Assembly: GCA_002898775.1 (NCBI GenBank)
Contig: BEHK01000004.1
Location: 1-45,938, forward strand
DNA from: a bacterium HR08
GTDB taxonomy: Bacteria; Acidobacteriota; Blastocatellia; HR10
Reading direction: 5' to 3'
DNA: 45,938 nucleotides
Part shown: in pieces, positions 1 to 45,938 of the stretch
Numbering within the stretch: position 1 is the stretch's first letter
Layout: every line of letters begins with the position of its first letter
Made by a program: the position numbers and the translations under genes
The notes under the pieces: model-generated
Told to the model about the DNA's origin: nothing
The model's input: only the letters and a program-made list of their open reading frames with translations
The model's database searches: none

Positions 1-2
1 GC

Positions 3-1289
3 CCCGGAGGTCGCCGGCAGTATATGTCGCATACGGCTGAGAGCACATGCGATTTCTCCAAGCGTGGCGGCGACCGTTGGTCGATCGCGTGGGAGGCCCC
101 TTTAGAAGACAGTGGAGGGTTGACGTTTTATGCGGCTGGGAATGCGGCCAACGGGGATAGGACCTTCTTGGGGGATAAAATCTTCACCGCTGCGTTCTCG
201 ATCCCGGGGGCCCTGCGCTTCGTTCCTGGAGAGGCTTTCGCGGCGCCCTTTGCCTCTCCCGTCACGGCGTTCGCCTGGGGGGATTTCGATGGGGATGGAT
301 TTCCGGATCTCTTCATCATCGGAGAGGGACAGTATTTCCTCTTTCGGAACGATCGCGGGAGGCTTGTGGATGTGACCGCAGCATCGGGCATTCCGCGCTT
401 CGGCATGGGTCGCGCCGCCGCCTGGGGAGATTACAATGGCGATGGACGTTTGGATCTCTACGTCGTCAACGATGGGCCAGATATGCTGCTCCGCAATGAG
501 GGGAGGCACGGAGAAGCTGTCGTGTTTCGTGAGGTGGCCGTCTCGGCGGGGATTCTCGAAGCGGCGTCTGGCCGCGCGGCGGCCTGGGGCGATTTCGATG
601 GGGACGGATGGCTGGATCTCTACGTCGTCAATGACGGACAGGATGCCCTGTACCGGAACCAGGGCGATGGGACGTTCGCGGCAGTGGATCCCCGCGCAGC
701 TGGCCTCTCCGAGAACGCGAGAGGCCGCGCGGCCGCTTGGGGGGATTTCGATGGCGATGGACGATTGGACCTCTATGTGGCGAATGAGGGGCCGGATTTC
801 CTCTATCACAATCTCGGTGGCGGGAGGTTTCAAAACATCGCTCCCTCGGCCGGGATTCGCCAGGATGGGATCAGCGTGGCTGTCGCGTGGCTCGATTTCG
901 ATCAAGATGGCCGAGCCGATCTCTTCGTGGTTCGCGAGGGGCAAGACCTCTTGTATCGCAATCGTGGCGACGGGACCTTCGAGGTGAGAGATCCCAACGT
1001 GGCGGGATACCTCGATGAGGGGACCGCAGGCGTGCTCGCCGTCGCCGATTTCGATGGGGATGGCCGCACGGACATCTTCGTGGCGAAGGCCGGGGGCGTC
1101 TTCCTGTTTCGGAATCGAGGCGATGGCACGTTCGGTCGGATCCTCGGGAGGCCTGGGTTCGACGTGATGCCCATGTCTTCACCTCGCGGTGCGGCCTGGA
1201 TTGATGTTGATCGGGACGGGCGCATGGATCTCTTCATCGCGAACAGCGATGGGGCGCATGCCCTCTATCTGGGGAAGATCGGTGGATGA
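3..1289 (+). CDS. Choice-of-anchor V / FG-GAP repeat protein, 5' end cut by window
   Basis: The reading frame is open back to base 3, and the residues before the first ATG (base 24) belong to the protein. R-QYMSHT followed by W-IAWEAP and TFYAAGNAANGD is the C-terminal part of a choice-of-anchor V domain, so the true start and any signal peptide lie outside the window. Seven FG-GAP/VCBS-like repeats of about 55 residues follow, each with a calcium-loop signature such as GDFDGDGWLDLYVVNDG. Seven repeats are expected to close a seven-bladed beta-propeller. The family is typically exported and surface-attached or secreted. The ligand is unknown. No partner gene is visible upstream; moeA follows after about 100 bases and is probably unrelated in function. 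Confidence 0.85.
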   Translation, partial: PGGRRQYMSHTAESTCDFSKRGGDRWSIAWEAPLEDSGGLTFYAAGNAANGDRTFLGDKIFTAAFSIPGALRFVPGEAFAAPFASPVTAFAWGDFDGDGFPDLFIIGEGQYFLFRNDRGRLVDVTAASGIPRFGMGRAAAWGDYNGDGRLDLYVVNDGPDMLLRNEGRHGEAVVFREVAVSAGILEAASGRAAAWGDFDGDGWLDLYVVNDGQDALYRNQGDGTFAAVDPRAAGLSENARGRAAAWGDFDGDGRLDLYVANEGPDFLYHNLGGGRFQNIAPSAGIRQDGISVAVAWLDFDQDGRADLFVVREGQDLLYRNRGDGTFEVRDPNVAGYLDEGTAGVLAVADFDGDGRTDIFVAKAGGVFLFRNRGDGTFGRILGRPGFDVMPMSSPRGAAWIDVDRDGRMDLFIANSDGAHALYLGKIGG

Positions 1290-1392
1290 GCTCGAGCGCA
1301 GGCCCACCTCTTGGGGTGAGCGGCGCGGATACGCCGAGCTTTCGGCCGGGGGTTCTTGAAGCCGCGTAGGAGATTTGGTATGGTTTTCCCCC

Positions 1393-2604
1393 ATGATTCC
1401 GGTCGAGGACGCGCAAGAGATCATCGTGCACAATGTCGTGGTGAGCGACGCCGAAAGGGTTCCGCTCGCTGAAGCGTTCGGGCGGATCCTGCGCCAGCCG
1501 ATTCGCGCCGACATGGACCTTCCCCCCTTCGATCGGGCGATGATGGACGGCTATGCTGTGCGCGCGGAGGACACGGTGCGAGCGCCTGTGCGATTGCGCG
1601 TCGTGGGGGAACTATTGGCTGGGATGACCTTCTCGGGCGCAATCGCTCCGGGCGAGGCGGTGAAGATCATGACGGGGGCCGTCGTCCCGCCCGGTGCCAA
1701 TGCCGTGGAGCGCGTCGAGAAGACGGAGCGCGAGGGCGAATGGGTGATCCTGCGCGAGCCCGTGCGTCCGGGACAACATATCACGCCTCGGGGGAGTCAG
1801 GCGCGGGAGGGGGAGATCGTCCTGGAGCCGGGGATTCGGATCGGTCCGGCGGAGATGGCTGTCCTCGCCTCGTTCGGATACGCGGAAGTCCAGGTCGCGC
1901 GTCAGCTCATCTTCGGAGTGCTCTCGACCGGGAGCGAATTGGTCGCGGCGGATGCGCGTCCTTCGCTCGGACAGATTCGCGACTCGAATGGGCCGACGTT
2001 GCGCGCGTGTCTGGCGATGGCGGGCGTCGTGGGGGATCCCTTGGGCATCGTCCCCGATGATCTCGCGCTGATCGAGAGGTCGCTGCGTTCAGCTCTGCAG
2101 CCCTGCGACGGGGTGATTATCACCGGGGGCGTTTCGATGGGCGAGGCGGACTTGGTGAAGACCGCCCTACGACAGATGGGCGCGCGCATCTTCTTCGAGC
2201 GGGTGCGCCTGCATCCGGGAAAGCCGTTCTGCTTCGCCACCTACGAGGGGAAGCCGATCTTCGCGCTGCCGGGTAATCCCGTCTCGGTCGTCGTGACCTT
2301 CCTGCTCTTCGTCCTGCCGGCACTCCGTCGCATGTTGGGATGCCGCGAGGAGCGGTTGCCGCTGATCGAGGCGACGGTGACCGAGGACGCGAAGCATTCG
2401 ACTGAGCGACGGAGTTATCTGCCGGCCTTCGTGTGGTTCTCCGAAGGGCAGGCGTTCGCGCGGCGCGTCCCGTGGGAGGGGAGTTCTGATCTCGTGGGGT
2501 TCGCGCGCGCGAACGCCCTGCTTGTCGTCCCGGAGGGGGTGGCGTCCGTGAGCGCGGGGGAGCGGGCGCGCGTGCTTTTGTTGCCGTGGAGAGAGCCGCG
2601 ATGA
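1393..2604 (+). CDS. moeA: Molybdopterin molybdenumtransferase MoeA
   Basis: MoeA inserts molybdate into adenylylated molybdopterin in the last cytoplasmic step of molybdenum cofactor synthesis. The protein is about 403 residues, normal for the family. Landmarks in order are [17 protein letters not shown] near the N-terminus, [17 protein letters not shown], the MPT-binding fold with [21 protein letters not shown] and [14 protein letters not shown], and then [16 protein letters not shown] with [13 protein letters not shown] chose ATG 1393 because [11 protein letters not shown] aligns with the usual MoeA N-terminus. A TTG at 1375 is in frame but sits only 2 bases after an AGGAG. The stop overlaps the moaC start as ATGA, so the two genes are translationally coupled. 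Confidence 0.96.
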
Positions 2605-3080
2605 GAGACCTCACGCACGTGGATGCGGAAGGACGCCTTCGGATGGTGGATGTGAGCGCGAAGCCGGCCACCGAACGACGGGCTGTGGCCAGTGGCTTCG
2701 TCCGAATGCGCGCGGAGACGCTGCGCGCGATTCGCGAGCGGCGGACGCCGAAGGGCGATCCGTTGGAGGCGGCGCGATTGGCCGGCATCCTGGCGGCGAA
2801 ACGCACGGCGGAGTTGATCCCCCTCTGTCATCCGCTCCCGCTCACGCATGTGGACGTTGAAACCGAGTTGCGGGAGGACGGCATCGCCCTCACGGCTTCG
2901 GTCGCGACGACCGCGCCAACGGGCGTGGAGATGGAAGCCCTTGTGGCCGTGAGCATCGCGGCGCTCACGCTCTATGATATGTGCAAAGCCATAGACCGAG
3001 AGATGACGATCACTGACATTCGGTTAGAGCGAAAGACGGGGGGGCGATCAGGCGACTACGTTCGAGGGCAAGAGCCGTGA
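2601..3080 (+). CDS. moaC: Cyclic pyranopterin monophosphate synthase MoaC
   Basis: MoaC, acting with MoaA, converts GTP-derived 3',8-cyclo-7,8-dihydro-GTP into cyclic pyranopterin monophosphate, the first committed molybdenum cofactor intermediate. The 159-residue product has the family signatures [43 protein letters not shown] and [20 protein letters not shown], with the catalytic-site segment [14 protein letters not shown] near the C-terminus. ATG 2601 overlaps the moeA stop (ATGA). A GTG at 2586 is in frame but less likely. No moaA, moaD, moaE or mog is present here, so the rest of the pathway must be elsewhere. Confidence 0.96.
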
Positions 3081-3145
3081 GCGTGGAGTTTGCTGGGAGG
3101 GGGCGCATAATCGAGAGCGCGATCTTTCGTCGGAGCGCGAGAGGG

Positions 3146-4810
3146 ATGAGGCGAATCCATCCACGGGCCAGGGCTTTCGCTCGAACAGCCGGCGCTCTAC
3201 TGGTGCAGGGCAGCGTGCTCGCTCTCTGGGGGATGGGCCTCGCCTGGGGACAGGAGCCCTCCCCGCGGAAGATTGATCTCGGCGTGCAAGGAGCCATTCA
3301 CGTCACGCTCAACGGAGCATCGAGTGGCGATCGTGTGGAGATCGTCCGCGTCGCCGACGTCAATGGGGACGGCGTCGAGGATGTCCTCGTTGCCGGACGT
3401 TTGGCCAATGGACCGGAAGGGTTCCGTTTCGATGCCGGTGGGGTGTTCATCGTTTTGGGCGGCGTGGACCTGATTCGCGGGACGACGCGCGATCTGCATG
3501 ATCGCGCCGACATCGTTATTCATGGGGCTGATGCGAACGATCGTCTGGGAACCTCGCTCGCCGTCGGGGATGTCAATGGCGATGGCATCGCCGACATCAT
3601 CATCGGGGCTCCGGGGGCTGACGGTCCAGGCGAAACGCGACCCGGAGCTGGAGAAGTTTACGTCCTCTTCGGCGGCCCGCATCTCACGCGCGGGACCGTG
3701 CGCGATCTGGCGGGCTTGGTCGCGCCCGGAGCGGATGTGGTGATCTTCGGTCCGGAGCCGACGGCTTCGCTGGGCGCGTCGCTGGCCGTCGGGGATGTCA
3801 ATGGCGATGGCCTCGATGACATCATCGCCAGCGCGGCGACATCGTCACCGCCGCGTGGTGAGCGCCTCTTCGCCGGGACGGTCTATGCGATCTTCGGCTC
3901 GCGCGAATGGGCAAGTGGCCTGGCGCGCGATTTGAGTGATCCGAGGGACGCGGATCTGACCGTTCTCGGTCCCGGTGTGCTCAGCTTCTTCGGCTTTCAG
4001 CTCGCTGTGGGGGACGTGAACGGCGATGGCGTGCCGGATCTGGTGATGAGCGCCCCACTGGCCGATGGCCCACAAGGGGAGCGATCGGAGGCGGGAGAAG
4101 TCTACGTGATCTTCGGCGGCGTCCACCTGGTTCGAGGGACGGTGCGCGATATGATCCCCGGATCGGCGGCGGGATCCGATGTGACGATCTTCGGAGCCAC
4201 GGCGCAGGACCTGCTCGGCTATACGCTGCTTTTGGCGGATGTGACCGGGGATGGCGTGGCGGATCTCATCGTCAGCGCGATCCAGGCGGACGGGCCGGAG
4301 GAGAAACGACCGGATGCGGGAGAGGTGTACATCTTCTTCGGAGGGATGACCTTGGCCTCTTCCCGAACCCGCGATGTCGCCGGATTGCTCGCTCCGGGAC
4401 CGGATGTTGTCCTCTACGGAGCTGAAGCATTCGATGAATTCGGCGCGGCGCTCGCTGCGGCGGACCTGGACGGCAACGGCCTCCCGGATCTTCTCGTGGG
4501 TGCCCCAGGAGGAGATGCCAAGGAGAATCAGAAGATTGATGCCGGCGAGGTGTATGTCTTCCTTGATCGCCGCCTCTCCTACAGTGGCGCCGTGCGGGAT
4601 GTGGGCGGCAGCACGGCCGAGCAACCGGATCTCTTCATCTTCGGTCCGAACAATGGAGAGCGCTTGGGCAGCTTCATCGCGCTGGGCGATGTGAACGGGG
4701 ACGGATGGCTCGATCTTCTCATGAGCGCTCCCGAGGGGGGCGGCGTGCGCTTGAGCGCGGGATCGGTCTATATCGTCTTCGGACCGATCATGTCCGGTGG
4801 GGGCGGATGA
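3146..4810 (+). CDS. Secreted FG-GAP (integrin-alpha-like) propeller protein
   Basis: The product is about 554 residues from ATG 3146, which places a signal peptide (RRIHPRARAFARTAG then a hydrophobic stretch ending near AWGQ) at the N-terminus. A GTG at 3077 overlaps the moaC stop and is in frame, but it would put 23 hydrophilic residues before the signal. Seven repeats of about 70 residues carry DxNGDGxxD loops such as VGDVNGDGIADIIIGAPGAD, each followed by GEVYVLFGG. This is the pattern of integrin alpha-type FG-GAP blades, so a seven-bladed calcium-binding propeller is likely. It probably acts outside the cell in binding or adhesion. I see no catalytic domain. Confidence 0.85.
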   Translation: MRRIHPRARAFARTAGALLVQGSVLALWGMGLAWGQEPSPRKIDLGVQGAIHVTLNGASSGDRVEIVRVADVNGDGVEDVLVAGRLANGPEGFRFDAGGVFIVLGGVDLIRGTTRDLHDRADIVIHGADANDRLGTSLAVGDVNGDGIADIIIGAPGADGPGETRPGAGEVYVLFGGPHLTRGTVRDLAGLVAPGADVVIFGPEPTASLGASLAVGDVNGDGLDDIIASAATSSPPRGERLFAGTVYAIFGSREWASGLARDLSDPRDADLTVLGPGVLSFFGFQLAVGDVNGDGVPDLVMSAPLADGPQGERSEAGEVYVIFGGVHLVRGTVRDMIPGSAAGSDVTIFGATAQDLLGYTLLLADVTGDGVADLIVSAIQADGPEEKRPDAGEVYIFFGGMTLASSRTRDVAGLLAPGPDVVLYGAEAFDEFGAALAAADLDGNGLPDLLVGAPGGDAKENQKIDAGEVYVFLDRRLSYSGAVRDVGGSTAEQPDLFIFGPNNGERLGSFIALGDVNGDGWLDLLMSAPEGGGVRLSAGSVYIVFGPIMSGGGG

Positions 4811-4843
4811 GTCGAATCATCACGGCGTGAGGGAGGGAGCGAT

Positions 4844-6985
4844 ATGGCCGATCGGGTGCGGGGAGGAGTGAAGCTTCTCGCTCTCCTGAGCGGATGCGTG
4901 GTGGGGACGCATCATGCTCTCATCCCCCTTCGCGCGCAGGAGGCGCGACCGCTGATCATTGAGACGATCGCCGGAGGGGGGATCGGGGAGGGCGAGGGGG
5001 CGCTCAGGGCTGCTTTGGCTTCACCTTCAGCTCTCGCCGTGACCGAAGAGGGGGAGATTCTGATCGCGGATACGGAGAATCATCGCATTCGGAAGGTGGG
5101 GCGGGACGGGGTCATCACGACGATCGTGGGGACGGGGGTCAATGGATTCGCGGGCGATGATGGGCCGCCGGATAAGGCGCAGCTCTGGTCACCGCGTGGT
5201 CTGGCCTTCGATGCGAATGGAAATCTGCTCATCGCGGATACGGCGAATCATCGGATCCGCCGCGTCGAGCGGCGAGGCGATGCGCTCGTGATCACGACCA
5301 TCGCGGGGACAGGATCGGCCGGATTCGGCGGGGATGGTGGTTCGGCCAAGAATGCGCAGTTGAACGGGCCGCGGGGCCTGACCGTGGATTCGGCGGGCAA
5401 TATCTATGTCGCCGATACGGGCAATCATCGGATTCGGAAGATCGACGGCAGCGGGAACATCTCGACAATCGCCGGCAGTGGGACGCGTGGATTTGGCGGG
5501 GACGGCGGAGCCGCGACCTCGGCGCAGTTGAATTCGCCCGTAGCCGTGGCTGTTTCGCCGTCGGGCGATCTCTTCATCGCGGATGCCGGCAACCATCGCA
5601 TTCGCAAGGTCTCTGGAGGCACCATCACGACCGTCGCCGGGACGGGATTGCCGATGTTCTCCGGCGATGGCGGCCCGGCCGCGCAAGCGAGTGTGAATGT
5701 CCCCATGCATCTGGTCTTCGACGGTGCCGGCAACCTCTACGTGGCCGATTCCGGCAATAGTCGTGTCCGCAAGATTGATCCCTCGGGCGTGATCACGACG
5801 GTGGCCGGAACGAGCGTTCGAGGGTTCGGCGGGGATGAGGGGAGCGCGCTGGAGGCACGATTGAACATGCCGGTGGCACTCGCTCTTGGCGCCGACGGGA
5901 CGCTCTTCATCGCCGATGCCGGCAACCATCGGGTGCGCGCGGTAGATCCGCAAGGCGTGATTCGCACGGTGGCCGGAGGCGGCATTGGAGACGGTGGGGA
6001 CCCGCGCCAGGCGGCGCTCAACCTGCCATATGGCGTGGCCGTGGATGCGCAGGGCAATCTCTACATCGCCGATACGCAGCATCATCGCATTCGCCGCGTG
6101 GCGTTGAGCGCCGAGCAACCGCACATCGAGACGATCGCCGGCACGGGCATCTCCGGGTTCAATGGCGATGATCGGCCGGCGATCGAGGCGCACTTGAATT
6201 TCCCGCGCGGCCTCGCCGTGGATGCGGCCGGGAATCTCTACATCGCCGATACGTTCAACCATCGCGTGCGCAAGATCACTCCGGACGGGATAATCACAAC
6301 GGTCGCGGGCACGGGTCGAGCGGGCTTCTCCGGAGACGGTGACCTGGCCGTGCGCGCCGAGTTGCGATTCCCCCTGGCCGTTGCTGTGGACGCCGACGGT
6401 CGGCTCTATATCGCCGATGCGGGGAACAATCGCGTCCGCCGCGTGAACCTGGACGGCACGATCGCGACGATCGCGGGGACGGGGAAGCGAGGGTTCGAAG
6501 GAGATGACGGACCGGCTGTGGCGGCCGCTCTGGATACGCCGGCGGCTCTGGCCTTCGATAAGGAGGGCCGCCTCTTGATCGCCGACATGGGCAATCATCG
6601 GATACGGCGCGTGGATCTCTCCTCCGGTCAGATCACCACGCTCGCCGGGAAGGGGACGCCGGGGGCAGCGGGCGACGGAGGCGCGGCCAAGGATGCTGAG
6701 CTGAATACGCCGAGCGGGCTCGCCGTGGATGCCGAGGGGGCGATCTTCGTCGCCGATTCAGGGAATCATCGCGTGCGCAAGATCGGCAGCGAGGGCACCA
6801 TCAGCGCGGTGACCGGAACGGGGACGGCCGGGTTCGGGGGCGATGGCACGCTCGCGAGCGCCGCTACGCTGAACTTCCCAACAGGGCTCGCCATCGCACC
6901 GGATGGGCAACTGGTGATCGCCGATACGTTCAATCACCGTGTGCGGAAGCTACGCCCGCAGCCGGAGAAGCCTTCCGAGCCGTGA
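4844..6985 (+). CDS. Secreted NHL-repeat beta-propeller protein
   Basis: The 713-residue protein starts at ATG 4844 behind a GGAGGGAGC ribosome site and has a weak hydrophobic leader (KLLALLSGCVV). The remainder is twelve NHL repeats of about 55 residues. Each has the pattern TIAGTG-x-GF-x-GDGGPA, LNxPxGLAVD, GNLYIADTGNHRIRK. Twelve repeats suggest two stacked six-bladed propellers. NHL propellers bind proteins, peptides or small ligands. The repeats are similar along the whole gene, so they may have expanded by tandem duplication. The gene follows the FG-GAP gene by 33 bases on the same strand and may be cotranscribed. It converges with the cytochrome gene ending at 7043. Confidence 0.88.
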   Translation: MADRVRGGVKLLALLSGCVVGTHHALIPLRAQEARPLIIETIAGGGIGEGEGALRAALASPSALAVTEEGEILIADTENHRIRKVGRDGVITTIVGTGVNGFAGDDGPPDKAQLWSPRGLAFDANGNLLIADTANHRIRRVERRGDALVITTIAGTGSAGFGGDGGSAKNAQLNGPRGLTVDSAGNIYVADTGNHRIRKIDGSGNISTIAGSGTRGFGGDGGAATSAQLNSPVAVAVSPSGDLFIADAGNHRIRKVSGGTITTVAGTGLPMFSGDGGPAAQASVNVPMHLVFDGAGNLYVADSGNSRVRKIDPSGVITTVAGTSVRGFGGDEGSALEARLNMPVALALGADGTLFIADAGNHRVRAVDPQGVIRTVAGGGIGDGGDPRQAALNLPYGVAVDAQGNLYIADTQHHRIRRVALSAEQPHIETIAGTGISGFNGDDRPAIEAHLNFPRGLAVDAAGNLYIADTFNHRVRKITPDGIITTVAGTGRAGFSGDGDLAVRAELRFPLAVAVDADGRLYIADAGNNRVRRVNLDGTIATIAGTGKRGFEGDDGPAVAAALDTPAALAFDKEGRLLIADMGNHRIRRVDLSSGQITTLAGKGTPGAAGDGGAAKDAELNTPSGLAVDAEGAIFVADSGNHRVRKIGSEGTISAVTGTGTAGFGGDGTLASAATLNFPTGLAIAPDGQLVIADTFNHRVRKLRPQPEKPSEP

Positions 6986-7042
6986 GGGAATGATGCCGCC
7001 CGGCCTTCCGGCTCCAGACCGAGCACCATCGGGAGCGCGCGC

Positions 7043-8338
7043 TCACCGTCTCCTCGAGGGTTGATGAGCCCGTCGCAGCTCTTCGGCCATCGCTCGAATT
7101 TCCGTGAGCGCGCGCTTCATCTCGCTCCACCCGTACCAGAGCGCGTAATCGGGATTTGCGTGGAACGTCCCTTGAAACGTGCGCATGCGATGCTCCAGAT
7201 GCATGACGAAGAGTTTTTGTTCAATGGGCGTCGGGGCATCGTGGAAAGCGAGGAGATCGGGGAAGGGATAGGCATAGTGGGCCGGCTTCTTCAGAATGCC
7301 GTCTTTATAGAGCCCGGCGACGATCCGGATGGCTTCGGCCAGAAGGCGATCGGCTTCGCGAATCATCTGATCGCCCTTCTCCAATTCCGCGCGCGCGAAG
7401 TGGAGCGAGTGGCACCGATTGCAGATGCGAAGCATGCGCTCGCGCTCTCGCTGCCAATCCTCCGCCGTGAGGCGCGCCACATCCGCCTGTTTCACCAGAT
7501 CGAAGCGAGCGGTCGGCTTGCCCTCGGGATCGAGCACGCCGAGCGCTTGCAGGATCGTCTTCTGATCGTCCGCCCACTGCTTGTCCTCCGGCAGCGGCAG
7601 GCGCACAGCCAGGAACCCCCAGGCGGTGCGCACTTCGTGCGTGCCCTCGGGCATGTGGCAAGTCTGGCAGGTGGGGGCGGCGACCGTCTCCGGCAGCGTC
7701 TTGTTCTGCTTCAGCAGATATCGAACGCCGTGCTTGGAGGAAGCGTACATCTCCCACTGCGGATGGTCGAAACCCATGTGGCACGTCTGACAGGCTTGCG
7801 GCTGGCGAGCTTCCTGTGCCGAGAAGAGATGCCGTGTGTGGCACGCATCGCAGGAGGCGACGCCGAATCCCGCGCCCTGCTTCTTCAGCTCTCGAATTTC
7901 GGCCTCCGTCTTCAATCCGATCTTGTGACATCCACCGCAGCCCTTCATCCCCTCGGTCAGCGCCATCGGGAGCCAATGCGTCGTCGGCATCGCCTTCATC
8001 GCGGCCCACCCGAGCGCATGCTTGCCGCGTTTGAACTGCTCGACCTGCGTCTCATGGCAAGGCGCGCACGTCTCCGGCGTGGGGATGCGCACCTTCTCCA
8101 CATCGGCAGCCGACATGTGATCCTCACCGTGGCAGACGGCGCAATCAATCCCGTTCTGGCTGTGCTTGCTCAACTGCCAATCCGAGACGATATTGGGCGT
8201 GACCTTCTTGTGACATTCGATGCACGCTGTCCCCTGCCGAGAGCGCGTTTCGGAATTGAGGGAGCGAGGGACTCCGCGGGAGAAGGGAATCGCTCCGAGC
8301 ACGAGCCCGAAGGCGAGCACATATCGCCATCGGAACAT
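7043..8338 (-). CDS. Octahaem cytochrome c, hydroxylamine oxidoreductase (HAO)-like
   Basis: The 431-residue product has a signal peptide (MFRWRYVLAFGLVLGAIPFS) and eight CXXCH haem sites in order: CIECH, CAVCH, CAPCH, CGGCH, CDACH, CQTCH, CQTCH and CNRCH. The haem number, the spacing and the C-terminal helical tail with HANPDYALWYGW match the HAO/octahaem family. Members oxidise hydroxylamine or hydrazine, or work reductively on hydroxylamine or nitrite. Sequence alone does not show whether the haem-4 crosslinking tyrosine is present, so direction and substrate stay open. The start at 8338 is set by AGGGGAGGTG just upstream; an ATG at 8356 lies before that site. The gene follows a sigma/anti-sigma pair on the same strand. 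Confidence 0.85.
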   Translation of the reverse strand: MFRWRYVLAFGLVLGAIPFSRGVPRSLNSETRSRQGTACIECHKKVTPNIVSDWQLSKHSQNGIDCAVCHGEDHMSAADVEKVRIPTPETCAPCHETQVEQFKRGKHALGWAAMKAMPTTHWLPMALTEGMKGCGGCHKIGLKTEAEIRELKKQGAGFGVASCDACHTRHLFSAQEARQPQACQTCHMGFDHPQWEMYASSKHGVRYLLKQNKTLPETVAAPTCQTCHMPEGTHEVRTAWGFLAVRLPLPEDKQWADDQKTILQALGVLDPEGKPTARFDLVKQADVARLTAEDWQRERERMLRICNRCHSLHFARAELEKGDQMIREADRLLAEAIRIVAGLYKDGILKKPAHYAYPFPDLLAFHDAPTPIEQKLFVMHLEHRMRTFQGTFHANPDYALWYGWSEMKRALTEIRAMAEELRRAHQPSRRR

Positions 8339-8372
8339 ACGGCACCTCCCCTCCATGTGATGTGCGCGCGCT

Positions 8373-8402
8373 ATTGTACACGGCGTTCGAGAAGATGATC
8401 AA
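8373..8402 (-). promoter_or_regulatory. Candidate promoter for the HAO-like gene
   Basis: Reading the minus strand, TTGATC (8397-8402), an 18-base spacer and TACAAT (8373-8378) lie about 35 bases before the ATG at 8338. The box overlaps the end of the anti-sigma gene, so the cytochrome could be transcribed separately from the sigma operon. It resembles a housekeeping promoter rather than an ECF promoter. Confidence 0.45.
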
Positions 8403-8656
8403 GCAGAGTCCTCGGCGCACGCGAATCGCCGCCGCCATTCTGCGCGGAGCCGTTCGCGCACGTCGCGACGGATCTCGTCCGGAAGCGGTGCCGCCGGGAG
8501 TTGATCACACAGGCGCACGGTCGCCTCCAGCGTTCGGAGAAAAGCTCGGCAGGGTGCGCATTCCTCCAGATGGGCGCGGATGTGGGCGCACACATCTGCG
8601 GAGAGTTCTCCGTCCAGGAATTCCGAGAGGCGCTTGAAGAGTTGACGACAGGTCAT
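8399..8656 (-). CDS. Anti-sigma factor, zinc-finger type
   Basis: This 85-residue protein has the zinc-binding anti-sigma signature: an early Cys/His region (MTCRQLFKRLSEFLDGE) followed by HIRAHLEECAPCRAF, giving the H-x3-C-x2-C motif. Such ZAS domains bind and inhibit a partner ECF sigma factor and often respond to thiol oxidation. The ATG overlaps the stop of the sigma gene (ATGA), the usual arrangement for a sigma/anti-sigma pair. There is no transmembrane segment, so it is a soluble cytoplasmic form. Confidence 0.88.
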   Translation of the reverse strand: MTCRQLFKRLSEFLDGELSADVCAHIRAHLEECAPCRAFLRTLEATVRLCDQLPAAPLPDEIRRDVRERLRAEWRRRFACAEDSA

Positions 8657-9282
8657 CCTCCTCGCTCCGACGGATCCGGTGTGGCAGCAGCGCGGTGAGC
8701 TGCGAGATAGGGAGCCAGATGCTCTCGGAGAAAGAGTCGGGCTCGATGCAGGCGCGTCTTAACCGCCTGCGGGGTGAGCCCGAGCGCGCGGGCCGTCTCC
8801 TCGGTCGAGAGATGTTCCACATCGCGCAGCAGAAGGACGCTGCGGTATTTCCTCGGCAGCTTGGCGATGGCGTCTTCGAGCCGAGCGTTCAACTCCGCGC
8901 GCAGGAGCTGATCTTCGGGGTTCGACATCGCGTCCGGGATCTCGATCTTCGCCTCGTGCGAACGATCTCCAGGAAAGAAGGTCTCCAGAGGCAGCTCCGC
9001 ATCGGGCTCGAACTTCCCACGACGACGCATTTTACGGCAGGCGTTGGCGGCGACCTGAAAGAGCCACGCCTGAAGCGAGCCTTCGCCGCGATAGGCGTGA
9101 AGCGAACGCACCAGGGCCAAAAGCGTCTCCTGCATGACGTCGCGCGCGTCCTCCGTGTGCCGGCACATCCGACGAGCGAAGTTATAGAGCCGGCGGCCGT
9201 AGACCTCCAGCAGGAGGTCGAAGGCCTCGTCTTTACCAGCCCGCAGCTCTTCCACCAACCGTTGCTCTTCCGCGGACGTCAT
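8653..9282 (-). CDS. ECF-type RNA polymerase sigma factor
   Basis: The 209-residue product has sigma region 2 (AFDLLLEVYGRRLYNFARR, then DARDVMQETLLALVRSLHAY and SLQAWLFQVAANACR) and region 4 (LPRKYRSVLLLRDVEHLS, ETARALGLTPQAVKTRLHRA). It lacks regions 1 and 3, as ECF factors do. The start is set at ATG 9282 because MTSAEEQRLVEELRAGKDEAF matches the family N-terminus; a longer frame upstream looks non-coding. The A of the ATG is only 8 bases after a plausible -10 box, and no ribosome site is visible. The gene is coupled to the anti-sigma gene and likely autoregulated. Confidence 0.92.
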   Translation of the reverse strand: MTSAEEQRLVEELRAGKDEAFDLLLEVYGRRLYNFARRMCRHTEDARDVMQETLLALVRSLHAYRGEGSLQAWLFQVAANACRKMRRRGKFEPDAELPLETFFPGDRSHEAKIEIPDAMSNPEDQLLRAELNARLEDAIAKLPRKYRSVLLLRDVEHLSTEETARALGLTPQAVKTRLHRARLFLREHLAPYLAAHRAAATPDPSERGG

Positions 9283-9290
9283 CAGGGGAA

Positions 9291-9319
9291 AGTGTATTCG
9301 CGAGGCGGTCGGTGGACAA
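9291..9319 (-). promoter_or_regulatory. Candidate promoter of the ECF sigma gene, near-leaderless
   Basis: Reading the minus strand, TTGTCC (9314-9319), exactly 17 bases, then TACACT (9291-9296). Only 8 bases separate the -10 from the ATG at 9282, so transcription would begin at or just before the start codon. Confidence 0.4.
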
Positions 9320-9361
9320 GGCGCGCGGGTGTCCCGACCGATCGTGAGACCAGACGCGCGC

Positions 9362-9655
9362 TCAGCGAGTGCGCGCGCGCAGGTACCGATCAATGCCCGC
9401 CGTCGCCTCTCGGCCATCGTGAAGCGCTGTCGCCAGCAAATCCGCGTCGCGCACGACATCGCCGCCGGCGAAGACACCGGGCCAGGAGGTCATCTTGTTC
9501 TCATCCACCTCGTATGTCCCCCACGGCGTCCGCTTCAGTCGCGGATCCTCCGGCGAGACGGGCGACGGGTCGAAGCCGAAGGCGATGATCACCATATCCG
9601 CCTCCAGCTCGAAGTTGCTTCCGGGAATCGGGATGGGCTTTCGGCGCCCCCAGCT
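9362..9655 (-). pseudogene. C-terminal remnant of a GltD-like glutamate synthase small subunit
   Basis: The minus-strand frame encodes RRKPIPIPGSNFELEADM, VIIAFGFDPSP, WGTYEVDENKMTSWPGV and FAGGDVVRDADLLATALHDG, ending in GIDRYL. This is the C-terminal 95 or so residues of the NADPH-dependent GltD-like oxidoreductase family, including the second FAD-contacting GGD motif. The frame is intact to its stop, but homology stops abruptly upstream near base 9655. The remaining 350 or so residues, with both nucleotide-binding Rossmann motifs, are missing. It is a gene fossil left by deletion or rearrangement and is unlikely to be functional. Confidence 0.75.
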
Positions 9656-9982
9656 CCAGAGGAGAGGGCGCGGTCTGTATTCCACGCGTATGCCAACTCT
9701 TGCTGCATCATGGGGTTCCCCTTGAGCCGGGGGCGGATGCGGGTGGCCGCTCGATCCCGACCCTTGAGATCGGCATATGGGGAGATTCACCCAAGGGAGG
9801 GGGAATTCGCGCGGGCGGGTGAGAGTGCGCTCCTTCTGGCAGCAGCTCCCCTTGTGGAGCTAACTCTTCACTTGACAGAGCGTTGGGCGCGAAGCGCGGA
9901 CGTCGGTTCGCGCCCTCGGCACAGGGTTTGCAATATATGCCGACGAGAGGATCAAAGGCGGTCGCGGAGACGGCAGGTGTCC
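9656..9982. other. Non-coding stretch between the GltD remnant and the pentahaem gene
   Basis: I find no convincing gene on either strand here. A TTGACA at 9872-9877 has no matching -10 at normal spacing. The AT-rich TTGCAATATATG near 9929-9940 has no matching -35. The breakpoint that removed the rest of the GltD-like gene must be near the left edge. Confidence 0.5.
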
Positions 9983-11188
9983 ATGCGCGGGCATCGGGGG
10001 AGACAAGACGCGGAGGTCCGAGGCTCCCTGCTCTACTGCCTGCTGGGGGGATTTCTCCTGTGGACCCTCACAAGCATCGGCTGCCGCCGCTCGGAGATGT
10101 CCGAGCCGATTGTTTTTCCAGCGGGGCGCTTTACATCGGCGCAGCAGTGCGGCACCTGTCATCGAGATATCTATACGGCCTGGCGCGGCTCGCAACATGC
10201 GCGCGCGGCCCAGAATCCCATCTTCCGCGAATCCTACGAAGAGGCGGTGAAGGTCGCCGGAGAGGCCGCGACTCGGCTCTGCCTCACGTGCCACGCGCCG
10301 ACGGTCGTGCTCACCGGTGATTACGCCCTCGCGCAAGAGGTGACGCGAGAGGGGATCACCTGTGATTTCTGCCATTCCCTGAAGGGGACTGACCTGGAGC
10401 GACGCGAGCACCCCTTCCTCCTCGAAGTCGGAGCGACCAAGTATGGCCCAATCCGCGATGCCGCTTCAACCGGACATCGCGTGGCGTTCTCTGAGTTCCA
10501 TCTCAGCTCGCTCCAGTGTGCCGGATGTCATGAATATCGCAACGCGCACGAGGTGCCGATCCTCTCGACCTATTCGGAGTGGGAGCTGTATCGGCAGCGG
10601 GGAGGGGACAAGGAGTGCCAGCAGTGTCATATGCCGCAGGTGCTGGCTAACATCGTGGATCCGAAGGTGAAGCGCGTTCAGGGCGCTTTCGTGAATCTCC
10701 ACACAATGCCCGGAGGACATGCGCGCGATCAACTCGTGCGCGCGTTGGAGATGCGGATCGTGGAGGCACAGCGCGCGCCGCGCGGATTGCGCGTGAGAGT
10801 TCGGATTCGCAACGTCGGCGCCGGTCATGCCGTGCCCACCGGCAGTCCGACGCGGCGGGTGATCCTGCGCGTGGAGGTCACGACCGAGAGCGGACACCGC
10901 GTCCGGCAGGAGCGCGTCTATCAACGCCTCCTGTTGGACGAACACGGGCGGGAGATTCGTCGGGATAGTCTCCTCTTCACCGAAGCGCGCGCCGTCGCCC
11001 GCGATACCCGATTGGCCCCTGCCGAGCAGCGCATGGAGGAGTTCGTGCTGCCGGTGCCGACCGATGAGAACCTCACGATCACGGCGACGCTCGTCTATCT
11101 CTATTCGCCGCATGAGCGGCCGGAGACGGAGACGCGCATCGAGTTCCTCTCCGAGAGGAAGGAGTTGCTCTCGCGATGGATTCGGTGA
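9983..11188 (+). CDS. Pentahaem cytochrome c lipoprotein
   Basis: The 401-residue product has a signal peptide ending in a lipobox-like LTSIGC, so it is probably a lipoprotein. Five CXXCH sites follow: CGTCH, CLTCH, CDFCH, CAGCH and CQQCH. The segment FTSAQQCGTCHRDIYTAW is typical of cytochrome c554-related multihaem proteins. The haem region ends near residue 235. The C-terminal 165 residues are a haem-free, beta-rich domain (VRVRIRNVGAGHAVPTGSP onward). ATG 9983 was chosen because the signal peptide starts there and GGCAGGTG precedes it. It probably passes electrons in the periplasm. Its position before the Rieske/cytochrome b cluster suggests a link to that complex, but the 213-base gap means cotranscription is unproven. 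Confidence 0.85.
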   Translation: MRGHRGRQDAEVRGSLLYCLLGGFLLWTLTSIGCRRSEMSEPIVFPAGRFTSAQQCGTCHRDIYTAWRGSQHARAAQNPIFRESYEEAVKVAGEAATRLCLTCHAPTVVLTGDYALAQEVTREGITCDFCHSLKGTDLERREHPFLLEVGATKYGPIRDAASTGHRVAFSEFHLSSLQCAGCHEYRNAHEVPILSTYSEWELYRQRGGDKECQQCHMPQVLANIVDPKVKRVQGAFVNLHTMPGGHARDQLVRALEMRIVEAQRAPRGLRVRVRIRNVGAGHAVPTGSPTRRVILRVEVTTESGHRVRQERVYQRLLLDEHGREIRRDSLLFTEARAVARDTRLAPAEQRMEEFVLPVPTDENLTITATLVYLYSPHERPETETRIEFLSERKELLSRWIR

Positions 11189-11401
11189 ACCCATCGCTGC
11201 GCGCGCATCTCGATCGCGGCTCATACGCCGTGTCCGCTCCCGTTGTCGGTCCGCCTCCGAGGTCGCGTGACGGGGGAAGAGGTCGGCATGGGGCCGGGAC
11301 TGAGCATGGGTCAGAGGACTGTGCTCTTCGTCGTTGATCCGAACTTTCGCCTCGCGCGCGTGTTCTTCCGGTGAAGAGGGGGGAGGGCGGGAGGACGCCA
11401 T

Positions 11402-11839
11402 ATGTCGCCGTGGAGTGAACAACGTCGGAAGCTTTTGAACATCCTTCTGGGGACGAGCGTGGGGGCGACGCTCGTGGCCATTCTCTATCCGATCCTCAAG
11501 TTCATGATCCCGCCGGAGGTCATTGAAGCCACACAGACGAGCGTCGTGGCCGGACGGGTCAACGAATTGCCGCCCAATTCCGGGAAGATCTTCAAGTTCG
11601 GGAACAAGCCCGGTCTTCTCGTGCGCACGCCGACGGGCGAATACAAGGCGTTCTCGGCCGTGTGCACGCACCTGGATTGCATCGTGCAATATCGGCCGGA
11701 TCTGCGGCTGATCTGGTGCGCCTGCCATAACGGCCAGTACAACCTGAGTGGGAAGAACATCGCCGGTCCTCCCCCGCGTCCCTTGGAGGAGTATGCCGTC
11801 AACATTCGCGGGGAGGAGATCGTCGTGTCCAAGATGTGA
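11402..11839 (+). CDS. Rieske iron-sulfur protein of a bc-type complex
   Basis: The 145-residue protein has an N-terminal RRKLLN then one membrane helix ([20 protein letters not shown]), consistent with a Tat-exported, membrane-anchored Rieske subunit. The [2Fe-2S] ligands are in CTHLDC and CACHNGQYN, which supply two Cys and two His. The disulfide cysteines of classical Rieske boxes are also present in these motifs. A strong GGGAGGGCGGGAGG lies upstream of ATG 11402. It is followed by cytochrome b and a nine-haem cytochrome c on the same strand, so these three form a quinol-oxidising complex. Confidence 0.94.
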
Positions 11840-11866
11840 GCGCCCGACCTCGCTGGCGGAACGCCT

Positions 11867-12927
<1,061 letters not shown>

Positions 12928-12931
<4 letters not shown>

Positions 12932-14220
12932 GGAGAGAGAGGCGGAAGCGCCGTCGGATTCCGCGATCGCGGCTGTGGGGGGGCTTCGCTCTGGTGAGCC
13001 TTGTGCTCGGGGGGCTCGGCGCCACCGTCGCGCGCGCTCAGCAGAAGAAGGATTCCTGCCTCGAGTGTCACGCGGCGTTGGAGGGCCCGCTCGCCGATCC
13101 CGTCACCTTGATGAAGGAAGACATCCATCGAGCGCGCGGATTCTCCTGCGCCGATTGCCACGGCGGAGATCCGACGAGCGATGATCCGCTGGCGGCGATG
13201 GATCCGAGGAAGGGATTCGTCGCGCGACCGCCACATCGGGCGATCCCGGCACTCTGCGGTCGCTGCCACAGCGACGCGGAGTTCATGAAGCGCTATCATC
13301 CCGCCCTGCGGGTGGATCAGGAGCGGGAATACTTCACCAGCGTCCATGGGAAGCGACTGCGCGCCGGCGACACGCGCGTGGCCACGTGCACGAGCTGTCA
13401 CGGCGCTCATGGGATTCGGTCCGTTCAGCATCCCCTCTCGCCCGTGTACCCCCTCAACGTGGCTGAGACCTGCGCGCGCTGTCATGCCGACGCCGAATAC
13501 ATGGCCGCGTATCGCCTCCCTCACGATCAGTACAACCGATACCGGCGGAGCGCGCACGCGCGCGCGCTCTACGATCGGCAAGATCTCTCGGCGCCGACGT
13601 GCAATGACTGTCATGGGAATCACGGCGCCGTGCCGCCCGGCATCGCGTCGGTCGCGCACGTCTGCGGGCAATGTCATGTGCGCCAATCCGCACTCTTTCG
13701 CGCGAGTCCGCACAAGGCCGCTTTCGACGCCATGCAGCTGGCCGAATGCGTGTATTGTCACGGGAATCACGACGTCCTCCCCCCCACGGACGAGATGATC
13801 GGGACGGGGGAGAAGTCCGTGTGCGTCTCCTGCCATCCGCCGGGGGATGCCGGGTATCAGGCGGCCGAGCGCATGCGCGCCCTCATAGACGATCTCTCGC
13901 GCGAACTGGAGCGCGCGCAGGCCATCTTGGATCGCGCCGAGCGCGCGGGCATGGAGGTGAGTCGGGCGAAGTTCGAGCTGAGCGAAGCTCGCGATGCCCT
14001 CACGCATGCTCGCGTGCTCATCCACGCCTTCTCGGTGAAGGAGGTGGAGAACGTCATTCGGCCGGGGCTCGAGGTCGCGCGACGTGGGTATCAGGCTGGC
14101 GAACGGGCGCTGGCCGAACTGAACTATCGGCGCAAGGGGCTCGCCGTCTCGCTCCTGTTCCTCCTCTTCCTCGCCGCCCTGCTTTATCTGAAGCTTCGAG
14201 AGATCGAGGGGCCGAAGTGA
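12928..14220 (+). CDS. Nine-haem membrane-anchored cytochrome c of the bc-type complex
   Basis: The 430-residue product has a signal peptide (basic start, then [20 protein letters not shown]) and nine CXXCH sites: CLECH, CADCH, CGRCH, CTSCH, CARCH, CNDCH, CGQCH, CVYCH and CVSCH. A long helical, probably coiled-coil stretch follows ([20 protein letters not shown] onward). One C-terminal membrane helix ([18 protein letters not shown]) ends the protein. ATG 12928 overlaps the cytochrome b stop. It takes the place of cytochrome c1 or f, accepting electrons from the Rieske centre and passing them to periplasmic acceptors. The acceptor is unknown. Confidence 0.9.
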
Positions 14221-14230
14221 GCCCCGAGCC

Positions 14231-15127
14231 TCACTTCACCCGCAGCGGCGCCGAACCCGCGCGAAACAGCTCTTCTTCAGAAGCGGCGAGCACATCCTCC
14301 ACCGGTAAAGCCGTCCAGCTCGCCCAGCGGCGTCCGGGCTCGAGCAACACATAGGTGTACGCGCGATCGCCGCGAATGAATCGGACGAACGGCGCGCTGT
14401 GGAAGCCCAAGGTCCCTCGTCCGGGCGTCGCCCCGACGAGCGTCATCACGGCATCAATCATGCAGCCGGCGTCTTCCGGGACAATGACCTGTGTGCCCCA
14501 GGCCTCAGCGAAATCGAGGAATGTCGAGCGGAAATGCTCGACCAGGCGCGCGCCGAAGACCACCCCTCCGCAGCGCTCACCGTGGAAGTTCTCCGCCTGA
14601 ATGAGCAGCGATTCGAGGAGCGCCTGACGGCCGGCCGGGCGTCCAATCTGCTCGTTGTGCGCCGCGTAGATGGCATCGCGGCTGCGAAAATACGGCTTCA
14701 CGTCCACAACGGGTGTGCCGTCCACGAAGTCCAACCGATCCAGGTACAGCGTGGTCCCCTCGATCCGCTCAATTCGCGCGGCCGTCATGGCGATCGGATT
14801 CGGCCGTGTGGGGGAACGCACGGCGAAGACCCCGTGGAGGCCGGCTTCGCCAGGATCGCTCACGCCGCGCGGGGTCACCAGCAGCCGCGTGCGATCGGCC
14901 TCGTGCAGCCACGCGAGGATCCATACGTGCGTGTGTTTCTGCACATGCCGTAGCCCTTCGGCGAATTCGGGGAAGATCTCCACCCGGGCGGGGACGCCGA
15001 ACGTCGGCATCGCCTGCCGATCGGAGACGGAGCTGCGCACAACGCCGATGGGGGTGAGCACCATGGACGTGAACGGTGAGCGTTCAGACGCGACATTCTT
15101 CGGGATCGCATCGGGAGGCGTGGTCAT
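14231..15127 (-). CDS. TrmO-like tRNA methyltransferase fused to an FmdE-like domain
   Basis: The 298-residue protein has two domains. Residues 22-145 match TrmO/TsaA, the SAM-dependent enzyme that N6-methylates t6A37 in tRNA: MVLTPIGVVRS, HTHVWILAWLHEADR, FAVRSPTRPNPIAMTAARI and VDGTPVVDVKPYF. Residues 168-275 match the FmdE family: ENFHGERCGGVVFGARLVEH, VPEDAGCMIDAVMTLVGATP and GRGTLGF. The usual HGHxCPG is HGERCGG here, but the Cys and the second Cys before DAV are kept. I chose ATG 15127 because GAGGA lies upstream; it overlaps the nrdJ end by 44 bases. ATG 15064 is the alternative, starting directly at the TrmO domain. It is last in the nrdJ operon. Confidence 0.8.
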   Translation of the reverse strand: MTTPPDAIPKNVASERSPFTSMVLTPIGVVRSSVSDRQAMPTFGVPARVEIFPEFAEGLRHVQKHTHVWILAWLHEADRTRLLVTPRGVSDPGEAGLHGVFAVRSPTRPNPIAMTAARIERIEGTTLYLDRLDFVDGTPVVDVKPYFRSRDAIYAAHNEQIGRPAGRQALLESLLIQAENFHGERCGGVVFGARLVEHFRSTFLDFAEAWGTQVIVPEDAGCMIDAVMTLVGATPGRGTLGFHSAPFVRFIRGDRAYTYVLLEPGRRWASWTALPVEDVLAASEEELFRAGSAPLRVK

Positions 15128-16865
15128 AATGATGCGCTTCCTCGTCCAGACCAAGCTCCAGCACTTGCGCCGATTTGCTGCCGTACCGATAGATCGTGAT
15201 GCCCTTCAGCCCCAATTCCCACGCGCGCCAATACGCGTGCGCCACGTCTTCGACCGTGGCGTCCTCGGGCATATTGATCGTCTTCGAGACCGAATTGTCC
15301 ACGGCGCGTTGAAAGGCCGCCTGGATCTGCAAATGGCGATCGGGCGGAATCTCCAGAGCGGTCACGAAGAGCCGCTTCAGCTCCTCGGGGACATGGGGGA
15401 CCTCGCGCAATCGCCCTCGCGCGAGAACGGCCTCCAGAATCTCCTCGGCGTTGAGGCCGTAGCGATCCAGGTATTCGAGGAAGAGGGGATTCACCTCGTA
15501 GAGGGTCTGTCCGCCGAGCACGTGCGTGCGCCGGTAGGCCAAGGCGAACAGCGGCTCGATGCTCGCGCTCGTATCGGCGATGATGCTGATCGTCCCCGTG
15601 GGCGCGATGGCCGTCAGCGTGGCGTTGCGCAGGGGCCGATTCTGCGCTTCGTGCACGCTGCCTTTCCAGTTCGGGAAGACGCCCCGCTCCTCGGCCAATT
15701 CGGCTGACGTGGCGAGAGCGTCTTCGGCGATCGCGCGCATCAGGCGCTCGGCCAGATGCACGGCGTCTTCGGAATCGTAGGGGACGCCGAGTCGGATCAA
15801 CATCTCGGCGAAGCCCATCACGCCGAGACCGATCTTTCGATTCCCGCGCGTCATGCGCTCGATCTCCGGAATCGGATACCGGTTCACCTCGATGACATCG
15901 TCGAGGAAGCGCACGGCCTTTCGGACGGTCTGGCGCAACTTCTCCCAATCCACGTCCACGCGTCCGCCATGCTCGCGCAACATGTGCGTCATGTTGATCG
16001 AACCCAGGTTGCACGACTCGTAGGGGAGCAGGGGGATCTCCCCGCAGGGGTTCGTCGCCTCGATCGCCCCCAAGTGCGGCGTCGGATTCGCGCGGTTGAT
16101 GGCATCGAGGAAGAGCAGGCCAGGATCGCCCGTCTGCCAGGCGGCGCGCACGATCTCTTCGAAGACGCGCCTGGCGTTCAGCCGCCCGACGGCGCGCCCG
16201 GTGCGCGGGTTGATCAGCTCGTACTCGTCGCCCCGACGAGCCGCCTCCATGAACGCATCGGTCACGGCCACGGAGATATTGAAGTTCTGGAGCGCTCGCT
16301 CATCGCCCTTGGCCGTGATGAAATCCAGAATGTCTGGGTGATCCACGCGCAGAACGCCCATGTTCGCCCCGCGTCGCTTCCCCCCCTGCTTGATGTGCTC
16401 GGTCGCGCTGTCGAAGATCTTCATGAAGGAGACCGGGCCCGAGGCCTCTCCCCCGGTGGAGGCGACGACGTCCCCCTTCGGACGCAATCGGGAGAAAGAG
16501 AAGCCCGTACCGCCGCCCGTGCGCTGCACCAGCGCCATCTGTTTCACGGCCTCGAAGATCTCCTCCATCGTATCGCCGACCGGCAGCACGAAGCACGCGC
16601 TCAATTGTCCCAGGGGGGTCCCCGCGTTCATCAGCGTAGGGCTATTGGGCAGGAAATCGCACGAGGTGAGCAGTTCGTAGAAGATCTCTTCCCACCGGCG
16701 CGCCTTCTCGGCCGTCCCCAGCAGAAGTTCCGCCTCGTCGATCGCCCGCGCCACGCGCGCGAAAAGTTCCTCCGGCGTCTCGACGAGGCGGCGTTCGGCA
16801 TCTCGCCGCAGATAGCGGGCTTCCAGGACGCGACGGGCATTCGGCGAGAGGTTCAGCTCCGCCAT
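15084..16865 (-). CDS. nrdJ: Adenosylcobalamin-dependent (class II) ribonucleotide reductase
   Basis: NrdJ reduces ribonucleotides to deoxyribonucleotides using a cobalamin-generated thiyl radical. The 593-residue protein shows SPTLMNAGTPLGQLSACFVL (first redox Cys), RTGGGTGFSFSRLRPKGD, KRRGANMGVL, the active site NPCGEIPLLPYESCNLGS (thiyl Cys, Glu, second redox Cys) and APTGTISIIADTS near the phosphate site. It ends in CDPEECRV, a C-x4-C pair that probably serves as the swinging dithiol donor, as in NrdA tails. No zinc-ribbon tail is present. The gene lies 12 bases after a frameshifted DUF1858 gene and overlaps the TrmO-FmdE gene. Confidence 0.95.
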   Translation of the reverse strand: MAELNLSPNARRVLEARYLRRDAERRLVETPEELFARVARAIDEAELLLGTAEKARRWEEIFYELLTSCDFLPNSPTLMNAGTPLGQLSACFVLPVGDTMEEIFEAVKQMALVQRTGGGTGFSFSRLRPKGDVVASTGGEASGPVSFMKIFDSATEHIKQGGKRRGANMGVLRVDHPDILDFITAKGDERALQNFNISVAVTDAFMEAARRGDEYELINPRTGRAVGRLNARRVFEEIVRAAWQTGDPGLLFLDAINRANPTPHLGAIEATNPCGEIPLLPYESCNLGSINMTHMLREHGGRVDVDWEKLRQTVRKAVRFLDDVIEVNRYPIPEIERMTRGNRKIGLGVMGFAEMLIRLGVPYDSEDAVHLAERLMRAIAEDALATSAELAEERGVFPNWKGSVHEAQNRPLRNATLTAIAPTGTISIIADTSASIEPLFALAYRRTHVLGGQTLYEVNPLFLEYLDRYGLNAEEILEAVLARGRLREVPHVPEELKRLFVTALEIPPDRHLQIQAAFQRAVDNSVSKTINMPEDATVEDVAHAYWRAWELGLKGITIYRYGSKSAQVLELGLDEEAHHYDHASRCDPEECRV

Positions 16866-16877
16866 GACCCACTTATC

Positions 16878-17107
16878 TTACCGCTTCCGCTCCTGACCGG
16901 CAATAGGCCCCTCGCTGAACCAGTCGTTCAATGCGCGGACGAGTCGCTCGATACCGGCCTCGTATACCCCCGTTCCCTCGCCGCGTCCGCCAGCGTTCCC
17001 CAGATCGGTTCGCTGCGCTCCAGGCATCGGATCCCCTTCTGCACGAGACATCGAACGAACGCCGGGGGCTGCAACTCCTCAATGGGCATGTCCGCCGTAA
17101 TCCGCAT
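16878..17107 (-). pseudogene. DUF1858-like small protein, frameshifted
   Basis: From ATG 17107 the minus strand reads MRITADMPIEELQPPAFVRC, then LVQKGIRCLERSEPIWGTLA and DAARERGY. This matches the DUF1858 pattern of ITPDMTI, GxxCxxC and LEEAAxxxG. The frame then runs into a stop. In the next frame the same family pattern continues as YEAGIERLVRALNDWF to a TAA at 16878-16880. The gene is 230 bases, not a multiple of three. The break lies at GGGGGTATACGAG (plus-strand bases about 16960-16973). A doubled TA or a lost base would explain it. The second Cys of the usual C-x2-C is replaced. Either the gene is broken or this is a base error. Confidence 0.6.
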
Positions 17108-17122
17108 GGCGCTTGGAGCCGA

Positions 17123-17737
17123 TCATGGATTCGTGAGGGGGATCTTGACGCTCACCGCTCCCCGCACATCACCCGAGCGATACCCGGTCGCCCGATCATC
17201 GGGATAGCGCTCGGCCAGGATCGCGCGCACGGATGAGGGGATCGCTTCCTTCGGCCCATGACAGGTGATGCACATGGGGCCGACGAGGATCGGCCGCATG
17301 TAGCGAAGATAGGCGCGACCGTCCTCGCGCACGACCTCGACGGATTCGTCCACGAGTGCCCGCGCGCGATGTTGCCGCTCGAATTCTTCGAGCTTGCGAC
17401 GCTCGTACTCATCGGGAATGTCCTTCGGATTGCGATAGCGCAGGCTCACGCGTCGAATCGAAGCCCCCGTCCGCGCTTCGATCTCGCGCGGAATCTCCTG
17501 CGCGATCTCCGAGCAGACGCGCACGGCGCCCTCATATCCGCCCTTCTCCAGCTCCGTCATCAGAAGCCGTCGAACTCTCTCCAGCAACTCATCCGCGAGC
17601 CGCCGCGCCTGGCGCAGGGCGGATTCCGTGGCTTCCTCTTGCCCTGCGCCTCCCTTCGGCTCATCGGAAGAGACGACGTTCATCCCAGCGAGGAGTCCCA
17701 TCAACGTGAGCAGAACGAGCCGTTTCATCACCGGCAT
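17123..17737 (-). CDS. Secreted DUF3365 (Tll0287-like) haem protein
   Basis: The 204-residue product has a signal peptide (KRLVLLTLMGLLAGMNVVSS) and a DUF3365 domain. Diagnostic pieces are AVRVCSEIAQEIPREIEART, RRVSLRYRNPKDIPDEYER and the single haem site CITCHGPKEAIP. Members resemble PAS-like sensors with a c-type haem. They occur alone or as the sensor part of kinases; this one is free and periplasmic. GGAGAG precedes ATG 17737. It is the first gene of an apparent operon with the DUF1858-like gene, nrdJ and the TrmO-FmdE gene, with small or no gaps. A redox-sensing role in that operon is only inference. Confidence 0.85.
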   Translation of the reverse strand: MPVMKRLVLLTLMGLLAGMNVVSSDEPKGGAGQEEATESALRQARRLADELLERVRRLLMTELEKGGYEGAVRVCSEIAQEIPREIEARTGASIRRVSLRYRNPKDIPDEYERRKLEEFERQHRARALVDESVEVVREDGRAYLRYMRPILVGPMCITCHGPKEAIPSSVRAILAERYPDDRATGYRSGDVRGAVSVKIPLTNP

Positions 17738-17763
17738 TGCTCTCTCCGCGAGAAGGCTTCACG

Positions 17764-17783
17764 CTCCCCCACGGCCTGGGGGA
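17764..17783 (-). other. Hairpin upstream of the DUF3365 gene
   Basis: An inverted repeat TCCCCCA / TGGGGGA with a 5-base loop (CGGCC) lies between hsp20 and the DUF3365 gene. It could be part of the 5' leader of the DUF3365 operon or a second terminator stem after hsp20. It has no T-run. Confidence 0.4.
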
Positions 17784-17810
17784 AGGTGAGGAGAACCCCC
17801 GAGAGATCCG

Positions 17811-17837
17811 GCGCGGGGGGAGGGCATCCCCCCGCGC
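17811..17837 (-). terminator. Terminator-like hairpin after hsp20
   Basis: A perfect 10-base stem GCGCGGGGGG / CCCCCCGCGC with a 7-base loop starts 5 bases after the hsp20 stop. There is no U-tract, so termination would need the stem alone or Rho. Confidence 0.55.
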
Positions 17838-17842
17838 TGCCC

Positions 17843-18298
17843 TCACTTCACCTTCAGCTTGATCTCACGGCGCTTGGCTTCCTCAGCCTTGGGCAGTCGG
17901 ATCTCCAGGATCCCGTCCTTGTATGTCGCTTCCGCCTTTTCGATATTGACCTTCGCGGGCAGATCAATCGTGCGCGAGAATTTCCCATAGGTTCGCTCGG
18001 CGCAGTAGTAGTCGGCCTCCTTCACCTCCTCTTCGCGCTTGATCTCTCCGGAGAGCGTGATCGCATCCTCGGTCAGCTCGATGTTGATGTCGTCTCGGCT
18101 CATCCCCGGCAACTCGGCCTTGAGTACGATCTCGTCATCCTTCTCGTACATGTCCACCGCCGGAGCGAACATGCGCGTGATCTCCCGCGCTCGACGAGGG
18201 GGCGGGAATTCCCGCTCGAAGATCTCATCCAGGAGACGATCAATCTCTCGTCGGAACATCTCCAGTTCGCGGAAAGGTCGCCATCGAACGAGCGCCAT
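17843..18298 (-). CDS. Small heat-shock protein, Hsp20 family
   Basis: The 151-residue protein is a complete alpha-crystallin-domain chaperone that holds unfolding proteins in large oligomers. The N-terminal arm is ALVRWRPFRELEMFRREIDR. The domain runs from FAPAVDMYEKDDEIVLKAEL to IRLPKAEEAKRREIKLKVK. It contains LPGMSRDDINIELTEDAITL and the final GILEIRLPK, and the C-terminal extension carries an I-K-L motif. ATG 18298 was chosen because AAGGAGG lies 9 bases upstream; an ATG at 18304 is only 3 bases from it. The ribosome site can pair with an upstream AUCCUC (see the separate entry). Confidence 0.93.
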   Translation of the reverse strand: MALVRWRPFRELEMFRREIDRLLDEIFEREFPPPRRAREITRMFAPAVDMYEKDDEIVLKAELPGMSRDDINIELTEDAITLSGEIKREEEVKEADYYCAERTYGKFSRTIDLPAKVNIEKAEATYKDGILEIRLPKAEEAKRREIKLKVK

Positions 18299-18305
18299 AG
18301 CCATC

Positions 18306-18324
18306 ACCCTCCTTTCGCGAGGAT
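18306..18324 (-). promoter_or_regulatory. Possible SD-sequestering hairpin (RNA thermometer) before hsp20
   Basis: On the minus-strand RNA, AUCCUC (18324-18319) can pair with GAGGGU (18311-18306) across a GCGAAAG loop. The pairing hides the core of AAGGAGG. It has four Watson-Crick pairs flanked by one G-U and one A-U pair, so it is weak enough to melt on warming. The gene is a heat-shock gene, where such elements are known. Two further hairpins lie upstream (18335-18354 and 18362-18383). Confidence 0.4.
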
Positions 18325-18334
18325 TTCTGAACCC

Positions 18335-18383
18335 CCGCTCCATCCCGAGCGGGATCAGGAGCCGAAACGCGAGCGCTTCGGCT
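18335..18383 (-). promoter_or_regulatory. Two hairpins in the hsp20 leader
   Basis: One stem is CCCGCTC / GAGCGGG with a 6-base loop (18335-18354). The other is GCCGAA-x-CGC / GCG-x-TTCGGC (18362-18383) with one mismatch. With the SD hairpin at 18306-18324 they give a three-stem leader like those of ROSE-type thermometers, though I see no ROSE consensus. Confidence 0.35.
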
Positions 18384-18465
18384 CATCGTCTACACCGTTA
18401 TGATCCAGAGGAACGGCGACGGTTTCACCCGTCGAGCGCAACCGCGCGGCTCCCACGGAGCCGCA

Positions 18466-18918
18466 TCACGGGTGGCGCCAGAGCGGGCGCCCCAAGAAGC
18501 CCCGAGTGAGGCGGGCCGCTCGTGCGTGAATCTCGGCGATGGCTTCGGGAGCATCGGCCGTGATCTCCAGCTCCGCTCCGTCGGGGAGCGCCGTGATCTT
18601 CACCCGAGCCCCTTTGACCGCCGCCGGACACGTCTGCTGATGGCGCGGGCCGGCCTGCGCGAGCGTCTGCTCATGAGTCGCACAGTGCGTGCGAATTCGC
18701 TGCGCGTAGGCCGGATCATCGCTCGTCACACGGATGCGCACGCCCTTGGCCGTGTTCGTGACCTCGCGCTTGGCCGCCCACATCATCATCGGGCAGGCTT
18801 GGGCTCCCCGCCGTTCGCGCTTCGCCGATTGCTCGCCCCGCGAGGGGAGAGACAAGGCCATGCCCAGAAGAGAGAGAGAGCCGATCATGCAGATCATCAG
18901 GAGACCTCTCATTCGCAT
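18466..18918 (-). CDS. Secreted protein of unknown function with internal duplication
   Basis: The product is about 150 residues with a signal peptide (MRMRGLLMICMIGSLSLLGM). ATG 18918 has GGAGG 8 bases upstream. I do not recognise the family. The mature part holds two related units: CPMMMWAAKREVTNTAKGVR, IRVTSDDPAYAQRIRTHC, and later CPAAVKGARVKITALPDGAE, LEITADAPEAIAEIHARA. Each starts with CP and ends with a DP/AP-x3-7-I-x-H/R helix. Cys, Met and His are unusually common, so metal binding is possible but unproven. It lies between two small heat-shock genes and has its own promoter. Confidence 0.7.
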   Translation of the reverse strand: MRMRGLLMICMIGSLSLLGMALSLPSRGEQSAKRERRGAQACPMMMWAAKREVTNTAKGVRIRVTSDDPAYAQRIRTHCATHEQTLAQAGPRHQQTCPAAVKGARVKITALPDGAELEITADAPEAIAEIHARAARLTRGFLGRPLWRHP

Positions 18919-18941
18919 ACCCACATCCTCCGGACCGGAAA

Positions 18942-18969
18942 GATATACCGCCCCTGAATCCGTCGTCAA
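18942..18969 (-). promoter_or_regulatory. Promoter for the two-unit secreted protein
   Basis: Reading the minus strand, TTGACG (18964-18969), 16 bases, then TATATC (18942-18947). The start codon at 18918 is 23 bases downstream, leaving a short leader with GGAGG. It faces away from the promoter at 18991. Confidence 0.55.
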
Positions 18970-18990
18970 GCCGATCAGGAGTTCGCGCTG

Positions 18991-19019
18991 TTGTCCTTCC
19001 TCTCCGCGTGGCTTACAAT
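18991..19019 (+). promoter_or_regulatory. Promoter for the DUF2934-Hsp20 gene
   Basis: TTGTCC (18991-18996), 17 bases, then TACAAT (19014-19019). The predicted start of transcription is about 30 bases before ATG 19057. The -35 hexamer is the same as in the ECF sigma promoter. Confidence 0.55.
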
Positions 19020-19056
19020 TGATGCGGTGTGCTCACGCCGTATGGGAGGATTGGGA

Positions 19057-19560
19057 ATGCCTGTCGTTCGCATTCATCCTTGGTCGTCACCCCTTCGCGA
19101 GCAAGCCGATCGGATTCGGACCCAGATCGCGGAACGGGCGTATGAGTTGGCGGCTCGACATGGGTACGCGCCGGGACGGGAGTTAGACGATTGGTTGGCG
19201 GCGGAGGCCCAACTGGTGTGGAAGCCGGAGATGCGTTTGGAAGAGCATCCGCGGGAGCTGGTCCTGAAGCTCCGGCTCCCCGGCGTTCGAGCTGAAGACG
19301 TGCGCTTCTTCGTCGCCGCCGAGCGTGTTTTGCTCCTTGGGGAGGCGCGGGCTGAGAGCGCGGCTGAAGGCGTGCGCGTCCACGGCGATGAATTCCGCTA
19401 TGGGCCGATCTTTCGCGAAGTATGGCTTCCGCAGGCCATTGATCCAATTCGCGCGAAAGCCCGGTTGAGCGATGGGGTGCTCACTCTCGTGCTCCCCAAG
19501 CCTAAGACGGAGCGGTCAACTCCTCGCCCGAGACGAGCGTCTCGGACGACTCCCGCTTAG
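19057..19560 (+). CDS. DUF2934-Hsp20 fusion protein
   Basis: The 167-residue protein joins two domains. Residues 13-50 match DUF2934, with IAERAYELAARHGYAPGREL followed by DDWLAAEAQL. Residues 56-150 form an Hsp20/CS-like beta sandwich: LEEHPRELVLKLRLPGVRAE, DVRFFVAAERVLLLGEARAE and IRAKARLSDGVLTLVLPKPK. The Hsp20 half diverges from the stand-alone Hsp20 at 17843 and lacks a C-terminal I-x-I/V motif. ATG 19057 is chosen over earlier starts because GGGAGGA lies 6 bases before it. A chaperone or scaffold role is inferred. The next gene begins 10 bases downstream. Confidence 0.85.
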   Translation: MPVVRIHPWSSPLREQADRIRTQIAERAYELAARHGYAPGRELDDWLAAEAQLVWKPEMRLEEHPRELVLKLRLPGVRAEDVRFFVAAERVLLLGEARAESAAEGVRVHGDEFRYGPIFREVWLPQAIDPIRAKARLSDGVLTLVLPKPKTERSTPRPRRASRTTPA

Positions 19561-19570
19561 GAGGGACAGT

Positions 19571-19876
19571 ATGGCGCTTGTCGAGGTCAGCATCGTTCCT
19601 ATCGGTACTGGAACGCCGAGCCTCGGCGATCACATCGCCGGAGCCATTCGCATCTTGGAGAAGGCGGGTGTCTCCTATGAGATCTCCCCCATGGGGACAT
19701 TGTTCGAGGGGGATCTCAAGGACGTCCTCTCCTTAGCCCGGAAGATGCACGAGGCGGCCTTTCGCCAGGGCGTCCAGCGCGTCATCACGACCATCACCAT
19801 TGATGATCGCCGAGACAAGGCCGTGACCATGCGAAGCAAAGTCGCCTCGGTCAAGCGGCGGCTCGCGCGAAAGTGA
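19571..19876 (+). CDS. MTH1187-family thiamine-binding protein
   Basis: The 101-residue cytoplasmic protein matches the MTH1187/YqgV (DUF77) family, a ferredoxin-like fold that forms tetramers and binds thiamine-type ligands. Family features are VEVSIVPIGTGTPSLGDHIA, the centre SYEISPMGTLFEGDLKDVLS, and RVITTITIDDRRDKA. GGAGGG lies 5 bases before ATG 19571. It is 10 bases after the DUF2934-Hsp20 gene and is probably cotranscribed. Its role in that context is unclear. Confidence 0.88.
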   Translation: MALVEVSIVPIGTGTPSLGDHIAGAIRILEKAGVSYEISPMGTLFEGDLKDVLSLARKMHEAAFRQGVQRVITTITIDDRRDKAVTMRSKVASVKRRLARK

Positions 19877-19890
19877 GGAACCTTTCGCGC
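19865..19890. terminator. Hairpin between convergent genes
   Basis: A perfect 9-base inverted repeat GCGCGAAAG / CTTTCGCGC with an 8-base loop contains the stop codon of the thiamine-binding protein gene. It could end transcription from both sides, but no T-run follows. Confidence 0.5.
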
Positions 19891-19938
19891 CCGTGCGGAG
19901 GGAAGCGGACATCCCCCCGCTCCGTTCATTGCGCGTCC

Positions 19939-20910
19939 TCACTGCCGCACGATCCGAAACTTCCCGACGAGGATCGCGCGACGCTCCGTCGGAGCGTCGG
20001 GGCGAAGGCCGAGCTGGCCGATTCCGTAGAAGAAGCCGTCGGCTCCCCGCACCATCGGCGCGAGATGGCCCGTCGTGTCCGCCTCGCAGCGTCCCCCGCG
20101 ATCGTCCAGGAAGATGAGGGATGTGCGGCGCGTCTCCGGATCCACGCGATTCACGATGACCGCCCCATCGCCGGCAAATGCGGCATGGATATGCCCGAAG
20201 CCTCCGGGCATGCTCGCCCATGTCTTGCGCGGGCGGAAGACTTCGACCTTGCCGCCCGGCTCGACGGCCAACACCCGCCCAGCTTCATCTGAGAGCGGAT
20301 GAGCCTTCGGTTCAAGCGGTTCGGCCATGTGCTCGGACGCTTTCTCCCCATCCGCGGAGAACGTGTGAAGGACGCTCACTTCTTGGCCCTTCTCCGTCCA
20401 GACCGTTCCGAGGACGCCGATCTTCGATCCGAGCGGCACAATCCGAGGATTCCCCAGCCCCTCGATCATCACCGTCCGTCGGAGATCTCCAGACGTCTCG
20501 AAGATGAACAGGGCGCTGCGCCAGCTCCCCTCTTGCCATTGCGCGGCGGCGTAGACCCGACCCGACGCATACACCAGCGAGGTGATGCGCGTCCATCTCG
20601 CCGTCTCCGGAATGACGGACGGTCGCTCGAAGACCCGAAGGAGCTTCCCGCTCGGATCATAGCTCGCCACGTACGGGAGAGTCGCCGCGCGAGGCCCCGC
20701 ACCCTCGGCGGGCCAGGACGCGAAGCTCACATACAGGATACCGCGCTCATCCACCGCCAGCGCCAGATCTTTGAGACCCGCCGATCCGGACACGGGCAGG
20801 GAAAGGCGATGCAAGGAAACCAATTCTACACCGCATCCCTGTGGTGGGGCCGCGAGCGTCATGGACCCAAGAAGGCCACCGACGAAAATCAGGAGCGAGA
20901 TTCTCCTCAT
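19939..20910 (-). CDS. Secreted beta-propeller-like protein of unknown function
   Basis: The 323-residue product has a signal peptide (RRISLLIFVGGLLGSMTLAA). It carries blade-like strands such as LALAVDERGILYVSFASWP, VASYDPSGKLLRVFERPSV, SLVYASGRVYAAAQW and GRVLAVEPGGKVEVFRP. I see no catalytic motif; it resembles six-bladed propeller proteins. GGAGGTGA lies just before ATG 20910. It starts 3 bases after the stop of the cysteine-rich protein gene (20914-21339), so the two form an operon under the repeat-spaced promoter at 21374. They may form a two-part extracellular complex, which is inference. Confidence 0.75.
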   Translation of the reverse strand: MRRISLLIFVGGLLGSMTLAAPPQGCGVELVSLHRLSLPVSGSAGLKDLALAVDERGILYVSFASWPAEGAGPRAATLPYVASYDPSGKLLRVFERPSVIPETARWTRITSLVYASGRVYAAAQWQEGSWRSALFIFETSGDLRRTVMIEGLGNPRIVPLGSKIGVLGTVWTEKGQEVSVLHTFSADGEKASEHMAEPLEPKAHPLSDEAGRVLAVEPGGKVEVFRPRKTWASMPGGFGHIHAAFAGDGAVIVNRVDPETRRTSLIFLDDRGGRCEADTTGHLAPMVRGADGFFYGIGQLGLRPDAPTERRAILVGKFRIVRQ

Positions 20911-20913
20911 GGT

Positions 20914-21339
20914 TCACCTCCCGGGTGGTGGTGGTTCGATCAAACATTCGAGGGCCAGGCAAATACTCATCTGAATCGGGCAGATGCCGAAGGAGCCTTG
21001 AGAATCCGGAGGAGATTCGCATGCATCGGGGATCACGTCCGTGATGAGCTCCTTTCTCCCCGGTACGACATCGAAGTCGAAGCATACTTCGCAGGCTCCT
21101 TCCGAATTACAACATTGAAAGGAGCTGTCTCGACAGTCGTAGTTGCAGAGGAATTGTGCCATATTCGGCAGAAGAGGGGAAGAAGCAAGGACGCCCGCTG
21201 GCAGTGGGACATCACTGCGACCGGACCGACTCCGCCCTTGGGGAAGAGCCGTGAGAGCCATCAAGATCGCGAGGCCCATCGCCAGGCGCATCGCCTTGCT
21301 CCTGAAGGAGTGGGTCGCATCCCATGCCCCTCGAGTCAT
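20914..21339 (-). CDS. Small secreted cysteine-rich protein
   Basis: The 141-residue product starts at ATG 21339, with GGGAGGTC 7 bases upstream. A 16-residue N-extension precedes a signal peptide (MRLAMGLAILMALTALPQG). The mature region has ten cysteines in a tight pattern: CNYDC, CC, C-x2-C, then four spaced Cys. That suggests several disulfides or a metal site. The last residues are EPPPPGR. I do not recognise the family. There is no tryptophan in the mature part, so it is not a TTQ or CTQ amine dehydrogenase subunit. It is the first gene after the GACA-repeat promoter. Confidence 0.75.
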   Translation of the reverse strand: MTRGAWDATHSFRSKAMRLAMGLAILMALTALPQGRSRSGRSDVPLPAGVLASSPLLPNMAQFLCNYDCRDSSFQCCNSEGACEVCFDFDVVPGRKELITDVIPDACESPPDSQGSFGICPIQMSICLALECLIEPPPPGR

Positions 21340-21373
21340 GGCCTGACCTCCCGGCTGGAGTCTTGCGGCCGAG

Positions 21374-21406
21374 ATTATACTGTCTGTCTGTCTGTCTGTC
21401 TGTCAA
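21374..21406 (-). promoter_or_regulatory. Promoter with GACA-repeat spacer (likely phase-variable)
   Basis: Reading the minus strand, a perfect TTGACA (21401-21406) is followed by a 21-base spacer (21380-21400) and a perfect TATAAT (21374-21379). The spacer is five GACA units plus one base, and the last four bases of the -35 hexamer are the sixth unit. Loss of one unit would give the ideal 17-base spacer. The ATG at 21339 is 34 bases after the -10, with GGGAGG between. At the present length the hexamer 17 bases upstream of the -10 is CAGACA, a 4/6 match. Confidence 0.75.
21380..21404. repeat. Tetranucleotide microsatellite (TGTC)6
   Basis: Plus-strand bases 21381-21404 are exactly six TGTC units, and base 21380 is the C of one more partial unit. 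It is the only such microsatellite I see in this window. It sits between the -35 and -10 boxes of a minus-strand promoter. Confidence 0.95.
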
Positions 21407-21586
21407 GTCCGTTCGGAATCGTCGGGGGGAAGGCCGGGGACTCCTTACGGGGAGAGACGATGAGGTCTCGGAGGCCTTCGGGCGCCCTTACTACAAGCGG
21501 CGCCGCATTGCCGATGTCTTCGATCGTGTGGTAAGTTTAAATTTTCACTTGATGCGCATATTCTCGATGAAGGAGGAAGTCTGGCG

Positions 21587-22168
21587 ATGACGTACACGGC
21601 GAGGAACTACGAGCATTTGTTGGGGATGGACGGATTCAGCGATCACCTCTTGAGGAATCATTTCACTCTGTATCAAGGGTACGTGACCAACACGAACAAG
21701 TTGGCCGAAGCGCTCGCTGAGTTGGCGAAGGCCGGAAAGGCCGGGACGCCCGAATATGCGGAATTGAAGCGGCGCTTCGGTTGGGAATTCAACGGCATGC
21801 GGCTTCATGAGCTCTATTTCGAGAATCTGACGCGGGCGCCGAAACCGCTCGATCCCAACTCTCGCCTCGCCCGGCTCCTTCGCGAGCAATATGGATCGGT
21901 CGAAGCGTGGCGGGAGGATTTCAAAGCCAGCGGACTCATGCGCGGGATCGGATGGGTCGTGCTCTATCGCGATCCGATCACGGATCGGCTTTGGAATGCG
22001 TGGATTAATGAACACGATCTCGGGCATCTGGCCGGGTGCACGCCGCTGCTCATCATGGATGTCTTCGAGCACGCCTATATGCTCGACTATGGATTGAAGA
22101 AGGCCGACTACATTGAGGCTTTCTTCCGCAATCTCGATTGGGAGGTCGTCGCGGCTCGGCTGGGCTGA
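21587..22168 (+). CDS. Fe/Mn-type superoxide dismutase
   Basis: The 193-residue protein disproportionates superoxide in the cytoplasm; there is no signal peptide. The metal ligands are visible: the first His in NHFTLYQGYV, the second in MRLHELYFENL, then Asp and His in LLIMDVFEHAYMLDYG. The segments SGLMRGIGWVVLYRDP and GHLAGCTPLLIMD differ slightly from standard Fe or Mn forms, so I cannot assign the metal. AAGGAGGAAG lies 9 bases before the ATG. It is divergent from the secreted-protein operon, with about 180 bases between its ATG and that promoter. Confidence 0.92.
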   Translation: MTYTARNYEHLLGMDGFSDHLLRNHFTLYQGYVTNTNKLAEALAELAKAGKAGTPEYAELKRRFGWEFNGMRLHELYFENLTRAPKPLDPNSRLARLLREQYGSVEAWREDFKASGLMRGIGWVVLYRDPITDRLWNAWINEHDLGHLAGCTPLLIMDVFEHAYMLDYGLKKADYIEAFFRNLDWEVVAARLG

Positions 22169-22302
22169 GCGCGCCAAGGACGTTCGCTGAAGCCACCGTC
22201 ATCGAAGAGAGAGGATAAGCCGGGGCGCTGCGGCGACCTCTGAGCCGCGCGCCGTGGAGACCGTGGGATCAGGAAGCCAGAAGCGCTCGACCTGTGGGGC
22301 AC

Positions 22303-23058
22303 TCACGAGAGCGCGGCGCGGGCCATCTCCTCGGTCGGGATGTCGAAGTTCGCCGAGACGCGCTGCACGTCATCGTGATCTTCGAGCGCGTCCATGAGCT
22401 TGAGCATCAGCGCGGCGTCTTTCCCCTCCAGGCGGACGGTGGATTGTGGGATCATCGTGAGCTGGGCCGTGAGCGGTTGAATCCCCGCCTGCTTGATCTT
22501 CTCCAGGATGGGATCGAAATCCTCCGGGGCTGTGAGGATCTCGTAATTCCCTTCGTCGTCCGTACGCACATCTTCGGCGCCCGCTTCGAGCGCGAGATCG
22601 AAGAGCACATCCTCGGAGACAGCGCCTTTTTCCACGACGATATAGCCCTTCTTCTGAAACATCCACGCGACGCATCCGCTCTCGCCCAAGTTCCCTCCGT
22701 ATCGGGAGAAGATATGCCGCAGCTCGGACACCGTCCGATTCCGATTGCTCGTGAGCGCTTCGACGAGAACGGCGACGCCCCCCGGGCCGTAGCCCTCGTA
22801 GATCACCTCTTCGTATTGCTCTCCGGCGATCTTCCCCGTACCGCGGTCAATCGCCCGTTGGATGGTCTCCTGAGGCATGTTATTGGCCTTGGCCTCAGCG
22901 ATCGCCTTCCGCAGGCGCGGATTCGCCTCCGGGTCCCCGCCGCCCAATCGGGCCGCCACGCTGATCTCGCGGATCAGCTTGCTGAAGAGCTTCCCCCGCT
23001 TGGCATCCGCGGCGAGCTTCTTATGCTTGATCTGGTGCCATTTCGAATGTCCCGACAT
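22303..23058 (-). CDS. yebC: YebC/PmpR-family protein
   Basis: The 251-residue cytoplasmic protein is a full-length YebC homologue: [20 protein letters not shown] at the start, [62 protein letters not shown], and the final [11 protein letters not shown]. Family members act as DNA-binding transcriptional regulators, and some rescue ribosomes stalled on proline-rich stretches. The window contains no obvious partner such as ruvC. It has its own candidate promoter. Confidence 0.96.
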
Positions 23059-23112
23059 CAGTCCATCCCCTGGCGTGATCTTTCGACCGACGACCCTTCG
23101 ATCGGGAACCTA

Positions 23113-23142
23113 ATCTTATCACGGCTCGTGGGCGGGCGCCAA
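23113..23142 (-). promoter_or_regulatory. Candidate yebC promoter
   Basis: Reading the minus strand, TTGGCG (23137-23142), 18 bases, then TAAGAT (23113-23118). The ATG at 23058 is 54 bases downstream. Confidence 0.35.
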
Positions 23143-23158
23143 GGCTCCGCCTCATCTC

Positions 23159-23293
23159 CTACTTCGGCGCGAACTTCCGATAGAGCGCGTACGCCACGAC
23201 GAATGAGATCAGGAAGATCAACGACGGCACGATGATCCCCCAGAACACGCTCTGGGGGCGCGCGGTCCATAGAAGCCCTATGCCTTCACTCAT
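23159..23293 (-). CDS. Small single-span membrane protein, symporter partner 2
   Basis: A 44-residue protein: MSEGIGLLWTARPQSVFWGI, then the hydrophobic stretch VPSLIFLISFVVAYALY and the tail RKFAPK. It has one membrane helix. GAGGAGG lies 6 bases before ATG 23293, so translation is well supported. It overlaps the preceding small gene by 8 bases and is third in the symporter operon. It is probably an accessory subunit of the symporter; the function is unknown. Confidence 0.75.
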   Translation of the reverse strand: MSEGIGLLWTARPQSVFWGIIVPSLIFLISFVVAYALYRKFAPK

Positions 23294-23426
23294 GGCGAGC
23301 CTCCTCGTGCCGGTGGGCGCGCTCGCGTTGGCGCCGACGATAGGAGAGGTAGGCGAAGAGCATTCCCAGGAACGAAGCCACATACGCGATGGAGAGGCCG
23401 ATCAGCACCGAAATCCCTTCGTTCAT
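23286..23426 (-). CDS. Small single-span membrane protein, symporter partner 1
   Basis: A 46-residue protein: MNEGISVLIGLSIAYVASFL, GMLFAYLSYRRRQRER and a basic, His-rich tail ending EEARHE. It has one membrane helix and a charged C-terminus. GGGAGG lies 8 bases before ATG 23426, which overlaps the symporter stop as ATGA. Its NEGI / SEGI N-terminus resembles that of the next small gene, suggesting related roles. It likely belongs to the small accessory proteins found beside SSS symporters. Confidence 0.78.
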   Translation of the reverse strand: MNEGISVLIGLSIAYVASFLGMLFAYLSYRRRQRERAHRHEEARHE

Positions 23427-25303
23427 CGCGCATCCTCCCAGCGGATGATCTTATCCAGCTGCTCCAGATACGCCTTCTGCTTCTTCTCGTATTCGGCCGA
23501 GACGGCCTTCAGCTTCGGATCAATGATCCAGTGCATCACGGCCGTCAGGACGAGGCCCACGATGAGGATCACCACCCCGCTCCACATCCGCAGCAGCGCG
23601 AGGGCTACGCCGAGCATCAAGGCCATATAGGCGAGCGGGGAGATGAGGATCGTGAGCCAATCCTCGCGCGTCCATTCGTCGGCTTCTTCGGCCGACCACT
23701 CGCGCTTGAGGACCGAGCGACGCGTCACGTTCCGCGGGGCGATCAAGCCGAGACGCTCGGCTTCCGCGCGCACGGGCCCCCACCACCCGATGGGGCGCGC
23801 CATGACGTAATAGCGCACGAGTTGCCGCATGTCTTCGGGCGGCGTCAGATACGTCACCGGCAGGTAGATGAGCGCGCCCAGTCCCATCAGAATCCAGAAC
23901 TGCAGATAATCGGGCAGACTGGGCAGCACGCCGAAGGCCGGCAAGACCCAGACGATGAGCCAACTGAGCCCCAGATTCGCGATCCACGAGACCAGATACC
24001 CCCATGCGTTGAATCGCCACCACACGACCTGCAGGATATTGGGCAGCCAGACGCCGGCCGCCATGATCCAGAGCGCGAAGATGAGCCACTTCGTGATCTC
24101 CTGCATCATCAGCCCGTAGAAGAACGAACCGATGAGTACCAGCAGCGTCGAGATCCGCCCCACCCAGACCAGCTCGCGCTCGGAGGCGTGTGGCTTGATG
24201 TAGTGGTGATAGAGATCGCGCGTCGCATACACGGCCCCCAGGTTCAGGTGCGAGGCGACTGTTGAGAGATGAATGGCGACGATCGCCGCCAGGAAGAAGC
24301 CCAGCAGACCAGCGGGCAGCAGTTCCAAGCCGAGCCGATACCATCCCAGCTCGTACTGCGCGCGATCGGGGATATTCGGATAGAGGACGTAGAAGCCCAA
24401 GATAGCGGCAGCCCACACGGCATTCCGCGTGAGCACGAGCATCGTCCCCCACCAGATCGAGTAGGCGGCATCGCGGACCGTTCGGGCCGATTGGATGCGC
24501 TGCGCCTCCACATACCAATCTATGGCCGTGCCCATGCCGAACCCGCCGATGATGGCGATCACCAGCATCGTCACGAACCACGCGATGGGAAAATCGCCCG
24601 AGAACAGACCGGTGAAGGCGAACGGATTCGTCCGCCATCCCTCTCCCATGGTTTGAAGCTTCGCAATGATCCCCTGCGGCCCTCCGGCCTCAGCAATCCC
24701 CCACAGGGAGACGATCAGAATCGCGATGAAAGCGATGACTCCCTGTTGGAAGTCGGCCATGACGACCCCCCAGTATCCGGCGGCCAGGACGTAGACGGCA
24801 CAAACGGTCGAGAAGAGCACGAGCCCCACCCAGTCGGGCCATCCGAAGACCAGATGGCAGAGTTTCCCCATGGCGATGCCGACCCATCCGAGGATGAACA
24901 TGTTCATGAAGACCATCCAGCCGGCCATCCACCCGCGCAGCAGCTCGCTCCCCAATCCGCTGAATCGCAAGCTCTGCCATTCGGCCTGACTGTAGGCGAG
25001 CGAGCGACGGAAGATGCGCGCGCTGACGAAAGCGCTGATGGCGCACCAGGCGGAGAAGAACGTGTACCACAACCCGCGCAGGCCGTGCTGATAGACGATG
25101 CCGGTCACCCACATGGGCGTGTCCGTCGCCGTGTGCGTCGCATAGACCGATGCGGCCGGCAGCCACCACGGCAGCCCGCGCCCGGCCAGGAAGAAATCGG
25201 CCTCCGACCGTTTGCCCAGTCGGTAGAACAAGAGACCGCAGCCCACCATCAAGAGCAGGTAGAGGACAATCCACACCCAGTCGAGCGTCGTCAAATGCAC
25301 CAT
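23423..25303 (-). CDS. Sodium:solute symporter (SSS family)
   Basis: The 626-residue membrane protein has the SSS fold. The N-terminal FFLAGRGLPWWLPAASVYAT resembles the family's glycine-rich first-helix motif, followed by VTGIVYQHG and further helices. VASHLNLGAVYATRDLYHHY carries the region that supplies sodium-binding serine and threonine in SSS proteins. A large soluble loop of about 80 residues (VRYYVMARPIGWWGPVRAEA to TREDWLTILISPL) precedes the last two helices, which is unusual among the shorter members. The C-terminus is a charged tail. The substrate is not identifiable from sequence. It heads an operon with two small membrane proteins. Confidence 0.88.
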   Translation of the reverse strand: MVHLTTLDWVWIVLYLLLMVGCGLLFYRLGKRSEADFFLAGRGLPWWLPAASVYATHTATDTPMWVTGIVYQHGLRGLWYTFFSAWCAISAFVSARIFRRSLAYSQAEWQSLRFSGLGSELLRGWMAGWMVFMNMFILGWVGIAMGKLCHLVFGWPDWVGLVLFSTVCAVYVLAAGYWGVVMADFQQGVIAFIAILIVSLWGIAEAGGPQGIIAKLQTMGEGWRTNPFAFTGLFSGDFPIAWFVTMLVIAIIGGFGMGTAIDWYVEAQRIQSARTVRDAAYSIWWGTMLVLTRNAVWAAAILGFYVLYPNIPDRAQYELGWYRLGLELLPAGLLGFFLAAIVAIHLSTVASHLNLGAVYATRDLYHHYIKPHASERELVWVGRISTLLVLIGSFFYGLMMQEITKWLIFALWIMAAGVWLPNILQVVWWRFNAWGYLVSWIANLGLSWLIVWVLPAFGVLPSLPDYLQFWILMGLGALIYLPVTYLTPPEDMRQLVRYYVMARPIGWWGPVRAEAERLGLIAPRNVTRRSVLKREWSAEEADEWTREDWLTILISPLAYMALMLGVALALLRMWSGVVILIVGLVLTAVMHWIIDPKLKAVSAEYEKKQKAYLEQLDKIIRWEDAR

Positions 25304-25399
25304 AGCGCCTCATCCCTCCTCATTACCTTCTGAACTCACCGGCGGCCCTCTGCGCTCCTCACCGTCATCCCCATCCACGGTCCGAAAACTGGGGGCACG

Positions 25400-25428
25400 A
25401 TTATAACACCTCATCACGAAGGAATGAA
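25400..25428 (-). promoter_or_regulatory. Candidate promoter of the symporter operon
   Basis: Reading the minus strand, TTCATT (25423-25428), 17 bases, then a perfect TATAAT (25400-25405). The leader to ATG 25303 is about 90 bases. The divergent gene at 25488 has a weaker TTGGTC-18-TAAAAT (25435-25464) on the plus strand. Confidence 0.45.
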
Positions 25429-25487
25429 GGGGCGTTGGTCGCCTACTGGATTCACTCGTAAAATTGGACCTCGGAGGAGGTGAGCGC

Positions 25488-26009
25488 ATGCCGCGAGCCA
25501 GGACGCACGATGCGATCACGCTGGCGCTCGCGCCACCGACGTTCCTGATGACGCACGCGCTGACGGGGAGCTACGATCTGGCCTGGCTGGTGACGTTGGC
25601 GACGCTCTTCTCCGGACTCATGTTCAACCCCGACCTGGACGTTCGGAGCACGCCATATGCCCGATGGGGTCTGTTGCGCTTCCTCTGGTGGCCGTATCAA
25701 GTGCTCATCCGCCATCGCTCGCGGCTCTCGCACGGACTCCTGCTCGGCACGCTCGTGCGCACCCTCTACCTTGCACTCGTGCTCGTGCTCATGGGCGCTG
25801 GCGGAATCCTCCTGTGGCACGGGATCCACGGGCGACCCGGATCCGGAGAGAGCATGCGCGCAGTGCTCGCCTTGCTGAAACAGACCCTCCTCTCCGTGGA
25901 GAAACGCTACTGGCTCGCGCTCTTTTTCGGCCTCTGGTGGGGATCGGCCGCGCACACGCTCGCCGATTGGGCGTGGAGCCTCTGGACGCAGACCAAGCGC
26001 ATGCTGTGA
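25488..26009 (+). CDS. DUF2227 putative metal-binding membrane protein
   Basis: The 173-residue protein matches DUF2227. It starts MPRARTHDAITLALAPPTFL and contains NPDLDVRSTPYARWGLLRFL, WWPYQVLIRHRSRLSHG and ALFFGLWWGSAAHTLADWAW. The His and Asp residues HD, DLD, HRSRLSHG and HTLAD are conserved in the family and could bind metal in the membrane. The function is unknown. GGAGGAGGTGAG precedes ATG 25488. It is divergent from the symporter operon and convergent with the next gene. Confidence 0.88.
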   Translation: MPRARTHDAITLALAPPTFLMTHALTGSYDLAWLVTLATLFSGLMFNPDLDVRSTPYARWGLLRFLWWPYQVLIRHRSRLSHGLLLGTLVRTLYLALVLVLMGAGGILLWHGIHGRPGSGESMRAVLALLKQTLLSVEKRYWLALFFGLWWGSAAHTLADWAWSLWTQTKRML

Positions 26010-26060
26010 ACCGGATCGTCGTCTTCCCGCACTGCGCAGGCGGATTCGACATCATCCGTC

Positions 26061-26116
26061 GGCCACTCGCCGACGCTCGCGGGCGCTACTTTTCATCCGG
26101 GGTTTGGCGAGTAGCC
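26061..26116. terminator. Inverted repeat between convergent genes
   Basis: GGCCACTCGCC (26061-26071) and GGCGAGTAGCC (26106-26116) pair at 10 of 11 positions with a 34-base loop. It lies between the stop codons of two convergent genes and may act as a shared terminator. Confidence 0.4.
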
Positions 26117-26141
26117 TCCGACCCTCCTCCTCACGGGCCTT

Positions 26142-28703
26142 TCAATTCAGCGTGAGCGCATAGATCGCCAGACGTGACTCCGCGTTGAGCAGCACTCCCG
26201 CGAAGACGACACGCCCGTCGGTCACAAGCAGCGGAGGAATGGGCGTCAGCAACTCTCCCGCCGGCCCCTGTTGTCGCGCGGGGAGAAGAAGCCTGAGCCC
26301 ACCCTGTTCCCAGAGATAGAGATTCGGCTCCCCCGACGCGAGGCTCAAGAACACGATCTTCCCCGTGGGGGCCAGGCTGTGAAAAGGCAGCAGTTCGATC
26401 GTCAACCCTTCGGGCGTCTGATCCCCATCAGCGATCACTTTCGTGAGCTGCCCCCCGGAGTAGGAGAAGATCGCGCGCACGTCGCCACCGTTGGGCCGGC
26501 TCACCACGCCGATGAAGCTCACGAGTCCTTGGGCGTTGATCTGCAGGGACGAGAAGACCTCGGGAGTGAATCCCCCGATCTGCAACTCCGAACCCCGACG
26601 GAAGGTCACGCCGATGGGGGTCGCGCCGCCGCTTTCGGCGATCTTTTGGAAGGTGTAGCCGAACCCGGTCTGTCGAGGCGTCGCGAGAATAACTGCTTCA
26701 TCGCGCTCGGCGCGCGCGGTGAGCGCGATTCTCCCATCATCGGCGAGCGCGATGTCCATGATGAAGATGGGAGCCGTGTTTCGAATGCGCGGGAGCGCAT
26801 TCAGATCAATGGGAGTATCCATGCTGTATCCCGTCTGCGTCGGCCGCGCCACAAGGAGCAGATGCTGCACGTTCGCGCCCGTATCATCGGCCAGATTCGC
26901 GATGAAGGCGATCTGATCTTGCTGATTCAAGCTGATGTCGAAAATGTCAACCACCCGCTTGCTGAAAAGAGGATCTCCGGAGGCGATGACCTTTTGGAAT
27001 GTCCCGCCCCGGCGGACGAAGAGGGCTGATCCGGCTTCGATCTCCGCCTGAATGGCGATCGTCCCCGCATCGTTGATCGCCGCTTCGGTGACGGAGCGAA
27101 CCTTCAGCCCTTCGATCACCTGACCCTGATACACCACCAGCTCGATCGCTCCGTCTCGGGCGCGGAAGAGATTCCGTCCCCCGCTCACGTTCCCGATGAA
27201 GAGCAGATCACCGCTGCGGTTGGCGACGAGATTGGAGAAGCCAAGGAAGGGGCTATCTGGAGAAGCCGATCGGACAGGGTCCAGGAGCGTCTCCGCCGGC
27301 GCCGATCCCGTATGAAGCCGAAGCGAGATGTTCAAGCCGAAAGCAGGCTTGTCAAAGGGTCCGGTAGGGATCCCGAAGTTCTCATTCAACACAACGGCGA
27401 TGTGATCGTACACGGCGTGACCCTGACGATTGATGGCATAAGGCGGGAGATTCTCCTCCGTTTGCGTGGCTCCGGGAAACTCCTGCGCCTGTCGCTGATT
27501 CCCGGCGAAGCGCAGAAGCCCGCCCCCGAGGATGGCACGCGAGGCCGCGCCACAGTAGATCACGCCGCCTTCGCCAAAGGTGGGCGCGCTGAGAAATTGC
27601 ACGCTGAATCCGCCAACGTTCTGTCCCGTGCGAATGATCTCTTGAAGGCTCCCTCCGGCATAGCGATACAGCGCCAGAGTCGGATTTTGTTGATTCGGCC
27701 GACGGAACGCGGCGATGAACACGAGCTCGCCATTGGGCGCGAGCGAATTCGGCGAGACCAGAAAAGGAAAGGCTGGGAAGATCGTATTGACGGGAGGGAC
27801 GATGTCCACGAACGTCGCGCCCGGGACGTTCGGCACCGCATCACCGATTTTCACCACGCGGGCCATCGAGGTGTCGGTCTTCACATAGAGCGCCCGTTCG
27901 GCTTGATTCAGGAAGGCGATCGCGTCCCCCTGTGGGCTCACGGCCTGAAGGAGGGGCATCGAGATCGCCCCTCCCGCGCTGCCGGAATCGCCCGTCCGCA
28001 CGAGCGGTTCGAGCGTTCCTCTCACAAGACGGAAGATCGCCCCCTGATCGGCGCCCATCAATGCGGTGAAATACGCGCGACCGTCGTTCGTCAATCGCGG
28101 GTTCGAGAAGCCGAGGATCGTCCCGATCGAAGTCGCCGCTCCCGTCATGAGCAGCGTTCGAATCCCGCTGCCGTCGGCCAGGAAAAGTCCGGCCCTCGCC
28201 ATCCCCCCCTCCGGGGGGGGACCTGAGGTCTCCGCGGTGAAGAGGATCTGCCGAGAATCGTCGAGGGAGAATTCCAGAAGGCGCGTGAAGACCTCCCCCT
28301 CCGGCGTGCGGTCGCCGATTTGAACGATCCGTCGCATGGTGCCCGTCGCCGCTTCCCGAAGGAAAATCGCGCCGCGTAATGTGCCCGTTTCTTCCGCGAC
28401 AGCGAACGCGACGTCCCGCGCCGCGTTGATCTGATGATCGCGCAGGACCGGGCCGACCCATTTCGTGCGATAGATGACGCGACTGCCAAGGAACCCCTGC
28501 CGAATGTCAAGGCCGTTGTTGTTGATCACGCTCGCGCGGTATTCGTAAGGCGCCGGTGGGGGGAGCTCGCCTGTTGCCACGAGACGTCGCAAAGGCTGCT
28601 GCGCGAATCGGGGAGCGGGGAGAAGTCCCAGGGAGAGAAGAATGATCCCGATTCGCCGCGCGAGGTCAGTAGGGGGGAGCGATGCCGCGCGAGACTTTCG
28701 CAT
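26142..28703 (-). CDS. Large secreted propeller-like protein of unknown function
   Basis: The 853-residue protein has a signal peptide (RRIGIILLSLGLLPAPRFAQ) and about ten repeats of roughly 65 residues. These combine an IAF-x-A hydrophobic strand, a G-x-L strand such as GAIFRLVRGTLEPLVRTGDS, and a GD-x-x-P turn (GDRTPEGEVF, GDAVPNVPGATF). This matches nothing I can name, but the repeats fit beta-propeller blades. There is no enzyme motif. GGAGGAGGG lies 7 bases before ATG 28703, and a strong promoter precedes it. Signals for C-terminal anchoring were not seen. Confidence 0.75.
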   Translation of the reverse strand: MRKSRAASLPPTDLARRIGIILLSLGLLPAPRFAQQPLRRLVATGELPPPAPYEYRASVINNNGLDIRQGFLGSRVIYRTKWVGPVLRDHQINAARDVAFAVAEETGTLRGAIFLREAATGTMRRIVQIGDRTPEGEVFTRLLEFSLDDSRQILFTAETSGPPPEGGMARAGLFLADGSGIRTLLMTGAATSIGTILGFSNPRLTNDGRAYFTALMGADQGAIFRLVRGTLEPLVRTGDSGSAGGAISMPLLQAVSPQGDAIAFLNQAERALYVKTDTSMARVVKIGDAVPNVPGATFVDIVPPVNTIFPAFPFLVSPNSLAPNGELVFIAAFRRPNQQNPTLALYRYAGGSLQEIIRTGQNVGGFSVQFLSAPTFGEGGVIYCGAASRAILGGGLLRFAGNQRQAQEFPGATQTEENLPPYAINRQGHAVYDHIAVVLNENFGIPTGPFDKPAFGLNISLRLHTGSAPAETLLDPVRSASPDSPFLGFSNLVANRSGDLLFIGNVSGGRNLFRARDGAIELVVYQGQVIEGLKVRSVTEAAINDAGTIAIQAEIEAGSALFVRRGGTFQKVIASGDPLFSKRVVDIFDISLNQQDQIAFIANLADDTGANVQHLLLVARPTQTGYSMDTPIDLNALPRIRNTAPIFIMDIALADDGRIALTARAERDEAVILATPRQTGFGYTFQKIAESGGATPIGVTFRRGSELQIGGFTPEVFSSLQINAQGLVSFIGVVSRPNGGDVRAIFSYSGGQLTKVIADGDQTPEGLTIELLPFHSLAPTGKIVFLSLASGEPNLYLWEQGGLRLLLPARQQGPAGELLTPIPPLLVTDGRVVFAGVLLNAESRLAIYALTLN

Positions 28704-28765
28704 ATCGTGCCCTCCTCCGTGAAACATTGGCCGGGGATTCGCAAGCTCCCCGGCACCAAGCGCGC

Positions 28766-28794
28766 ACTATAGTGAGCACAGCGCGCGCTGTCAA
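28766..28794 (-). promoter_or_regulatory. Strong promoter of the large secreted protein
   Basis: Reading the minus strand, a perfect TTGACA (28789-28794), exactly 17 bases, then TATAGT (28766-28771). The start of transcription is about 55 bases before ATG 28703. Confidence 0.7.
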
Positions 28795-28854
28795 CTCGTG
28801 CTCATGCGACCATGGGGAAGGGGAATACGGTGGGTGATCCCACGGCGGTCCCTT

Positions 28855-29403
28855 TTAGCCTCGCCGAAAGAGTCCTCGGATCCAATTCCACACGTATCGC
28901 AGGAAGGTTCGGAGGATTCCATGCCGAGGGGGCGCCACAGGTGTTCCCGTCGCCTCCGCCTTCTGAAGCGCCTCGAGCTCCGCTTCAAGCGCCGTGAAGA
29001 ACTGTCCGGCGAGCATACGGGCCGTCCCCTGCAACATACGCTGTCCCACGCTGGCGATCGGGCCGCCGACCTGCACATCCCCGGAGTAATGGACGACCGT
29101 CTCCGCATCTCGTTCTTCCAGGATGATCGCCCCCGTCCCCTTGGCGAAGCCCTGCGCGCCTCTCCCTTCAAAAGCGATCCCATAACGAGTCGGCGGCACG
29201 AGATCTTTCAGCTCAAATGTCCCCGTATATGTCCCCCGAATGGAGGCGACTCCGACCTGGAGCGTGGCCTTGTAGGTATTCTCGCTCTGAGGTTCCAGCT
29301 GTTGGCATCCGGGCAGACATCGAGCGATCACGTGCGGATCCGTCAGCAAGCGCCAGATGACTTCTCGCCGCGCCTTGAGCGTGTGCGTTCCCTCAACCTT
29401 CAT
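28855..29403 (-). CDS. CoxG-like SRPBCC protein
   Basis: The 182-residue protein is a START/SRPBCC-fold protein of the CoxG (carbon monoxide dehydrogenase subunit G) family: MKVEGTHTLKARREVIWRLL, CLPGCQQLEPQSENTYKATL, GTYTGTFELKDLVPPTRYGI and VHYSGDVQVGGPIASVGQRM. The last 30 residues (RTFLRYVWNWIRGLFRRG) form an amphipathic, Trp- and Arg-rich tail that may bind membranes. No CO dehydrogenase or xanthine-oxidase-type genes are present, so its partner is unknown. GGAGGG precedes ATG 29403. It lies 21 bases after mqnD on the same strand. Confidence 0.85.
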   Translation of the reverse strand: MKVEGTHTLKARREVIWRLLTDPHVIARCLPGCQQLEPQSENTYKATLQVGVASIRGTYTGTFELKDLVPPTRYGIAFEGRGAQGFAKGTGAIILEERDAETVVHYSGDVQVGGPIASVGQRMLQGTARMLAGQFFTALEAELEALQKAEATGTPVAPPRHGILRTFLRYVWNWIRGLFRRG

Positions 29404-29424
29404 CTCGTCCCTCCCTTGCGCCGT

Positions 29425-30264
29425 TCATTCGACGAATTCGATGGAAACCGACCGGGGGAGCACGCCGCGTTCATATCCCATCTGCAGAAGCTGGCGGATG
29501 GCCGTCTTTCCGCGTTCCCCGCACTCCAGTGTCAGCTCATTGACGTACATGCGGACGAAGCGGTCGGCCGAGGTCGCGTCCAATCCGCGTCCGAACTGCA
29601 GCGCATAGGTGAGCGCCTCCTCGCGATGGGTGAACGCGTAGGCGATGCTCTGCTTGAGCAGTCCCGCGAGCGCGCGACACACGTCCACGCCGAGATCGCG
29701 TCGCACAGCATTTCCGCCCAACGGCAGCGGCAGTCCCGTCTGATCGAACCACCATTGGCCGAGATCAAGGACCTTCCGTAAGCCGAAGGTCGGGTACGTC
29801 AGTTGTCCTTCGTGGATGAGCAGCCCAGCGTCAGCCTGCCCCTTCGCCACATACTCCGGAATGTGATCGAAGGGGACGACCGTATAACGGACATCCGGGG
29901 CGATGAGCCGAAGCACGAGGAAGGCCGTCGTCAGCGTTCCCGGCACGGCGATCCGAGCTCGAGGGAGATCATCAACCGTCAATGCCTCGCGGGCAACGAG
30001 AAGAGGGCCATATCCCTCCCCAATGCTCGCTCCACTGGTCAGAAGCGCGTATCTATCGGCGACGTACGCATAGGCGTGAAATGAGAGCGCCGTCAGTTCG
30101 TACTTCCCCTCCATGGCGCTGCGGTTGAGCGATTCGATGTCCTTGAGGACGTGCTCGAAGCGAAATCCCCCGGTGGGAATCTTCCCTTGCACAAGGGCGT
30201 AGAACATGAACGCATCGTCCGGATCCGGACTATGCGCGATGCGCATGAACGGCGAGACGTCCAT
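29425..30264 (-). CDS. mqnD: 1,4-dihydroxy-6-naphthoate synthase MqnD
   Basis: MqnD cleaves cyclic de-hypoxanthine futalosine to 1,4-dihydroxy-6-naphthoate in the futalosine route to menaquinone. The 279-residue protein has the family N-terminus MRIAHSPDPDDAFMFYALVQ, LTALSFHAYAYVADRYALL, GYGPLLVAREALTVDD, and IHEGQLTYPTFGLRKVLDLG near the middle. ATG 30264 has GGGAGG 8 bases upstream. Other futalosine genes (mqnA, B, C) are not here. The menaquinol it helps make would feed the bc-type complex at 11402-14220. Confidence 0.93.
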   Translation of the reverse strand: MDVSPFMRIAHSPDPDDAFMFYALVQGKIPTGGFRFEHVLKDIESLNRSAMEGKYELTALSFHAYAYVADRYALLTSGASIGEGYGPLLVAREALTVDDLPRARIAVPGTLTTAFLVLRLIAPDVRYTVVPFDHIPEYVAKGQADAGLLIHEGQLTYPTFGLRKVLDLGQWWFDQTGLPLPLGGNAVRRDLGVDVCRALAGLLKQSIAYAFTHREEALTYALQFGRGLDATSADRFVRMYVNELTLECGERGKTAIRQLLQMGYERGVLPRSVSIEFVE

Positions 30265-30846
30265 ATATCGAACCTCCCAACGCAGCAAACTCGCAAGTTT
30301 AGCGAACCGGTAGTCGCAAGGCAAGCACTTGATCTTCTGCAAAGGGCCTGCGGGTGCTTCCCGATCTCGCTGTGAATAAGCACGAGCGATCTCCATGACG
30401 GCTCGGTATGCGAGCCCCAGAAGGGGGCAACCGAATCTCGCCCAGAGCGAGCGGAGCGAGCCCTAGGAACGGAGGAGTTCCCAAACCCATTCCAAGCCCG
30501 CGCACGCGGGCGGCCCAGGCGGAGGCCGATCGTGACGTCGCCTACACAGACGCTGCGTGTGATTGGGCCAATGGGCCGTCCCATTCGGGGGCTTGGGGAA
30601 TGTGGGGCCGCCGTTGTCTCAGGGCTCGCCCTCGGCTCGCTCTACATTCGGGCGCTCGCGCGAGCTTCACGTGGGGACATCACAAGGGCCCGCTTGTCGC
30701 TCGCCCTGGCGAGATTTGACAGCCTCCGTGTGGAAATTTTATGGCTCGCTCAAAACGGCTCCGGGCGCTCATGCGAGCTTTGGGCCGAATGGGGCTATAT
30801 GCCCTCTCAATCGGTATGGGCAATCGGCCCTCATCGCGCCGGGGAC
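30265..30846. other. Gene-free stretch holding a dispersed repeat
   Basis: I see no protein-coding gene in these 580 bases. It holds repeat copy A (30432-30650), a palindrome CTCGCC-CT-GGCGAG (30700-30713), and a lone TTGACA (30716-30721) without a good -10. Short overlapping frames on both strands look like shadows. Confidence 0.55.
30432..30650 (-). repeat. MITE/REP-like element, copy A
   Basis: This 219-base element is related to copy B at 40014-40240 in inverted orientation. Its ends are imperfect inverted repeats: CGAATCTCGCCCAGAGCGAG on the left and GCTCGCTCTACATTCG on the right. Inside, the 15 bases CATTCCCCAAGCCCC (minus strand, 30588-30602) and a 23-base block (30495-30517) are identical to copy B, with the same 70-base gap between the two blocks. 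It encodes no transposase. Confidence 0.75.
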
Positions 30847-31962
30847 TCACTCGTACATTAAAGCTCGAACCGGATCTTGGAGCGCGGCGCGCAAGGCCGG
30901 ATAGAGCGCGCCCACGGCCCCACTCCCGAATCCGGCGGCGATCGTCGCGAGCACCCATCGCCATTCCATCTCCACGCGCAAGGTCGTGAGTCCGTCCACG
31001 AGGGATTTGAGGGCGAGCGAGAGAACGAGAGCGGTGAGAATTCCGAGGCCGCTGATGGTGAGGGCCTGCTTCTCGATGAGGATGGCGATGAAGATTCGAG
31101 AGGCGCCGAGGCTCTTCAAGATGCCGATCTGCCGCGTCTGTTCCAGCACGCTCGTGTACATGGTGAGCGTGATCAGGAGCGCGCTCACGATGACAGCCAC
31201 TCCGAGGATGGCTTTGAGGAAGCTGTTGATCAGAGGGATCCCATCGGCGTACAGGCGTGGGAGGTCGCGCGTGAGTACGACCTGTCGGTCGGGGAATCGC
31301 CGCTGCAGCTCGGCGGCGATTGTCTCTTGGTCTTCCGGACGAGCGCATTTGACGAGAAAGGCCGATCCCCGACCTTCGGCGCCGAGGGCACGTTGCATCG
31401 TCTCCAGGGGGATCTTGATGCGCGGGCCAAGTGGTGGCTCATAGATGCCGACGATGCGGAACGGGCGGCCGAAGATCTCGATCGTATCGCCGACCTTCGC
31501 CCCTCGGGAGCGAGCGCGCACGGTATCAATGAGCGCTTCGTCGCCTCCCTTCAGGCCACGTCCCTCGACCAGGCGCACTCCCGTCAGCGAGGCATATTCG
31601 GCGTATTTCACGCCCTCGACGAGTCGCAGGTCGAGACCGCGCCCCGTCGGCTGCAGATACTGGCCGATGAGGGTGACCCCTCGCACGCCGGGAACTTCAG
31701 CGATCGCCTGCGCGAGCGCTTCAGACAACGTGAGCTGTGCGCTACTGGGCGTGAGCCCCGCCGTCCCACGCTCGCGCACGAGGATCTCCACGCCGACGCT
31801 CGCTTCGCGCCGGCCGCGCTCTTTCAAGATCCCGCGCACGAGCCCCGTCGTCATCAACACGAGCGTCATGGCTGCGGTGACGCCGAGAACGCTCGCCGCC
31901 GTGCGCCTCGGATGATGCAGCAGGAAACTCAGGACCAGATTATCGCGCCAGCGACCGCTCAT
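30847..31962 (-). CDS. FtsX/MacB-type ABC transporter permease
   Basis: The 371-residue protein has one N-terminal membrane helix (AASVLGVTAAMTLVLMTTGL), a periplasmic MacB-like domain (residues 50-240, with VEGVKYAEYASLTGVRLVEG and EIFGRPFRIVGIYEP), and an FtsX domain with three helices (AVIVSALLITLTMYTSVLEQ; TRQIGILKSLGASRIFI; GSGAVGALYPALRAALQDPV). RQIGILKSLGAS is the coupling motif. No ATPase gene lies nearby. It overlaps the end of the preceding gene by 23 bases, with GGGAGATC before ATG 31962. It may belong to a lipoprotein- or signal-type exporter whose ATPase is elsewhere. Confidence 0.88.
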   Translation of the reverse strand: MSGRWRDNLVLSFLLHHPRRTAASVLGVTAAMTLVLMTTGLVRGILKERGRREASVGVEILVRERGTAGLTPSSAQLTLSEALAQAIAEVPGVRGVTLIGQYLQPTGRGLDLRLVEGVKYAEYASLTGVRLVEGRGLKGGDEALIDTVRARSRGAKVGDTIEIFGRPFRIVGIYEPPLGPRIKIPLETMQRALGAEGRGSAFLVKCARPEDQETIAAELQRRFPDRQVVLTRDLPRLYADGIPLINSFLKAILGVAVIVSALLITLTMYTSVLEQTRQIGILKSLGASRIFIAILIEKQALTISGLGILTALVLSLALKSLVDGLTTLRVEMEWRWVLATIAAGFGSGAVGALYPALRAALQDPVRALMYE

Positions 31963-34480
31963 CGAAGATCTCCCAGACGACTTCTCCCACCAGAGGGTGG
32001 AATCCTTTCGCCCGCGCCGTCTCGCTCAATCGTCCATCGCGCGTCGCGCCGATCAGCTCCAGCACCGTCGGCACGAGCGAGAGGCTGTCATACGGGCGCG
32101 TGACGATGTATCCTCGCTTGAGGCCCGTTTGGCGTCCCCCCCACATCATCCACGTCGCATGCGTCGCCGTGCGGTAGAAGCTCCCGTGATTGCCGCCGGG
32201 ATTGAAGTCGCGAATGTTGAAATTCCAGTAGGGATTCGCATGAAGCAGAAGGTCCGGCTCGACATTTCGACGTCGTCGCGCGAAGAAGCGTCGCATCAGT
32301 GATGCCTCGGGCGAATCCCCGTTCTCCGTGCGCTCCATCAGCCGCGCGCTCTCCGCGGCGCGCACCTGCTCTTCGTACCTCATGGACCCGGAGACCGCCG
32401 GCTCCGACCTCCCGAGCAGCTCATAGAGCCCCACCACCGCGATCGCATATCGCGTGCGATGCGTCGCCTCGATCCATTCCCGCTCGGTGTGGAACTCCGA
32501 GAGCCACGCGCGGCGATCCCCCGCGACGGCCAGATTCTCATCCTCCCAGAGGGCGAGGGGGAAACCCGGCTGAACATCTCGCCATTCGAAGGTGATGGTG
32601 CCATCGGCCGCCTGCGTCAGGCGGGCGATCGGCGCGTAGCGGAGCAGTCTCTGCGTCGCCTCCTCGGGCGAGCGCTTCGCCACAATGAGCGCCTGGTGCT
32701 CCTCGCCGCCGTAGAGCCACACCACGTCCTCGCCCGTATCCAGCGGCGTTCCGCGCAACGCCGATCGAATCTCCGCATATGGAATGCGCAGGGCGATGAA
32801 GTCCACCGGATAGGGCGAGACCTGCGGCTGCACATTGTTGAGGACGCGATGTTCCTTCAAGAGCCGGAGATAGTTGATCCGGCGGAACGTCGCCTCTTCG
32901 TCCACGCGCCCATTCGGATGCAGGTGGATCGTCCCGTCCTTCAGTCCCACCACGTAGTTCTGCAATTGATAGACGGAGTTCCGCGGGCCGAACACTCGTG
33001 GCCGGATGAGGTCTTCGAGGCGCACCGCCTGAGGGGTGAACATCTCCTCCCGCAGCGCGAGCAGGTTCGAGAGCATCCGGAGATACGCCGCGTATTCGGC
33101 GCGATACTCGACCATGTTCCTCAGGTGGGCTCGCAGCTCCTTCCGCCCCTCGTCCGACAACGCGGAGGGCGCCGACAGTGCCGCCTGCACCCGATGAATC
33201 CACTGATCCACAGCCCAGAGCTCCTCGCGCAGCTCCGCGCACTCGCGCTCCCAACGGGCGCGGTTCCGCTCGAGGACTTCGAAGAACAGGAGGCGCAAGG
33301 CGCGGGAGACGCGCTCCGGATGGCGCCGCTTCATCTCCTGCATGAGCAAGTGCAGGAGGTTCAGATCGGAGTTTCGAAAGTGCAGCATCGCCCGCTCGTT
33401 CCCATCGTAATCAATGAAGAGCGTCGGGTAGTGCGCCTGCCCCTTCAGGTAGAGCGATTCGCGGCTCGGATTGACGAATCCCTGGGCGAGGAAATTCATG
33501 CTGCGAAATTGGAAATCGTGCCGATTCGCCCGCTTGGTCAGGACGTGATGCCCCCCCCACGCGGCGCGCGTGAAGTAGGACACGAGGTTGAAGCCCTGAC
33601 TGTAAATCTCCGGATGCGTCGTGATGCCGTGATCGGAGACGAGGATGAGGACCGTCTCCTCGGGATAGGGCCCCTCGCGGAGGGCTGTGTAAATGCGCCC
33701 GACGGTTCGATCCACGCGTTGCGCCAGGTGTCGGATCAGCTCCTCATCGTTGTTCGTGTGGACGAAGTGGTCGAAGAGCGAGTAGTAGGCGCTCAGGTAG
33801 CGAAAGCGCGGGTCCCTCATGTTCGCCAGAAGATGCTCCTCGTTGGCCATGTCGAAGGCTTCGTGCGAGTCGGGACCGCCGAGCCATCGGGCCAGCAGTT
33901 CCTCCACCGAGCGGCTGGGGAATCGCGCCTGCAGCATTCGCGCCAGCGCCGTCCAGCTCGTCCCACGTCGGATCAGCTCGAGCCCGAGGCGTTTCTCGTC
34001 CTCTTCGTAGAGGTCTTCCAGAAGCGGCGCCCCGCGTTCGTCCAACACCTCCACAGCTCGTGCATGCAGGCGCCGTCCGCGCAACAGTTCGTATTGGATC
34101 AGGACGTTGTTCAGATAGTCCTCCAGACGCCCCGTCGCCCGATCCCATTCCACATTCGAGATGAGCGGTTGAGGATGTCCCGTCGCGAGCATGGCCCACG
34201 ATGGCCCAGAGAGGGACTGTCCGCGCGTGTAGAAGTGCTCGAAGACGATGCCCTCGTCGTAGAAGACGCGTCGGATCCAGGGGAGGTAGCTCTTGCCCGT
34301 TTGCGGATTTCGCTGCCGAACGTATTTCCAGATGAGGTCGGGCGGGAGGCCGTCGAATTTCAGGAAGATGAGGCGCCGCACCGACGGCGCGCGCTTTTCT
34401 GCCCCTGCCGGACAGGCGGCGATCCCTTCAACGAGAAGGGCGAGCAGCAGCAGGCCGAGTGAACGTCGAATGCGCATCAT
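31940..34480 (-). CDS. Alkaline-phosphatase-superfamily secreted protein
   Basis: The 846-residue protein has a signal peptide with a CPAGA segment (LLLLALLVEGIAACPAG). Its catalytic core is of the type I phosphodiesterase/nucleotide pyrophosphatase kind. Motifs in order: FLKFDGLPPDLI (metal Asp), GQSLSGPSWAMLATGHP (Ser nucleophile), SLFDHFVHTNNDEEL (metal Asp/His), LVSDHGITTHPEI (metal Asp-His), and near the C-terminus NHGSFYRTATHATWMMWGG (metal His). Between the last two lies a large insertion of about 400 residues, much of it helical. The substrate is unknown. It starts 8 bases after the preceding gene's stop and overlaps the permease gene. Confidence 0.85.
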   Translation of the reverse strand: MMRIRRSLGLLLLALLVEGIAACPAGAEKRAPSVRRLIFLKFDGLPPDLIWKYVRQRNPQTGKSYLPWIRRVFYDEGIVFEHFYTRGQSLSGPSWAMLATGHPQPLISNVEWDRATGRLEDYLNNVLIQYELLRGRRLHARAVEVLDERGAPLLEDLYEEDEKRLGLELIRRGTSWTALARMLQARFPSRSVEELLARWLGGPDSHEAFDMANEEHLLANMRDPRFRYLSAYYSLFDHFVHTNNDEELIRHLAQRVDRTVGRIYTALREGPYPEETVLILVSDHGITTHPEIYSQGFNLVSYFTRAAWGGHHVLTKRANRHDFQFRSMNFLAQGFVNPSRESLYLKGQAHYPTLFIDYDGNERAMLHFRNSDLNLLHLLMQEMKRRHPERVSRALRLLFFEVLERNRARWERECAELREELWAVDQWIHRVQAALSAPSALSDEGRKELRAHLRNMVEYRAEYAAYLRMLSNLLALREEMFTPQAVRLEDLIRPRVFGPRNSVYQLQNYVVGLKDGTIHLHPNGRVDEEATFRRINYLRLLKEHRVLNNVQPQVSPYPVDFIALRIPYAEIRSALRGTPLDTGEDVVWLYGGEEHQALIVAKRSPEEATQRLLRYAPIARLTQAADGTITFEWRDVQPGFPLALWEDENLAVAGDRRAWLSEFHTEREWIEATHRTRYAIAVVGLYELLGRSEPAVSGSMRYEEQVRAAESARLMERTENGDSPEASLMRRFFARRRRNVEPDLLLHANPYWNFNIRDFNPGGNHGSFYRTATHATWMMWGGRQTGLKRGYIVTRPYDSLSLVPTVLELIGATRDGRLSETARAKGFHPLVGEVVWEIFDERSLAR

Positions 34481-34487
34481 GATGGGG

Positions 34488-36476
34488 CTAAGGCTCCCGC
34501 AGCGGAGGCTCACCGCCGCTCGGTCCGCCGCGCGAGCGCCTCGCGCCGTTCGGAGCGAGAGCGCTCTCTCGTGTGGTCCCCTCGCGGCGCGTTGGATCCA
34601 TATCGCGTTCGAGGGCGAGCCGGACGCGTCGTGCTTTCTCGCTCCGCATCGTGGCGAGCGCACGCACGCACGCCCATCGGAACTCCAGATCGCTCGAGCG
34701 CGCGAACGCCTCCCGCAGCACATCCACGATCTCCGGCCCGGCCGCATCCGCGTGCATGTGGATGAACTCGACCGATGCGCGTAAGGCCGCGAGGTCTCGC
34801 TCTTCATCCAAGCGGAGGGATCCCCTCAAAGCCGCTTCCAACCGCGCGCGGTGAGAGGCCATCCGCCGCGCCAGGTCCAAGCGCGCGCGCAGCTCCGGCG
34901 TCAGCTCCTCTCGGTGCGTGTAGAGCCCGAGCGTCACGACGTGGGCGAGCGTGAAGAACGCGCGCGCCGCCCGCCCATGCATCAGGCGTCGGTATTCGCG
35001 CTGGCGATCTCGCTCCAGCCGACGGGCGAGCGCAGACGTTTCGGTCGCCGCGCGCACGAGCGCCTCATGCTGTCGTGCCGCGATCGCCGGTTGATAGCGG
35101 AGGGAATTCTCCACCACCACGGCGCGCGCCTTCTCCGCCTTGCGCGCGAGCGCAGCCTTCAATTGAGGGTCGAGTTGATCATCGGTCAGCAGCAGCGCGC
35201 TCAGCTCCGCGTGCGCCTTCAACCGGCTCGGCTGATTGAGGTCTATCCCTTTCTTCCGCGTCACGTAGTTCACCAGCGAGCGCGTGAGGAGATAGCTCAG
35301 GTCCCCATACGGGGAGAGATTGAGAAGGTATCGCGCCGAATCCGCGAGCATCTTCCCTGACGCATCGCGCGCCTTGACGTGAAGGGCGCTGCGGAAGTCG
35401 ACGAGCAGGATCGGGATCTTCGGGAAATCGAGGCCATACAGAGCCAGGGGGATCAACTCCACCGCGCGCGCCTCGGGATGCTCCGGCGTCACGCGCCGAT
35501 TCTCCCGATCCAGATAGATCGTCTTCGTATAGCCGGACCATCGCCGCAATCGCTCGTCCGTCCACGGGTTCTTGATGTTGAGGAATCGCTTGTCGAACGC
35601 GCGTCGTCCGACATGTTCCTGAAGCGCTTCTCGCGAGATCCAGAGCAAGGCGTGCGATGGCGGTTCTCCCGGCACGCCGAGCGGCTCGAAGATGAGACCC
35701 TCCTCCTCGGCGCGTTGCCGCAGAAAATCCCAATTCGTCGCCCGCCGCTCACGGCTCTTCTGCGCTTCGCGCAGGGTCAGCTCCGCCAGCGTCGGCTCTC
35801 GCAGAAAGGCGCCGAGCACGCTCTGCTGCGAGAGATAGGCCTTGATCCGCACGATCTCGCTCTCGGTCAGCGCGGAGGCTTCCCGCTGTTCGTAGAGGGA
35901 GAGAATCGCCAGTGCCTTGGCGATCTGCGCCTCGCGATATTCCTCCAGGTTCCGCTGTTTCGTTCGAGGCAGGGCGCGAAAGAGCCATCCCTTCGAGTCG
36001 AGGACAGCATTTTGAAGGATGAGCCGCGACGTCTTCTCCCAGAGCGGGCGTTTGGGATGGGCCAGATCCAGGGCGATCGGCGGTGGCGCATCGGCCTTCC
36101 GGCGCGTCGCCACCTGATGATAGAGGAAGGGGATCGCTGCGGCGATTCGCTGCTTGAGCGTCGGCGGAGCGTAGGTGTAAATCCACACGTAGCGCAGGAG
36201 ATCGTTCTCGCGATCGGCGTCCCCGAGCGTATCGCGCAGGACCGAGAGGATCGGGATCGGCGCCGGATGCTCCGGCGAATGGACGAAGAGCGTGATCAGC
36301 TCGGCGCCGAAATCGAGCGAGAGGCACGTCTCCGTGACGCGCGCCTCCGAGGTCGAACGCGCGCGCTCGACCGCCGCGCGCTGGTCTTGAGCAGGAGCAG
36401 CGAACGTCCGCCAAGCGCATATCGCCAGAATGAGAGACCCGAAGCATACGGCACCCTGAATCTGCGGTCTCCTCAT
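34488..36476 (-). CDS. Secreted protein of unknown function, 662 residues
   Basis: I do not recognise this family. A signal peptide (GAVCFGSLILAICAWRTFAA) is followed by a long helix-rich, Arg/Glu-rich protein with no catalytic motif I can name. The C-terminal third has short helical pairs (VDVLREAFARSSDLEFRWAC, VRALATMRSEKARRV) that resemble HEAT-type repeats. ATG 36476 has GGAGG 7 bases upstream. It is first in an operon with the phosphatase-like and permease genes, so it probably acts with them. Confidence 0.7.
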   Translation of the reverse strand: MRRPQIQGAVCFGSLILAICAWRTFAAPAQDQRAAVERARSTSEARVTETCLSLDFGAELITLFVHSPEHPAPIPILSVLRDTLGDADRENDLLRYVWIYTYAPPTLKQRIAAAIPFLYHQVATRRKADAPPPIALDLAHPKRPLWEKTSRLILQNAVLDSKGWLFRALPRTKQRNLEEYREAQIAKALAILSLYEQREASALTESEIVRIKAYLSQQSVLGAFLREPTLAELTLREAQKSRERRATNWDFLRQRAEEEGLIFEPLGVPGEPPSHALLWISREALQEHVGRRAFDKRFLNIKNPWTDERLRRWSGYTKTIYLDRENRRVTPEHPEARAVELIPLALYGLDFPKIPILLVDFRSALHVKARDASGKMLADSARYLLNLSPYGDLSYLLTRSLVNYVTRKKGIDLNQPSRLKAHAELSALLLTDDQLDPQLKAALARKAEKARAVVVENSLRYQPAIAARQHEALVRAATETSALARRLERDRQREYRRLMHGRAARAFFTLAHVVTLGLYTHREELTPELRARLDLARRMASHRARLEAALRGSLRLDEERDLAALRASVEFIHMHADAAGPEIVDVLREAFARSSDLEFRWACVRALATMRSEKARRVRLALERDMDPTRREGTTRESALAPNGARRSRGGPSGGEPPLREP

Positions 36477-36510
36477 CGCGCACCTCCACCGCTTCACGTC
36501 AAGGTGTTCA

Positions 36511-36540
36511 ATTCTAGTCGTCTCGAAAAGTGCGCGTCAA
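36511..36540 (-). promoter_or_regulatory. Promoter of the phosphatase/permease operon
   Basis: Reading the minus strand, TTGACG (36535-36540), 18 bases, then TAGAAT (36511-36516). The ATG at 36476 is 34 bases downstream. For the opposite direction, TATAGT at 36574-36579 could be the -10 of tRNA-Leu, but its -35 is poor. Confidence 0.6.
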
Positions 36541-36661
36541 TTCGCGCGCTTCCTCGCGTGCGCGCGCTTATGGTATAGTACCGGTGACCACGCGCGTCTG
36601 AGAGCCTCGGCCTCATGAGAGGCTCGCGCCGCGCGCGGCGTTGCCTCTGATGGGGAGAAGG

Positions 36662-36748
36662 GCCGGGGTGGCGGAACGGGTAGACGCTGGGGACTTAAAA
36701 TCCCCTGCCCGAAAGGGCGTGCGGGTTCGAGTCCCGCCCCCGGCACCA
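36662..36748 (+). tRNA. tRNA-Leu (anticodon UAA), CCA encoded
   Basis: The acceptor stem GCCGGGG pairs with CCCCGGC (36738-36744). The anticodon stem GGGGA / TCCCC frames the loop CTTAAAA, giving UAA at positions 34-36. The long variable arm TGCCCGAAAGGGCGTG and T-loop GGTTCGAGTCC are typical of tRNA-Leu. The 3' ACCA is encoded (36745-36748). Confidence 0.97.
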
Positions 36749-36859
36749 CATCGCCGAAATCAGGCTGAGGAGAAGATCCCCGAGCGAAGGGAGATGACCG
36801 TTCTCTCCCGGCTCGTGTCACCTGGAGCGCGCGGACCGATCAGCGCGACGCGCCTCCCG

Positions 36860-36910
36860 AGGTCTCAAGGGGGCAGCCTCCCTTCAGCGGGGAACGCCCC
36901 CCTGAGACCT
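36860..36910. terminator. Strong hairpin between tRNA-Leu and the mosaic exoprotein gene
   Basis: AGGTCTCAAGGGGGC (36860-36874) pairs with GCCCCCCTGAGACCT (36896-36910) at 14 of 15 positions, with a 21-base loop. It lies between convergent genes and can stop both transcripts. No T-run follows. Confidence 0.65.
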
Positions 36911-36917
36911 TCCGCCC

Positions 36918-39794
36918 TCACCGCTTGAGGACGAAGGTTCCGTCGCCTGCGTTCAGCAGCGTGAGCAACTGAGCGAACGGCGATCCGACCACGGCGATAT
37001 CCACTCGCCCATCGGCATTGAAATCGCCGACGGCGAGCGAGGTGGGATTGGCGAGCGTTCGCACGCTGCGCACGTTGCGGGCCGATCGCTCCTCTCCAAC
37101 TTCAATGACGGAGAGGCTGTTGCCGGAGAAGTTCGCCGTCGCGAGGTTCAGCGTCCCCGGCACGAATTCACCCATCACCAGGGCCATCGGTCCTTGCCCG
37201 ACCGAAAGATCCGTGCGGGCGAAAGTGAGCGATCCGGGCCGGGAGAGTAAGACCGAGATGGCATCATGCGCGAAGCTGGCTGCGGCGATGTCCGGTCGGC
37301 CATCCCGATTGAAGTCAGCGACGGTCACAGCCACCGGTCCCTCCCGCACCTGCAGACGCCGCGCTTCGGCAAATCCCCCCCGCCCGTTGCCCAGAAGCAG
37401 CGAGACGTCATTGGAGAGGAAGTTGGTCACGGCCAGATCGAGCACGCCGTCCAGATCGAGGTCGGTCGCCACGAGCGCGCTCGGTCCATGGCCGAAGATG
37501 GGGATGTTGAAGACTTCCGCGAATCGCCCATCCCCGCGCCCGAGCAAGATCGTGACGTTGTCCGAGCCGAAGTTGGCCACGGCCACATCCAAACGGCCGT
37601 CCCGATTGAAATCGGCCACGGCGAGCGAAGAGGGGTTGACGCCGCCGATCAGGAAGATGGAGGAGAGGCGGCTGAACGTCCCATCCCCATTGCCCAGGCC
37701 GACGGTGAGGGTGTTGGAGAGATAATCGGCCGTGATCCAGTCGGTCTTCCCATCGCCGTTGAAATCGCCGATGCCGAGGGCGATCGGACCGTCGCCGACG
37801 GTATAGGTGCGGAACCTTTGGAACGTCCCATCACCTTTGCTGAGGAAGGCGATGACTTGATTGAGCGCGAAGTCGGTGACCAGAAGCCCCGAGTTACCGA
37901 CCTGCGCCGTCTCCGACTCGTCCGCATCGGCGGCTGCTTGACCACTTGTGCTCAACAAGGAGAAGGAAGTGGCAGTCAGCGTCAGGTGGTTCGCGCATGA
38001 ACCCGTGGGCGTCGTTGGGCAGAAATCGCAGGCGTTGCGCACGCCGTCCCCATCCTCATCTGGACGCGGGCAGTCGGGACTTGAGCCCGTGCACGCTTCG
38101 TTCGCCGGGCAACTGTCTCCGGGGTGGCATGGCGTTCCCTGGGGTTTCAACGGATGGGTGCAGGAGCCGTTCTGGCACACGTCATCCGTACAGCTCTTAC
38201 CGTCGTCGGTGCAGGGAGTGTCGTTGGGCTTGGGGCTAAAGGATGTCTGGGACGTCTGTGGGTCGCAACGCTGACACTCATTATTCGGATTCGTCGCTCC
38301 GCTGTCGTAGCACGTTCCACCGACCAAGCACTTGCCCGACTGGATCGGATGGGTGCATTGGCCGTCGGAACAGACGTCATCGGTGCAAGGGAAATTATCC
38401 GAAGTGCAAGCGGTGCCGTCCCGTTTGTTCGGGTGGGTGCACTGGCCGCTGCCGTTGCACACGTCATTGGTGCACTCATTGCCATCATCGGTACAGGAGG
38501 TCTCAGAAGATTTGAACCGATTATCCGGACAGGTGGCGCTATTGCCCGTGCAGTACTCGGCCTCATCGCACTCGCCCGCCGCTTGACGACACACCGTGCC
38601 CGGAGACTTGAACGCATCCATGCACATGGTTGACGTTCCCGAACAGTGATCGTTCGCATCGTCGTCGCACAGCCCACCCTGCGACGTGCCGGTGCAGTGC
38701 TGGGTTGAAGAGGCAAACCGACAAGAGAGTGTGCAGCAAGACCCCTGTTGCCCATTATTCGATCCGAGGTCGCACTGCTCATTGCCTTTTACCAAACCAT
38801 CCCCGCAGATGGGCGAGCAAGAGCTCGGCTGCCCGCTGCAGTTCCAGCCGGGTTCGATCTGACAGGAAGCGGAACAGCCATCGTCGCCGTTCGTGTTTCC
38901 ATCATCGCACTGTTCGCCCGATTCGACGATGCCGTTGCCGCATTGGCCACCTCCCTCACAGGGAATAGTCACGGAGCCAACTGTGTCACTCTCAGAAGTG
39001 TCGAAATCCTTGCGTTCTGAAGGTTCATCGCCATTATCGAATGTATCTGCTCCATCGCCGCCAAACAATTCGTCATCTCCAAGGCCACCCTTGAGAAGAT
39101 CGTTGCCGTCGCCACCACGAAGGTTATCATTTCCGTTGCCTCCAGAGAGCCGATCATTGCCTCCCTGACCATCGAGACGATCTTGTCCATCGCCTCCCGT
39201 GAGGCAGTCGTCTCCGTTACCACCATCTATGTCGTCCTGCCCCCCTTCGCCATGGAGGGTATCGTTTCCATCGCCACCATCAATTCTGTCGTTGTCGCTA
39301 CCGCCGAAGATCGTATCGTTGCCGCCTTCGCCTCGAATATTGTCGTTGCCACCTTCGCCATAGATCGTGTCGTCGCCGTTGCCGCCCCAGATGTCATCGT
39401 TGCCGCTCCCACCGGAGATCCTATCGTTGCCACCATTGCCGTACAGATTGTCATTACCTCCTTCGCCATTAATCACATCATTCCCGCCACCGCCTCTGAT
39501 CGTATCGCTACCCCCGCCGCCATTGATAGTGAGATCGGCTGTTGAAGTGGAACAATCAATGTTGTCGTTGCCATTTGTGCCGGTGATCGTCGTGCCCGAG
39601 ATGGTGACCCCGAAGCTGACTGTGCAGCTCACGCTTTGCAGGGGACTTCCATCAGAGGGCTTCGTGAACAGCACCCAGGCAGCGGCTCCCAGCACCAGGG
39701 CGGTGAGAAGTGTTCGTTCGAGTTTAGGGTGTCGGCGCAGCCGACGGCGGCCGCGTCCGGCTCCCCACCGAATGAGCGGTTCACAGTGGAGCAT
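36918..39794 (-). CDS. Mosaic exoprotein: RTX repeats, cysteine-rich disintegrin-like region, FG-GAP propeller
   Basis: The 958-residue protein starts at ATG 39794 (AAAAGGAGAG upstream) with an N-terminal hydrophobic segment (TLLTALVLGAAAWVLF). Residues 70-250 are RTX calcium-binding nonapeptides (GGNDNIRGEGGNDTIFGG). Residues 279-600 form a Cys-rich region: an opening DUF4215-type box (CGNGIVESGEQCDDGN), then CRQAAGECDEAEYCTGNSAT, which matches the disintegrin cysteine pattern, and several CTDD-x-CTHP repeats. Residues 615-958 hold about seven FG-GAP blades (VADFNRDGRLDVAVANFG). It is probably a secreted calcium-dependent adhesin. Base composition of the RTX part is lower in GC than its neighbours. 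Confidence 0.88.
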   Translation of the reverse strand: MLHCEPLIRWGAGRGRRRLRRHPKLERTLLTALVLGAAAWVLFTKPSDGSPLQSVSCTVSFGVTISGTTITGTNGNDNIDCSTSTADLTINGGGGSDTIRGGGGNDVINGEGGNDNLYGNGGNDRISGGSGNDDIWGGNGDDTIYGEGGNDNIRGEGGNDTIFGGSDNDRIDGGDGNDTLHGEGGQDDIDGGNGDDCLTGGDGQDRLDGQGGNDRLSGGNGNDNLRGGDGNDLLKGGLGDDELFGGDGADTFDNGDEPSERKDFDTSESDTVGSVTIPCEGGGQCGNGIVESGEQCDDGNTNGDDGCSASCQIEPGWNCSGQPSSCSPICGDGLVKGNEQCDLGSNNGQQGSCCTLSCRFASSTQHCTGTSQGGLCDDDANDHCSGTSTMCMDAFKSPGTVCRQAAGECDEAEYCTGNSATCPDNRFKSSETSCTDDGNECTNDVCNGSGQCTHPNKRDGTACTSDNFPCTDDVCSDGQCTHPIQSGKCLVGGTCYDSGATNPNNECQRCDPQTSQTSFSPKPNDTPCTDDGKSCTDDVCQNGSCTHPLKPQGTPCHPGDSCPANEACTGSSPDCPRPDEDGDGVRNACDFCPTTPTGSCANHLTLTATSFSLLSTSGQAAADADESETAQVGNSGLLVTDFALNQVIAFLSKGDGTFQRFRTYTVGDGPIALGIGDFNGDGKTDWITADYLSNTLTVGLGNGDGTFSRLSSIFLIGGVNPSSLAVADFNRDGRLDVAVANFGSDNVTILLGRGDGRFAEVFNIPIFGHGPSALVATDLDLDGVLDLAVTNFLSNDVSLLLGNGRGGFAEARRLQVREGPVAVTVADFNRDGRPDIAAASFAHDAISVLLSRPGSLTFARTDLSVGQGPMALVMGEFVPGTLNLATANFSGNSLSVIEVGEERSARNVRSVRTLANPTSLAVGDFNADGRVDIAVVGSPFAQLLTLLNAGDGTFVLKR

Positions 39795-39938
39795 AACTCT
39801 CCTTTTCAAGATCTTTGAGGGGTCGAGGAAGATTCACCGAGAGGAGGCAAATATACGGACAGCCATGAATCAGCAGATCCTCAAGAAGCTCATCTTCCCC
39901 ATCCTCCTGGGCCTATCTACTCCATTTGGCCCAGCGTC

Positions 39939-39966
39939 ATTATACGCCAAGGGCCTGAAAAGTCAA
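39939..39966 (-). promoter_or_regulatory. Promoter of the mosaic exoprotein gene
   Basis: Reading the minus strand, TTGACT (39961-39966), 16 bases, then a perfect TATAAT (39939-39944). The predicted leader to ATG 39794 is about 138 bases, long enough to hold regulation. Confidence 0.65.
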
Positions 39967-40013
39967 GGGGAATGTATCCGTCCGATCGCGATATAGCCTG
40001 CGGAGCAGGCGTG

Positions 40014-40240
40014 CGAATGTAGCCCAGGGCGAGCGTGAGCGAGCCTCAGGATAACGGCGTCACGATCATTCCCCAAGCCCCTGAAGGGGGTGGCCCACCG
40101 GCACGATCGCACGCCGTATTCATCCCGACGACCTCACGATGGGCCTCCACATGGGCCGCCCGCGTGCGCGGGCTCATCTGCGGAATCGGGGTGGGTCTCA
40201 CAACGTGGGTTCGCTCGTGCTCGCTCGGGGCTAGACTCGA
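40014..40240 (+). repeat. MITE/REP-like element, copy B
   Basis: This is the partner of copy A (30432-30650). Left end CGAATGTAGCCCAGGGCGAG and right end GCTCGGGGCTAGACTCG are imperfect inverted repeats. The identical blocks are CATTCCCCAAGCCCC (40067-40081) and 23 bases at 40152-40174, again with 70 bases between. Flank divergence suggests an old insertion. There is no transposase in the window. Confidence 0.75.
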
Positions 40241-40278
40241 ACGCGCGCGTACAGGGGCTCACGTAAGGAGGGGCAGTT

Positions 40279-40302
40279 CGCCTCCGGCAGAAGCCGGAGG
40301 CG
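40279..40302 (-). terminator. Hairpin after the aminotransferase gene
   Basis: A perfect 10-base stem CGCCTCCGGC / GCCGGAGGCG with the loop AGAA lies 34 bases past the stop of the minus-strand aminotransferase gene. It is terminator-like but lacks a T-run. Confidence 0.5.
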
Positions 40303-40335
40303 GTTCGGGTGCAGGCCTCTGCAGGCACGCTCGGG

Positions 40336-41682
40336 CTAACGGGCGGCTTTGGCGCTTGTGAGCGCTTCCTCGAAGGCGTGTACGGCGAAGTCCACCTGTT
40401 CGGCATCTACGACAAGGGGCGGAGAAAAGCGGATGGCCGTCTCCCCGCAGCCCAACAGCACGAGCCCGCGCCGGAAGCATTCTTGAATGATGCGGTCGCG
40501 CAGCGCGACATCCGGGGCGAGCGTTTGCCGGTCGCGCACGATCTCGACGCCGATCATCAAACCCAGACCGCGGACGTCGGCGATACAGTCGGCGTGACGC
40601 TCGGCGACCTGCTGGAGTCCGCGCTTCAAGCGTTCCCCCATCAGGCGCGCGTTCTCGATGAGTCCGTTCTCCAGCAGCTCGAACGTGGCCAATGCGGCGG
40701 CGATGGCGACCGGATTTCCACCGAAGGTCGAAGCGTGCGCCCCCGCGTGCCAGTCCATCAGCTCGGCGCGCGCAACTGTGAGCCCAAGCGGCAGTCCCGA
40801 GGCGATGCCCTTGGCGATGGTCATGATGTCCGGCACGAAATCGAAGTGCTCGCAGGCCCACATCCGGCCCGTGCGTCCCATCCCCGATTGCACCTCATCG
40901 GCGATGATGAGCAGACCGTATTTCTCGCGCAGACGGTTCAACCCCTCGAAGAAGCTGCGCGGGGGGACGATGTATCCGCCTTCTCCCTGAATCGGTTCGA
41001 TGACGATGGCGGCGACCTCCTCAGGGGGGACGGCTGTTTTGAAGACGACCTCCTCGATGAAGCGGATACATGCCTGTCCGACGTCTTCCCCGTCGGTCTT
41101 GTAGGGGAATCGAAGGGGATTCGGGTACGGCACATGGGTGACATCAAGGAGCTGGCGCCCGAAGCCGCGTCGTTGCGTCGCCTTGCTGCAGGTCAGGGAG
41201 AGCGCGCCGAGCGTGCGTCCGTGAAATGCGCCGTAGAAGGCGATGAACTTATCGCGGCGGGTGGCGTAGCGAGCGACCTTCAAGGCGCCCTCGATGGCTT
41301 CCGCTCCGGAATTCCCGAAGTGCACCCGCTTGGGGAAGTCGCCCGGGGTCACCTGCTGCAGCTTCTCCGCCAGCTGGACAAGCTGCGGGTAGTAATAATC
41401 GGCCGAGGCCAGGTGGATGAATTCCGCGGCTTGCCGCGCGATGGCTTCCACGACCTTCGGATGCGCGTGGCCCGTATTGCAGACGGCGACGCCCGCGTTG
41501 AAGTCGAGGAAGTAATTCCCATCCACGTCTTCGATGATGGCGCCGAACCCGCGCCGAATGACCAGCGGATACGGCCGCGTGTAGGAGGGCGAGACATATC
41601 GCGCATCCTTCTCCACGATCTCCCGCGCCTTCGGCCCCGGGAGTTCGGTCTTGATCTGCGGCAGTTTGACGGCTATTTCCAT
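40336..41682 (-). CDS. Class III pyridoxal-phosphate aminotransferase (GabT/acetylornithine type)
   Basis: The 448-residue protein has the class III fold. IIEDVDGNYFLDFNAGVAVC lies in the N-terminal part, the cofactor-binding HFGNSGAEAIEGALKVARYA follows, then AFYGAFHGRTLGALSLT, DEVQSGMGRTGRMWACEHF (Asp binding the ring nitrogen) and IMTIAKGIASGLPLG with the Schiff-base Lys. The family includes 4-aminobutyrate and acetylornithine aminotransferases and archaeal basic-amino-acid forms; I cannot choose the substrate. AAGGAGG lies 6 bases before ATG 41682. No operon partner is visible; it is divergent from the holin-like operon. Confidence 0.92.
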   Translation of the reverse strand: MEIAVKLPQIKTELPGPKAREIVEKDARYVSPSYTRPYPLVIRRGFGAIIEDVDGNYFLDFNAGVAVCNTGHAHPKVVEAIARQAAEFIHLASADYYYPQLVQLAEKLQQVTPGDFPKRVHFGNSGAEAIEGALKVARYATRRDKFIAFYGAFHGRTLGALSLTCSKATQRRGFGRQLLDVTHVPYPNPLRFPYKTDGEDVGQACIRFIEEVVFKTAVPPEEVAAIVIEPIQGEGGYIVPPRSFFEGLNRLREKYGLLIIADEVQSGMGRTGRMWACEHFDFVPDIMTIAKGIASGLPLGLTVARAELMDWHAGAHASTFGGNPVAIAAALATFELLENGLIENARLMGERLKRGLQQVAERHADCIADVRGLGLMIGVEIVRDRQTLAPDVALRDRIIQECFRRGLVLLGCGETAIRFSPPLVVDAEQVDFAVHAFEEALTSAKAAR

Positions 41683-41830
41683 AGGCGCCTCCTTGTGGGA
41701 AGAAGAGATCATCTGAGGGGGCGAGGCTTCATCGCCGGAAGAGGCCGAAGCGGCCTCACCCGGCGAACAAGTTCGTTCGCTGCATCGTCGGCGTGAACTT
41801 ATGCGCGAACGCTTCCATAGTGCGAACGTC

Positions 41831-41860
41831 ATCTTACACGATCGCCCTGTCCATTGGCAA
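41831..41860 (-). promoter_or_regulatory. Candidate promoter of the aminotransferase gene
   Basis: Reading the minus strand, TTGCCA (41855-41860), 18 bases, then TAAGAT (41831-41836). Around it the motif GCGAAC or its complement GTTCGC appears at 41775-41780, 41805-41810 and 41822-41827, and a palindrome CGAACAAGTTCG sits at 41764-41775. These could be operator sites. Confidence 0.45.
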
Positions 41861-41872
41861 CGCGGGAGGCGC

Positions 41873-41903
41873 TTGACAGGCCCGCGGGCCATGGTGCTAT
41901 GGT
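41873..41903 (+). promoter_or_regulatory. Candidate promoter of the holin-like/AtuA/hydratase operon
   Basis: A perfect TTGACA (41873-41878) is followed by 19 bases and TATGGT (41898-41903), so the spacing is longer than ideal. The ATG at 41962 is 58 bases downstream. Better -10 candidates were not seen. Confidence 0.35.
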
Positions 41904-41961
41904 AGCGACCGGCGGGAGGGGGGTATGGTCCTCCCGCGATTTCGCAGACGAGGAGGGAGGG

Positions 41962-42219
41962 ATGCGGCTTCATGTGAGGGCGTTCGGTCTGGCTGTTGGT
42001 CTGGTGTGGGGGCTTGTGATCCTCGGCGTGAGCCTTCTGGTCGCGCTCAAGGGCGCGGGGGGTGAGCATCTCAGTCGCCTGGGCTTGCTCTATCCCGGCT
42101 ATCGCGTGACCTATTGGGGGAGCGTGATTGGATTCGCCTGGAGCGTGATTTACGGGTTCATCGCAGGGGCTCTTCTGGCCTGGGTGTATAATAAGCTGTC
42201 GGGAGCGCAACGGCGATGA
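41962..42219 (+). CDS. Small two-span membrane protein (bacterial holin-like family)
   Basis: The 85-residue protein has two hydrophobic helices (AFGLAVGLVWGLVILGVSLL and FAWSVIYGFIAGALLAWVYN) separated by a short loop with LSRLGLLYPGYRVTYWGSVI. This resembles a family often labelled bacteriophage holin in databases, which occurs outside phages and has no proven holin activity. GAGGAGGGAGGG precedes ATG 41962. It overlaps the AtuA-like gene by 4 bases, so it is the first gene of that operon. Confidence 0.75.
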   Translation: MRLHVRAFGLAVGLVWGLVILGVSLLVALKGAGGEHLSRLGLLYPGYRVTYWGSVIGFAWSVIYGFIAGALLAWVYNKLSGAQRR

Positions 42220-42578
42220 AGGTTCCGCTCGCCAAATTGGCGCACGCGCGTTCGGGCGACAAGGGGGATACGGTGAATATCGGCCTGATCGCCTACAGGC
42301 CCGAATACTATCCGATCCTCGTCGAGCAGGTCACGGCCGAGCGCGTGCAGGAGCATTTTCGTGGTCTCTGTCGCGGTCCGGTGGAACGGTTCGAGTTGCC
42401 GAACCTGGGGGCGCTCAATTTCCTCCTGCACCAGGCGCTGGGCGGAGGGGGGACCATATCGCTGCGGCTCGATGCGCAGGGGAAGACGTTGAGCGCGGCC
42501 CTGCTGCGGATGGAGATCGAGGTGGACGATGAGCAAGCGCGTCGCTTGGGAATCCTCACGGAGGGAGGGGAATCATGA
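42216..42578 (+). CDS. AtuA-like C-terminal domain protein
   Basis: The 120-residue protein matches the C-terminal ferredoxin-fold domain of AtuA, here stand-alone: LAHARSGDKGDTVNIGLIAY, then AERVQEHFRGLCRGPVERFE, LPNLGALNFLLHQALGGGGT and SLRLDAQGKTLSAALLRMEI. In bacteria AtuA belongs to terpene or leucine catabolism clusters, and similar stand-alone pieces sit beside acyl-CoA genes. The stop overlaps the next ATG, so it is coupled to the enoyl-CoA hydratase gene and both probably act on acyl-CoA breakdown. The reaction is unknown. Confidence 0.88.
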   Translation: MKVPLAKLAHARSGDKGDTVNIGLIAYRPEYYPILVEQVTAERVQEHFRGLCRGPVERFELPNLGALNFLLHQALGGGGTISLRLDAQGKTLSAALLRMEIEVDDEQARRLGILTEGGES

Positions 42579-43339
42579 TGTCTTTCGATCGTGTGCTCTA
42601 CCGTGTGGAGAAGGCCATCGCGCGGATCACGCTCAATCGGCCGGAGAAGCGCAATGCGCTGGATCCGCGGACGTTGGAGGAACTGCGGCACGCGTTCGCG
42701 CGCGCGGAAGAGGAGGCCGCGGTGAAGATCGTGGCGCTCGGTGGGGCGGGGAGAGACTTCTGCGCGGGACTTGATCTCACGACCTTGCAGCCGGCGGCGG
42801 AGCCGGCGGTGTTCGAGAAGATGCGGGATGCCGAACGTCTGGTTCAGCTCTTCCTCCAGATGCGGCGGATGACGAAGCCGATTGTGGCGTTGGTGCGCGG
42901 GCGAGCGTTGGGCGGAGGGTGCGGGTTAGCGACGGCCTGCGATATCGTTCTGGCGGCTGAGAGCGCGGAGTTCGGATACCCGGAGATTCGCATCGGGTTC
43001 GTCCCGGCGATCGTCAGCGTGCTCTTGCGGCGGTCGGTGGGGGAGAAGAAAGCGGCGGAGCTGATGTTGAGCGGGCGTCGGATCACGGCTGTGGAGGCCG
43101 AGCGCCTGGGGTTAGTCACGTTCGTCTTTCCGGACACGGCGTTCGAGCAAAGATGCGAGGAGCGGCTCGCCGAGCTGGCCGCGCAGGGGGCGCAGGCGAT
43201 GCGCTTGACCAAGCAGATCCTCTATCAGATTGACGGTCTGAGTTTCGAGGCGGCGCTCCGAGCGGCCGTAGATGTGAACGTGCTGGCGCGCTTGACCGAG
43301 GACTTCGCGCGAGGCGTGGCGGCGTTCCTGCACAAGTGA
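42575..43339 (+). CDS. Enoyl-CoA hydratase/isomerase family protein
   Basis: The 254-residue protein is a crotonase-fold enzyme acting on acyl-CoA thioesters. Motifs: ARITLNRPEKRNALDPRTLE, the oxyanion-hole strand GAGRDFCAGLDL, ALVRGRALGGGCGLATACDI (second oxyanion-hole Gly), and FGYPEIRIGFVPAIV. The first catalytic Glu position of hydratases, near GGGCGLA, is not obvious. The second may be the Glu in YPEIRIG. The exact reaction is therefore uncertain. ATG 42575 overlaps the AtuA-like stop, and GGAGGGAGGGG lies upstream. Confidence 0.9.
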   Translation: MMSFDRVLYRVEKAIARITLNRPEKRNALDPRTLEELRHAFARAEEEAAVKIVALGGAGRDFCAGLDLTTLQPAAEPAVFEKMRDAERLVQLFLQMRRMTKPIVALVRGRALGGGCGLATACDIVLAAESAEFGYPEIRIGFVPAIVSVLLRRSVGEKKAAELMLSGRRITAVEAERLGLVTFVFPDTAFEQRCEERLAELAAQGAQAMRLTKQILYQIDGLSFEAALRAAVDVNVLARLTEDFARGVAAFLHK

Positions 43340-43398
43340 GGATCGCTTGAAGAAGCGGCTGCGGAAGGCCAGTGCCTCGGACTGACCCGACATCACGC

Positions 43399-44982
43399 AT
43401 GGACCGAGGGCCGAGGGGGCGAGCGTCGGTGCTCGTCATCGCGGCAGATGCCGTCGCGGCCGAACGGCTCTGCGCGCGTCTGGAGCGGCTCGGATTTTCG
43501 GCCATTCGATGGGAGATCGAGGCGAATCCCAATGCGCCGCTTGCCGAGGCGCGCCTTGTCCTCGTCGAAGCGCGCGTGCCGATCGAACGCCTCCGATCCT
43601 GGATCGCCCGTGTGCGGGAGCACGAGCCGACGGCTCTTCTCCCCATCCTTCTTGATGGGGGGAGCGAGCGGCTGGTGTGGGCGACGGGAGCCGATGATGG
43701 CCTCCCGGCGGAGGATGAGGCGGAGTGGGCGTGTCGCGTGCGGGTGTGGGCGGTGGTGAGCGCGCGCTTGGAGCGGCTGCTCGAGGAGCGGATCGCCGAG
43801 CGAACGGAGCTGCTGGAGCGCGCGCTCTCGGGGCAAGAGCACCTGCTCGAGGATGTGCGAGCGGCGCGCGCGCAGTGGGAGGCGACGTTCAATGCCATCG
43901 CGGATGGTTTGGTGCTGACCACGCCCGAAGGGATCATTGAACAGGCCAATGAGGCACTCGCGCGGTTTGTCGGCCTGCCGCGCGAGCAATGGCTGGGGCA
44001 ATCCTGTCGCCTATTGTGGGAGCGGTTGGGGCGATCGGGAGCATGCCCGCACGAGCGGGTTGTGGCCACCGGGCGGGCGCAGGAGGAGGAAGTGGTGGAA
44101 GCTGCGACGGGACGCACGTTTCGCGTCCTGATGACACCGGTGCGATCGGTGCGCGGAGAGATCTTGGGGGTGGTGCATATCTTTCGAGAGGTCACCCTGG
44201 AGCGGCATCTGGAGCGGCAGGCGCGACATGCCGAGCGTATGGTCCTGGCGGGGCAGATCGTCTCCGGCATCGCGCATGAGGCGGCCACGCCGCTCTCGAT
44301 CATCGCCAACATTGCGGAGGCGTTGTTGCTGGATGTGCCGTCGGAGAGCCCCATGGCGTCGGATTTGCGGCGCATCGTGGCGCAGGCGCGGCGCCTCACG
44401 GAGATGTTGCGCCAGCTTCTGGATTTCGTCCGTCAAGCGCCGCCCGCCTTTCGCGAGCTGGACGTGAACGCGCTCATTGAGGAGACGCTCGCGCTGCTGC
44501 GGCACAGCTTTCGCGCGGCTCGGATCGAAGTCGTCGCGGATTTGGAGCCGGAGCTGCCGCCGATCCGGGCCGATCGGCATCAGCTCCAGCAGGTCTTGCT
44601 CAATCTCTTCACGAACGCTCTTCATGCGATGCCGGAGGGCGGGCGCTTGTGCGTGCGCACGGAAGTGCTCTCGGGCGCGCCGAAGCAGGTGCAGATCACG
44701 GTCGAGGATACGGGCGTCGGCATCTCGCCGGAGCATCTCCCGCGCATCTTCGATTTCTTCTTCACCACGCGGGCGGATCGAGGGGGGACTGGGTTGGGAT
44801 TGGCCATCGCGCGTCAGATCGTCGAGGCGCACGAGGGGACGATCGAGGTGGAGAGCGCGCCGGGGAGGGGAACGCGCTTCCGCGTGCGAGTTCCGCTGCG
44901 CGTGGAGCCGGTCCGGGTCGAGGGCGTGGCCGAGGGGGCGCCTTGCGCGCCAGCGGAGGACTCGGGCACACTTTCCGAGTGA
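43399..44982 (+). CDS. PAS-domain sensor histidine kinase
   Basis: The 527-residue protein is cytoplasmic; no membrane segments are seen. Residues 5-120 form a degenerate receiver-like domain ([20 protein letters not shown]) without the phospho-acceptor Asp. A coiled linker follows ([20 protein letters not shown]). A PAS domain spans about 155-280 ([20 protein letters not shown], with a [12 protein letters not shown] segment). The HisKA domain has [20 protein letters not shown]. The ATPase part has [10 protein letters not shown] (N box), VEDTGVGIS and [18 protein letters not shown] at 43372 is an alternative start. The response regulator begins 5 bases after its stop, so the two form a two-component system. 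Confidence 0.9.
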
Positions 44983-44986
44983 AGCC

Positions 44987-45938
44987 ATGGAACGCGTGAG
45001 CGTCCTCATCGTCGAGGATGACGTGCCGCTCGCCGAGGTGCTCGCGCGCTTTTTGCGCAAGCAGGGATTTGAGGTCGAGACGGCGGCGGATGCCCGGACG
45101 GCCCTGGAGGCGATGCTCGAACGTGTCTTCGACATCGTCCTGAGCGACATTCGACTCCCGGATCGCTCGGGGATCGAACTGCTGCAGGAGATCAAGCGCG
45201 CGTTTCCGGCGACGATCGTCCTCATGATGACGGCCTTCAGCTCGATTGATTCGGCGGTGGAGGCCGTGCGCCTGGGAGCAGATGATTACCTGAGCAAGCC
45301 GCTGCAGCTTGAGGATGTGAGGATGCGGATCCAGCGCGCCCTGGAGCGGCGGCGGTTGGAGACGCGCGTGGCCGATCTGCAGCGGCAACTCACCGAGCGC
45401 TATCGCTTCGGCAACATCATCGGCAAGAGCAAGCCGATGCAGGAGCTGTTCAAGGTCCTGGAGCGCGTGGCGCGGTCTTCGGCCACCGTGTTGATCGTGG
45501 GGCGCACGGGGACGGGGAAGGAGTTGGTCGCTCGCGCCATTCACTACAACAGTCCGCGCGCGAAGGGGCCGTTTGTGGACATCAACTGCGGCGCGCTGCC
45601 GGAGGAGTTGCTGGAGAGCGAGCTGTTCGGTTATGTGCGCGGCGCCTTCACCGGGGCCACGGAGTCGCGGCCCGGACTGTTCGAGGTCGCGCACGGGGGC
45701 ACGCTCTTTCTGGACGAAGTGGAGGCCTTGAAGCCGGAGCTGCAGGTGAAGCTCTTGCGCGTGTTGCAAGAGAAGGTGATCCGTCGCGTGGGCGGGCGGG
45801 AGAACATCCCCGTGGACGTGCGGATCATCGCGGCCACGAATCAGGACCTGGAGGCGGCCGTGCGGCGCGGGGAATTTCGCGAGGACCTCTACTATCGGCT
45901 CAACGTCGTCACGCTCTATCTGCCCGAGCTGCGGGAGC
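44987..45938 (+). CDS. Sigma-54-dependent (NtrC-type) response regulator, 3' end cut by window
   Basis: The visible 317 residues have a receiver domain with the acidic pair VEDDVPL, the phospho-accepting Asp in [13 protein letters not shown] and the Lys in [10 protein letters not shown] linker is followed by the AAA+ sigma-54 activator domain: Walker A as GRTGTGKE (usually GESGTGKE), GAFTGA for sigma-54 contact, Walker B GTLFLDEV, and [20 protein letters not shown] before the window ends. The C-terminal DNA-binding helix lies outside. It is the cognate regulator of the kinase just upstream; target genes are unknown. Confidence 0.94.

Follow-up and report, generated by a model that had tools for sequence, protein, structure and literature searches.

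The GACA promoter of the window and the genes behind it

The window, a stretch of DNA of 45,938 nucleotides, contains a presumed two-gene operon that is preceded by a promoter with a tetranucleotide repeat in its spacer. The features of this locus are listed below in the order in which they are read.

21407..21414, minus strand: upstream family element (family consensus AAAnGGGC; window copy GAACGGAC)
21401..21406, minus strand: -35 box TTGACA, the GACA of which doubles as repeat unit 1
21381..21404, minus strand: slippage-prone (GACA)6 array, overlapping the -35 box
21380-21400, minus strand: 21-bp spacer, all bases of which but one belong to the (GACA)6 array
21374..21379, minus strand: -10 box TATAAT; the G before this box is nearly invariant in the promoter family
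21362..21373, minus strand: downstream family element (family consensus nnnGGCCGCCAG; window copy CTCGGCCGCAAG)
21347..21352, minus strand: Shine-Dalgarno-like GGGAGG
20914..21339, minus strand: gene for a 141-aa Cys-rich protein with an N-terminal hydrophobic signal-like segment
19939..20910, minus strand: gene for a 323-aa secreted beta-propeller-like protein, second in the presumed operon

Read on the minus strand from 21406 to 21374, the promoter is TTGACA-GACAGACAGACAGACAGACAG-TATAAT, which can also be written TTGACA-(GACA)5-G-TATAAT. Both hexamers match the consensus perfectly and lie 21 bp apart, as the original prediction had it, and TRF detected a 4-bp unit in 6.2 perfect copies at 21380-21404. 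Because the -35 box ends in the first repeat unit, the window array is (GACA)6. Since this GACA counts as a unit, an array of n units gives a spacer of 4(n-1)+1 bp, and the earlier calculation that loss of one unit would leave 17 bp (n=5) is correct. Transcription is predicted to start at about 21367, within the downstream element.

The array is real and lies far beyond chance. Tetranucleotide arrays of at least 3 units occur only three times in 380 kb of the window genome, the longest being 13 nt, and a first-order Markov simulation of 8 Mb yielded no array longer than 16 nt, against 25 nt at the window site. In the whole window assembly, all GACA arrays of at least 4 units share the context TT(GACA)nGTATA. 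A perfect short tandem repeat thus stands between recognisable -35 and -10 boxes, the arrangement by which promoter-spacer phase variation is identified.

The coordinates first given for the 141-aa gene hold, as does the propeller gene downstream of it. The propeller fold proposed for the latter is backed by a structure model of moderate confidence (pLDDT 64, pTM 0.70); nearly all of its top structural matches are beta-propellers (NHL domains, sialidase/neuraminidase-type proteins and glycoside hydrolases). The 141-aa protein has 10 cysteines after residue 25 (8.6%). Neither it nor its counterparts gave a Pfam or NCBIfam match above cut-off, and folding this protein by itself gave a model of too low quality to be informative (pLDDT 45). 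Its orthologues lie behind the same promoter type in the congeners Bacterium HR10 (HRbin10) and MAG JZ-3.bins.73 (JZ-3). The HRbin10 orthologue, on contig C14, has one in-frame TGA and an interrupted array with a spacer of 14 bp, and is possibly a decaying copy. Elsewhere in the window (39289-39431), a 27-bp period repeat lies in a stretch of lower GC; read on the minus strand, the repeat resembles the GGxGxD calcium-binding repeats of the RTX type.

A promoter family restricted to one Acidobacteriota lineage

To look for further members, we used pattern searches and a sequence model derived from the known sites. AAAnGGGC-TT(GACA)nG-TATAaT-nnnGGCCGCCAG is the consensus of the family; it is followed by a Shine-Dalgarno sequence and a start codon, the latter usually 30-60 nt past the -10 box. 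All sites, comprising 28 with intact boxes and seven degenerate or variant ones, point one way relative to the gene. The window assembly, which is 73% complete, holds 10 sites, and HRbin10 at least 13. A few are found in JZ-3, one to two in an uncultured Blastocatellia MAG (G003), one in a fourth congener (G004), and one in the sister genus (G005). The element is absent from the remaining genomes of the class sample, and a scan of 84,980 species genomes returned, outside the lineage, only unrelated single matches that have no repeat. The GACA promoter element is therefore restricted to this Acidobacteriota lineage. Matches to the pattern in other phyla were single chance matches without repeats; the same was true of matches in viral contigs, which thus give no support to the idea that the promoter came from phages.

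The original prediction concerned one promoter. The site is real, but it belongs to a multi-locus family with ten or more members each in the window assembly and HRbin10: several unlinked loci share the same repeat and mostly precede secreted products, which is how a contingency-locus set, or phasome, is recognised. One HRbin10 contig (C12) carries four GACA promoters within 8 kb. Another (C59) ends at 10970, part-way through an array of six or more units and just before TATACT; loci with GACA arrays may be under-counted, since arrays can break assemblies. In JZ-3, a family member at C23:464608-464632 (minus strand) has a dinucleotide (GA)n spacer of 13 bp instead of GACA, and is followed by a short secreted ORF and then a propeller-like gene.

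The products behind the arrays are mostly secreted Cys-rich orphans. Typically, the first gene encodes a signal-bearing Cys-rich protein of 70-300 aa, most with 4-18% Cys after residue 25, and a few first genes encode propellers or other secreted proteins. A Cys content above 4% was found in about 20 of 27 products and a signal-like segment in nearly all, while the two together occur in 0.3% of control ORFs; the choice of start favoured signal-like starts in this count, and the ATG linked to a Shine-Dalgarno sequence gives mostly the same genes. Two paralogous secreted proteins of 260 aa (L099 and L110) have a C-terminal tract of ~75 residues in which cysteines are spaced 3-5 positions apart (CGILCGGLCGLGCGLACLL...). 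L099 had no family match in the Pfam/NCBIfam search, and the pair may represent a peptide bacteriocin or a wall protein rich in metal or disulfides.

At several loci, promoter, leader and signal peptide are common to genes whose mature proteins differ, and between species homology often breaks at the promoter or just after it. Genes thus appear to have been exchanged behind a promoter cassette. The upstream flanks of window-assembly contig C146 and HRbin10 C66 are orthologous to ~10 bp from TTGACA, but the genes that follow are different; in HRbin10, the relative of the C146 gene is found on C16, preceded by a GACA promoter of its own. On window-assembly C54 and in the HRbin10 region C12:8360-28141, two to four GACA promoters are clustered in a few kb, and their genes have promoter, leader and signal peptide in common while the mature proteins differ, a pattern of cassette shuffling.

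Array length across sites and between species

At the 28 sites with recognisable boxes, the spacer measured 5 bp (4 sites), 9 bp (10), 13 bp (5), 14 bp (1), 20 bp (1), 21 bp (4), 25 bp (2) and 33 bp (1). Only two of them (14 and 20 bp) are off register by one base, and the rest fit 4(n-1)+1. The seven degenerate or variant sites found with the sequence model have spacers of 5, 9, 9, 13 and 13 bp, the (GA)n spacer of 13 bp, and the HRbin10 contig-end array of at least 6 units. A weak model match on G003:C7 (TTGACC-18 bp-TATACT), which has no GACA array, was excluded as doubtful. Eight orthologous loci could be defined by flanks 75-94% identical, and compared between species rather than between strains of one species:

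Locus A (window): spacers 21 (window genome) / 14 (HRbin10) / 13 (JZ-3 MAG) bp; flanks 75-90% identical
Locus B: 20 / 21 / 5 / 5 bp
Locus C: 9 / 5 bp
Locus D1: 33 / 9 bp
Locus D2: 9 / 25 bp; orthology from the upstream flank, downstream gene differs
Locus D3: 5 / 9 bp
Locus E: 25 / 13 bp; orthology from the upstream flank, downstream gene differs
Locus F: 9 / 9 bp; the sole invariant locus

A fixed length everywhere, the outcome named in advance as speaking against the original prediction, is not what was found, since the window orthologues differ and n varies between species at seven of the eight loci, nearly always by whole units. In addition, one contig carries two paralogous promoters whose 34-bp upstream flanks are identical, with n=9 in one and n=3 in the other. 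Whole-unit differences are the expected footprint of slippage, which is their probable cause. It is very improbable that they reflect arrays collapsed or mis-sized during MAG assembly: although these genomes are metagenome assemblies, and the contig that ends inside an array indicates that arrays can disturb assembly, the arrays are 8-37 nt long, shorter than a read, and each has unique flanks; moreover, independent assemblies agree on the architecture.

None of the ~35 sites of the genus has a 17-bp spacer (n=5) in consensus assemblies, which show only the majority allele, whereas smooth fits to the other length classes lead one to expect about 3-8. The probability of observing no such site is ~0.0003-0.09, varying with the site set and the fit, for a gap that was noticed post hoc and among sites that are not fully independent. 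The gap is suggestive of a special state that the majority sequence of a population seldom shows, and is harder to reconcile with a spacer that has no function; a selective absence of n=5 is easiest to understand if the n=5 state is special.

The commonest arrays in the family have n=2-3, and are so short that switching should be rare. TTGACA is intact at most short-array sites, and five degenerate boxes occur there. Only short arrays had decayed -35 boxes or broken frames; the association of short arrays with decayed genes or -35 boxes has the expected direction and is not significant (Fisher P ~0.3; small numbers). Such short-array copies with disrupted frames or a mutated -35 box would be expected if a mobile or duplicated cassette of promoter plus signal peptide had spread by recombination, in which case the array would be no more than a neutral side effect of the sequence that founded the family, and most copies would be dying. 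The match of C146 and HRbin10 C66 up to ~10 bp of TTGACA, ahead of different genes, points the same way, as do C54 and HRbin10 C24, which match through the leader and then diverge. However, long arrays are nearly all perfect, genes are open at the long-array sites checked, variation comes in whole units and n=5 is missing. As a full account of the arrays this explanation is improbable, and cassette spread and phase variation are compatible with each other.

Spacing rules and the proposed switch

The other perfect-hexamer promoters of the window genome have spacers of 16 bp (six promoters) or 17 bp (one), from which it follows that ordinary spacing rules apply in this genome. The sister-genus orthologue of the window gene (G005:C94) has the promoter TTGACA-GATACAGAGAGAGGGAG-TAAAAT-gcGGTCCGCCA. 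Its non-repeat spacer is exactly 17 bp long, which lends independent support to a working distance of 17 bp, and its downstream element (GG.CCGCCA) matches that of the family, one base closer. The G005:C94 gene itself carries an in-frame stop.

When the sequence found 17 bp from the -10 box was scored as a -35 box, with approximate weights that we set ourselves, n=5 gave TTGACA (6/6), n>=6 gave CAGACA (4/6) and n<=4 gave poor matches. A weak -35 box is thus kept at 17 bp when n>=6 because the repeat unit carries part of the box. For short arrays, a search for an alternative fixed -35 box upstream at 16-18 bp found none. If the family is used by sigma70, as we assume, array length would set three expression levels rather than two, namely off (n<=4), strong (n=5) and weak (n>=6). 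The original prediction is partly supported, and its weak/strong pair of states is modified, as the array offers CAGACA at 17 bp when n>=6; it is unlikely that the 21-bp spacer of the window is simply weak at a long spacing. That 17 bp is optimal is predicted from the computed box matches, in which only n=5 puts a 6/6 box at this distance, and from the sister-genus promoter; the predicted strong state is also the one that is absent from the ~35 consensus sites.

Taken together, it is probable that this dispersed family of sigma70-type promoters, with a (GACA)n microsatellite as spacer, is a multi-locus phase-variation system. Replication slippage would add or remove 4-bp units and so change the distance between the -35 and -10 boxes. 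With n=5, both perfect boxes would be in register and the promoter strong (ON). At n>=6, the boxes would be out of register and a weak promoter would remain, through CAGACA at 17 bp, and at n<=4 almost no -35 box would be left and the promoter would be off. Cell lineages would then differ in which secreted proteins they express, most of these being Cys-rich and an occasional one a propeller; such a repertoire is a phasome. In the host, probably a thermophilic member of the Acidobacteriota, this may help to evade phages or predators, or act as bet-hedging where secreted proteins are costly. Three observations count against such a switch: none of the assembled sites is in the proposed ON state; most sites have n=2-4, at which slippage is expected to be slow and the promoter inactive, yet most of the genes are open; and TTGACA is still intact at most short-array sites, despite the five degenerate boxes. 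The fuller proposal, that hot-spring Acidobacteriota possess a dedicated phase-variation regulon with three levels, in which the strong state is kept rare and only a minority of cells secretes any given Cys-rich protein, is tentative, and we put it at somewhat below even chances.

Part of the same evidence would also be explained if a dedicated sigma factor or activator read the whole cassette (AAAnGGGC-TTGACA ... GTATAAT-nnnGGCCGCCAG), with GACA as a tolerated or regulator-bound linker whose drift is nearly neutral or has a slight tuning effect. Genes unrelated to one another share the conserved upstream and downstream elements, TTGACA persists at spacings that sigma70 could not use, most sites have n=2-3 with open genes, and a search of six genomes found no promoter in the genus that combines the family flanks with a non-repeat spacer of 14-20 bp. 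This explanation is nevertheless unlikely: both boxes fit the ordinary sigma70 consensus in a genome where ordinary promoters have 16-17 bp, the sister-genus promoter has exactly 17 bp, a linker without effect is not expected to miss exactly n=5, and it would be unusual for a sigma factor of any kind, or for a regulator with a fixed register, to accommodate spacer shifts as large as 28 bp.

Most known cases of repeat-driven phase variation come from host-associated pathogens and commensals. The host group here consists of uncultured Acidobacteriota known mainly from hot-spring metagenomes, in which the GACA element is a simple and unique signature. If phase variation is indeed its function, about ten spacer-repeat promoters per genome would mean that this strategy has also evolved in free-living communities, where switching would probably be directed against phages, predators or competitors. 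Orphan secreted Cys-rich proteins would then be marked as products worth switching.

The three levels predicted here have a counterpart in hifA/hifB of Haemophilus influenzae, in which a promoter-region repeat reportedly alters spacing and gives three expression levels (van Ham et al. 1993, cited in PMC11868660 and PMC2791445). In both cases a short promoter repeat shifts the spacing, but that of hifA/hifB is a dinucleotide (TA) in one shared divergent promoter for the fimbriae of a pathogen. In porA, opc and fetA of Neisseria meningitidis, spacer-length phase variation is based on homopolymer tracts (PMC2791445). These genes for surface proteins resemble the GACA family in that a slippage-prone repeat lies between the -35 and -10 boxes, and gain or loss of units alters the distance between them. 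However, theirs are 1-bp steps in a few separate genes, whereas the GACA family has 4-bp steps, a unit that overlaps the -35 box and, in one genome, 10 or more promoters with conserved flanks, in Acidobacteriota with no known host. The nadA gene of N. meningitidis also has a tetranucleotide array near its promoter, with several expression levels (PMC2791445), but the tract lies upstream of the promoter and acts via a repressor and distal elements, while GACA sits between the two boxes. Similarly, H. influenzae has many tetranucleotide contingency loci per genome, acting on surface structures (PMC2651432); these arrays usually lie within reading frames and affect translation, in contrast to the GACA arrays, which are promoter spacers. 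A literature search for phase variation in Acidobacteria, Blastocatellia and hot-spring bacteria, in which subscription journals were thinly covered, returned nothing comparable. The class of mechanism is therefore known, and what appears to be new is the repeat unit that overlaps the -35 box, the design shared by many loci, the organism and the products.
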